Part shown: in pieces, positions 1 through 44,633 of the stretch | Layout of the letters: every line of letters starts with the position of its first letter | Position numbering within the stretch: the stretch's first letter is position 1 | Assembly: GCA_026989335.1 (NCBI GenBank) | Contig: JALSJN010000078.1 | Span: forward strand, 1-44,633 | DNA length: 44,633 nucleotides | Direction of reading: 5' to 3' | Origin: Thiotrichaceae bacterium | GTDB lineage: Bacteria > Pseudomonadota > Gammaproteobacteria > Thiotrichales > Thiotrichaceae | The notes under the pieces: generated by a model | The model's input: only the letters and a program-made list of their open reading frames with translations | Database searches by the model: none | What the model was told of the DNA's origin: nothing | Position numbers and translations under genes: made by a program

Positions 1-731
1 AAAATAGCTTGTTCGTCGGTTGTTAAGGCTTGTAGTTTGGGGTTTAACTCAAAAAAAGGGACACAGCGTTCTAGTACGCCTCGGCTCATAATGGCATCAC
101 TGTCCATTAAAATAACCGGGCAATCATTAATCACCCCGTAGCGTGATAAAGAGCGTAAACATTGCCCTAAGGCAATACGCTTATCAGGCAATGTTTGGCG
201 AATAGCAATAACCTGAAACATCGGCTGTTGATTTTTACTTGAGGGCTGAGTATGAAGCCGGACAAAATCTCTGACAATGATTTCGCTATCGTAATCACCG
301 CTTAAAAAGAGTGTTGCTGGCACACCAATTTGGTGACATTCGCGAATCATTGCTGTGAGTAAATCTTCTAAGGTAGCTCTGTCTTCTTTATAACAAGCAA
401 TTACAAAATAAATATGCGGTGGCTTCCACCCTGTTGCTTGTAATTGGTTTGCATTTTCTCGTAGCTTAGGAAACGTTATAAACTCAAAAATAAGTGCGCG
501 GATAAAGTTAATAAACCACCAGCTATAACGCCATAAGCCTATTGCTGCAAACAAAACCACCATACGGTGCTCGAATAAATCGAGCGACTTACTTGACATG
601 AAAAAGATTAGTAACCATAAAGCGTTTAAATAAATAAACAGATTAAACAAGTCAATCGCACGCCACTTAAAAGTACGTTCTGTTGGTAATTCAGAAAGTT
701 TATTGGTTCGCTTGACGATGCTTTGTTTCAT
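1..731 (-). CDS. alg8: Alg8-like glycosyltransferase (mannuronan synthase type), partial
   Basis: The start is at 731 and the gene runs off the left edge, so only the first ~243 residues are visible. They show two N-terminal membrane segments (about 27-45 and 58-85), the Alg8-like stretch GLWRYSWWFINFIRALIF, a GT2 fold beginning at PHIYFVIACYKED, the nucleotide-sugar DxD motif in VILMDSDAIMSRGVLE, and LTTDE, which matches LTTNE of Pseudomonas Alg8. Family knowledge: Alg8 is the inner-membrane GT2 enzyme that polymerises GDP-mannuronate and works with Alg44. It starts 15 nt after the Alg44-like gene, so the two are probably co-transcribed, in the reverse of the Pseudomonas order alg8-alg44. 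The polymer could be a relative of alginate, because the rest of the cluster is outside the window. Confidence 0.85.
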   Translation of the reverse strand, partial: MKQSIVKRTNKLSELPTERTFKWRAIDLFNLFIYLNALWLLIFFMSSKSLDLFEHRMVVLFAAIGLWRYSWWFINFIRALIFEFITFPKLRENANQLQATGWKPPHIYFVIACYKEDRATLEDLLTAMIRECHQIGVPATLFLSGDYDSEIIVRDFVRLHTQPSSKNQQPMFQVIAIRQTLPDKRIALGQCLRSLSRYGVINDCPVILMDSDAIMSRGVLERCVPFFELNPKLQALTTDEQAI

Positions 732-746
732 AGTGCCAACGCTGAA

Positions 747-3404
747 TCAGGGTTTCCATAAAGAATCACGTGCAATAAAAAACAGTTTTTTCTTTAGTTC
801 TTTCTTTGTCAGGTACTTTCTTTCAAATTTACCTTCCACTGCTAATTGATTAAGCGTGCTATGCACAATCACGCTACGGGCGATTCTTTTAGGGTCAAAA
901 CTTCCGCCTTGTTTAGCATACTTAAAGCCACCTGCCGCACGTTTTTTATCTATTTTTTGCAGTGAGTTAGCAAATTGATCATGAATGTTGTCATCTTTAA
1001 TCTGCTTAATTAAAAAATCATACGCTTTATTAACCGCGTCTTTATATTTAGGCTCTAATAGTGCTATTTCTAACCAGGGTTCCAAATCATAGAGATGATA
1101 GTGCAAGGCATCCCTTTCTTTATAATCAAAGCTAGAACCATCTTCGTGCAGGTTATTAAAGAGATGTACTTGCAAGGTTTCACGATCAGACTTTAAAGAG
1201 ACTTCATCATTCAGTAAACGGTCTAACAGCAGTAACATTTTAAGTTGATGGGTCTGTAAGTTATTTTGGAAGCTGCTAGGGCCAAATACCCACTTATGTT
1301 TAGCGGTTTGGATTTCTTTTAGCCAATTATTTATGATTTTTTGCTCATCAAGCGAAAAGTAACATCGCAGTAAATCATATGACCATAAAAAACCTTCTAA
1401 GCGGGTTTCATTTATTGGGTGGCCATTGCTTTTGTAGGTTTGTGCCCAGTCAAGCAATAACTCTTTAGCTTTTTCTAAATAGGCAGGTTTATTATTGATA
1501 AAAAAAGCGAGGCTTAACAGTGCGGTTGTTTCAGCATCTCTTAATGACCTTCGAGTTGTTTTAAGGCGTTCATCGCTAGCGTCGGTAATGCCAGAGCTTG
1601 TGAGTGATTTAAGAGCGCTTGAGGTTATAGCTAAATTTTTATCAGACTTTTTTAATAAGAGCTTTGGCCATTTCACATCTAAAAATGGCTTTGTTGATTT
1701 ATTAATACTTTTTAAGTTTTGAAATATGTTCTTTGGATACAAACGTGGTTTCGACTTACAATAAGTTGCTACTACCGTAGTTTTACTCACATCATCTGCA
1801 TAAGCGATACCAAAAAGATTACTATCGTTAGACTCTTTATTTGTAACTGATAAAGCTTGTTTTTCATTCTTGTTAAAGAAAGCTGTAACTTTCTTCCACC
1901 AGGGTCGTTGATTTTGAGACTCTTTTTTAATTATCAAAGTAACCGGAAGTCCCAATGGGATTGCCGCCGTTTGTTTATTGGTAAACGATAAAGTAAGTTT
2001 AACAGTATTTTCTTTAGGAACATTCCAGTTAAGGAGTTCTTTGTTGGAGGGGTTAAAAGTATTAACGGTGTATTCTATTTTATCAATGACTGCGAATATT
2101 TTTTCATCGAAAGTAGTAGACGTCACTCGTGCTTTATTCCCAGCCTTTAATTCAAGCGCTTGTTGCTGTGTTATGTACGCCTCAATGTATTCGTGACTGT
2201 TTTCTGGTTGAATTAAGGCTATTGTTTGACCTCGGCTAAGGTACTGATGCTGTTCATCGAGCACACTCACAACATTTCCAGAAACTAAGCTTTTCAACGT
2301 TTTTATATTTTGACCAATGCCAAGTGTTATTTTATTGGTCTGAATATCTGCCTCTAGCTTTTTTAATCTTTTACCTAAAACCCGAGCTGTATTTCTACTG
2401 CGTGAACGTTTTTGTTGAGCAATCACCAGTTGCTCTTTTCCAAGCGAAAGTTTTATTTTTGCAGAAGTTACCTTATCATTACTGGCATTGCACTCTGCAT
2501 TACGCTTTAACGGTGCGCGCCTGTCTATTTCAGTTTCATAACGTGCATTACACTTAATCTGTTGCGTACTTAATGCTGCAGATAAAGCCGCTTGTGCTGC
2601 GTCTATTTTTCGTTGAAAGAGATCAAGTGACCCCACATTATTATTCTTTTTTGTTATTTCTGCTTTTATTAAAAACTGCTGACTTTCAAGGTCTTGTAAT
2701 GCAGTATTATTGTTATCCGATTGTGCTTTTAAAGTAACTAATGGTTGGCCGACTACAATCGTATTTCCTGCACTGATATATACTTCTTCAACACTACCCT
2801 GATAGGGTGACTGAATAGGCACTAAAGGTTTAGAGATAAAGGCCGAGTTAACCTCCACTTCGGTTAATTTTCGTTGTAAGCTGGACAAACTAAAAGCAAG
2901 CAGTGCTGCCCCAAGAAGAACATAAGCACTACTAAATAATAAGCGTTTAAAGAAGAATGATTTTTTATTACTAACTTCCGCTAGTTGCGTGCTAGCCGGC
3001 GTTACAGGCATATCAACACGACGAAGCACATTATCAATATTAACCATATCACCCGTTTCTAATGCTTCTGAGAAATAGCGAAGCAATTCACGATGTTCTT
3101 CTGGAATACTTTCAAAATGAGCAATTAGCTCTTTTTTTTCTGAGTTGTAGTTTATCTGACTTGCGGCAGTTTCAAATTGAATATTAAAACTCTTAAAACG
3201 AATAATCAATTTGCCAGTAAATGGCTTATCAGAATGAATTGGATGAGGAAATTCAACCGCTTTAAAATAATCCATATTCCATTTAGGAACATCATAAATA
3301 TGACCATCAATCTCCACTTGTAGTGGAAATAAATCACGTTTGTGAAGCGATCTGCTGGGTGCATCCCAATAAAATACTTCACTGCTTAAGCTTTTTTTTG
3401 ACAT
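747..3404 (-). CDS. Alg44-like PilZ/HlyD co-polymerase fused to a PL5 alginate-lyase-like domain
   Basis: 885 residues. Residues ~1-130 look like the PilZ domain of Alg44, but the c-di-GMP motifs are weak: R18 and R23 are present, while the expected D/NxSxxG reads NMDYFK at 43-48. One membrane helix lies at ~155-175 (FSSAYVLLGAALLAFSL). Residues ~190-500 are a periplasmic HlyD/membrane-fusion region with a lipoyl-like half (SPYQGSVEEVYISAGNTIVV) and a coiled coil. Residues ~545-885 resemble PL5 alginate lyase (RDAETTALLSLAFF, INETRLEGFLWSYDLL, NNLQTHQLKMLLL, DALHYHLYDLEPWLEIALL). Pseudomonas Alg44 is only ~390 residues and its lyase AlgL is a separate protein, so this is a fusion. Expected role: inner-membrane co-polymerase of the Alg8-like synthase, with an attached periplasmic polymer-binding or -cleaving domain. 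The lyase active-site residues look altered, so activity is uncertain. Confidence 0.75.
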   Translation of the reverse strand: MSKKSLSSEVFYWDAPSRSLHKRDLFPLQVEIDGHIYDVPKWNMDYFKAVEFPHPIHSDKPFTGKLIIRFKSFNIQFETAASQINYNSEKKELIAHFESIPEEHRELLRYFSEALETGDMVNIDNVLRRVDMPVTPASTQLAEVSNKKSFFFKRLLFSSAYVLLGAALLAFSLSSLQRKLTEVEVNSAFISKPLVPIQSPYQGSVEEVYISAGNTIVVGQPLVTLKAQSDNNNTALQDLESQQFLIKAEITKKNNNVGSLDLFQRKIDAAQAALSAALSTQQIKCNARYETEIDRRAPLKRNAECNASNDKVTSAKIKLSLGKEQLVIAQQKRSRSRNTARVLGKRLKKLEADIQTNKITLGIGQNIKTLKSLVSGNVVSVLDEQHQYLSRGQTIALIQPENSHEYIEAYITQQQALELKAGNKARVTSTTFDEKIFAVIDKIEYTVNTFNPSNKELLNWNVPKENTVKLTLSFTNKQTAAIPLGLPVTLIIKKESQNQRPWWKKVTAFFNKNEKQALSVTNKESNDSNLFGIAYADDVSKTTVVATYCKSKPRLYPKNIFQNLKSINKSTKPFLDVKWPKLLLKKSDKNLAITSSALKSLTSSGITDASDERLKTTRRSLRDAETTALLSLAFFINNKPAYLEKAKELLLDWAQTYKSNGHPINETRLEGFLWSYDLLRCYFSLDEQKIINNWLKEIQTAKHKWVFGPSSFQNNLQTHQLKMLLLLDRLLNDEVSLKSDRETLQVHLFNNLHEDGSSFDYKERDALHYHLYDLEPWLEIALLEPKYKDAVNKAYDFLIKQIKDDNIHDQFANSLQKIDKKRAAGGFKYAKQGGSFDPKRIARSVIVHSTLNQLAVEGKFERKYLTKKELKKKLFFIARDSLWKP

Positions 3405-3765
3405 CGGTGTATATCGTCCAATGAGGAAAATTAGTTTAAGGATAACCCTAATCAGTCAGCATTTTTAGCTTACCAAAATAGTCGATGTTTCCACAAAGTT
3501 TCGTAGTATAAAACGACCATTACACTTTAACTTCATAAAAAATAGTGACAATTTTCAGCGCTAAATTATATTAGACTTGACTAGGTACTCTTAAAGATTA
3601 GAAATTAATTAGCGGGATTATCCTATTTTATATCATTTCTCCGAGAGCAATCCTATAAGTGATTAAAAAATAGGCATATTTATTAGAGATAGTGGTTTGT
3701 ATGCAATATTCACAAAGTGATTTGATTGCTTTCTTAATATCAATATTCGCGTAGAATACCGCCTT
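3405..3765. other. 361-bp divergent intergenic region between the alg-like genes and rnr
   Basis: This AT-rich stretch separates the divergent alg44-like and rnr genes. I see no credible gene in it; the minus-strand ORF that enters it is a shadow of rnr. The only promoter-like sequence I could pick out is listed separately at 3577-3604. No convincing terminator, repeat or operator was found. Confidence 0.6.
3577..3604 (+). promoter_or_regulatory. possible sigma70 promoter for rnr
   Basis: TTGACT at 3577-3582 and TAGAAA at 3599-3604 are separated by 16 nt. They match the -35 and -10 consensus at 5 and 4 of 6 positions. This would give a 5' leader of about 155 nt before the rnr start. In AT-rich DNA such matches arise easily by chance. 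Confidence 0.3.
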
Positions 3766-6042
3766 ATGAGTAAATACAACGACCCACATAAAGAACGCGA
3801 GGCCAAAAAGTATGGCCGCCCTATTCCTAGCCGTGAGCTAATGCTTGAAGTCATGGAAAAAAACGATGGCCCAATAGGCTTTCGTGAATTAGCGGACCAG
3901 CTAAATATCGATGATCCGCAAGACCTAGACCCCATGAAATATAGACTACGTGCTATGGAGCGTGATGGGCAAGTATTGTTTAACCGTAGTAAAAAATATG
4001 TCCCCGTAACTAAAGCCGATTTAGTCAAAGGCCGCGTTTCTGGGCACCCCGATGGTTTTGGCTTCTTATTACCAGAAGATGGTAGTGCCGATCTGTATTT
4101 GCACGGTAAGCAAATGCGCAAAGTTATGCATGGTGATGTAGTTCTCGCTAGTATCACAGGGGTAGATCGTAAAGGTCGCCGCGAAGGCGCTATTGTTGAA
4201 ATTCTCGAACACAATACCGAATCTATTGTAGGCCGCTACTTTTTTGAAGGTGGTATGGGTTTTGTTACCCCCGATAACTCCCGGATTACACAAGACATTC
4301 TTATTCCAGCTGAGAATGCAGGTGATGCAAAAGATGGGCAAATCGTTGTTACCGGTATTGTTGAATACCCAACATCAAGACACCAGCCCATTGGTAAGAT
4401 TCTTGAAACCTTAGGCGACCATATGGCGCCCGGCATGGAAATCGACATTGCCTTACGCTCACATGATCTACCCCATGTTTGGCCAGCAGATACCTTAGCG
4501 GAAAGTGAAAAACTCAGCGATGAGGTATTAGAATCGGATAAAAAAGACCGTGTCGATTTACGCAAGATGCCATTAGTGACCATTGATGGGGAAGACTCAC
4601 GTGATTTTGATGATGCGGTTTACTGTGAAAAAGATGCCGAGGGCAACTGGAAACTAACCGTTGCGATTGCTGATGTTTCACATTATGTCCCCGCAGGTAG
4701 TGCGCTTGATCAAGAAGCATGGAATCGTGCGACTTCGGTCTACTTCCCGGCTGAAGTTATCCCGATGCTGCCTGAGAAAATATCAAACGGACTGTGTTCA
4801 TTAAACCCTGCGGTTGACCGTCTTTGCATGGTCTGTGAAGCTACCATCAACCCAGAAGGGCATATGATTAGCTACCAGTTTATGAGTGCCGTTATGCATT
4901 CAGCCGCGCGCCTTACCTATACCAAAATGGCTGCAATGGTGGTAGATAAAGATAAAACCCTACGCAAAGAACATGCAAAAATAGTTGATCATCTTGATGA
5001 TCTTTATGCGCTTTATAAAGTATTACGAAAAGCACGTGATGAGCGTGGCTCTATCGATTTTGAAACCACCGAAACTCAAATTATTTTTGGTGAAGACCGT
5101 AAAATTGAAAGTATCAAACCTACCGAACGCAACGATGCACATAAACTCATTGAGGAATGTATGGTTACCGCTAATATGTGCGCCGCTCACTTTTTGAAGC
5201 GACACAAAATACCGGCACTACACCGTGTACATAATGGCCCGACAACAGAAAAGTTAGCCAAAGTACATGAGTTTTTAAATGGCTTAGGTTTAAAGTTGGG
5301 TGGTGGTGATGATCCACAACCGAAAGATTATGCAAATTTACTAGCAAGTGTTAAAGACCGACCTGATGCACATCTTATTCAAACCATTATGCTACGTTCA
5401 ATGAGTCGTGCTCAATATGAGCCGGTCGATAAAGAAAACCCACAAAGCACCCGTCACTTCGGGCTTTCGCGTGAGCATTACGCACACTTTACCTCACCCA
5501 TTCGTCGCTACCCTGATTTACTGGTGCACCGTGCCATTATGTTTGTCATTGAATACGGCAGTGCGGAGGGTTATTACTACGATTACCCACAAATGAAAGG
5601 CTTTGGCGCGCACTGTTCGCAGTGTGAAAAACGCGCAGATGATGCAAGCCGTGACGTTATGGCATGGTTAAAAGCAGAGTATATGCTGGATAAAGTCGGC
5701 GAAACCTTAACAGGCGTTATTTCAACCGTTACCGGCTTTGGTCTATTTGTTGAGCTTAATGATATTTATGTAGAAGGTCTGGTACACATTTCAGCACTTA
5801 AAAGTGATTACTACCATTTTGATGCCGGTAAACATGAAATGAAAGGTGAGAACTCAGGAAAAAGCTACCGACTTGGTGACACCATTGAGATTGTTGTTGC
5901 ACGCGTTGATCTAGATGATCGAAAAATTGATTTCACGCTACCTGAGAGCGAAGCCGATGTAGCCTTTGAAAAAGCCAAGAAAAAGAAAAAGCAAGATAAA
6001 AGAAAGGCGCGCAGTAAAAAAACTAAAAACAATGAGACTTAA
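3766..6042 (+). CDS. rnr: ribonuclease R (3'-5' exoribonuclease)
   Basis: 758 residues, in the usual size range of RNase R. It starts MSKYNDPHKEREAKKYGRPI, followed by a winged-helix-like N-terminus and cold-shock/OB domains (GHPDGFGFLLPEDGSADLYL near 95). The RNB catalytic domain has DGEDSRDFDDAVYCE near 275, whose aspartates bind the catalytic magnesium. An S1 domain follows at ~640-725 (LTGVISTVTGFGLFVELNDI), then a lysine-rich tail. Known role: processive degradation of structured RNA, rRNA quality control and tmRNA-linked decay in the cytoplasm. It is followed closely by a small ORF and rlmB in the same direction, the rnr-rlmB arrangement common in gammaproteobacteria. No strong Shine-Dalgarno precedes the ATG. 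Confidence 0.97.
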   Translation: MSKYNDPHKEREAKKYGRPIPSRELMLEVMEKNDGPIGFRELADQLNIDDPQDLDPMKYRLRAMERDGQVLFNRSKKYVPVTKADLVKGRVSGHPDGFGFLLPEDGSADLYLHGKQMRKVMHGDVVLASITGVDRKGRREGAIVEILEHNTESIVGRYFFEGGMGFVTPDNSRITQDILIPAENAGDAKDGQIVVTGIVEYPTSRHQPIGKILETLGDHMAPGMEIDIALRSHDLPHVWPADTLAESEKLSDEVLESDKKDRVDLRKMPLVTIDGEDSRDFDDAVYCEKDAEGNWKLTVAIADVSHYVPAGSALDQEAWNRATSVYFPAEVIPMLPEKISNGLCSLNPAVDRLCMVCEATINPEGHMISYQFMSAVMHSAARLTYTKMAAMVVDKDKTLRKEHAKIVDHLDDLYALYKVLRKARDERGSIDFETTETQIIFGEDRKIESIKPTERNDAHKLIEECMVTANMCAAHFLKRHKIPALHRVHNGPTTEKLAKVHEFLNGLGLKLGGGDDPQPKDYANLLASVKDRPDAHLIQTIMLRSMSRAQYEPVDKENPQSTRHFGLSREHYAHFTSPIRRYPDLLVHRAIMFVIEYGSAEGYYYDYPQMKGFGAHCSQCEKRADDASRDVMAWLKAEYMLDKVGETLTGVISTVTGFGLFVELNDIYVEGLVHISALKSDYYHFDAGKHEMKGENSGKSYRLGDTIEIVVARVDLDDRKIDFTLPESEADVAFEKAKKKKKQDKRKARSKKTKNNET

Positions 6043-6046
6043 AGCG

Positions 6047-6349
6047 ATGTATAAAGATTTCATTACTTATCAACTTGCTGAAGGCATTAGTGAAGCACAT
6101 TTGTTAAAAGTAGCAGGTGATATCAGAGAAAGCTGGATGAAAAAGCAAGCTGGTTTTATTAGCTGGGATATTCATAAAAATACCGGTGACAATGCCCGTT
6201 ATACTGATATCATCTTATGGCAAAGTAAAAAATATGCCAAAAATCCCGAAAAAGAAATGGTCAATATTCCCAATGCAGGGGCGTGGTTTAGTTGTCACAA
6301 AGAAGGCTCAATCAGTAGTCAAAATCTACAGCAAAGAAGCGCGTTTTAA
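6047..6349 (+). CDS. small ABM/dimeric alpha-beta-barrel-like protein
   Basis: 100 residues from the ATG at 6047, 4 nt after the rnr stop; an alternative ATG at 6032 would overlap rnr. The pattern FITYQLAEGISEAHLL, then MKKQAGFISWDIHKN, then DIILWQSKKYAKNPEKEM resembles the antibiotic-biosynthesis-monooxygenase-like (dimeric alpha+beta barrel) fold, in which a small protein dimerises around a central barrel. No catalytic residues could be assigned, so no reaction is proposed. It lies between rnr and rlmB with very short gaps (4 and 5 nt) and is almost certainly part of that operon. The fold assignment is inference from sequence pattern. Confidence 0.65.
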   Translation: MYKDFITYQLAEGISEAHLLKVAGDIRESWMKKQAGFISWDIHKNTGDNARYTDIILWQSKKYAKNPEKEMVNIPNAGAWFSCHKEGSISSQNLQQRSAF

Positions 6350-6354
6350 TCAAT

Positions 6355-7125
6355 ATGAAAACCTTAATTACGGGTATTCATGCGGTTGAATCAGCCTTGA
6401 AAAATGATCCCGATAATATCGTGCAAGTTTGGTTTGCTGAAAATAAAAAAAACCAACGTATTAAAGAACTGATCCACCATGCACAAAAACGTGGCTTAAT
6501 ATCCAACAGTGTTGATTTTAAAATGCTCGACAAGTTGGCAAAAACACATCAGCATCAGGGTGTTGTGGCTGAATATAATGCCCCAGCCAGTTATAACGAA
6601 GATGATCTTTTAGCCTTACTTGAAAGTAAGGCTAGTGATGAAGCTGAAAGTAAAAACGGACAACAATCCGTACCTCTGTTACTGGTGTTAGATGGCATAA
6701 CCGACCCACACAATTTAGGCGCTTGTCTACGCACTGCCGAGGGTGCGGGTGTGATTGCAGTGATTGCTCCTAAAGATAATGCTGTAGGTTTGACCCCCGC
6801 GGCACGTAAGGTTGCTTCTGGAGCAGCGGAAACCGTACCTTTCGTGCAAGTAACAAACTTGGTAAGAACTATAGAAAAGCTGAAAAAACTCGGGATATGG
6901 TTTTTTGGTACCAGTGATAAAGCCACAGGTTATTTATACACACAAAACTTCAAAGTCCCAACGGCTATCGTAATGGGTGCGGAAGGTAAAGGCTTAAGAA
7001 GATTAACTGAAGAACATTGTGATGAATTAATCGCTATTCCGATGGCAGGCAAGGTATCAAGTTTGAATGTATCCGTCGCTACCGGTGTTTGCTTGTATGA
7101 AGTTGTACGACAACGGCAATCTTAG
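6355..7125 (+). CDS. rlmB: 23S rRNA (guanosine-2'-O-)-methyltransferase RlmB
   Basis: 256 residues, normal for RlmB. The N-terminal substrate-binding domain (ITGIHAVESALKNDPDNIVQ) resembles an L30e fold. The C-terminal SpoU/TrmH knotted domain has all three motifs: motif 1 LDGITDPHNLGACLRTAEGA near 112-131 with the catalytic Asn/Arg, motif 2 VMGAEGKGLRRL near 205, and motif 3 IPMAGKVSSLNVSVATGVCL near 228. Known reaction: SAM-dependent 2'-O-methylation of G2251 in the peptidyl-transferase P-loop of 23S rRNA. It is the last gene of the rnr operon and converges on the START-like gene with only a 34-nt gap and no clear terminator. Confidence 0.95.
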   Translation: MKTLITGIHAVESALKNDPDNIVQVWFAENKKNQRIKELIHHAQKRGLISNSVDFKMLDKLAKTHQHQGVVAEYNAPASYNEDDLLALLESKASDEAESKNGQQSVPLLLVLDGITDPHNLGACLRTAEGAGVIAVIAPKDNAVGLTPAARKVASGAAETVPFVQVTNLVRTIEKLKKLGIWFFGTSDKATGYLYTQNFKVPTAIVMGAEGKGLRRLTEEHCDELIAIPMAGKVSSLNVSVATGVCLYEVVRQRQS

Positions 7126-7159
7126 TTTTGTAGCCATTACCAACTCGTGTGAAAAAGTA

Positions 7160-7810
7160 TTAGTTTACAATAAAAGTATGAGCAGCTTTTTGATACTTAG
7201 GGTTCTTAATTAATGTTCGTAAGTTCTTCAAGGTATTAAAAGGCATATCGGTAGACATCGTATTCACCAACCATTTTGGCAAACTTCCTGCAGGGTCTAC
7301 CGTCATTTCATAAATAACTTTTGTGCTTTTCCCCATTGGAATTAATAACCAACGACCAGACATTTTTTTAATTCTTATTCTGCCACTTTTTATTGGCATT
7401 AGTGTGGGAGCAGCTTTCATTTTTACCTCAACCTGCTTAGTTTTTTTATTTTGTGAAATGACAGAATGAACAATTGTATCCCGATCTTTAACGGGCCATG
7501 GCATACCCGTGGTAATATATTTATACGATTGATTGTTGCCAACTTGTTTAATATTCTGGGCACTTTTACACTGATAGAAAAATTGAGGATAAACCTTGGT
7601 ATCATCAATTAAAGCCACTAATGCGGTTAATGTAGCATTAACCGTTACCTCGCCCTTAAATGACTTAATGACAGATCCAGGAGTGTCACGAACATACACT
7701 TTAATCCCATTGCTGTGCTTGCTAAGCACCCAGGTACTTTTTGCAAAAGTGGCGTGAGTCCATAACAGACAAACAAGGATAAAAGGTATTTTCAAATTTA
7801 ATTTATTCAT
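7160..7810 (-). CDS. exported START/SRPBCC-domain protein
   Basis: 216 residues from the ATG at 7810, which is preceded by AGAGAA; this start gives a clean signal peptide (MNKLNLKIPFILVCLLWTHA, cleavage likely after TFA). The mature protein has the START lipid-binding pattern seen in bacterial exported homologues: WVLSKHSNGIKVYVRDTPGS, FKGEVTVNATLTALVALIDD, GMPWPVKDRDTIVHSVI, and a C-terminal helix (LPKWLVNTMSTDMPFNTLKN). These proteins are thought to bind hydrophobic ligands in the periplasm; the ligand is unknown. The gene is divergent from ogt with a short shared upstream region (7811-7869). Confidence 0.8.
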   Translation of the reverse strand: MNKLNLKIPFILVCLLWTHATFAKSTWVLSKHSNGIKVYVRDTPGSVIKSFKGEVTVNATLTALVALIDDTKVYPQFFYQCKSAQNIKQVGNNQSYKYITTGMPWPVKDRDTIVHSVISQNKKTKQVEVKMKAAPTLMPIKSGRIRIKKMSGRWLLIPMGKSTKVIYEMTVDPAGSLPKWLVNTMSTDMPFNTLKNLRTLIKNPKYQKAAHTFIVN

Positions 7811-7869
7811 AAAGCGTTCTCTTTCTTCACACATCAAGTACACTGCTTATCATACTACGGATTCGATTT

Positions 7870-8373
7870 ATGACTAGCATTGTTAGCCAATCAATTAACA
7901 CCCCCTTTGGTGAGATGCTCGCAGCAGCCAGCAATCGTGGCATCTGCATGCTTGAGTTTAAAGATACAGGCCGACTTGATGGGCAAATCACACAACTTAA
8001 TAAATATTTTTCGTCAACGATCAACAGTGGTGAAAGTGTTTTTTTCGAACAGCTCACGCAAGAGTTAAAGGATTACTTCAAAGGAGGCCTACAGAGCTTC
8101 AAAGTCCCCTTAGATATAAAAGGAACAACCTTTCAAATGCAAGCGTGGAATGCTCTATTAAAAATCCCTTATGGAGATACACGCTCATACCTACAGCAAG
8201 CCCAAGCGATAAATAAGCCCAAAGCATTTCGCGCCGTTGCTAGTGCAAACCGTAACAATCGAATCAGTATCCTTATTCCTTGTCATCGTGTTATTGCTAA
8301 AAATGGTAACTTAGCGGGCTATGGCGGTGGACTGGATCGCAAAGCATTTTTACTCAACTTAGAAAAGCAGTAA
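7870..8373 (+). CDS. ogt: methylated-DNA--protein-cysteine methyltransferase
   Basis: 167 residues. The C-terminal domain carries the acceptor motif IPCHRVIAKNGNLAGYGGG, with the alkyl-accepting cysteine at residue 138, and the upstream helix-turn-helix region FQMQAWNALLKIPYGDTRSY that binds the DNA minor groove. Known reaction: irreversible transfer of the O6-alkyl group from guanine (or O4 from thymine) to the cysteine, so each molecule acts once. Length and the lack of an AraC-type Ada domain favour Ogt over Ada. Its TAA shares one base with the ATG of the following EamA exporter gene, so the two are translationally coupled. Confidence 0.93.
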   Translation: MTSIVSQSINTPFGEMLAAASNRGICMLEFKDTGRLDGQITQLNKYFSSTINSGESVFFEQLTQELKDYFKGGLQSFKVPLDIKGTTFQMQAWNALLKIPYGDTRSYLQQAQAINKPKAFRAVASANRNNRISILIPCHRVIAKNGNLAGYGGGLDRKAFLLNLEKQ

Positions 8374-9278
8374 TGAAAACAACGGATACATTACTGCTTA
8401 TTGTGCTAGCAGCGATCTGGGGTAGCTCCTTCATGTTTATGCGCGCCACCGTAGATGCTTTTGGTCCCATTGCCTTAATCACTGTTCGTGTGGGTGTAGC
8501 TGCTTTATTTTTAAGCTTATTCTTACTACAATTAAAACGTCGTAAAGAATTTTTAGCCCACTGGCAGCATCTAGCATGGATCGGTGTGATTAACTCAGCT
8601 CTACCGTTTGTTTTATTTTCTTATGCCAGTATTTCACTAACGGGTGGCAATGTATCGTTACTTAATACCATGACACCGGTGTTTACAGCCATAATTGCGC
8701 ATTATTGGTTAAAAGATAAAATGTCGTCGCCACAAATTATGGGGCTTATCATCTGTATAATTGGTTTAATTATTTTGGTTTGGGATAAGTTAGATATCAC
8801 AGGATCTTCCTCCCTACTCGCTATTTTGGCAGGCATTTGCGCACCGTTGTTTTACGGCTTTGCTTCAAACAGTACCAAAAAGTATTTATCAGATGTCTCA
8901 CCATTAACAGCAACGGCAGGAAGCTTATTATTTGCAACACTTTTCATGTTGTTATTTCTGCCATTTTTCATGCCTGAAATCAGTCATATTAGTCATCGTG
9001 ATTGGGCGTACGCTATTATTCTTGGGCTTGTTTGTACGGCTATTGCCTACTTAATCTTTTTTAAGCTAATTCATGACATTGGGCCGTCACGCGCGGTAAG
9101 TGTGACATTCTTAATTCCTATTTTTGCCTTTATATGGGGCTACCTTGTTTTAGATGAGGTGGTTACGCCCAAAATGTGGGGCGCTACAGTGATAATTATC
9201 ATCGGTATGAGCTATGTTTTAAAACTAATTGGTCCGAAAAATCATGTCATAGAAACAAAAACAAAAAAGGCACGCTAA
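8373..9278 (+). CDS. EamA/DMT-superfamily drug/metabolite exporter
   Basis: 301 residues with about ten hydrophobic helices arranged as two EamA repeats. The first starts LIVLAAIWGSSFMFMRATVD and the second follows LAILAGICAPLFYGFASNS. The motif SLTGGNVSLLNTMTPVFTAI after the third helix is typical. Members export amino acids, metabolites or drugs across the inner membrane; the substrate cannot be read from sequence. Coupled to ogt by a TAATG overlap. A bidirectional hairpin terminator follows at 9263-9295, overlapping the last codons. A lysine-rich tail (ETKTKKAR) is probably cytoplasmic. Confidence 0.88.
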   Translation: MKTTDTLLLIVLAAIWGSSFMFMRATVDAFGPIALITVRVGVAALFLSLFLLQLKRRKEFLAHWQHLAWIGVINSALPFVLFSYASISLTGGNVSLLNTMTPVFTAIIAHYWLKDKMSSPQIMGLIICIIGLIILVWDKLDITGSSSLLAILAGICAPLFYGFASNSTKKYLSDVSPLTATAGSLLFATLFMLLFLPFFMPEISHISHRDWAYAIILGLVCTAIAYLIFFKLIHDIGPSRAVSVTFLIPIFAFIWGYLVLDEVVTPKMWGATVIIIIGMSYVLKLIGPKNHVIETKTKKAR

Positions 9279-9295
9279 AACAGAGTACCTTTTTT
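9263..9295. terminator. bidirectional terminator between eamA-type gene and ppsA
   Basis: The arms aaaaaaggcac and gtacctttttt pair with one mismatch around a ~10-nt loop. A/T runs on both sides let it act for the plus-strand exporter gene and for the converging minus-strand ppsA. Confidence 0.65.
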
Positions 9296-9313
9296 AATAA
9301 TTATTTGAATTCT

Positions 9314-11677
9314 CTATTTTTTGGCCAATCTATTCCACGTGTCAATCACCGTATCCGGGTTGAGCGATACACTATCTATCCCCTCATCCTTTAACCATTG
9401 TGCAAAATCATGGTGATCTGAAGGGCCTTGACCACAAATTCCAACATATTTACCCTGTTTCTTACAGGCGGTAATCGCCATTTTAATCATCGCTTTTACC
9501 GCAGGGTTTCTTTCATCAAAACCTTCAGCAACTAAGCCAGAGTCTCGATCAAGCCCTAAGGTTAATTGTGTCATATCGTTAGAGCCAATTGAAAAACCAT
9601 CAAAGTATTCTAAAAATTCAGTCGCTAAAACTGCATTTGAAGGTAACTCACACATCATAATATAGCGCAAACCATTGTCACCACGTGCCAAGCCATTATC
9701 CGCTAGTAATTCTGTGACCGCCTTAGCTTCATCCAAGGTTCTTACAAATGGAATCATTACTTCAATATTATCAAAGCCCATTTCTTCTCGAACAAACTTG
9801 ATTGCTTCACATTCCATTTCAAAACAGGAGCGAAAGCTTTCATCAATATAGCGGGCAGCACCACGAAAACCGATCATGGGATTTTCTTCATGCGGCTCAT
9901 AATTTGGCCCTGCGATTAGATTGGCGTATTCATTCGATTTAAAATCAGACATGCGCAAAATAACCGGTTTAGGGTAAAAAGCAGCAGCTAAGGTTGAAAC
10001 GCCTTCTGCTATCTTTTTAATAAAAAAATCTTTAGGGGTATCATAAGCTTGAGTGCGCTGTTTAATAGTCTCTTGTAACTCTTCAGATTGATCTTCTAAG
10101 GCTAACAGCGCTCTTGGGTGGATGCCAATCATATTGTTAATAATAAATTCCATGCGTGCCAGACCTACGCCTTTATTGGGTAATTGGCAGAAGTCAAACG
10201 CTCGGTCTGGACTACCAACATTCATCATTACTTTTAAATCGAGTTCTGGCATGGTGTCGATTTGAGTTGTATTAACTTTAAAATCTAAAATTCCCACATA
10301 GGCGTAACCCGTATCACCCTCTGCACAGGAAACAGTAATATCAGAATTATCAGGGATTGATTCGGTAGCATCACCACAACCTACCACGGCTGGTACGCCT
10401 AACTCACGCGCAATAATCGCTGCATGGCAAGTTCGCCCCCCTCGGTTAGTGACAATGGCAGAAGCGCGCTTCATAATCGGCTCCCAATCGGGGTCAGTCA
10501 TATCGGTCACCAATACATCACCCGGCTGGATTTTATCCATATCATCAAGGCTTAGTATAATTTTGGCAGTGCCTGCCCCAATGCGTGAACCGATGGAACG
10601 CCCTTCGCTCAGGATTTCGCCTTTTTGTTGCATCTCAAAGCGTTCTACCACATTGCCTGTTTGACTTTGTACCGTTTCGGGGCGCGCCTGTACGATATAT
10701 AAACCCCCATCATTACCATCTAGTGCCCATTCAATATCCATCGGTCGCTGATAGTGTTTTTCAATCACCATAGCTTGGCGCCCTAGCTCTTCTACTTGTG
10801 CATCGTTAATGCAGTAATTAAATTGCTGTTCTTTATCAACATCAACGATGGTTACTGGCTCTTCAGCACCTTGATCATAGATCATCTTAATAAATTTACT
10901 ACCACGGGTACGGCTTAAAACAGCCGGCTTGCCTTTTTCTAAATTTTCTTTATGCACATAGAACTCATCAGGGTTAACTGCGCCCTGTACCACCATTTCA
11001 CCTAAGCCATAACTACCCGTAATAAAAACAACTTTATCAAAACCCGACTCAGTATCTAACGTAAACATCACACCACTGGCAGCAATATCTGAGCGCACCA
11101 TTTTTTGTATGCCAGCTGAAAGCGCTACGCCTTCATGTGCAAAATTTTGATGTACCCGGTAGGAAATAGCACGATCAGTAAACAATGAAGCAAATACCTT
11201 TCGTATCGCCATCTTAATATCATCAATACCAGCCACATTTAAAAAAGTTTCTTGTTGCCCTGCAAAAGAAGCATCAGGTAAATCTTCAGCGGTAGCGGAT
11301 GAACGCACCGCCCAAGTCACATGGTTACCGTATTGTTTTTCAAGTTCTGTATAGGCTAGATTAATATCAGCTTCAAGTTTTTCAGGAAGTGGGATTTGCA
11401 ATATCCACTCACGGATTTGTTTACCCGTCTGGGCAAGTTGCTCTAAATCATCTGCATCAAGTTTATCCAGTAAATCATTGATTCTATTTCCCAAGTTTTC
11501 ATGCTTTAAGAAATTTCTATAGGCATCGGCTGTTGTTGCAAATCCTCCTGGGACATTAACACCTAAGTTACTTAGATTCTGAATCATCTCACCGAGTGAG
11601 GCATTTTTACCACCGACTCGGTCAATATCATTGATGCCCAGTTCATTCAGCCAGATAATATTTTGGGTACTTTTCAT
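9314..11677 (-). CDS. ppsA: phosphoenolpyruvate synthase
   Basis: 787 residues, the usual size. The N-terminal ATP-grasp/PEP-utiliser domain starts [20 protein letters not shown] and contains [20 protein letters not shown]. The swivelling domain has the phosphohistidine motif [20 protein letters not shown] (near 410-430). The C-terminal TIM barrel contains [41 protein letters not shown] and the catalytic-Cys region [12 protein letters not shown]. Known reaction: ATP + pyruvate + water to AMP + PEP + phosphate, for gluconeogenic carbon flow. It lies 71 nt after ppsR on the same strand, so its own regulator is probably translated from the same transcript. Confidence 0.97.
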
Positions 11678-11748
11678 TACTATTTTTTCCCTTCCGTTCT
11701 AATTTGGCCCCTAGTTATTTAACTAGAGCTTAAAAGCTTGCACTATAT

Positions 11749-12615
11749 CTATTTATTTTCCCAACTGTGAAGTTTCTTTTTTAGTGTTCCCGTTTTATGC
11801 AATTTGCGCACGATCTGTGCAGCGAGCTCTTCAATGGACTGGCTGGTTACATCCATAGGTATTAAATTATATTGTGTATATAAATCCTGCACTTTTTTGA
11901 TTTCCTCTTTACAGGTACTTAATGCTGCGTAACTACTATTAGGCATGCGCTTTTCTCGGATTTGGTGAAGCCGTTTTGCTTTAATTTTGGTAGCAAATAA
12001 TTTTTCATGATTGTCTAATAATACAGTAGGTAATTTATTACGCTGAAAATCATCTTCTGTTATCGGGTAGTTCGCTGCTTTTATACCAAATTTGAGGGCT
12101 AAATAAAGAGATGTCGGGGTTTTCCCTGATCGAGAAAGACCAATAATGATAACATCAGCATCGCCAATTGTTTTAAGCACCATGGCATCATCATGTTTCA
12201 GCGTGAAATTTAAGGCATCAATACGCGAATCATAAACCTTTTCATTCACCAAACCATGGCTTAAGCCCGATTCAAAAACAGGCTCTGCTTTTAAATCATT
12301 ACCAATTTTATCTAAAAAGCTTTCAAATACTTCATAATAGTGACACTTAGCTTGTTGCAATAAATGATTGATATTTTCTTCAGGCATTGTGGCAAAAACT
12401 AGTGGCCGAAAGCTTTCTGATTGAGCCATTTCATTAATCTCAGCCACTAAACTCTTTACTTTATCCACACTATCAATAAAAGGACGTTGAATATAAGTAA
12501 ATTCAATTTGGGGGAATTGTGAGAGCAAGCTCATTCCCAATGTTTCAGCAGTAATACCCGTACTTTCCGAAATGAAAAATACGGTACGTTTACTGTTATT
12601 ATTAGTCTCTGACAT
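11749..12615 (-). CDS. ppsR: PEP synthase regulatory protein (bifunctional kinase/pyrophosphorylase)
   Basis: 288 residues from the ATG at 12615, which has GGTGG a few nt upstream; a longer start at 12639 lacks family similarity. The DUF299/PF03618 features are VFFISESTGITAETLGMSLL at the N-terminus and the P-loop IIGLSRSGKTPTSLYLALKF near 155-175. Known role: ADP-dependent phosphorylation of a threonine beside the catalytic histidine of PpsA to inactivate it, and phosphate-dependent removal to reactivate it. It sits directly upstream of ppsA on the same strand, whereas E. coli has the two genes divergent. This neighbourhood confirms the PpsA rather than the PPDK target. Confidence 0.95.
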   Translation of the reverse strand: MSETNNNSKRTVFFISESTGITAETLGMSLLSQFPQIEFTYIQRPFIDSVDKVKSLVAEINEMAQSESFRPLVFATMPEENINHLLQQAKCHYYEVFESFLDKIGNDLKAEPVFESGLSHGLVNEKVYDSRIDALNFTLKHDDAMVLKTIGDADVIIIGLSRSGKTPTSLYLALKFGIKAANYPITEDDFQRNKLPTVLLDNHEKLFATKIKAKRLHQIREKRMPNSSYAALSTCKEEIKKVQDLYTQYNLIPMDVTSQSIEELAAQIVRKLHKTGTLKKKLHSWENK

Positions 12616-12968
12616 ATCACCACCGTAAATAAAGCACATTGATAAACTGACTATAGTTACTATTTATAACTTTGCTGACTTTTTTCACTAAATAAACATA
12701 GTTTTTGATAAACGGCTAAAAATCTTTGAGCACACAAGGTGTTTTTGATTAACCAATATGAGACCTTGCACGAGTCAGTGGCGAATGAAAAATGGGCTAA
12801 ATTTTTACTGATTGAGGCGGAAAATGGAGCTAATCACTAATTATTAGCAAGTTTCCCAACGAAAAGCAGTAAAATTTTAGTCTTTTTTGCCCGTCATCTG
12901 ATTCGTGCAAAGGTCCCAATCTATGTTTTAATAGTACGATTCTAATTCGTATTAAAAAGGCTCACATA
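12616..12968. other. 353-bp divergent intergenic region ppsR/ppnN
   Basis: Divergent promoter region of ppsR and ppnN. Nearly half of it (12760-12916) is a MITE-like element, listed separately. No gene is visible. The element lies about 50 nt before the ppnN start, so the ppnN promoter probably lies inside or right of it. Confidence 0.7.
12760..12916. mobile_element. MITE-like snap-back element, copy 1
   Basis: A ~157-bp non-coding element with terminal inverted repeats: gaccttgcacgagtcag at 12762-12778 and ctgattcgtgcaaaggtc at 12898-12915. Imperfect pairing continues ~30 bp inward, so about two thirds of the element can fold back on itself. A second copy along the full length is at 19681-19835. 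It has no ORF, so mobilisation would need a transposase elsewhere. No clear target-site duplication was found. Confidence 0.8.
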
Positions 12969-14342
12969 ATGACTAAGGCTTTAATCAACGCGCGTATTAC
13001 TCCCACCGTTCACCTTAATGTACTCTCCCAACAAGAAGTCAATAAACTGTTGGATACCAGTAGCAAAGGGTTGTATAAAATTTTTCGCCAATGTGCTTTA
13101 GCGGTTCTTAGTCATGGAGATTATACGGATGATGCTAAAGAACTTTTAGGTCGTCATAAAGCCTTTGATATTAAAATTATCCAACAGGATCGTGGGATTA
13201 AATTAGAAGTTACCGGCGCGCCTGCTGATGCCTTTGTTGATGGTGAAATGATTCGCGGTATTAACGAGCATTTATACTCGGTGTTACGCGATATTATTTA
13301 CTCAAATAATGCCATTATTGAAAACCCTACGTTTGATCTGAATGACAGTGAGGGCGTGACCAATGCCGTATTTCATATTATGCGTAACTCTGGCACGCTC
13401 CATTATGGAAAAAAACCGCGCTTGGTTGTTTGCTGGGGCGGACATTCCATATCTCGTACTGAATATGATTACACCAAAGAAGTCGGCTACCAATTAGGGC
13501 TACGCAAACAAAATATTTGTACAGGCTGTGGGCCTGGGGCTATGAAAGGCCCAATGAAAGGCGCAACCTTCGGACATGCCAAACAACGCATTAAAGACGG
13601 GCAATATTTAGGGATGACAGAACCCGGGATTATTGCGGCAGAATCACCCAACCCCATCGTCAATGACTTGGTCATCATGCCAGATATTGAAAAGCGCCTT
13701 GAAGCCTTTGTGCGTATTGGTCATGGGATTATTGTTTTTCCAGGTGGGGCTGGCACGACGGAAGAAATTCTTTATATTTTAGGTATTTTGTTACATCCTA
13801 AAAATGCCTACGTGCCCTTTCCGCTAATATTCACAGCTCCTGAAAGCTCAGGTGAGTATTTTAAACAAATAGATGACTTTATTGGCGCAACGCTTGGAAA
13901 AGAAGCACAAAAACGTTATGAGATTATTATTGATGATCCAGAAAAAGTAGCAATTACAATGAAGCAAGGTATTAAAAAAGTACGTGATTTTAGACGCGAA
14001 CATAGCGATGCTTATTACTTTAATTGGTTACTCAAAATTGATGAGGAATTTCAAAAACCGTTTGAACCTAGCCATGACAATATGTCGAATTTAGAATTAC
14101 ATAAAGACTTGCCTAAGCATATCCTAGCGGCAAACCTACGCCGTGTATTTTCAGGAATCGTATCAGGTAACGTAAAGGATGACGGTATTCGCGCAATAGA
14201 AAAACACGGCTTATTCGAAATCTCAGGTGATGCCGATATCATGCAGCGCATGGACACCCTGTTAAAATCATTTGTTGAACAAAGCCGAATGAAATTACCC
14301 AGTGATATTGCTTATAAGCCTTGTTATAAAATAGTCACTTAG
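12969..14342 (+). CDS. ppnN: pyrimidine/purine nucleotide 5'-monophosphate nucleosidase (LOG family)
   Basis: 457 residues, matching E. coli PpnN/YgdH in length. It has the N-terminal YgdH domain (ALINARITPTVHLNVLSQQE), the central LOG/lysine-decarboxylase-like Rossmann domain with VVCWGGHSISRTEYDYTKEV, CTGCGPGAMKGPMKGATFGH and PGGAGTTEEILYILGILLHP (near 258-277), and the C-terminal domain ending SDIAYKPCYKIVT. Known reaction: hydrolysis of nucleoside 5'-monophosphates to base and ribose 5-phosphate; in E. coli it is stimulated by (p)ppGpp. AAGG lies about 10 nt upstream of the ATG. Confidence 0.93.
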   Translation: MTKALINARITPTVHLNVLSQQEVNKLLDTSSKGLYKIFRQCALAVLSHGDYTDDAKELLGRHKAFDIKIIQQDRGIKLEVTGAPADAFVDGEMIRGINEHLYSVLRDIIYSNNAIIENPTFDLNDSEGVTNAVFHIMRNSGTLHYGKKPRLVVCWGGHSISRTEYDYTKEVGYQLGLRKQNICTGCGPGAMKGPMKGATFGHAKQRIKDGQYLGMTEPGIIAAESPNPIVNDLVIMPDIEKRLEAFVRIGHGIIVFPGGAGTTEEILYILGILLHPKNAYVPFPLIFTAPESSGEYFKQIDDFIGATLGKEAQKRYEIIIDDPEKVAITMKQGIKKVRDFRREHSDAYYFNWLLKIDEEFQKPFEPSHDNMSNLELHKDLPKHILAANLRRVFSGIVSGNVKDDGIRAIEKHGLFEISGDADIMQRMDTLLKSFVEQSRMKLPSDIAYKPCYKIVT

Positions 14343-14551
14343 GAACTCATATTGAGTAGATTACGGACATCATTTGGTGGCATGAGTTGAGAAGTCACAC
14401 GCACGCTATTACAACACAATCAACCCATGTGTAAGATTTACACCAGTGAGTGGCGAAAGAAGCAGTAAGTTCTTAACCCACCTTATGTGCAGCGACATAA
14501 CAAAATATAGCTAAAGATAAGCTACAACTTAGGGATTATTAAAAATAACGA

Positions 14552-15145
14552 ATGAATAATAAAGTATCCGATTCAACAATACTGTTAGCACTCAATAAGC
14601 CTAAAGGTTACGTGGTCACACGATCTGATGAACTTGGACGAAAAACAGTCTATGATCTTTTTCCAGACTGGATTTTTCATGATGGTTGGATGCCCATCGG
14701 ACGACTTGATCTAGAATCTACAGGTCTTCTATTATTCACAACTAATGGAAAAATCGGCGACGCGCTAACCAAACCTAAGAGTTGCATCAAAATATACGAG
14801 GTCTGGGTCAGGGGTCACGTAACAGACGAGCATATAGCTTCAGTTAAGAAAGGAGTTGAAAGCACTGTCGGTCTACTGAAAGTAGTTAGCATCAAAAAAA
14901 TAGGCGTTGGTGGTGCAAAAACCAAACTTAGAGTAGAGCTTAACGAGGGAAAGAATCGACATATCCGCAGGCTTTTTGGATTGCTAAAAGACCCAAAATT
15001 TGGGACAGCCTTAAAGGTTTTAAAGTTGAAAAGAATCAGTATTGGTAGTTTTAAACTTGATCTCGATGCGGGTAAGTGGCGCTACCTTTCATTGGAGGAA
15101 GAGAAAATGTTATTGAACAACCTTGATTCCCTAATCACCAGATAG
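14552..15145 (+). CDS. RluE/RsuA-family pseudouridine synthase
   Basis: 197 residues with no S4 domain, as in RluE. Motifs: LALNKPKGYVVTRSDELGRK, the catalytic-Asp motif IGRLDLESTGLLLFTTNGKI (Asp near residue 52), KIYEVWVRGHVTDEHI and LNEGKNRHIRRLFGLLKD. Known family reaction: isomerisation of specific uridines to pseudouridine in rRNA. RluE (23S U2457) is the closest by architecture, but the target cannot be fixed from sequence. Spacing to ppnN is 209 nt and no terminator is obvious; the gap contains a short match to the MITE end (14452-14470) but nothing else recognisable. Confidence 0.85.
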   Translation: MNNKVSDSTILLALNKPKGYVVTRSDELGRKTVYDLFPDWIFHDGWMPIGRLDLESTGLLLFTTNGKIGDALTKPKSCIKIYEVWVRGHVTDEHIASVKKGVESTVGLLKVVSIKKIGVGGAKTKLRVELNEGKNRHIRRLFGLLKDPKFGTALKVLKLKRISIGSFKLDLDAGKWRYLSLEEEKMLLNNLDSLITR

Positions 15146-15293
15146 AAACGCATAACGAAAGTATAGACTTTGGTTTGATTCTTTAGCGAGCTTACCGCTT
15201 TACAACTTCAGCACAATTTTTAAGTTAAGACTTTCTAAGCCTGTAATCTTCGCTATACTTCATCTATTTATAAATTACTATTGAGTGACAAGC

Positions 15294-16022
15294 ATGGGCA
15301 GAGCATACCAAAACCGAAAAGAATCTATGGCTAAAACCTCTGATATGAAGGCGAAGGTTTATAGTAAATACGGGCGTGAAATATACGTTTGTGCTAAAGC
15401 AGGTGGTTTTGATCCGGATGGTAACTTGGCACTACGCAGTTTGATTGATCGCGCGAAAAAAGAACAAGTCCCAGCGCATGTAATTGAAAAAGCAATTGAT
15501 AAAGCAAAAGGTGGCGGTGGAGAGGACTTCTCCCCTGCTTTATACGAAGGCTTTGGCCCAGCGGGTTGTATGGTGTTGGTTGAATGTTTAACGGATAATC
15601 CAAACCGTACTTTTGGTGATGTTCGTTTATGCTTTACCAAGGCTAAGTCAAAATTAGGTACTCCCGGTACGGTTCAGCATTTATTTGATCACTTAGCTAT
15701 TTTTGTTTTTAAAGAACAAGGTGAAAGTTCAGAAGAAACAACCTTAGATGTTCTGATGGAAGCGGATGTTGATGTCACGGATATTGAAAATGAAGATGGT
15801 TTAATTAGTGTTTTCACCCCAACCACAGAATATGCTAAAGCACGACAAGCGCTGTTAGATGCCTTCAAGGGCATTGAATTTGAAGTCGACGAAATCCAAT
15901 ATTTAGCACAAAATCCTGCCCCGCTAACTGAAGCGGATGATATCGAAAAGTTTGAGCTTTTATTAGCGCTACTGAATGACAATGATGATGTACAAAATGT
16001 TTACCACAGTGTTGAGCAATAA
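15294..16022 (+). CDS. YebC/PmpR-family protein, YeeN type
   Basis: 242 residues from the ATG at 15294; a GTG at 15285 is less likely, since the family begins MGRxxxNR. Motifs: MGRAYQNRKESMAKTSDMKA, DPDGNLALRSLIDRAKKEQV, IEKAIDKAKGGGGEDFSPAL, YEGFGPAGCMVLVECLTDNP, ending NDDVQNVYHSVEQ. The N-terminus and the KYGREIYVCAKAG region resemble E. coli YeeN more than canonical YebC, which starts MAGHSKW. The family was long annotated as transcription regulators; recent work ties members to relief of ribosome stalling at proline runs. A strong terminator follows directly. Confidence 0.9.
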   Translation: MGRAYQNRKESMAKTSDMKAKVYSKYGREIYVCAKAGGFDPDGNLALRSLIDRAKKEQVPAHVIEKAIDKAKGGGGEDFSPALYEGFGPAGCMVLVECLTDNPNRTFGDVRLCFTKAKSKLGTPGTVQHLFDHLAIFVFKEQGESSEETTLDVLMEADVDVTDIENEDGLISVFTPTTEYAKARQALLDAFKGIEFEVDEIQYLAQNPAPLTEADDIEKFELLLALLNDNDDVQNVYHSVEQ

Positions 16023-16031
16023 ATTATAGGC

Positions 16032-16075
16032 ATAAAAAAGCCCCACACTTTATAAAAAAGTGTGGGACTTTTTAT
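16032..16075. terminator. strong bidirectional intrinsic terminator
   Basis: The near-perfect stem gccccacactt / aagtgtgggac, extended by A/T pairs, is flanked by A- and T-runs. It separates the YeeN-type gene (plus) from the converging DUF937 gene (minus) and can serve both. Confidence 0.92.
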
Positions 16076-16094
16076 AAGCTTTCTCTGCTTATTC

Positions 16095-17201
16095 TTACTT
16101 AAACATCAACAGAGCAGTACTTAGCTTTTCAACCATTGGTTTGATTAACTCGCCTACACCAGGAATTGAAGCAACCTTGGTCACCAAGTCTTGAATGCCT
16201 TGCATATTTTCAGAGACCAGCTTAGTTATTGGCCCACGAGCGGCTTCTGGTAATTTTGCAAATAATCCACCTAGGTTGCCTAACTGACTCGTCGCTTCTG
16301 TCAAACTGGGAATTGCTGCTTTTGCAGAGTCTACATCGGTAATTCCACCTAATGAGGTTGTTACCGCACCCATTGCACTACCTACGTTCTTTTCTAAGTC
16401 TAACAGCTCGCCCCGCATTGCGGGAGCTTGAGTTTCTACAGCGGTCGTTGTTGCTTGTTCAACCTGCTCAACATTAGTGGCACTCACAGCAGGTGCTTCG
16501 GCTGATTTATTATTCGTAAAATAGCTGTAACCCAACCACCCTGCACCAGCCAATAAAGCTAACGGTAATAATTTACCAATGAAGGACGAGCCTTCTTTTG
16601 CAGTTGTTTGAACCGTATCAACGGCGCGATCAGCTACATTTTCAACTACCGCTGAAGCGCTAGACGTTGCATCAGACATTAAGCTAAAGCCACTAGGCAT
16701 GGCCGCTGCAATATTACTTTTCTGCCCTGTTAACATACTTATTAGGCTACCAACATTAAAGCTACCATCACCCATCAGCTTGCGCTTAACAACCCCGAAT
16801 ATAATTGGCGCTAATAAGCCTAAAAGTTTACTCGTGCCGCTTTTACCAGCACCACTAAAACCAGATATTGATCCGACTAAACTTGCTAAACCACCCCCAC
16901 CCAGTAGCGAACTTAAGATATTTCCACCGCTTTCAATCAGGCTACTTTGTTTATCTCCACCCAATAAATCACCAAGACTATCAAGAATACTATCATCTTG
17001 TTTCTCAATGCCTTTAAACATTAAATCAGCATTGGAAGGAGATGCTTCACCAAAGCTAGTTAAACTGCTCAATAGCCCTGGAAGGGCGCTATTCACAGCC
17101 AAGCTATTTTGTGAGTCATTACCACCAATAACACCGCCGATAGATTTCATTACTTGGTCTGAAAGTTGTTGTTTGACTAGATCGATTAGATTAAAGCTCA
17201 T
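16095..17201 (-). CDS. DUF937-domain membrane protein
   Basis: 368 residues; the ATG at 17201 has AAGGAAAT upstream. Residues ~1-150 form a DUF937 domain: MSFNLIDLVKQQLSDQVMKS, Gly/Ser/Leu-rich helices such as GGDKQSSLIESGGNILSSLL, and LLAPIIFGVVKRKLMGDGSF. A single membrane helix at ~210-228 (LLPLALLAGAGWLGYSYF) is followed by a mainly alpha-helical Ala/Thr-rich C-terminal region (KNVGSAMGAVTTSLGGITDV). OmpA-type homologues carry a peptidoglycan-binding domain here; I do not see its motif, so the tail is of unknown function. No enzymatic role is proposed. Confidence 0.8.
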   Translation of the reverse strand: MSFNLIDLVKQQLSDQVMKSIGGVIGGNDSQNSLAVNSALPGLLSSLTSFGEASPSNADLMFKGIEKQDDSILDSLGDLLGGDKQSSLIESGGNILSSLLGGGGLASLVGSISGFSGAGKSGTSKLLGLLAPIIFGVVKRKLMGDGSFNVGSLISMLTGQKSNIAAAMPSGFSLMSDATSSASAVVENVADRAVDTVQTTAKEGSSFIGKLLPLALLAGAGWLGYSYFTNNKSAEAPAVSATNVEQVEQATTTAVETQAPAMRGELLDLEKNVGSAMGAVTTSLGGITDVDSAKAAIPSLTEATSQLGNLGGLFAKLPEAARGPITKLVSENMQGIQDLVTKVASIPGVGELIKPMVEKLSTALLMFK

Positions 17202-17286
17202 GCTGATTTCCTTATAGTAGAGTAAATATTTTTAATTGTGATCAAATTATAGCTTAAAATATCCACACTTGCTAAAACCATAATAT

Positions 17287-18018
17287 TCAATGAGATAGCT
17301 TATTTACCCAGAATTTAGTTCCACCTGCCACACCCACCGGCATTACAAAAAAATTAACCACTGGTATCATCATCATTAACGTTAACATGCCACCAAAACC
17401 CAGCGCTACTGACCTATGCTTTCTTAACAAGTTTATTTCATCTTTAAAAAACAGTTCGTGATTCGCCATCGAATAGTCGCTGTACTGAAGAGATAGCATC
17501 CAAGCACCGTATAAACCCCATGCAAAAGGTGCGATAAAGTTAACTACAGGAATGATACTTATCATCAATAAAATCGGCATCCACTTGAGCATATAAACAA
17601 TTTTTTTAGTCTCACTACCTAATGATTTTACCACCGTCCCAGCCAAAGCTTTATAACCCTTAAATTCTGGCAATGATTCACCATTAAGTTTGTTCTCAAT
17701 ACGCTCCGCTAATAGTGAGTTAAATGGCGCTGCCAATAGGTTAGCGATAATGGTAAAACTATAATAAACCGCTACCAATATAACCAACGCAAACAGCGGC
17801 CATAAAATATATTCTAACCATGTAAGCCAGCTCGGTAACCAAGCCAACATTTGCGCCATTAAAGAATCAAACTGTGATTTTGCTAGCCAAATTCCTAGCG
17901 AGAACACCATTATGTTAATTAACAGCGGGATAATCACAAACGGGCGAACACCCTTTTGGGTAATTAATGAAAAACCGCTGAAGGCAAAACCTATGCCTTG
18001 TAAAAAACCTTTAATCAT
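17287..18018 (-). CDS. CysZ-like (EI24/DUF540) inner-membrane protein
   Basis: 243 residues from the ATG at 18018, preceded by GGAAACTCAAGA; this start overlaps the kinase gene's end by 8 nt and gives the family N-terminus MIKGFLQGIGFAFSGFSLIT. Several hydrophobic helices are present (PFVIIPLLINIMVFSLGIWL, YILWPLFALVILVAVYYSFT, ILLMISIIPVVNFIAPFAWG), and the conserved loop NLLAAPFNSLLAERIENKLN is typical of the family. CysZ proteins mediate sulfate uptake in E. coli, but many homologues are uncharacterised and no other sulfate gene is nearby, so the substrate is open. Translationally coupled to the FGGY kinase. Confidence 0.75.
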   Translation of the reverse strand: MIKGFLQGIGFAFSGFSLITQKGVRPFVIIPLLINIMVFSLGIWLAKSQFDSLMAQMLAWLPSWLTWLEYILWPLFALVILVAVYYSFTIIANLLAAPFNSLLAERIENKLNGESLPEFKGYKALAGTVVKSLGSETKKIVYMLKWMPILLMISIIPVVNFIAPFAWGLYGAWMLSLQYSDYSMANHELFFKDEINLLRKHRSVALGFGGMLTLMMMIPVVNFFVMPVGVAGGTKFWVNKLSH

Positions 18019-19297
18019 TCTTGAGTTTCCTTTCATTAAATCCTTTAAGTGCCAATAACGCAGAACCATAAGCTGCTTCAGTATGCTCTGATTCTAGCAT
18101 TTTGACGGATAACTGATTTTCTCTAATCATTGTCCACGCCTTATTGCGTGTACCACCACCAACACTACGCACAGAGTTAGCTAGTGGGGCACCTAGGTCA
18201 GCAAGTTTTTTATAACCCTGCTTTTCGATAGTGGCAATACCTTCTAGAATCCCTTGAAAGAATCTTAAATCTGATTCAGGACGAGGTGATAACACAGGTT
18301 GTTTACGGGTATCCGCAACAGGAAAACGCTCGCCTGTTTGTAATAAAGGATAATAATCCAATCCGGTCGGCTCATCAGGTTTTAGCTGTATTGTTAGCTC
18401 ATCAAGCTGTTGCTGCGAGAAATAATGCCGCAATACTTTAGCGCCCGCGTTTGATGCGCCACCCACCAGCCATTGATTATTTAAACGGTGTGAATAAATA
18501 CCATGCTTTGGCGAAAAGATCGGTGTATCCGAAATCAGCTTTACGACCAAGGTACTTCCTAAAGATGTTACCGCATCACCGACTTTATCTGCACCCGTGG
18601 CAATAAAAGCTGCAATGCTATCCGTTGTCCCTGTAACACATTGTAATGTAAGGGGTAAGCCCAACTGATTCGCTTGTAATTCATCAATCTGTGCAACCGC
18701 TGTACCCGCTGGAGTTACGCTTGGTAATAAGGATTGTGTAATCCCCAGCTTTTTTATTTCATTGCTTGGCCAACTTTGATTAACCACATCGTAACCTAAT
18801 TTCAAGCAATTATTTTCATCGCTTAATTGATAATTATTGCTTAGCTTGCCCAAAATATAGTCGGCTTGATGTACCGCATGAGCATGCGACTCACTTGGTT
18901 GATGCTTTAACAACCACAGCAATCGCGCTAACGAACTAGATACCCCTTGCCCACCATTATTTTCCGGCATAAACTTTTTTATTATTTTCGCTTCATCCGT
19001 TGCGCGCAGATCGTTATACATCAAAATTGATGAGCTAGGACGCCCCTGAGAATCCACCAATAAAATTGTGCCTGATGTACCATCAACAGCAATTGATTTA
19101 AGATTTTTCTTTATTTTAAAAGGCAGGTCATTTATAAGTTTAACGACCGAATCCCACCACAACTGGGAGGTTTGATTATCTGGATTTTGATAAGCAGTAT
19201 TGGTTTGACTATGTATTTTTTTGTATTTATCAATAATCGTTAATCGACAACCTGAAGTGCCTAAATCTATTCCTGCAAAAAAAGGGTTATCTTTCAT
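18011..19297 (-). CDS. FGGY-family carbohydrate kinase, probable D-ribulose kinase
   Basis: 428 residues, short for FGGY kinases (~500) but the size of the cyanobacterial/plant SePSK/XK-1 group, which phosphorylates D-ribulose. N-terminal phosphate-binding loop FFAGIDLGTSGCRLTIIDKY, substrate segment AVDGTSGTILLVDSQGRPSS, YNDLRATDEAKI, ATP-domain loop VTGTTDSIAAFIATGADKVG, and C-terminal SVGGGTRNKAWTMIRENQLS. Expected reaction: ATP-dependent formation of ribulose 5-phosphate, which would feed the pentose phosphate pathway, Calvin cycle or RuMP cycle. The substrate is inferred from subgroup similarity, not proven. The cupin gene lies upstream and a CysZ-like gene overlaps its end. Confidence 0.8.
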   Translation of the reverse strand: MKDNPFFAGIDLGTSGCRLTIIDKYKKIHSQTNTAYQNPDNQTSQLWWDSVVKLINDLPFKIKKNLKSIAVDGTSGTILLVDSQGRPSSSILMYNDLRATDEAKIIKKFMPENNGGQGVSSSLARLLWLLKHQPSESHAHAVHQADYILGKLSNNYQLSDENNCLKLGYDVVNQSWPSNEIKKLGITQSLLPSVTPAGTAVAQIDELQANQLGLPLTLQCVTGTTDSIAAFIATGADKVGDAVTSLGSTLVVKLISDTPIFSPKHGIYSHRLNNQWLVGGASNAGAKVLRHYFSQQQLDELTIQLKPDEPTGLDYYPLLQTGERFPVADTRKQPVLSPRPESDLRFFQGILEGIATIEKQGYKKLADLGAPLANSVRSVGGGTRNKAWTMIRENQLSVKMLESEHTEAAYGSALLALKGFNERKLKND

Positions 19298-19363
19298 AAA
19301 ACGATCTTACTTTACGCTGATACTCACTCAGCTGAATTGACCTATTTGAAACCAAGGCATCTA

Positions 19364-19678
19364 TCATTCGCTACCCTCAAATTCAATCACTAATATACGC
19401 GCTTCGCCAAGCGGATGTGCCACGTGCTCTGTACCGATAGTTGCGTGGAATATATCGCCAGCATTAAGTGTATTTTTAACTACTTTCGAATCAACCTTAT
19501 GGTGCATTTCCACAACGCCATCGAGCACCACAAAAACCTCTTCTCCATCATTAATATGCCATTTATAAGGCTGATCTGTCCAATGGAGTCGAGTCGTTAT
19601 ACCATTCATATTGGCTATATCGACTGCACCCCATGCTTTTTTAGCGGTAAATTCTTTACTTTTAATGATTTTTGGCAT
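19364..19678 (-). CDS. cupin-domain protein
   Basis: 104 residues forming one cupin barrel: motif 1 YKWHINDGEEVFVVLDGVVE and motif 2 LNAGDIFHATIGTEHVAHPL hold His/Glu residues that could bind a metal. Small stand-alone cupins of this kind are isomerases, dioxygenases or sugar-binding proteins, and no specific activity can be assigned. The only plausible Shine-Dalgarno (AAAGGT, 6 nt before the ATG) lies in the end of the MITE-like element at 19681-19835. It is 66 nt upstream of the FGGY kinase start, so the two may be one transcription unit. Confidence 0.85.
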   Translation of the reverse strand: MPKIIKSKEFTAKKAWGAVDIANMNGITTRLHWTDQPYKWHINDGEEVFVVLDGVVEMHHKVDSKVVKNTLNAGDIFHATIGTEHVAHPLGEARILVIEFEGSE

Positions 19679-19680
19679 GT

Positions 19681-19835
19681 TGAGACCTTTGTACGAGTCA
19701 GTAGCGAAAGAAAAATGGGCTATAATTTTATTGATTGAGCGAAAAATGAAGTTAATAACGGGTTATTAGCAAGTTTCTCAACGAAGAGCAGTGAAATTTT
19801 AGTCATTTTTACTCGTCATCTGATTCGTGCAAAGC
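19681..19835. mobile_element. MITE-like snap-back element, copy 2
   Basis: Same element as at 12760-12916, recognised along its whole length: gaccttt-gtacgagtcag at the left end, ctgattcgtgcaaag at the right end, and shared inner blocks such as gaaaaatgggcta and ttattagcaagttt. It fills the gap between the DUF2164 gene stop (19843) and the cupin start (19678). As a ~150-nt snap-back it could also act as a transcription end for the Dab operon. Confidence 0.8.
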
Positions 19836-19842
19836 ACTGATA

Positions 19843-20091
19843 TTATAACTTTACCTGTTTTTCAAGCACATAAATAGACTCTTTTAATTCTTCCATACGC
19901 GCATCCAACATATCTAATGAATCACGAATCCCCCTATTATAAAAATAAGGGCCTATTTCTTCGCTAAAAAAATCCAATAAGAATTCTGCGTCAAAATTAC
20001 CAACCTCTGTATCGAGCTCATCATGTAGATACATTTTAATTTTAGGAACCAAGGACTCTTTTTCTTCTTTACTAAATTTAATTTCAGACAT
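19843..20091 (-). CDS. DUF2164 family small protein
   Basis: 82 residues from the ATG at 20091, which has an ideal GAGGAGAAA immediately upstream; the in-frame start at 20112 is less well placed. It shows the DUF2164 pattern IKFSKEEKESLVPKIKMYLH, DAEFLLDFFSEEIGPYFYNR and a C-terminal heptad-like helix (MLDARMEELKESIYVLEKQV). The family's function is unknown; it is soluble and probably dimeric. It follows the last antiporter-like gene by 34 nt, so it is the last gene of the Dab operon, though DUF2164 genes also occur in unrelated contexts. Confidence 0.85.
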   Translation of the reverse strand: MSEIKFSKEEKESLVPKIKMYLHDELDTEVGNFDAEFLLDFFSEEIGPYFYNRGIRDSLDMLDARMEELKESIYVLEKQVKL

Positions 20092-20125
20092 TTTCTCCTC
20101 ACACCTCTTCACGATTGTCTATTAC

Positions 20126-21634
20126 TTAGCGTGTAATAACACCCAACCAATCCATGCTTGATTTTTCAATCACACCTAAAATCAACTGCGGATATAAACC
20201 AACAATCAACACCAGTGCGCTCATTACAAAAGCGATAAATAATTCTCTTGGCTTTAGATCAACGGCATCGGCAATAATGTCGTTACGACACTCTCCCAAA
20301 AATGCTTTACGGAAAATCCCCAGAAAATAAGCAGCACCTAAAATAACACCAAACAATGCCGCTAGACCAACGCCGGTATAGCTGTTTAAGGCACTAATTA
20401 TAATTAAGAACTCAGCAGGAAACGTGCTCGTACCCGGCACCCCCATATTGGCAAGCCCTAAAAAGAAGAAGAAAGACGTCAGTAAAGGCATCGTTTTAGC
20501 GACACCACCCAAGCTTATAATATCGGTCGAACCGATACACTGCAGTAAAAAGCCGCTTAATAAAAATAAGCCGCCTGCCACCATAGTGAGATTTAGTAAT
20601 TGAAACACTGCACCTTGAATTCCTTGAATGCTAAAAGTAGCAATACCCAACACCACCATACCCACATGGCTTAAACTTGAAAACGCCAACATGCGCCGAA
20701 TATTGGTTTGGCTCAACGCCGCAACGGCACCGTAAACCACCCCAGTAATCCCCAAGCCAATGAGTAACCATTGATAGGTATGTGCCGCATCCGGTGCCAT
20801 CGGCACGGTAAAACGCAGCAGGCCATAAGCCCCTAGTTTTATACCAACTAGGGTTGCAATTGTTCCTGGGTGACCTTCTTGTGCGAGTACTGGCAGCCAT
20901 GTGTGCATGGGAAATAATGGTGTTTTTATACCAAAACCAAATAATAATAAAAAGAAGATAATGCTTTGGTAAGGGTTATCATCCGCAACTTGGACTAGCT
21001 GCGTATAATCAAATACATAACTGCCATCAGGCTGTATCGCCAGTAACACAAAGGCAAACGCGATTGGTAAGCCACCTGTCATCATAAATAAAACATATTT
21101 CATGCCCGCATAACGGCGGTTTGCTCCCACTCCCCAAAGGCTTAAAAGAAAATACAACGGGATTAAAGTGGTTTCCCAAAAGAACAAAAACAAGATGGTA
21201 TCAAGCGCACTAAATACACCTAAGATAGCAAATTCTAGAATCAAAATTAACGAAAAATAGCTACGCCGTAATGTTTGAATATTGTTCCACGATGACAGCG
21301 TTACCATCATAAATAGCAATGCCGCGGCGGGCAAAAACAACACAGATAACCCATCAATACCAATAAAATAATGAATATTCAGTGAGCTAATCCATGGGTT
21401 TTTTTCCACCATTTGGAAACCCGATAAATCAGCATCAAAATTAACAGCAATGATAACCGTCACTGCCAATACCAGTAAATGCGTGGTTAATGCCATCAGA
21501 CGAGCTTTAGATTCAGGAACGACTAACGTTAAAGCCGCCCCAACAGGCAAAATTACTAATAAAAGACTTAACCATGGGAAGTCAGAAAAGTGTAATGCGC
21601 TATATGCTGCATACATTGCATTGTCTTTATCCAT
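20126..21634 (-). CDS. NuoM-like antiporter subunit of the Dab operon (second NuoM-like)
   Basis: 502 residues with about 14 membrane helices. All the residues expected of a working Mrp/NuoM-type proton channel are visible: Glu in FFWETTLIPLYFLLSLWG (near 153), Lys in GFGIKTPLFPMHTWLP (near 234), Lys in VGIKLGAYGLLRF (near 266), and the late Glu in GVPGTSTFPAEFLIIISALN. Known role of the family: one proton-translocating module of complex I or Mrp antiporters. Its ATG shares a base with the stop of the preceding subunit (TAATG), showing coupling. With DabA and the other subunits it should form an ion-conducting membrane part, not a respiratory complex I. Confidence 0.9.
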   Translation of the reverse strand: MDKDNAMYAAYSALHFSDFPWLSLLLVILPVGAALTLVVPESKARLMALTTHLLVLAVTVIIAVNFDADLSGFQMVEKNPWISSLNIHYFIGIDGLSVLFLPAAALLFMMVTLSSWNNIQTLRRSYFSLILILEFAILGVFSALDTILFLFFWETTLIPLYFLLSLWGVGANRRYAGMKYVLFMMTGGLPIAFAFVLLAIQPDGSYVFDYTQLVQVADDNPYQSIIFFLLLFGFGIKTPLFPMHTWLPVLAQEGHPGTIATLVGIKLGAYGLLRFTVPMAPDAAHTYQWLLIGLGITGVVYGAVAALSQTNIRRMLAFSSLSHVGMVVLGIATFSIQGIQGAVFQLLNLTMVAGGLFLLSGFLLQCIGSTDIISLGGVAKTMPLLTSFFFFLGLANMGVPGTSTFPAEFLIIISALNSYTGVGLAALFGVILGAAYFLGIFRKAFLGECRNDIIADAVDLKPRELFIAFVMSALVLIVGLYPQLILGVIEKSSMDWLGVITR

Positions 21635-23169
21635 TATTCATGTTCGCCTCGATTACCGTATAAATTTGATAAGCCATCAAGTGCATGTTCAAATAAATCC
21701 AACCATAATTCCGAGAAAAATCCCATCCCAAGTATCACTATAATCACTGTAATCGTAATGGCTTGTTCTGTGAGCCTTGCGGAGTTTTTATCCCATTTTG
21801 ATGTATCACTATTGGGCTCTGAAAGGAAGGCTTTTTGAAACGCAAACAGTAAAAAACCCGCCGCGGTTACATTGCCCAGTGCCGCAGCAATTGTGATCAA
21901 TGCACCAAACTCAGCTATTGATGCTTCCAAGACAAAATGTACCGCATCAAACCCAGGTGTTCCTGGCATCCCTACTATTGCTAGACCAGCAATTAAAAAG
22001 GCAATTCCTGCCAGCGGTAAAAACTCAAATAAGCCACCCAAACGAGACATGACTGAGGTATTGGTTCGCTCCCAAATAAGCCCGGTCATAAACATTAAAG
22101 CAGATATCGCCAAGCCAAAATTAATGGCCAGCATAATACCGCCTTCAAAACCATTCCGACTTAAGGTGAATAAACCAATGGTTAAAATACCAGTATGGCT
22201 GATTACTCCATATGCCATCAAACGCCTTAAATTGGTCTGGCGCATGGCTAAAACAGCCGCATAAAAAATTCCAACCATGGCAAAAATAACTATAATATTG
22301 TGCCAATCATTCACCGCATCCGGCAGTATTGGAAATACAAAACGCAGTAAGCCAAAAACACCCACTTTTAAGCCCAGTAATAACACTGGAGCAACTGATA
22401 CATTGCCGTGTTGCATGGCGATAGGTAACCAACCATGCAAAGGAAACACTGGGATACGAATGCCAAAGCCGTAAAATAAAGTAAAGAAAATAAACGTGCC
22501 AATGGCAGGTTCAACCGGTGTTTTTGCCAAGTCATACAAGTCAAAAGACCAACGACTAGCTTCAACGGTATTTAACTGATGCGCCGAGAAATTCCAACCC
22601 AGCATCAAAGTCCCAATCACCATTAAAATGATACTGATAGCCATAAATTTGGCATAAGTAAATATCATCGGTTGAGGGTCAATATAAGTCGCCCAACGAT
22701 ATAAAAGTACACCGACAGCAATAATTTCCAGTATCGACATCAACACAAACCACAACAAATCAACCGTCATGAATTGGCTCATTAGAACAGCTTGGATAAA
22801 GGTAACAACGGCTAATACCGATGTATTGTGTAAACCTCTAAAAATAACAAATAAAACTGACAATAAACCCAATAGCCCATTGAGCAGTATAAATAAAATC
22901 CCAATACCATCAACTGCCGCATGATAAGGTAACCCAAGCACACTGGCTTTATTCGCAAACTGCATGGTAACGGCTTCAGCTGAACCTATACTTGTATCAA
23001 AAATCTGATACAAATAAATAGCAAGTATTAACTCCAAACTGCTTGCAACGATCGCCAATAATGCCGCTGGCATATTACGCATTTTCCACAGTAAAAGTGC
23101 TGCAACTAAGGGTAGAAGTTGCATGATTTCTAAAATGGGTAATGCGCTATATGTTTCTAAAAATTCCAT
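21634..23169 (-). CDS. NuoM/NuoN-like antiporter subunit with atypical channel residues
   Basis: 511 residues from the ATG at 23169. A longer frame to 23280 runs into the palindromic element and has no family-like N-terminus; MEFLETYSALPILEIMQLLP fits a membrane start. About 14 helices. The TM5-type Glu remains (LMSILEIIAVGVLLYRW), but the TM7 lysine of the family is Arg238 (GFGIRIPVFPLHGWLP), and the late Glu of GTxxFxxEF is His near 411 (GTPGFDAVHFVLEAS). The TM8 Lys is kept (GLKVGVFGLLRF). It is therefore the most divergent of the four antiporter-like subunits and may be a structural or differently coupled channel. Only a weak ribosome binding site is visible. Coupled to the next gene by TAATG. 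Confidence 0.85.
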   Translation of the reverse strand: MEFLETYSALPILEIMQLLPLVAALLLWKMRNMPAALLAIVASSLELILAIYLYQIFDTSIGSAEAVTMQFANKASVLGLPYHAAVDGIGILFILLNGLLGLLSVLFVIFRGLHNTSVLAVVTFIQAVLMSQFMTVDLLWFVLMSILEIIAVGVLLYRWATYIDPQPMIFTYAKFMAISIILMVIGTLMLGWNFSAHQLNTVEASRWSFDLYDLAKTPVEPAIGTFIFFTLFYGFGIRIPVFPLHGWLPIAMQHGNVSVAPVLLLGLKVGVFGLLRFVFPILPDAVNDWHNIIVIFAMVGIFYAAVLAMRQTNLRRLMAYGVISHTGILTIGLFTLSRNGFEGGIMLAINFGLAISALMFMTGLIWERTNTSVMSRLGGLFEFLPLAGIAFLIAGLAIVGMPGTPGFDAVHFVLEASIAEFGALITIAAALGNVTAAGFLLFAFQKAFLSEPNSDTSKWDKNSARLTEQAITITVIIVILGMGFFSELWLDLFEHALDGLSNLYGNRGEHE

Positions 23170-23184
23170 ATATCTAGTGCCTAA

Positions 23185-23460
23185 CCTTAAGAAATCTATG
23201 AATAACCTAGTTGAGATTCTGTAAGTCTCTAGGGCATCATATCCTAGACGCACTTTGCAGGGAATGCTTATTGCCTTCACAAAAAGTGCAACGACGGAGA
23301 TGATGCCCTAGAGACTTACCCTACGGGGGCTTAGCCAAGTTTCCAATTTCTTCGTTATTGATTTGAACCTTAGAATGACTATGCTTAAAATCAATGCCTC
23401 GAACTTGAAAACTTGGCGTTGCCAGAACTCAGCTAGGTTATTCAAGAGATTCCTTAAAGT
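23185..23460. repeat. cloverleaf-like nested palindromic element inside the Dab operon
   Basis: Three arm pairs. The outer arms, 23185-23220 and 23424-23460, pair imperfectly (core gaataacctag / ctaggttattc). Inside them lie a perfect 20-bp inverted repeat, gtaagtctctagggcatcat (23221-23240) against 23300-23319, and an imperfect hairpin with arms near 23335-23368 and 23388-23416 (ccaagttt / aaacttgg). RNA or single-stranded DNA could fold as a closed stem with two side hairpins. The element occupies the whole gap between dabB and the next gene and covers the dabB stop codon. No ORF. Confidence 0.8.
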
Positions 23461-25031
23461 ACAACAACAAAAGTTGCCATAATTAACACCAAAACATAGC
23501 GTGGCTGAGTCAGTAATTTATCAATTCTTACTAAGTAGTTTCCTAAGAAGTTAACTGCTTTCATTAAACCTTCACCACTACCTTTTAAGATAAAACGTTC
23601 TTCTAAAACCTGTAAAGAGCCAGCAAATAGTTCTAGTGATTTACCAAATATACCGCGGCCTTTTCCCACATCACTACTTACCGTAAACTTACCTTGTTGC
23701 TGTGCCTCCCAGTGTGACAGGGTATTCAACATCGTAGTATTTGATGGAATTCCAGTGATTCGATCAACAACCTGCTCATCAAATACTTGCACTTCATTGG
23801 CTAATGCCCGCGTCGGTTTCGTAAGCATCCAGTCGGCTATACCATCCAACCAGAAGCGTTGTAAAGCAGCGGTGTAGAGCCATGTTTTTTGATTTAACCA
23901 CTGGGGTACAGGTGCAGCAGGCGATGTAACTTGCTGCATAAATGACGGCGCGTGTAAAAATTGATAAGCACGCCAAACCGCATGTGCCACAATATGACCC
24001 AGCGCCAATTCAAACCATCCCAAGCCAATCCACACCATCATTAGACCAACTTGTGCTAATGTTGAGAACATAAATGAAGATTTCACATCCGTTTGCACCA
24101 AGCCCACTATGTAGGCATAAACGATAGTCACCAAACCTGTAAGAATAATAAAAACCATTAAAGCGGGCGCTTGAATTAATAAAGACTCCGTTCGAATTAA
24201 TAAATAAACCCCCGCATGTACCATTAAGGAGCCATAAAAAACTGCGCTAGAAGGTGTCGGCCCTTCAAGTGCACGTGTGATCCACGCTGAAAATGGGAAC
24301 TGGGCAGACTTGGCAAACGCAGCAATCATAAAACCAAACAGGATAATACCGATGTGAATTTTTGAGGTAATCATCGACCCCATTTCAATCCAATCTACTG
24401 TGCCTAACCAAAAAAAGGAAAAAGCGATCGCTAAAATAAAGCCTGCATCACCAATTCGGTTAGTTACAAAGGCCCGCGTGGCATTAGTCGTTGCTACATC
24501 ACGGTGCCATGAATAAGCGATTAACAAATACGAACTTACGCCAGCTAGCTCCCAGCCGATAAATGTTAAAATCGCATTACCCGACAATGTCATTAAAAAC
24601 ATGGCGGCATTAAACACCGAAAGCATCATAAAAAAGCGTTGAAAGCCTGCTTCTCGATGTAAATAATTAACCGAAAATTTTGTAACGATAAGCGTAATAA
24701 ACCCCACTAACGTTGCCATTACAAGACTTTTATAATCCATGATAAAGCTGATATTAATATGATATTCACCGGATGAAAGCCACTCACCCAAACTAATCGT
24801 TGCGCTAGGAAGCCCTTTTACTAAAGCGAAAACATCAAGTGCTAAAATGAGTAAAAAGGATAGACTAATGGCCCCCAGCGCTACGGCTGAGGTTTGCTTC
24901 TCGCCTGACTCGCCTCGGTTCCACGAAAAAATAAAGCCTATTGCAATCCACAGTGCTGCCAGTAAAGGCAATAATGGAATCAACCCCAGTATGACTTTTA
25001 ATAACGGCAGTGATTCCGTTGTATCAAGCAT
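23454..25031 (-). CDS. dabB: DabB-like (NuoL-type) subunit of the DIC accumulator
   Basis: 525 residues, NuoL/MnhA-like, with about 14 helices. Glu lies in FIGWELAGVSSYLLIAYSWH (near 160) and Lys in IAAFAKSAQFPFSAWITRAL (near 241), followed by the hallmark LEGPTPSSAVFYGSLMVHAG. The start overlaps the DabA stop by 8 nt, so the two are translationally coupled, as in known dabA/dabB pairs where DabB is the ion-conducting partner of DabA. The C-terminus (LTQPRYVLVLIMATFVVVL) is one last helix whose stop codon lies in the arm of the palindromic element at 23185-23460, so the original protein may have been slightly longer. Confidence 0.9.
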   Translation of the reverse strand: MLDTTESLPLLKVILGLIPLLPLLAALWIAIGFIFSWNRGESGEKQTSAVALGAISLSFLLILALDVFALVKGLPSATISLGEWLSSGEYHINISFIMDYKSLVMATLVGFITLIVTKFSVNYLHREAGFQRFFMMLSVFNAAMFLMTLSGNAILTFIGWELAGVSSYLLIAYSWHRDVATTNATRAFVTNRIGDAGFILAIAFSFFWLGTVDWIEMGSMITSKIHIGIILFGFMIAAFAKSAQFPFSAWITRALEGPTPSSAVFYGSLMVHAGVYLLIRTESLLIQAPALMVFIILTGLVTIVYAYIVGLVQTDVKSSFMFSTLAQVGLMMVWIGLGWFELALGHIVAHAVWRAYQFLHAPSFMQQVTSPAAPVPQWLNQKTWLYTAALQRFWLDGIADWMLTKPTRALANEVQVFDEQVVDRITGIPSNTTMLNTLSHWEAQQQGKFTVSSDVGKGRGIFGKSLELFAGSLQVLEERFILKGSGEGLMKAVNFLGNYLVRIDKLLTQPRYVLVLIMATFVVVL

Positions 25032-28000
25032 GCACTTTTACCGTTTCTATCAAGGCTGCTGGTAAATGGTCATAATTCCCGTTATACCAGTCTTCTGATT
25101 GTTTAATGGTGCTCACTTCAATCGCTGTATTGTCGCCCTTTTTATTGTTGGCTTCGTTCGACCATATCTCCCAGCCTTTTTCTGGGTTGAACGTGTGGAT
25201 CTGATCCGAGTCAGGATCTTTGGCCGATAACAGTACCCAGCCATTCCCAACTAATTCTTGTATTGAAGGCTGGTTATTATAAATCTGCGTTAAGGTTTCA
25301 ATTTTTGCCTCCACCATTAACTGTAAACGCATAGGTTCATGAATCTCAATCATTTGTAATGGTAAACCTGTACGTAAATCACCGCTCGCTCCTTCCATCA
25401 CACCGAATAAACCACTTAGATTATGAACGATTTTTGAGCCGCAACCATATCTCTCGTTATTTACCGCAGAGAAGTAATATTCCAAATTAATCCCAGCGCC
25501 AACGGGTCCTGCACTTAATAAAATCCGTTCTAAAAATTTCCCCTCTGGATCTACACTGGCATCATAAGAAATCAAAAAACAGCGTCGATCCATAAACATG
25601 CCTTGAGATAAATGCCTACGGCCAACAAAGCCTGTGGCAATGGTGGCGTGCCCAAGTTCAGGCCGTGCCTGAGAAATATCAACGGCACGACCAGCAATAT
25701 GTTTTTTAGCCGATTTCAATGTCGGGTTTTTAGGTGCTGATGCCAACTTTCGACAACGCTCATGAGCCGATTGTTGACAGGCTAGTGCAACTTCATTTTG
25801 TAATTTTTTAAAGGGTTTTTGCAATGGTTCAGGGATTAAATCAATATCTTCCCAGCTAATTTTCTCATTACAAGTATCGTGCTCTGCACCCACAAACCAA
25901 CAGTCATCAGGAATGCTTATTGTACGTTTTACTAACTGTTTACGTACCTCTGGATGATTGGCCATCGCCGCAAACGCGCGCCCATTAGGGCCACTAAATT
26001 TACCGCTGCAAGCACCACAGCCATAAGCAGAAGCATGCGGGTTATTTTGATTATTGGAGTAATGCCCAATTAATACCACAAAGTTAGAAAAGCCTGATAA
26101 CAAGCCATTATTTTGTAAGAATGCTTCGACGATATTGGTTTGTTCATCAATGGTAAAACCGTGTTTTAAATGTCTAAAGCTGGATGACTTATCCTTAGAA
26201 AAGGTGGTATCTATACGTGTTACTGGTTTTTTATTTAAGCTTTTTTGTAGCGACAAAATCCTCTCGCTCCAAGTCAAGGGTGAAAATATTTTCACCGCTA
26301 AAGTCAAAAAAGCAATGGGCATATAGAGTGCTGTTAAAAATGCTGTTTTAAGCACACTACGATGTGAATCTTGATGAATAAAATTCTTTAGTTGCACCGT
26401 TACCGCAGCCCTACGTTTGTGCTTTTCTACCGCTTCAACATGCTGAGCATCGGCTACTTCTTCTATTTCATGTTGGGGTGTTGCAACCACGGGGCAAAGT
26501 GGAAATGACTCTTTTTCATACAAGCCCTTCCAGTTCATCACGATACCAAAAAAAGCTGCTGCGCCAAACGTTTCGATAGCAGGATTTTGATGCTCAAGGT
26601 GACGACGTAACCCTTCTTCACGATCATCCATACAAAATATTAACTGCGCTTGCGGGCGCTGATCACGATTCGCCCAGGTTCCTCTACCATGATTTTTAGC
26701 GACCGTAGCAAACACTTGGTCACGGTAATGATTTTCATAGGCTTGTAATAAAATAAAACCGGCAGTTTGTTTGTCCATCTGCGCAATACAATCAAACAAT
26801 GTATTTATCTGGGTTGCATTAAGTTGTGAAATGTCTCTAGCGTTTAAACCTAAATGTTGAGCTAAACGAAATAACACCCATGCATTTTTCTCGGCAAGTT
26901 GATCATTACCCCTTGTTGTTGTACGTACCTTTGCGACATCATCACTTTGTTGCCAAGTCCAGATAATTTGCGCTAATTGTTGCCATTCTTCCTTGTGAGT
27001 ATTTAACGATTCTCGTTGTGCCGTTAATGCGATTAGCCTTTGCGCACTGCCTTTTACATATTCAGGTAAGTGCTCATTAAACAAGCCATAACGTACCAAG
27101 TGCTCTGCATCCTGCTGGTGCAAGTAGCCACGAATAGTGTCAAGGTCACCTTCAATCAACCACAAACGACGACATAGTTTACGAATATGTAAATGTTCAA
27201 GCACCAAGCGTACTGCTAGGTAATCAAAAATATCTACCTGCATTTCAGTATTGCTATTGTATTCTGGCTTTTTATGCCGCCAATAAAACATTCCCGACCA
27301 ACCAGGTAAATCCAACGCTAGCCGAGTGATATAAGCACCCCATTTATCTTCTGGAATACCCATTCGCCCAAGCTCAGTAACGATGGTATCTAGCGCAGAA
27401 TTTGGTAATGAATTGAGGTGTTCTTGCCAATCAGGTATGTCATTAAAGAACCTATTGCTATCCACTTTTGCGCTGGCTTTCCAACTTTGATAAAAGCTTT
27501 TATTCATCACAGAGTTAGCATGCCAGCGCGCAAAACCTTCATCCAGCCAATTAGAAATATAGGGTAATAAATAAGGGACAATTTCTGTTTGAACATCTTC
27601 CCCTGTTAGTGCTTTTAAAAAACCACGCAGGGTATAACTGTGACCAATTTTATCAATAGATTTATTTAATTGTTGCCAAGATTTTTTTTGAATAAGCGGA
27701 TTGATTTTAGATGATGATTTTGCCTCAATATCTGCTGTTACATTGAAATCTGTTAATTGTTTTATAACGGTGTGTAAATTAAAGTCACCGGTCTTGTCTT
27801 GCACCAGTGCTTCTAGTTGTTGCCAGGCTTCTTGCTGTGTTTCTTGAGTTTTAGGCAGAACATCATTAGCAATTGCGCTACCGTTTTCACTGGATATTAT
27901 TTTAGAAAATATTTTTTCAGCCTGCTCAGGTGCAAGATTTGTCATTCCTTCTGGATGAACGAACTTGACATCTAAGTTTAAGACATTAATACAAGCCTTC

Positions 28001-28509
28001 CACAGGGCCTGAATATAGTCTGATTCTTTTGTTGCCCCTAAACAAGCTACTCGTACATCTTCAGGTATATCATCTTGAAAGGTCACTAAAGCATGCGCTT
28101 CTTCGGTTTGCCAAATCAACTGACACCGAGAGATTTTCTTGAGTGAAAATAAGGCTGCGGTTCGATAAACATCGTGGCGACGAATAACTTTTTTATTCTC
28201 AATAATAATGTCATTAGCATTAAGCGATTTATTCTTTAATAGTGCCGACTTTATACCATCATCTGTCAACCGCTCTTCACGATAACTCTGACGAAAACGT
28301 AACTGCGGCCAATAGCCATAAGCCCCCGTTAATTCATGCGAGGCCTTCATCGCATCGGGGAACTTCAAGTGCTCAAAGCCATGCAAGGTATTATGATGAA
28401 CAAAGTCTTTAATTGAAGCTTGCGCGGGTAACACATGCGCAAAGCGTTCTACCGCATGAAGTATTTCATCCGTTGCGGCAGTAAGTTGCGATGTAGATTC
28501 CTTTAACAA
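25024..28509 (-). CDS. dabA: DabA-like (UPF0753/DUF2309) inorganic carbon transport subunit, extra long
   Basis: 1161 residues; characterised DabA is ~830. The beta-carbonic-anhydrase-like zinc site is intact: C626 and D628 in LIFCMDDREEGLRRHLE, H816 in VVLIGHYSNNQNNPHAS and C831 in AYGCGACSGKFSG. The 15-residue H-to-C spacing equals that of Halothiobacillus DabA (H524/C539). The N-terminal family motif FVHHNTLHGFEHLKF lies near 36-50. Expected role: peripheral cytoplasmic subunit that hydrates CO2 in one direction, energised by the membrane subunits. The start is a TTG at 28509 with AGG about 9 nt upstream; the next ATG would delete the N-terminal motif. Compared with the short form, about 275 residues are added before the zinc site. 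Confidence 0.92.
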   Translation of the reverse strand: MLKESTSQLTAATDEILHAVERFAHVLPAQASIKDFVHHNTLHGFEHLKFPDAMKASHELTGAYGYWPQLRFRQSYREERLTDDGIKSALLKNKSLNANDIIIENKKVIRRHDVYRTAALFSLKKISRCQLIWQTEEAHALVTFQDDIPEDVRVACLGATKESDYIQALWKACINVLNLDVKFVHPEGMTNLAPEQAEKIFSKIISSENGSAIANDVLPKTQETQQEAWQQLEALVQDKTGDFNLHTVIKQLTDFNVTADIEAKSSSKINPLIQKKSWQQLNKSIDKIGHSYTLRGFLKALTGEDVQTEIVPYLLPYISNWLDEGFARWHANSVMNKSFYQSWKASAKVDSNRFFNDIPDWQEHLNSLPNSALDTIVTELGRMGIPEDKWGAYITRLALDLPGWSGMFYWRHKKPEYNSNTEMQVDIFDYLAVRLVLEHLHIRKLCRRLWLIEGDLDTIRGYLHQQDAEHLVRYGLFNEHLPEYVKGSAQRLIALTAQRESLNTHKEEWQQLAQIIWTWQQSDDVAKVRTTTRGNDQLAEKNAWVLFRLAQHLGLNARDISQLNATQINTLFDCIAQMDKQTAGFILLQAYENHYRDQVFATVAKNHGRGTWANRDQRPQAQLIFCMDDREEGLRRHLEHQNPAIETFGAAAFFGIVMNWKGLYEKESFPLCPVVATPQHEIEEVADAQHVEAVEKHKRRAAVTVQLKNFIHQDSHRSVLKTAFLTALYMPIAFLTLAVKIFSPLTWSERILSLQKSLNKKPVTRIDTTFSKDKSSSFRHLKHGFTIDEQTNIVEAFLQNNGLLSGFSNFVVLIGHYSNNQNNPHASAYGCGACSGKFSGPNGRAFAAMANHPEVRKQLVKRTISIPDDCWFVGAEHDTCNEKISWEDIDLIPEPLQKPFKKLQNEVALACQQSAHERCRKLASAPKNPTLKSAKKHIAGRAVDISQARPELGHATIATGFVGRRHLSQGMFMDRRCFLISYDASVDPEGKFLERILLSAGPVGAGINLEYYFSAVNNERYGCGSKIVHNLSGLFGVMEGASGDLRTGLPLQMIEIHEPMRLQLMVEAKIETLTQIYNNQPSIQELVGNGWVLLSAKDPDSDQIHTFNPEKGWEIWSNEANNKKGDNTAIEVSTIKQSEDWYNGNYDHLPAALIETVKVHA

Positions 28510-28617
28510 TCTTCTAACCTTTTTAATTGTTGTTGTAGGATAACCTGATCAAGTCCCATTATTATTAGCTTGCCAGAACTCCGCTAAAATTATAACCGAC
28601 TTAATCAGCTCACCATA

Positions 28618-30120
28618 TTAGTGTGCGTTTAATGAAACAAGTTGAACAAAATGATTAACCGTGGGCGTGATTAAATCAATAATCGGCGCGGGGTACAAGC
28701 CAAAACCTACCATACCTAGCGTCAATACCGTGGCCGCTAGCACTTCGGTATTTCTAAGGTCATTTATATCTTCCATGCTCTCATTCGCTGGGCCTGTAAA
28801 CAAGCGTTTAATCGTGCGTACACTGTAGGCAGCGCTCACCAGTACGCTAAAGGATAAAATCACCATTACCCAGCCCCACTGCTGAAAACCTCCTATCATT
28901 ACATGTAACTCAGCCACAAAACCTGCCGTTCCTGGCAAACCAACCCCTGCGATAAAGGCGATAATGATAAAGAAAGCGAAACGTGGAGTAATACCCATTA
29001 ATGACCCGTAATCATTAATATTTTTGGTTTGGGTACGCTCATACAATAAACCAATCAACATAAAAGATGCACCAGCAACAAAACCATGCGCGATCATTTG
29101 ATAAACCGCGCCTGTCATACCCGTCACATTTAAAGTGGATATTCCTAGTAGTACCACGCCCATATGTGCCACCGATGAATAGGCGATCATTTTTTTAAGA
29201 TCACTTTGCCGCCATGCCAGTAAAGCACCGTAGGTAATAGCAATTAAGGCAAGCACCATTAATAAGTTTTGTAGAGAAAGTGCCGCATTCGGTAACATTT
29301 CACAGGCTCGAATTAAACCGTAAGCCCCCATTTTTAATAATATACCAGAAAGCAAAATACTCACCGGACTAGGCGCTTCAACATGTGCAACAGGTAGCCA
29401 ACCATGCAAAGGAAATATCGGCATTTTAACGCCAAAGCCTATTAATAAACCCAAAAATATAAGCACCTGTTCGGTGTTATCTAAGTGCTTTGCGCCCTCT
29501 GCTATCGCTGTAAATGAGAATGATTGTCCGCCTGTGGCATCAAACAATACTAATAAACTCAGCAACATAAATACTGAGCCACCCATAGTATACAAAACGA
29601 AATTAAGCGCCGCTGTTTGTCGGCCTGCTCCACCCCAGCGATCAATCAAAAAAAACAAAGGGATTAAAGTCGCCTCCCAAAACACATAAAACAACGCCCA
29701 GTCACGTGCCATAAAAACGCCCATAATAGCGCTAGACAATACCAGCATCAGCAAGTAATAACTTTTAGGGTGATGATTAATTGATTTAGATGACAGAATA
29801 GCAACCCAAACTAAAAGAGTCGTCAATAGCACCATTGGATATGAAAAGCCATCGACCCCCAACGAAAAAGAAGTACCCATGCGGGTATTCCACGCATGCT
29901 GATAGGTTTGCCATAAACCTTGTTCTGTCGGGGTTACATCACCCCACAGCAATAAGTAGAAGGCATACAATAGGGTTGCTGTTGCGGTTGTAATAGCGAT
30001 AGCACGAATCACTGACACGCTACTGTTTGATGATGATTGACAATATTTGGTTGGTAATAGCGCGATAATAAACGCACCCACAAGCGGCATCAAAAGCAAA
30101 CTTAATAAGCTGGATGACAT
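28618..30120 (-). CDS. NuoM-like antiporter subunit, first gene of the Dab operon
   Basis: 500 residues, about 14 helices. Channel residues are complete: Glu in FYVFWEATLIPLFFLIDRWG (near 147), Lys in GFGVKMPIFPLHGWLP (near 230), EAPSPVSILLSGILLKMGAY, and the late Glu in GTAGFVAELHVM (near 403). AAAGG stands 4 nt before the ATG. No NADH-, FMN- or quinone-site genes (nuoB-I) accompany it, so it belongs with DabA rather than complex I. The gap to dabA is 108 nt and holds a short match to the palindromic element (28570-28586). The operon promoter should lie in 30121-30250; no clear -35/-10 was found. Confidence 0.9.
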   Translation of the reverse strand: MSSSLLSLLLMPLVGAFIIALLPTKYCQSSSNSSVSVIRAIAITTATATLLYAFYLLLWGDVTPTEQGLWQTYQHAWNTRMGTSFSLGVDGFSYPMVLLTTLLVWVAILSSKSINHHPKSYYLLMLVLSSAIMGVFMARDWALFYVFWEATLIPLFFLIDRWGGAGRQTAALNFVLYTMGGSVFMLLSLLVLFDATGGQSFSFTAIAEGAKHLDNTEQVLIFLGLLIGFGVKMPIFPLHGWLPVAHVEAPSPVSILLSGILLKMGAYGLIRACEMLPNAALSLQNLLMVLALIAITYGALLAWRQSDLKKMIAYSSVAHMGVVLLGISTLNVTGMTGAVYQMIAHGFVAGASFMLIGLLYERTQTKNINDYGSLMGITPRFAFFIIIAFIAGVGLPGTAGFVAELHVMIGGFQQWGWVMVILSFSVLVSAAYSVRTIKRLFTGPANESMEDINDLRNTEVLAATVLTLGMVGFGLYPAPIIDLITPTVNHFVQLVSLNAH

Positions 30121-30259
30121 ACTGCCTTTCTCGTGAATTTGATTTTCTGCAATTCTACACTAACTGAGTAAAATTCTCCTTAATTTTGAGGTATCAGTTT
30201 TTAAAACGGACATATGAATAAATAGCATACAAATTAATAATTATCAAAGCATTTAATAA

Positions 30260-30267
30260 GGGGGGGG
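30260..30267. repeat. poly-G(8) tract upstream of the MauG-type gene
   Basis: Eight consecutive G residues, directly followed by TACAAT (30268-30273), a good -10-like hexamer located 36 nt before the ATG at 30309. Slippage in such a tract would change promoter spacing. No matching -35 hexamer at 16-18 nt was found. Confidence 0.5.
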
Positions 30268-30308
30268 TACAATGCGCGCGAAGTGTTTTATTTACAGAGA
30301 AGATAAAT

Positions 30309-31535
30309 ATGAAAGCCCCGAAGTCGCCCCTAGCAATACTAACTACCAGCTTACTCATTACGATTTCGATCGGCGCGTGTAATTCAGCCAATGATTCAAA
30401 AAATAATTTCAATGAAAAAGATGGAGCAACCAACAGCCCTAACGTAAGCACATCCGTTAACCAACAAATTACTTCACTGGGTGAAGAGTTATTTCATGAT
30501 GAAACCTTATCAAGAGATGGCAACCAATCGTGTGCAAGCTGCCATAATCCAGACCATGCATTTATTGATGATCGTATCAATGAAACCAGTTTAAGCCAAT
30601 CTACTCCCAGCTCTGTATCATCTGGGCAAGATTCAGCAGCATTGGGTGATAGAAATACCCCTACTGCCAGCTATGCCGCTTTTATTCCTGATTTTCATTT
30701 TGACAGTAGCGATGAGTTATTTAAAGGCGGGTAGTTTTTGGATGGCAGAGAGAAAAACCTGCATGGTCAAGCCGGACAACCCTTTTTAAACCCTGTTGAA
30801 ATGCAAACCTTAAAATCAGCAGTAGTTGCAAAGGCTAGAAAAAAACACGGTGACATTCTACGTGATTTATACGGTGAGGCTGTTTTTGATACAATTGACC
30901 GCGCTTACAATGCGATTACCTTTAGTATTTCTGAATTTGAAAAAACTGAAGAATTTTCCCCTTTTGATTCAAAATTTGACCGAGTTCTTAAAGGTGAAGA
31001 TACTTTTACTGCACAAGAAGCGCTCGGCCTAACGTTATTTAAAGCAGAAGATAAGGGTAATTGTGCTGCGTGTCACACCGTCCCAACCCTCGCCAACACT
31101 AAACAAGAAAGTACCTTTACGGATTTTAGCTACGATAACCTAGGTGTGCCGCGCAATGACATTGTTCGCGGCTTAAATGGCAAAGGCTATGAATTTGTAG
31201 ACAATGGTTTATTTCAAAACCCTCTGGTTAATGATGCGAAGTTAAAAGGTGCATTTAGAGTCTCCACATTACGCAATATTGCCGTCACTGCTCCCTATAT
31301 GCACAATGGAATCTTTAAAGATTTAAAAACCGTGGTACATTTTTATAACACCCGTGATGTTGATGGTGCACTCAATCCAGAAACATGGGATCCGTGGAGA
31401 GCATCTGAAGTAGATGCGACAAAAAACACCGAAGAGTTAGGTGATTTAAAATTAACTGATGCGGAAGAGGATGCCTTAGTCGCCTTCATGAAAACGCTAA
31501 CAGATAGTCGCTATGAGGATTTAATACCGGACTAG
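30309..31535 (+). pseudogene. MauG/cytochrome-c-peroxidase-type dihaem lipoprotein with in-frame amber codon
   Basis: One frame of 409 codons is interrupted by TAG at 30732-30734. The first part (141 residues) has a lipoprotein signal (LLITISIGACNS) and haem site 1, SCASCHNPDHAFIDD. The second part has GQPFLNPVEMQTLK, haem site 2 NCAACHTVPTLANTK and a C-terminal MauG region (FRVSTLRNIAVTAPYMHNGI, VHFYNTRDVDG). Across the break the family reads GGQFWDGR and here it reads GG-stop-FLDGR, so CAG to TAG (Gln to stop) and TGG to TTG (Trp to Leu) explain it. Without read-through only a one-haem fragment is made, so the gene is probably dead. A TTG at 30738 could in theory restart translation. AGAGAAGA precedes the first ATG. 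It converges on aroA with a 7-nt gap. Confidence 0.85.
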
Positions 31536-31542
31536 GGTTACA

Positions 31543-32868
31543 TTAGACTTCGCTAATAGCCAAGCCAACGCCACTCGCAAGTTTCACAAAATCAGGAAAA
31601 GACGTATTTACATTGGCGCAGTCTAAAATGGTTATTTCACCTTTAGCCCGTAACCCTGCTATTGCAAATGCCATTGCAATACGATGGTCAGCATGGCTAT
31701 CAACTGTACCCTTAGTTAAACCTTTACCTTCCATACCCTGTATTATTATTCCATCAGGCTTAACATCTGTTTGTATGCCACAATTAGCTAAGCCATCAGC
31801 CATTACTTGTATCCGATCACTTTCTTTGACACGTAGCTCTTCTGCACCACTCAGTACTGTTTCACCCGTTGCACAAACAGCGGCAATAAATATAACAGGA
31901 AATTCATCAATTGCTAAAGGAACAAGCTCTTCTGGAATATGAATCCCTTTGAGCTTAGAGGACCGAATACGTATATCTGCCACAGGTTCGCCACCAACCT
32001 CATGATGATTTGAAAGCGTAATATCTGCACCCATTAACTTTAATATTTCGATAACTCCAGTACGGGTTGGATTAACACCCACATGCTCCAACGTAATATC
32101 TGAACCTGCTGCGATACTAGCACCCACCATAAAAAAGGCTGCTGATGAAATATCTGCAGGGACATCAATATCACAAGCTTTTAAAACACTACCGCCTTGT
32201 AATTTAATATTTTCCCCTTTCTCACCCGTTGTTACTACCTCGTAAGAGAAGCCTCGTAGCATACGTTCGCTGTGGTCACGCGTTATCCCAGGCTCTGTTA
32301 TACGAGTTTCACCCTCTGCATATAACCCTGCAAGCAATACCGCAGACTTTACTTGGGCACTGGCAATTGGCAAGGTGTAATGAATACCTGCTAAGTGCTT
32401 CCCCCCTTTTATTTGTAACGGAGGGCGTCCTTCGGCTTGTGTGACAATGTCTGCACCCATTTGAGATAATGGTTTTGTAATACGGTTCATAGGTCGAGAG
32501 GATAATGATTTATCACCCACCAAGGTAGTATCAAATGTTTGTCCAGCCAGTAAGCCAGTCATCAAACGCATTGCTGTACCACTATTACCCATATCTAAAT
32601 CTATTTTAGGCGCTTGTAGGCCTTTTAGACCTACACCTTTGATAGTCAGAGAAGTTGTTGTATTTTGTATTATATCAACGCCCATAGCCCTGAATGCATT
32701 CATAGTTGCAATACAGTCCTCACCATTCAAAAAGCCGTTAACCTGAGTTGTTCCTTCCGCAATTGAGCCAAGGATTATTGATCTGTGTGACATGGATTTA
32801 TCACCAGGAACACGAAGTTTACCTGTTAGTGTACCATTTGGAGAAGTCTTAAAAGTAGTTGTCGGCAT
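31543..32868 (-). CDS. aroA: 3-phosphoshikimate 1-carboxyvinyltransferase (EPSP synthase)
   Basis: 441 residues. Two inverse domains with VPGDKSMSHRSIILGSIAEG near the N-terminus, LDMGNSGTAMRLMTGLLAGQ near 90-110, DKSLSSRPMNRITKPL, the central Asp region PLAIDEFPVIFIAAVCATGE, and ELRVKESDRIQVMADGL and DHRIAMAFAIAGL in the C-terminal half. Known reaction: PEP + shikimate 3-phosphate to EPSP + phosphate, step six of the shikimate pathway. It is the terminal gene of the serC-pheA-hisC-tyrA-aroA supraoperon, although a lipoprotein gene and ~200 nt of AT-rich DNA separate it from tyrA. The usual downstream cmk-rpsA is absent here. Confidence 0.97.
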   Translation of the reverse strand: MPTTTFKTSPNGTLTGKLRVPGDKSMSHRSIILGSIAEGTTQVNGFLNGEDCIATMNAFRAMGVDIIQNTTTSLTIKGVGLKGLQAPKIDLDMGNSGTAMRLMTGLLAGQTFDTTLVGDKSLSSRPMNRITKPLSQMGADIVTQAEGRPPLQIKGGKHLAGIHYTLPIASAQVKSAVLLAGLYAEGETRITEPGITRDHSERMLRGFSYEVVTTGEKGENIKLQGGSVLKACDIDVPADISSAAFFMVGASIAAGSDITLEHVGVNPTRTGVIEILKLMGADITLSNHHEVGGEPVADIRIRSSKLKGIHIPEELVPLAIDEFPVIFIAAVCATGETVLSGAEELRVKESDRIQVMADGLANCGIQTDVKPDGIIIQGMEGKGLTKGTVDSHADHRIAMAFAIAGLRAKGEITILDCANVNTSFPDFVKLASGVGLAISEV

Positions 32869-33072
32869 GAGAGTTATTTTTACAAAAGTTTAAAAGAGGA
32901 AATTTAGCATATGCCCTATTTTAATTCTTCTGTTTAAAGTAAATATAAAGCTAATAATAATGAGATATTAGAAGATTAATAAACGAAAGAACGTGGGATG
33001 TACACCATTTTACCCGTCATCCGAGCATAATTGATAGACTTGTAAGCTAGTAGAGACCTTGCATGCTAATAC

Positions 33073-33597
33073 TTATTGAAATTTTACTTTCTGGCTCTTA
33101 ACCTTACAACTTGTATAGGAGACATTACAAATCTCTATTACCATATAGGCTGTTTGAGGCAAGCTAATTAAAAGTGAAGATATATCAATGGCGCCTTTCG
33201 TTGTTTCAGAATCTTTACACATCATTTTATTATCCGTCAGAAAATTACACGAAAAGTTTGCAACTTCATTACAATCAAAAAACTTAGAACTTCCGCAGCG
33301 TTTACCAAATATTCGAATATCTTTAGTTTCTGAAAGGAAAGCATCAGTACTTACATAAACATCCACCTCATAAGGGTCTGAGGACTTTGCTTTCCAATCA
33401 AAACTGAATAATCCAGATTTTATATTTGCATTTATAACAGGATTTTTTAAACTAAATGCTTTGATAGTTGTACTAGCTTTTGGGTTTTTCGAAATTGGTG
33501 CCGAACTAGGCTTACTAGGCTTACTATTTGTACCTCCCCCACAAGCAAAAAGCAAAGAAGAAATCAAAATACTGAATAGAACATTAATTTTACGCAT
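33073..33597 (-). CDS. hypothetical lipoprotein
   Basis: 174 residues from the ATG at 33597. It has a lipoprotein signal MRKINVLFSILISSLLFACG, with the acylated Cys near residue 19, followed by a low-complexity linker (GGGTNSKPSKPSSAPISKNP) partly coded by a small tandem repeat. The mature part has six or more cysteines (FGKRCGSSKFFDCNEVANFS, MVIEICNVSYTSCKVKSQ), suggesting disulfides in the periplasm or outside the cell. I recognise no family. It interrupts the conserved tyrA-aroA neighbourhood and is more AT-rich than its neighbours, which suggests insertion. Confidence 0.7.
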   Translation of the reverse strand: MRKINVLFSILISSLLFACGGGTNSKPSKPSSAPISKNPKASTTIKAFSLKNPVINANIKSGLFSFDWKAKSSDPYEVDVYVSTDAFLSETKDIRIFGKRCGSSKFFDCNEVANFSCNFLTDNKMMCKDSETTKGAIDISSLLISLPQTAYMVIEICNVSYTSCKVKSQKVKFQ

Positions 33598-33717
33598 AAC
33601 CAAAAACCTATCATTGTAATTCGATTGAATTACTCATTAAGTATAGTCTAAATTATTAATATTTATAATAAAAGCCCATAGTTGGCTATATATTACACAG
33701 AGATTTAATGAACCTCT

Positions 33718-34575
33718 TTAAATGTTTCTATCGCGAGTACTCTTTGCATGCTCAAACAAAGCCTCTATTGATTCTTCATCTTCGTCATCAATTAATTGTG
33801 TTAACTCTGCTAAGTCCTGTTGGTATTTATTCAATGCAGAAAGGATGGCATCTTTATTTTCAAGACAAATATCACGCCACATCACAGGGTCACTGGATGC
33901 AATTCGTGAAAAACTTTTAAAGCCTCCGGCTGCAAAAGCAAAAACATCATCACCATATTCTGATTTAGACAAGGTATTCACTAAAGAATACGCTAAAATA
34001 TGCGGTAAATGACTAGTTGCTGCCAATACATCATCGTGCTGTTTCTCATCCAGTAATTCAACGATAGCACCCGTAGCCTCCCACATATTTTTAACACGAC
34101 CAACGCTATAGGGGGCAGTATCTTCGGTAGGTGTTAACACAACTTTTTGATCCATAAAAAGATCATCAATAGCGGCTTCCACACCGCTTTTCTCTCGTCC
34201 TGCAACCGGGTGACCTGCAACAAAGTTATGCGGCGCCGTACCCCCGAAGACTTCTTCAACAGCTTTAATCACCGCGCCTTTAGCACTACCTGCATCTGTA
34301 ATCACCATATCATCATTAATATAATCAACAATACTTTCTAAGACAGGTTTTATCGCACGCATTGGCACCGCCAGTAGAACCATATCTGCGCCCTTTACAG
34401 CCTCAACTGGATCTAAGGTATAACTGTCAATAACGCCTAGTTCAACAGCTTTTTGTAGGTGTTCTGCATTTCGACTACAACCCACCACTTCACCCACGTA
34501 GCCAGCTTTGCGAAGCGATAACGCCAAAGAGCCACCAATTAGCCCGACACCAAATATACATAATCTTTTTATCAT
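33718..34575 (-). CDS. tyrA: prephenate dehydrogenase
   Basis: 285 residues, TyrA type without chorismate mutase. NAD-binding loop CIFGVGLIGGSLALSLRKAG at the N-terminus, VLLAVPMRAIKPVLESI, DAGSAKGAVIKAVEEVFG, the substrate motif FVAGHPVAGREKSGVEAAID near 115-135, and the helical C-terminus with LAATSHLPHILAYSLVNTL. Known reaction: oxidative decarboxylation of prephenate to 4-hydroxyphenylpyruvate (some homologues prefer arogenate). Its start overlaps the hisC stop by 4 nt (ATGA), so the genes are coupled. HisC-type transaminases in this position often finish Tyr/Phe synthesis. Confidence 0.94.
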   Translation of the reverse strand: MIKRLCIFGVGLIGGSLALSLRKAGYVGEVVGCSRNAEHLQKAVELGVIDSYTLDPVEAVKGADMVLLAVPMRAIKPVLESIVDYINDDMVITDAGSAKGAVIKAVEEVFGGTAPHNFVAGHPVAGREKSGVEAAIDDLFMDQKVVLTPTEDTAPYSVGRVKNMWEATGAIVELLDEKQHDDVLAATSHLPHILAYSLVNTLSKSEYGDDVFAFAAGGFKSFSRIASSDPVMWRDICLENKDAILSALNKYQQDLAELTQLIDDEDEESIEALFEHAKSTRDRNI

Positions 34576-35708
34576 TTTTCCAGTACCTTATCGAACGCAT
34601 CTAAACAAATCTGGTTTTCAGTTTGGGTTGAAATAGTAATACGTAAATGATTAGGCAAACCATAGTTTGCAATTGGTCTTACAATCACCGCTTCATGTAA
34701 TAACGCGTTATAGATCGGCATGGCATCTTGCGCAAAATCGATTGTGATAAAGTTTCCAACACTTGGGATATAGTCCCAGCCTCGCTGTTGGCATGCTTGC
34801 TGCCAAAAAACTAAGCCCTGCTGATTAATTTCCACACATTTTTCCAAATGTTTTTTGTCATCCAATGCAACTGTTGCTGCCAATAGCGCGGGCGTATTGA
34901 CGTTAAAAGGTTGGCGCACACGGTTTAATAAATCTGCGATCTCCTTACTACAAACCGCATACCCTACTCTTAAACCTGCTAACGCATAAATTTTTGAAAA
35001 AGTACGTGTGACGATTAAGTTTGGGAATTGATCCAACCATTGAACCGTATCGGGATAATCATCTTCGGTCACATATTCAAAATAGGCTTCATCGACAACC
35101 ACAATAATGTCAGTCGGAATATTCTTTAAAAATACGTTTAACGCATCAGCATCCAACCAAGTGCCAGTAGGATTATTTGGATTAGCAATAAAAATAACGC
35201 TCGTTTTATCTGTGATGCAATTACGCATTGCAGATAAATCATGCCCATACGGGTTAGTGTTATGATTGACCGCCAGCGCCTGACTAACTTTGGCTGTAGC
35301 ACCAACTGCTTGAACACTAATTGGGTAAACAGCGAAAGCATATTCTGAATATATCGCTTCGCGTCCTTCACATAAAAAGGCACGTGCGATCATATCCAAA
35401 ATATCATTGGAGCCATTGCCTAAGGTGACTTGTTCTGTAGTAATAGTGACAGAATCTGACGTTAAAAGATTGGCCAGTTTTTTCTTGAGCGCAAATCCAC
35501 CACCATCAGGATATAAGCCCAATTGTGAAGAAACATTCTGTAAGGCTTCTTTGACTCGCTCGCTTGGTCCTAGAGGGTTTTCATTCGAGGCTAGTTTCAA
35601 AGTATTTGTTACGCCTAGCTCACGCTCTAACTCATCAATGGGTTTACCCGGTTGATAAGGCTGTAGACCTTGCACTCCCTTCACTGCTAGCAAATTAAAA
35701 TCAACCAT
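34572..35708 (-). CDS. hisC: histidinol-phosphate/aromatic aminotransferase
   Basis: 378 residues, fold-type I PLP enzyme. LASNENPLGPSERVKEALQN at the N-terminus, LGNGSNDILDMIARAFLCEG, IANPNNPTGTWLDADALNVF, VVVDEAYFEYV, and the PLP-lysine motif RTFSKIYALAGLRVGYAV (near 220-240). Known reaction: transamination of histidinol phosphate; the copy in the pheA-tyrA supraoperon is the hisHb type thought to act also on aromatic acids. No other his gene is nearby, so an aromatic role is likely here. The start shares one base with the pheA stop (TAATG). Confidence 0.93.
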   Translation of the reverse strand: MVDFNLLAVKGVQGLQPYQPGKPIDELERELGVTNTLKLASNENPLGPSERVKEALQNVSSQLGLYPDGGGFALKKKLANLLTSDSVTITTEQVTLGNGSNDILDMIARAFLCEGREAIYSEYAFAVYPISVQAVGATAKVSQALAVNHNTNPYGHDLSAMRNCITDKTSVIFIANPNNPTGTWLDADALNVFLKNIPTDIIVVVDEAYFEYVTEDDYPDTVQWLDQFPNLIVTRTFSKIYALAGLRVGYAVCSKEIADLLNRVRQPFNVNTPALLAATVALDDKKHLEKCVEINQQGLVFWQQACQQRGWDYIPSVGNFITIDFAQDAMPIYNALLHEAVIVRPIANYGLPNHLRITISTQTENQICLDAFDKVLEK

Positions 35709-36829
35709 TACAAAACTGCTTTCGGGTATGAACCTAACACACGCACCAGCTCTGCTTCTTTATTAAGCTCAATCAGAGCCTTGGATAACTTTTCATCATC
35801 TTGATGTCCATTAACATCCATAAAGAAAAAGTACTCCCAGTTCGCATTTTGTGAAGGCCTCGACTCAATGCGCGTCATATCCAAACCATTTTCAACGAGT
35901 GGTGTGAGTAAATGATATAAAGCGCCTGAGCGATTTTTTGTAGAGATCATCAAGGTGGTTTGATCTTCTCCACTTGGTGGTACATCTTGTTTACCTATCA
36001 CCAAGAATCTCGTGGTATTTTTATCACTATCCTCAATGTTTTTTTCTACCACTGTTAAGCCATAAACCTCTGCCGCTTTTATTCCCGCAATAGCTGCTGA
36101 GAAGCCTTCCTCTTCCTTCGCATCTAATAAAGCGCGCTTGGCAGCTTCTGTATTACTGGAAACAGGTACACGCTCTGCATTAGGTAAATGTAGGTCTAAC
36201 CACTGCCGACACTGGGCTAAAGACTGCTGATGCGAATAAACGCGTGTCACCTCTTGCCAATCTTTATCGGCTAATTCCGGTGATAAAAGTAAGTTTTGAT
36301 GAATACGTAACGCTGTTTCACCGCTAATTTTTAACGGCGAATTCATGAACCGATCCAAGGTATAGGAAATTACACCTTCAGTAGAATTTTCAATAGGAAC
36401 AACACCATAGTCGACCTTGCCATTTTCTACTTCACGAAATACCTGACCGATAGAATTTACTGGCACAGGTTGTACAGCTTGCCCAAAATGCTTATGTGCA
36501 GCTTCTTGGGTAAACGAACCTTCAGGGCCGAGAAAAGCGACTTTGATACTTTGCTCCAAAGCTAAACAGGATGAAATTATCTCACGAAAAATAGCAGTGA
36601 TGCGCTCATTGGCTAACGGGCCGGGATTATCTTTTGAAACACGCCGTAGGATTTGCGCCTCACGTTCAGGGCGGTAAAACCAAGGGTTTTCCTCGCCTGC
36701 TTGGCGTTTGGTTTCGCCCACTTCTTCGGCGCAATCAGCGCGTTTTGAGAGTAACGCTAAAATCTCATCATCTATCGCATCAATACGGTCGCGAATAGCG
36801 AGTAGTTTTTCTTTAGTTTGATCTGTCAT
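35708..36829 (-). CDS. pheA: bifunctional chorismate mutase/prephenate dehydratase (P-protein)
   Basis: 373 residues in three parts. The AroQ chorismate mutase is at ~5-90 (LLAIRDRIDAIDDEILALLS, YRPEREAQILRRV). Prephenate dehydratase is at ~95-275 (VAFLGPEGSFTQEAAHKHFG, VPIENSTEGVISYTLDRF, the catalytic Thr-Thr-Arg in NTTRFLVIG). An ACT regulatory domain is at ~285-365 (NRSGALYHLLTPLVENGLDM followed by TRIESRPS), the phenylalanine-binding signature for feedback inhibition. Reaction: chorismate to prephenate to phenylpyruvate. It lies 24 nt after serC and overlaps hisC. Confidence 0.97.
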   Translation of the reverse strand: MTDQTKEKLLAIRDRIDAIDDEILALLSKRADCAEEVGETKRQAGEENPWFYRPEREAQILRRVSKDNPGPLANERITAIFREIISSCLALEQSIKVAFLGPEGSFTQEAAHKHFGQAVQPVPVNSIGQVFREVENGKVDYGVVPIENSTEGVISYTLDRFMNSPLKISGETALRIHQNLLLSPELADKDWQEVTRVYSHQQSLAQCRQWLDLHLPNAERVPVSSNTEAAKRALLDAKEEEGFSAAIAGIKAAEVYGLTVVEKNIEDSDKNTTRFLVIGKQDVPPSGEDQTTLMISTKNRSGALYHLLTPLVENGLDMTRIESRPSQNANWEYFFFMDVNGHQDDEKLSKALIELNKEAELVRVLGSYPKAVL

Positions 36830-36853
36830 AGTTGTATTTTACCGTAAAGAAAT

Positions 36854-37936
36854 CTATCCGTATGATTTTTCAAAGTCACTCATCATCTCAATTAAGGCAT
36901 CAACGCCCTCTTCTGGCATTGCGTTATAAATACTGGCGCGCATACCACCTGAAATCCGATGCCCTTTAATTGACACAATATCACGCTCAGCGGCTTGTTC
37001 TAAAAACACCTTATCTAACTCAGAGTTTGCTAGCGTAAAAGGAATATTCATCCACGACCGTGCCTCTTTTTGCACCGTATTTTTATAAAAATCAGATTGA
37101 TCAATCGCCGCATAAAGTTTATCTGACTTACGTTGATTAACATCTGCCATCGCGTTTAAGCCACCCTGCTTTTTAATCCACTTAAAAACTAAGCCGGCGA
37201 TATACCATGAATAGGTTGGAGGCGTGTTATACATTGAATGGGCGTTTGCGTGTATTTCGTAATTCAACATAGCAGGGCATGATTCACGCGCTTTGCCTAA
37301 TAAATCATCGCGCACAATAACAATTCCTAAACCGGCTGGACCAATATTTTTTTGCGCCCCTGCGTAGATTAAACCAAATTGGCTTACATCCAAGGGCCGA
37401 GATAATATCGTCGATGACATATCGCACACTAAAGGCACACCCTCTGTTTGAGGAACCCAAGGAAACTCCAGCCCACCAATCGTTTCATTAGCCACATAAT
37501 GCAAATAAGCCGCATCTGGGTTTACTCCCCAATTTTCGTAGTGTGGAATCGTTGTGTAATTAGTGTCTTGTGAATCAGCAACCACATTGACAGAACAAAA
37601 ACGATTCGCCTCCTTTATCGCCTTATCAGACCATACGCCGGTGTTGACATAATCTGCGCTATCATTATCACCTAATAGATTAAGTGGAACAGCTGCAAAT
37701 TGCGTGCTACCGCCACCCTGCATAAAAATAATTTTATAATTATCAGGAACGGCTAATAATTCACGTAATTCAGCCTCTGCCTCAGTAGCAATTGATGTAT
37801 ATTCTTTTCCTCGATGCGACATTTCCATCACCGACAAGCCACAGCCATGCCAATCCAGCATTTCAGCTTGTGCCTGCTCTAATACTTCTTGTGGTAAAGT
37901 TGCAGGGCCTGCGCTAAAGTTAAATTTTCGAGTCAT
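36854..37936 (-). CDS. serC: phosphoserine aminotransferase
   Basis: 360 residues from the ATG at 37936, which has AAGGATT 8 nt upstream and the family N-terminus MTRKFNFSAGPATLPQEVLE; the longer frame to 37966 overlaps the MscS gene and is not family-like. Motifs: MEMSHRGKEYTSIATEAEAE, IIFMQGGGSTQFAAVPLNLL, CDMSSTILSRPLDVSQFGLI, and the PLP lysine in YAGAQKNIGPAGLGIVIVRD (near 200). Reaction: 3-phosphohydroxypyruvate + glutamate to phosphoserine + 2-oxoglutarate, for serine and pyridoxine synthesis. Position ahead of pheA is the classical supraoperon order. Confidence 0.97.
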   Translation of the reverse strand: MTRKFNFSAGPATLPQEVLEQAQAEMLDWHGCGLSVMEMSHRGKEYTSIATEAEAELRELLAVPDNYKIIFMQGGGSTQFAAVPLNLLGDNDSADYVNTGVWSDKAIKEANRFCSVNVVADSQDTNYTTIPHYENWGVNPDAAYLHYVANETIGGLEFPWVPQTEGVPLVCDMSSTILSRPLDVSQFGLIYAGAQKNIGPAGLGIVIVRDDLLGKARESCPAMLNYEIHANAHSMYNTPPTYSWYIAGLVFKWIKKQGGLNAMADVNQRKSDKLYAAIDQSDFYKNTVQKEARSWMNIPFTLANSELDKVFLEQAAERDIVSIKGHRISGGMRASIYNAMPEEGVDALIEMMSDFEKSYG

Positions 37937-37962
37937 TCGTGAATCCTTTATTTTACATTTGA

Positions 37963-39030
37963 TCAAAGAGCGGCATGGGTAAAAGGAGTTGATAAGGAAA
38001 TACCCTGCTCTATTGAGTTTTTTAACATTAATTGCAACAATCGTTGACGTGTTAATAATAGCTTTTCAACATCTTTTGTATAGTAAAAAAATAACCATTC
38101 AACCGCATGGTCACCGGTATCTTTAATCCCATATTCAAGCTCGTATTGTTCCTCAAGAGGAATTCCATTATCTTCTTTAGCGATTTCATAGACAGATTCA
38201 AAGAGTTTTTTGACCCGACTTTCAGAAACATCATAGCCCATCTTAAAACTTAAACTTTCACGAAGTCCGCGAGCTGATGCAAATTTTGACAGGTTATGAA
38301 CGGTAAAGTCACGTAACTTCGAATTTTTAATCATTACTCGATGATTATTAGCAATATTTAAAATAACAGTATGAAAGACTTTGGTTTTATAAACTAAACC
38401 ATAAACATCTTCACCATCATTAAACTGAATCACATCGCCTTCTGAGAACATATCGCTGTTTAAAATTATCAAGCCATGAAATATATCAGGTGCCCAGATA
38501 TTAGCAGTAAGGGCAAGAAAAACACCAAATAAACCGATCACCCCACCCGCTTCCAATATTGAGTCAAAACCGAGTAAACGAATAATGCTGATTAGGGCAA
38601 CAATGCCAATAACGATGCTGCTAAAAATACTTAAAAGGCGTGTTTGATAGGTCGAGGTATAACGTGCTTTACCATTAACATCACGTTTTTTCCCATTTTG
38701 CCGAACCAAAAGGGCATGGGCTAAATGCATGGCTAAATATGCGAAATAGACAATCGCAATAACGGCTAATAGTTTAAGAACTAAACCATCATCAGTTTGT
38801 AAGTTTTGAGCCTTATCTTTAAAAAAGCGTACATAGCCATAAACGAGAATCATGAGCAAGTTTAGTGCTCTAAAAATCATAACCTTACGAGAGAAACCTG
38901 AAACTTTATCAGGGTCTGGATAAATCTGTTTTAAAATCAGTCGGGCAAAAACCAATAAAAGTAAATTAACACCAAAAACGAAGTAACCCAGGGTATCAAA
39001 ATGATTAATGATCTCAATCAGTTGATTCAT
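37963..39030 (-). CDS. MscS-family mechanosensitive channel
   Basis: 355 residues. Four or five N-terminal membrane helices (FVFGVNLLLLVFARLILKQ, FRALNLLMILVYGYVRFF, LLAVIAIVYFAYLAMHLAHA, LLSIFSSIVIGIVALISIIR) precede the MscS pore helix and beta domain: GVIGLFGVFLALTANIWAPD, LIILNSDMFSEGDVIQFNDG, HRVMIKNSKLRDFTVHNLSK. A cytoplasmic alpha-beta domain follows. Known role of the family: opening under membrane tension to release solutes. The pore helix is less Gly/Ala-rich than E. coli MscS, so conductance and gating may differ. It ends 26 nt before the serC start on the same strand, an unusual guest between gyrA and serC. Confidence 0.87.
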   Translation of the reverse strand: MNQLIEIINHFDTLGYFVFGVNLLLLVFARLILKQIYPDPDKVSGFSRKVMIFRALNLLMILVYGYVRFFKDKAQNLQTDDGLVLKLLAVIAIVYFAYLAMHLAHALLVRQNGKKRDVNGKARYTSTYQTRLLSIFSSIVIGIVALISIIRLLGFDSILEAGGVIGLFGVFLALTANIWAPDIFHGLIILNSDMFSEGDVIQFNDGEDVYGLVYKTKVFHTVILNIANNHRVMIKNSKLRDFTVHNLSKFASARGLRESLSFKMGYDVSESRVKKLFESVYEIAKEDNGIPLEEQYELEYGIKDTGDHAVEWLFFYYTKDVEKLLLTRQRLLQLMLKNSIEQGISLSTPFTHAAL

Positions 39031-39373
39031 TCTTGCTTATCTCTCTCGCATCGTTCAAAAGTATTTAAAAGATGTGACTTTACCATGAAGGGCATGAAAA
39101 ACGTGAAGAAAACAAATTAGAAATTATTTGAATTAGCATTTTGATTTAGGTAAAGAATGATTAATTGTGTAAACACCTCTTGATTTTTAACCACAGTCTC
39201 TTGTTATCTTTTATTTTTGAAGTCGTTGGCTACAAAGCCTAAACGCCTAGCTGGGTATGGGTTAAACACGAAAAGAAGGCTAGCATAGAAAGTCAAATAG
39301 GTAACAAACCACTCCCTTATCTATCTTCCCTTCATGTTCTTCATGGTAAAAAGGGGTTTTAAATCAGCAAAAA
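39031..39373. other. 343-bp intergenic region between gyrA and the mscS-like gene
   Basis: AT-rich and without a plausible gene. It contains one pair of inverted repeats: ttaccatgaagggcatgaa near 39080-39098 and its near-complement ttcatgttcttcatggtaa at 39331-39349, over 230 nt apart. The promoter for the mscS-serC-pheA operon should lie here; none could be picked out with confidence. Confidence 0.55.
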
Positions 39374-41983
39374 TTACTCTTCATTGGAATCAGTAGCTTC
39401 CTTTTCACTAGAACCACTAGGCTCAATACCCTCTTCTAGCGCATCCTCTTCGTCGTCACCTTCCATGCTGGCAACTTGTACGAGCTGGGTTAGGTTTTCA
39501 CCTTTACCTAGTTTAATTAAACGCACACCTTGTGTATTTCTACCGACAACTGAAACATCCTCTACTTTAGTTCTTACTAAAATACCGCCGTTGGTGATTA
39601 ACATGATTTCATCATCGTCGATCACTTGTACCGCGCCGATAGAAGCACCGTTACGATCTGATGTTTGAATGGCAATCACACCACCGCCACCACGGTTTTG
39701 TGATTTGAACTCTGCGGCTTCGGTGCGTTTACCGTAGCCATTTTCAGTTGCCATTAACAAGCGACCTTCACGCAATACGATAAGTGCATTGACTGTTTGG
39801 CCTTTTTCCATTTTGATTCCGCGAACACCTGCAGCGGTTCTGCCCATGCTTCTTACATCAGACTCTTTAAAACGTATCGCCTTACCCTGTGTGGTAAATA
39901 ACATCACTTCGTCGTCTTTCTCGGTTAATGCAACATCTACAAGCTGATTACCTTCATTGAGTTTAAGTGCAATTAATCCGCTAGAGCGTTGATTTGAGAA
40001 GGCTTTTAATTCAGTCTTTTTCACCGTTCCATCTTCCGTTGCCATGAAGATAAATTTATCATCTTCATATTCACGAATGGGAAGAATTGCTTGGATACGC
40101 TCATCTTCTTCTAAGGGCAACAGATTCACGATGGGTCGCCCACGTGAAGTACGCGACGCCATGGGTAATTGATAAACCATTAACCAATAGACTTTTCCTT
40201 TGGATGAGAAACACAACACCGTATCGTGCGTACTGGCGACAAAGAGCTTTTCGATAAAGTCTTCGTCTTTCATTTTCGTTGCTGCTTTGCCACGCCCACC
40301 ACGACGCTGTGCGCGGTAAGTGTCTATTGGCTGTGCTTTGGCGTAACCTTCATGAGAGAGGGTAACTACGACATCTTCTTCTGGGATGAGGTCAATATCA
40401 CCCAAGTCTTCACCGACTGCGTTGATTTTAGTAAGTCGTTCATCACCATACATTTCAAGCATTTCGAGTAACTCTTCACGAATTACGCGCATTAAACGCT
40501 CTGGCGAACCGAGAATATCTAAAAAGTCGATAATCTTAGTCATTAACTCACGGTATTCACCAATGATCTTGTCTTTTTCAAGACCGGTTAAACGATGCAA
40601 TTGTAAATCTAAAATGGCTTTAACTTGAATTTCAGTTAACCAATAACCGTCATCTTTCACACCAAAACGCGGGTCTAAATCTTCAGGTCGTGCTACCGAT
40701 GAATCTGCTTTTTCAAGCATTTCTAAAACAATAGTTGCTTTCCATGCTTGTGCTAACAAACGCTCTTTTGCTTCTGCCGGATTAGCTGATGAGCGTATAA
40801 GTGCAATAATCTCATCAATACTGCCTAATGCAACGGCTAAACCTTCTAAAATATGAGCGCGCTCACGCGCTTTGCGTAGTAAATAAATAGTACGACGCGT
40901 GACCACTTCACGGCGGTGACGAATAAAGGCTTCAATAATTTCTTTAAGGTTAAACAACTTAGGCGCGCCATCAATTAACGCCACCATATTCATGCCAAAA
41001 CTGCTTTGCATCTGAGTCTGTTTGTAAAGATTATTAAGAATAACCTCTGCGACTTCCCCGCGCTTTAGTTCAACCACCATGCGCATGCCGTCTTTATCCG
41101 ACTCATCACGTAACTCTGAGATGCCTTCAATTTTCTTATCTTTAACCAGCTCGGCTATTTTCTCAATAAGACGTGCTTTGTTAACTTGGTACGGTAATTC
41201 CGTAACAACAATTTTTTCACGACCATTTTTATCGGTTTCAAAATCAGCGACAGCTCGGATTTTTACTGAGCCCTTACCCGTATGGTAAGCCTGTTTAATA
41301 CCATGTGCACCGTTGATAACACCAGCCGTTGGGAAGTCTGGCCCTGGCAGGTAAACCATTAAATCATCAATGCTGAGTGTGCTGTCATCAATTAAGGCGA
41401 CACAAGCATTAATGACCTCCGTAATATTGTGTGGTGGAATATTGGTCGCCATACCCACCGCAATACCGGATGAACCGTTAAGTAACAAATTGGGTAAGCG
41501 TGTCGGGAAAACTACTGGCTCGAACTCAGAATCATCGTAATTACCTTGAAAATCAACTGTTTCCTTATCAAGGTCAGCCAATAAGTCATGAGCAATTTTC
41601 GCCATACGTACTTCGGTATAACGCATCGCAGCAGGTGAATCACCATCGACCGAACCAAAGTTACCTTGGCCATCAATCAGCATGTAACGCATGGAGAAGG
41701 GTTGCGCCATACGCACCATCGTATCATACACCGCTGTATCACCATGTGGGTGATATTTACCGATTACATCACCAACTATACGAGCCGACTTTTTATACGG
41801 CTTGTTAAAGTCGTTGCGCATTTCATGCATAGCGAATAACACGCGGCGATGAACGGGCTTTAAACCATCGCGAACATCAGGTAAAGCACGCCCTACTATC
41901 ACGCTCATGGCGTATTCTAGATACGATTTACGCATCTCATCTTCAAGATTAATCGGGATTATTTCTTTAGCAAATTCAGACAT
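39374..41983 (-). CDS. gyrA: DNA gyrase subunit A
   Basis: 869 residues from the ATG at 41983 ([20 protein letters not shown]); the longer frame to 42022 adds a non-homologous tail. The breakage-reunion domain has [20 protein letters not shown], the quinolone-resistance region [20 protein letters not shown] (Thr in place of the E. coli Ser83, natural in several gammaproteobacteria; Asp87 kept), and the catalytic Tyr in MRYTEVRM (near 122). The C-terminal beta-pinwheel carries the GyrA box [15 protein letters not shown] (near 557) and ends in a very acidic tail. Reaction: ATP-dependent negative supercoiling with GyrB. Upstream lies a terminator that insulates it from the symporter gene. Confidence 0.98.
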
Positions 41984-42073
41984 AAATGGGTGAGTCTTGC
42001 GACCAGTAAAAAACGTGATCAAAGTATATCAGAATCGCTGATGAAAGGTAGGGAAATACAGGTACTTACCTCA

Positions 42074-42104
42074 TAAAAAAAGGCAGAGCTAAGCTCTGCC
42101 TTTT
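42074..42104 (-). terminator. intrinsic terminator after the symporter gene
   Basis: The perfect stem aaggcagagct / agctctgcctt is followed on the minus strand by a run of T (A-run at 42075-42081 on the plus strand). A second small inverted repeat (tccgaa / ttcgga near 42108-42130) precedes it. It ends the symporter transcript about 90 nt before the gyrA start. Confidence 0.92.
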
Positions 42105-42143
42105 GACTCCGAATAGTTAAACTTCGGACTATTTTACAAACAA

Positions 42144-43499
42144 CTATTTTTTATGTGTAGCCTCAACTGCTGCTTTCATATCAGCTTCAACAGCAGCATC
42201 AATCTCCAAGGCTTCATCGGTATCTAGCATGCCCGCATCGGGGTCATTGTAGATAGAAACATCCATCTTGCCCTCACTTTTAGCAACGATTGATGAGACA
42301 GTTGCATCACCTGATACATTGACAGCCGTTCTAATCATATCCATCAAGCGATCAACACCAAGGATTAGACCAATTCCTTCTACTGGCAAACCAACCTGAG
42401 TAAATACCATTGACAGCATAATTAAACCTACGCCCGGCACACCTGCCGTACCGATAGAGGCTAACACTGACATTAAGATAACGGTTAAGTAGCCAGATAT
42501 CCCAAGGTCTACATTGTAGACATTGGCGATAAAGACTGTCGCAACACCCTGCATGATGGCCGTACCATCCATGTTTATAGTTGCACCGAAGGGCACTGTA
42601 AACGATGCCACCGAGTTATTAACACCAAAGCGTTCGGTCACTGTTCTCATCGTAACAGGGATCGTTGCGTTTGAACTTGCAGTACTAAAGGCAAACACTT
42701 GAACATTTCTGATTTTCTTTAAGAACATTGCAGGACTTAAGCCAGAGAATACTTTAAGCACTATCATTAGGGTTATAAACAAGTGGAACATTAACGCCCC
42801 GACTAACACACCTACATAACCTGCTAGTGAGGCTAATAAATCAAGACCAAGCGTGGATATAGCTTTAGCGATCAATGCAAATACTGCATAGGGTGCAACT
42901 GACATGATGATATTAACCATTTTCATCATTATTTCATTGGCTATTTCAGCGCCTTCAATAAAGCTCTTTGCTTTTTTACCTAGCATTAACATGCTTATAC
43001 CGAGCAAAATAGAGAAGAATATTATTGGCAACATATCACCATTAGCCATTGATGCAATTGGGTTTTTAGGGATAATATCAATCAAAACTTGTGATAATGG
43101 TGGCTGCTCTTTACCTGCAAATTCTGCTTTAGTAGCGATATTCATGCCTTTACCAATACCGAAAGTAACTGCAATTAAGATCGCAGTAGCAATCGCAATC
43201 GCTGTTGTCATCATATAGAGCGCAAATGATTTACCGCCCACACGACCTAACATACGGATGTCACCGATACCGCACACACCACAAATAAGTGAGAAGAAGA
43301 CCAGTGGAACTACCAACATTTTCAATGCGTTAACAAACATTTTTCCCACAACATGGAATAAGCCGTTAACGATATATTCATTAATAAAAGTACCTGGAGC
43401 ATTCATCCCCGTGAGATTTATCGCTAACCCCACAATAATACCCAGTGCCATACCTAACAATACCTTGACCGTTAGACTCATTTTTTTTGCTTCACTCAT
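42144..43499 (-). CDS. dicarboxylate/amino acid:cation symporter (DAACS family)
   Basis: 451 residues with an excellent AAGGAGAAGG ribosome binding site. DAACS signatures: MSLTVKVLLGMALGIIVGLA, PLVFFSLICGVCGIGD, the serine-rich HP1 AFSTASSNATIPVTM, TM7 motif PFGATINMDGTAIMQGVATV, HP2 SIGTAGVPGVGLIML, and a TM8 Asp/Asn region ILGVDRLMDMIRTAVNVSGD that binds the substrate amino or carboxyl group. The C-terminus is long and acidic (LDTDEALEIDAAVEADMKAA). Known role: Na+- or H+-driven uptake of glutamate, aspartate or C4-dicarboxylates. It is divergent from a GluR0-like channel gene, which supports an acidic amino acid substrate, though this is inference. Confidence 0.92.
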   Translation of the reverse strand: MSEAKKMSLTVKVLLGMALGIIVGLAINLTGMNAPGTFINEYIVNGLFHVVGKMFVNALKMLVVPLVFFSLICGVCGIGDIRMLGRVGGKSFALYMMTTAIAIATAILIAVTFGIGKGMNIATKAEFAGKEQPPLSQVLIDIIPKNPIASMANGDMLPIIFFSILLGISMLMLGKKAKSFIEGAEIANEIMMKMVNIIMSVAPYAVFALIAKAISTLGLDLLASLAGYVGVLVGALMFHLFITLMIVLKVFSGLSPAMFLKKIRNVQVFAFSTASSNATIPVTMRTVTERFGVNNSVASFTVPFGATINMDGTAIMQGVATVFIANVYNVDLGISGYLTVILMSVLASIGTAGVPGVGLIMLSMVFTQVGLPVEGIGLILGVDRLMDMIRTAVNVSGDATVSSIVAKSEGKMDVSIYNDPDAGMLDTDEALEIDAAVEADMKAAVEATHKK

Positions 43500-43626
43500 A
43501 AACCTTCTCCTTTGGTTTTAAAAAAATCCTATTTCAAAGATGTGCTACATTATTCTTATGTATTAATTAACGATATAACTATTACAGAATTATGTAGCAG
43601 ATCTTTAACCGAGTTTAGACCATCAA

Positions 43627-43644
43627 AATTGAGAATTCTCAATT
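43627..43644. promoter_or_regulatory. candidate operator: perfect 18-bp palindrome
   Basis: AATTGAGAATTCTCAATT reads the same on both strands. It lies 35 nt before the start of the GluR0-like gene and about 128 nt before the symporter start, in their shared divergent region. A dimeric repressor or activator site is the simplest reading; no regulator gene is visible. Confidence 0.55.
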
Positions 43645-43679
43645 ATTTATAACTTTTATCTAACCATGTGATTAACCTA

Positions 43680-44633
43680 ATGAAAAAAAGAGAAAAGTCG
43701 TTGTTAGCTTTAATACTTCTTACGATGTGCTTCACATCATTTAGTTACTCTGAGTCTTTTGATAAAACATTAACTATCGGTACGAAAATAGCTGAACCTT
43801 TTGCAATGAAGGACAAAGATGGTAAATGGCATGGCATCAGCATTGAACTTTGGGAGATAATTGCGAAAGAGCTAAAGATAAACTACGAATGGAAAGAACT
43901 CGGTCTAAAGCCGTTACTTGATGGTGTTACGAATGCTTCTATTAATGCTGGAATTGCCGCAATAACAATTACCTCAAAAAGAGAATCAAACTTTGATTTT
44001 AGCCACTCTTATTACTCTACAGGGCTAAGTATTGTAACGCCTAAGAATTTAAACGATGGTTGGCGCAGTGTTATCAGGGCTATTTTCTCTGGTCAAATGT
44101 TATTTATTCTTTTAGCGCTATTTATAAGTCTTTTCGTTACCGGGACATTAACTTGGTTAGTTGAACGAAAAAGAAACCCAGAGAATTTTAACCCGAACCC
44201 GCTTAAAGGTATTCCCGCAGGAATGTGGTGGGCTGCGGTAACAATGACGACAGTGGGTTATGGCGATATGACCCCGCAAACCATTAGCGGTAGAGTGATC
44301 GCTTTATTTTGGATGTTTGCCTCGTTACTGATGGTTTCTGCCGTAATCGCGGGAGTGGCTTCGACGTTAACTCTGGCTAAAAGCCAGCCCCTTATCTCTG
44401 GCCCCGACGACTTATCAAAAGCGCGCATCGCCAGTATTAAAAACTCAAGTAGCGACCAATACTTAGCACAACGCCAGTTAAAACGTGACTATTATCCGAC
44501 AGTTTTAGAAAGTTTAAAGGCTATCGACCGTGGGGAGGTTGATGCAATGGTCTATGATGACTCATTATTAAAATACCTTACTGAAAACCATTTTAAAAAT
44601 AAGCTGATTGTGGTTGATAAGCTGTTTGAGTTG
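43680..44633 (+). CDS. GluR0-like ligand-gated potassium channel, partial
   Basis: The ATG is at 43680 and the frame is open to the window edge (318 residues seen). Order of parts: signal peptide (LLALILLTMCFTSFSYS), first half of a SBP_bac_3/glutamate-receptor ligand domain (KTLTIGTKIAEPFAM, GISIELWEIIAKELKINYEW, and AAITITSKRESNFDFSHSYY with the ligand Arg), membrane helix 1 (MLFILLALFISLFVTGTLTW), pore loop with K+ selectivity filter TVGYGD at 191-196, membrane helix 2 (VIALFWMFASLLMVSAVIAG), then the second ligand half (LISGPDDLSKARIASIKNSS). This is the S1-M1-P-M2-S2 layout of bacterial ionotropic glutamate receptors such as GluR0. An amino acid, probably glutamate or a relative, should open a K+ pore. 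No Shine-Dalgarno is evident. Confidence 0.9.
   Translation, partial: MKKREKSLLALILLTMCFTSFSYSESFDKTLTIGTKIAEPFAMKDKDGKWHGISIELWEIIAKELKINYEWKELGLKPLLDGVTNASINAGIAAITITSKRESNFDFSHSYYSTGLSIVTPKNLNDGWRSVIRAIFSGQMLFILLALFISLFVTGTLTWLVERKRNPENFNPNPLKGIPAGMWWAAVTMTTVGYGDMTPQTISGRVIALFWMFASLLMVSAVIAGVASTLTLAKSQPLISGPDDLSKARIASIKNSSSDQYLAQRQLKRDYYPTVLESLKAIDRGEVDAMVYDDSLLKYLTENHFKNKLIVVDKLFEL

Follow-up and report, generated by a model that had tools for sequence, protein, structure and literature searches.

The window (the whole stretch of DNA analysed here, 44,633 nucleotides of contig JALSJN010000078.1, assembly GCA_026989335.1, from a Thiotrichaceae bacterium) contains on its minus strand the genes M1 (NuoM-like), DabA, DabB, M2 and M3 (both NuoM-like), in that order. 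Together with a DUF2164 gene these are the six genes that an earlier note had read from this DNA, and all of them are present on that strand, with the Pfam matches listed below. The features of the locus are:

28618..30120, minus strand: M1, NuoM-like antiporter subunit, 500 aa (Pfam Proton_antipo_M)
25024..28509, minus strand: DabA, 1161 aa, cytoplasmic, homologue of DabA2 (Pfam PF10070, 734 bits)
23454..25031, minus strand: DabB, 525 aa, NuoL-like (Pfam Proton_antipo_M and Proton_antipo_N)
23199..23444, no strand: palindromic repeat, genus-specific, between dabB and M2, outside the machine
21634..23169, minus strand: M2, degenerate NuoM-like subunit (Pfam Proton_antipo_M)
20126..21634, minus strand: M3, NuoM-like, 502 aa (Pfam Proton_antipo_M)
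19843..20112, minus strand: DUF2164 protein, neighbour outside the conserved unit (Pfam DUF2164)

The probable start of M2 is the conserved Met at 23169 in a reading frame that is open from 23280. As had been noted before, no other complex I gene is found with Pfam among the open reading frames of the operon region. Four further minus-strand frames of at least 60 aa are listed there, three of them inside other genes and one just upstream, and none has a Pfam match. The NuoL, NuoM and NuoN genes of this genome are located on another contig (C75). Mostly overlapping starts and stops had been described for the set, which is wrong for this copy: overlaps occur at two of five junctions (DabA/DabB, 8 nt; M2/M3, 1 nt), M1 and DabA are separated by 108 bp, and the gap of 284 bp between DabB and M2 (counted from the Met at 23169) is due to the palindromic repeat inserted between the two genes. 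The DUF2164 gene had been counted among the operon genes too, but it has no match in the 162 other loci scanned and was therefore rejected as a sixth part of the unit.

The repeat is composed of nested inverted repeats with a fold score of z = -12. It has 25 matches in its own genome (window copy included); within the genus 11 of 12 genomes carry it, versus none of 27 other genomes. Since the dabB–M2 gap holds such a genus-typical element, contamination of the bin by this contig was judged unlikely. The tetranucleotide use of the contig correlates with that of two other contigs of the same genome (r 0.96–0.97), which alone is not decisive because L038, a locus of another genus, also reaches 0.95.

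Recurrence and genomic context of the five-gene set

The order M1-DabA-DabB-M2-M3 is found repeatedly, namely in 67 loci from several proteobacterial groups. Because 65 of them are distinct and co-directional operons with the same order, the layout is not a product of chance. Median intergenic gaps across these operons are 0, -8, -1 and -4 bp. For the five-gene system the name exDAB (extended DAB) is used here. Among 369 genomes DabA is found in 16/17 of those with M2 versus 67/352 of the others (Fisher p 1.8e-10; with the window's own genome removed 15/16 and p 7e-10). In this count scoring with the M2 model was limited to four candidates or fewer per genome, and two genomes with only M3-type matches below 300 bits to it (G098 and G257) were not counted as M2 genomes. 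In G098 M1 and DabA are present and DabB, lying at a contig end, is cut; G257 (86% complete) has an M3-type match of 238 bits and neither M2 nor DabA. M2 without DabA is found in G261 (77% complete), and the 11 other genomes of the window's genus that were searched have neither of the two.

In several genomes the set is split, the parts being mostly retained together. M1-A lies apart from B-M2-M3 in four of them (G059, G060, G062, G063). In two others (G015, G057) A alone is separated, from M1-B-M2-M3, and in one (G065) from M1-M3-B-M2; a break between A-B and M1-M2-M3 was seen in none of the split genomes read. In five further ones (G058, G061, G064, G115, G375) some part was not seen in the stretches read, including DabB in those fetched from G375; of DabA only a piece was seen in G058. 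Five loci carry B-M2-M3 without DabA (L115–L117, L124, L125), and three DabA genes have no membrane partner nearby (L044–L046). DabB and M2 are fused in two loci, L119 from Competibacteraceae (a short contig on which M3 is absent) and L199 from G115; an AlphaFold model of the natural fusion, a single-chain prediction, reached a pTM of 0.58 without a reliable interface. As a further fusion of this kind L100 was dropped, its joint resembling a frame error and its M3 being broken, and L126 was not counted since only a part of its long frame corresponds to DabB. A fusion of M1 and DabA (L231, 1646 aa) comes from a single binned genome, has a Met at the joint and is weak evidence only.

RuBisCO is present in the window's own genome and in 14/17 M2 genomes, and no carboxysome shell gene was found in the former. 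Of 70 full operons, 23 have a SulP-type permease cluster nearby (one cluster member tested), and some have carbonic anhydrases nearby. Relatives with the set include, according to record titles, Accumulibacter, Competibacter and methanotrophs. Because of these relatives and of the three M2 genomes (3/17) without RuBisCO, the purpose of the system may not be autotrophy. Judged by such titles, the bacteria with exDAB include oxidisers of sulfur, symbionts of animals, methanotrophs and inhabitants of wastewater, whose mode of CO2 capture may be set by exDAB.

Conserved residues of the catalytic and membrane subunits

The window DabA is homologous to DabA2 (E 5e-68) and has the zinc-site residues C626, D628, R630, H816 and C831. 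In exDAB DabAs the zinc ligands C351, H524 and C539 (DabA2 numbering) are kept in 94/94 sequences, the equivalents of D353 in 94/94 and of R355 in 93/94. We propose that the site hydrates CO2 to bicarbonate. The finger glutamate (E444 of DabA2) occurs in 0/94 exDAB DabAs versus 41/42 two-gene DabAs, and its column holds Asp in 7/94 of the former; counted were open frames of 700–1260 aa with identical sequences removed, and the DabAs of L187, L217 and the second copy of L048, which stand between the two classes, were omitted. In DAB2, E444A and E444Q are reported to abolish activity, H260A and K347A to impair it (PMC13144422). The AlphaFold model of the window DabA has a predicted membrane hairpin where the DAB2 finger lies. 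In a fold search with this model, for which the library ran to releases of 8 April 2026, no entry reached E 0.001; the best match, a weak one, was the beta-carbonic anhydrase 8thm (TM-score 0.13 by query length and 0.26 by target length; E 2.1e-3, probability 0.99), and DAB2 (PDB 9rd0) was not among the 50 matches listed.

DabB of the window is the sister of two-gene DabB (tree support 0.967) and shows E161, K241, Y266 and R354 at the positions of E144, K229, H254 and K342 of NuoL. The gate glutamate at E144 is found in 89/90 exDAB versus 0/39 two-gene sequences, the latter set being without Firmicutes and haloarchaea. At H254 there is Tyr in 89/90 versus 0/39 (His in 39/39), and at K342 Arg in 90/90 versus 0/39 (Lys in 39/39). 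The residue classes match operon context (90/90 and 0/39), and the contrasts are the same after clustering at 90% identity (86 exDAB, 37 two-gene sequences). Identical sequences were removed, and open frames of 480–620 aa with a score of at least 400 (exDAB) or 430–620 aa with at least 200 (two-gene) were counted.

M1 has Glu149, Lys232, Lys263 and Glu404 at the sites of NuoM E144, K234, K265 and E407, and M3 has E154, K237, K266 and E408. The four canonical residues are kept in 80–81 of 81 M1 and in 81–82 of 82 M3 members (open frames of 440–600 aa, score at least 500; for M2 the same lengths, score at least 400; duplicates excluded throughout). M2 has lost most of this proton path: the TM5 Glu and the TM12 Glu are missing and R275 replaces Lys, while D445, H448 and E452 are other conserved residues of TM12. 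Among the four membrane subunits only M1 and M3 have the full set of residues checked. In the tree M1–M3 join NuoM (0.992) and not the MrpD-like protein of L187; their clades are separate from complex I NuoM, and M1 forms a clade of its own (0.998). The four antiporter-like subunits are indeed different, as the earlier note had stated, although two of them, M2 and M3, form a pair of sister paralogues (0.999).

Proposed mechanism and relation to known systems

We consider exDAB, with a probability of about 58%, to be a membrane-potential-driven vectorial carbonic anhydrase in which cytoplasmic DabA is combined with DabB and three subunits of NuoM type and in which the site of coupling has moved. 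CO2 would be hydrated to bicarbonate at the zinc site of DabA. In two-subunit DAB2 coupling proceeds via the finger Glu of DabA and, in DabB, a path with a His and a Lys among its residues; with these three gone, coupling in exDAB would have shifted to the complex-I-like arm. Protons would enter by way of M1 and M3, the two NuoM-type channels that are intact. The altered channels M2 and DabB may then relay the resulting charge, or a conformational signal, laterally until it reaches the DabA finger, much as is thought for the antiporter-like subunits of complex I, and the active site would thereby open in a single direction. From the sequences we infer one physical complex, the direction of transport, H+ as the ion, at most two ions per CO2 and a role in carbon supply. 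Whether exDAB is also a separate class of CO2 pumps, which kept the DAB head and gave up key proton-path residues for an arm with two complete channels (M1, M3) and two altered relays (DabB, M2), is a more tentative suggestion, to which we give somewhat less than even odds. The idea of an enlarged bicarbonate accumulator driven by more than one ion per cycle is partly supported. It stands as far as a larger DAB-like unit with an antiporter-like stack is concerned, conserved as a set and often beside inorganic-carbon genes; a single complex of all five proteins, accumulation of bicarbonate and more than one ion per CO2 are possibilities. By our own arithmetic one H+ at 150–180 mV already gives ~340- to 1100-fold accumulation, and a requirement for more than one ion need not be assumed.

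DabA and DabB could also be self-sufficient and M1-M2-M3 a separate antiporter-like transporter that is merely co-expressed. The two-gene DAB of Halothiobacillus works without extra subunits (PMC13144422), and the loci with B-M2-M3 but no DabA point in the same direction. We regard such a pair of machines as improbable, because the observed splits (four, two and one genomes, see above) never divide A-B from M1-M2-M3, DabB is fused with M2 in two loci, and DabA and DabB of exDAB lack residues needed by DAB2. Slightly more weight, though still little, is due to a Na+- or K+-coupled system in which M1–M3 exchange cations for protons in the manner of Mrp and so power or balance DabA, the driver being not (only) H+ and the extra subunits serving pH or salt balance and bicarbonate supply. 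It is suggested by L187 (genome G072), where dabA lies inside an Mrp-type operon with genes for SulP, MrpE, F, G, B, C, D and NuoL-like and NuoM-like proteins, and by the two-gene homologue MpsAB, argued to use sodium as reported in PMC13144422. Against it speak the absence of MrpB, C, E, F and G genes among the frames of the window operon, the grouping of M1–M3 with NuoM instead of the MrpD-like protein and the NuoM proton-path residues retained in M1 and M3.

The latter residues would also suit a reverse, energy-conserving use, in which the DabA reaction pushes ions outward and more subunits mean a higher yield. This reading is very improbable, as CO2 hydration is near equilibrium and releases little energy. 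It was suggested by the authors of the 2017 COGNAT paper (PMC5700660); DAB2, however, is read as driven by the proton-motive force (PMC13144422).

How complex I, Mrp and DAB transfer energy sideways by means of their antiporter-like subunits is a long-standing question. If exDAB is a separate class of CO2 pumps as tentatively suggested above, it would be a natural experiment in which energy coupling was shifted from the catalytic subunit to neighbouring channels. The catalytic head is the same, the arm is different and larger, and the clean residue swaps at positions that matter in DAB2 make the coupling route testable by exchange and mutation.

With DAB2 (DabA2-DabB2 of Halothiobacillus neapolitanus, PDB 9rd0) exDAB has in common a homologous PF10070 DabA with a zinc site of the beta-carbonic anhydrase type, a hairpin at the finger position and an adjoining NuoL-like DabB. 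It differs in gene order (A-B, in contrast with B-A in 40/40 two-gene loci with a recognised DabB), in the length of DabA (1161 versus 870 aa), in the missing finger Glu444 and in three added NuoM-type subunits. At the sites of I151, His260 and Lys347 the DabB of exDAB carries Glu, Tyr and Arg, respectively; thus neither the His260/Lys347 path nor the loss of the NuoL E144 gate, both typical of DAB, has a match in exDAB. NuoM (COG1008) beside ybcC/dabA was already described in the COGNAT paper together with the proposal that it depends on how many membrane subunits are present how many ions are moved (PMC5700660); both ideas are therefore not new. Its “clade C” ybcC operons, with dabA upstream of a nuoL-like gene, an extra NuoM and SulP (COG0659), probably include exDAB operons, but its section on these operons gives neither the five-gene composition nor coupling-path residues nor a role in CO2 hydration.

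The membrane arm of complex I (NuoL, M, N) resembles exDAB in its antiporter-like subunits, of which exDAB has one of NuoL type and three of NuoM type, with E144/K234/K265/E407 kept in M1 and M3. NuoA or a redox subunit is not seen among the exDAB operon frames, nor are NuoH, NuoJ and NuoK, which link the parts of complex I. Mrp antiporters share the stack of antiporter-like subunits, but the window operon lacks the full MrpA–G set. In cyanobacterial NDH-1 CO2 pumps (NdhD3/F3-CupA) a carbonic-anhydrase-like protein likewise sits on an antiporter-like membrane arm; the window DabB scores 127 bits with the NdhF3 model (TIGR01960), below its cut-off of 589. Their carbonic-anhydrase-like subunit is of another kind than DabA and they depend on electrons; exDAB, if it is a separate class of CO2 pumps, would be their electron-free counterpart.

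The five-gene unit, its layouts and its distribution

All genes claimed in the earlier note (a nuoM-like gene, dabA, a nuoL-like dabB, two more nuoM-like genes and a DUF2164 gene) were found on the minus strand and are supported by Pfam:

28618-30120, minus strand: M1 (P0001), NuoM-like, Pfam Proton_antipo_M, first in transcription order
25024-28509, minus strand: dabA (P0002), Pfam DabA, 734 bits
23454-25031, minus strand: dabB (P0003), Pfam Proton_antipo_M and Proton_antipo_N
21634-23169, minus strand: M2 (P0004), NuoM-like, from a conserved Met (frame open from 23280), Pfam Proton_antipo_M
20126-21634, minus strand: M3 (P0005), NuoM-like, Pfam Proton_antipo_M
19843-20112, minus strand: DUF2164 gene (P0006), Pfam DUF2164, last in transcription order

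Of the four membrane proteins only P0003 shows Proton_antipo_N in Pfam; in NCBIfam it ranks with NADH-quinone oxidoreductase subunit L, under the cut-off of that model, and P0001, P0004 and P0005 exceed the subfamily cut-off for subunit M, P0004 barely (264.3 vs 263.8). The corresponding genome (2.46 Mb, 95% complete) contains one DabA copy, one beta-carbonic anhydrase and two RuBisCO large subunits, one adjoining a small subunit and the other CbbQ; no carboxysome shell protein was found in it. Its seven Proton_antipo_M genes comprise the four in the window and three on another contig (C75), for which NuoL, NuoN and a NuoM type are the top-scoring assignments. Elsewhere in the window, two neighbouring plus-strand frames (30309-31535) match successive segments of CCP_MauG, the di-haem cytochrome c peroxidase family, and appear to be one gene split in two, and at 747-3404 an HlyD-type and an alginate-lyase-type part are joined in a single protein.

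The set M1-DabA-DabB-M2-M3 (exDAB) is a real and conserved unit. All five classes occur in 70 of 163 scanned loci (window included), 67 of them in exactly this order, and the 65 operons that are both distinct and co-directional show median gaps of 0, -8, -1 and -4 bp from M1/A to M2/M3. Outside the exact order are L032, where two dabA and two dabB genes stand between M1 and M2-M3 (a whole double unit M1-A-B-A-B-M2-M3), and L041 and L048, which lie on one contig with an extra divergent dabA. Double units cut at an end are found in L033 (with a 4.8-kb gap past the first dabA) and in L054 from Thiothrix fructosivorans. In the methanotroph-type genomes G059, G060, G062 and G063 M1-A is located apart from B-M2-M3; G061 has a DabB-M2 fusion in one place and M1-A in another, with no M3 on the short contig. 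DabA lies away from M1-B-M2-M3 in G015 and G057 and from M1-M3-B-M2 in G065, and in G375 M1-A is apart from M2-M3, with DabB absent from the stretches fetched. All 12 genomes picked for an incomplete locus or for comparison contain a DabA match, G058 only a piece.

Some dabA genes have no adjacent dabB (L044:8707-11901, L045:8507-11740, L046:8381-11632, L041:1072-4329); in G015 and G032 such a gene is the sole DabA found, with M1, M2 and M3 (in G015 also DabB) on another contig. In a Competibacter genome M1 and DabA share a single frame of 1646 amino acids (L231:2672-7612), possibly a fusion or the result of a stop lost through sequencing error.

A scan with the M2 alignment returned at least 80 loci, and 568 candidate stretches encoded a relative. 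Among these loci, record titles name Thiothrix, Cocleimonas, tubeworm and clam symbionts, Thiodiazotropha, Sulfuricella, Thiobacillus, Accumulibacter, Magnetococcales, Rhodospirillales, Methylomonas and others. One record is titled as an Aquificaceae MAG (L050); its M2 is 66% identical to that of the window and the contig may be mis-binned. Both DabA and M2 are absent from all 11 other searched genomes of the window's genus, although the window's contig bears the repeat of this genus: a nested palindrome between dabB and M2 (23199-23444, fold z -12) with 25 matches in its own genome, carried by 11 of the 12 congeneric genomes and by none of 27 others. This pattern corresponds to loss or gain inside the genus. 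A different palindromic insert separates dabA from dabB in L041.

Among 369 genomes drawn from the taxonomic class, DabA is present in 83 and M2 (above 400 bits) in 17; G098 (with DabA) and G257 (without), having only weaker, M3-type matches, were left out of the M2 count. Sixteen of the 17 M2 genomes contain DabA (Fisher p = 1.8e-10 for 16, 1, 67, 285; 7e-10 without the window's genome), these and all following p values being indicative only because genomes share ancestry. In the one M2 genome lacking DabA, G261 (77% complete), M2 begins at a contig edge. In 57 near relatives M2 above 700 bits was detected in 16 genomes, all within the 19 having DabA. RuBisCO was found in 14/17 M2 genomes vs 160/352 others (13/16 vs 160/352 without the window's genome, p 0.008) and in 42/67 genomes with DabA but without M2.

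Raw counts from single-linkage clustering place a SulP-linked protein cluster, called from one tested member (a SulP permease with STAS domain), within 3.5 kb of 23 of the 70 full operons. Another cluster, its tested member a beta-carbonic anhydrase, was counted at four loci (raw), and one whose tested member weakly matches the carboxysomal carbonic anhydrase CsoSCA (25 bits, cut-off 21.5) at seven (raw). In L126 a beta-carbonic anhydrase adjoins M3; none of these three families was found among the 16 other window frames scanned.

Catalytic and coupling residues

In DAB2, the solved DabA2-DabB2 pair of Halothiobacillus neapolitanus, the excerpted text of PMC13144422 names C351, H524 and C539 as zinc ligands, together with D353-R355, and reports that Ala or Gln at the finger glutamate E444 abolishes activity. 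By alignment C351, D353, H524 and C539 are kept in 94/94 exDAB and 42/42 two-gene DabAs, R355 in 93/94 and 42/42. The E444 column is Glu in 41/42 two-gene and 0/94 exDAB DabAs (Asp in 7/94), its exact position in exDAB being uncertain because the finger segment is hydrophobic and poorly conserved: in the window's DabA, phmmer pairs Lys and MAFFT pairs Ala with E444. In the other exDAB columns up to eight from E444 an acid is never among the five commonest residues (n=94). An AlphaFold model of P0002 with 36 relatives in the input (pLDDT 78.9, pTM 0.76) has predicted helices 688-714 and 719-742 at the site of the DAB2 finger. It gave no match to solved structures at E 0.001; the best, a weak one, was a beta-carbonic anhydrase (E 2.1e-3, probability 0.99, TM-score 0.13 by query).

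In DabB2 replacement of S256, H260, K310, S316, H339, H343 or K347 by Ala impairs activity, according to the same excerpts. The H260 column (H254) is Tyr in 89/90 exDAB vs His in 39/39 two-gene DabBs, the K347 column (K342) Arg in 90/90 vs Lys in 39/39, and the column of the NuoL gate E144 is Glu in 89/90 vs 0/39, the two-gene sample being drawn solely from the class searched. K305 and H338 are kept in all 90 and all 39, H334 in 81/90 exDAB. The pattern is unchanged at 90% identity (86 exDAB and 37 two-gene sequences left), and assignment by score agrees with operon context, an M gene occurring in 90/90 exDAB and 0/39 two-gene loci.

M1 keeps E144, K234, K265 and E407 in 80, 80, 81 and 80 of 81 sequences, M3 in 82, 82, 81 and 81 of 82. 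M2 has Glu144 in 0/90, Arg at K234 in 90/90, K265 in 90/90 and Glu407 in 0/90; in its TM12, D445, H448 and E452 occur in at least 90% of members. A phylogeny built on 86 sequences, with 14 or 15 from every class, recovers M1, M2, M3, exDAB DabB and two-gene DabB each as a clade, M2 and M3 being sisters (0.999) and exDAB DabB, on a long branch, the sister of two-gene DabB (0.967); deep NuoM-type nodes are weakly supported (0.01-0.37). Each change was thus probably a single old event, retained since. The model of a natural DabB-M2 fusion (L119) folds in two halves that best match NuoM (TM-score about 0.9 by target), with no trusted interface between them (pTM 0.58).

Putative mechanism and comparison with known systems

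The intact zinc site argues for CO2/bicarbonate chemistry, which DabA would probably carry out there, and the loss of E444, His and Lys points to a changed coupling route. Judged from their residues, M1 and M3, with intact proton-path positions, are candidate proton channels, and the altered M2 and DabB, the latter with a complex-I gate, candidate relays. By our own arithmetic one H+ at 150-180 mV allows about 340- to 1100-fold accumulation, and reaching 10-50 mM bicarbonate at pH 7.6 with CO2 at 10 or 1 micromolar costs 8.6-18 kJ/mol. A single ion therefore suffices in most cases; a second one per CO2 would help chiefly when the membrane potential is weak or the CO2 level very low.

The central idea of the earlier note, that more antiporter-like subunits move more ions, was already in print in 2017: in the COGNAT excerpts (PMC5700660) ybcC (dabA) upstream of a nuoL-like gene often adjoins NuoM and SulP genes and ion number might be set by the number of membrane subunits, with the opposite direction of energy flow. 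In the excerpted parts of further papers, COGcollator 2.0 (PMC13399641) places MpsA beside COG3002, PMC8438413 treats DAB as a heterodimer and PMC7784846, on Nitrospira, is relevant solely to extra NuoM copies. Among the titles and abstract openings listed by searches of open-licence papers, none describes a five-subunit DAB, which does not prove its absence from print. The part of exDAB worth further study is the swap of coupling residues.

A natural DabA-Mrp layout, with a dabA inside an operon of Mrp type, is seen in L187:873-12780 (G072): SulP - DabA - MrpE - MrpF - MrpG - MbhD/E - MnhB - MrpC - MrpD - NuoL-like - NuoM-like. Compared with DAB2, which in the excerpts of PMC13144422 lacks the NuoL gate Glu144 and has I151 at this site, exDAB DabB has the gate Glu as a rule; this is informative because Glu put at I151 halves the growth yield of DAB2, yet is the usual residue in exDAB.
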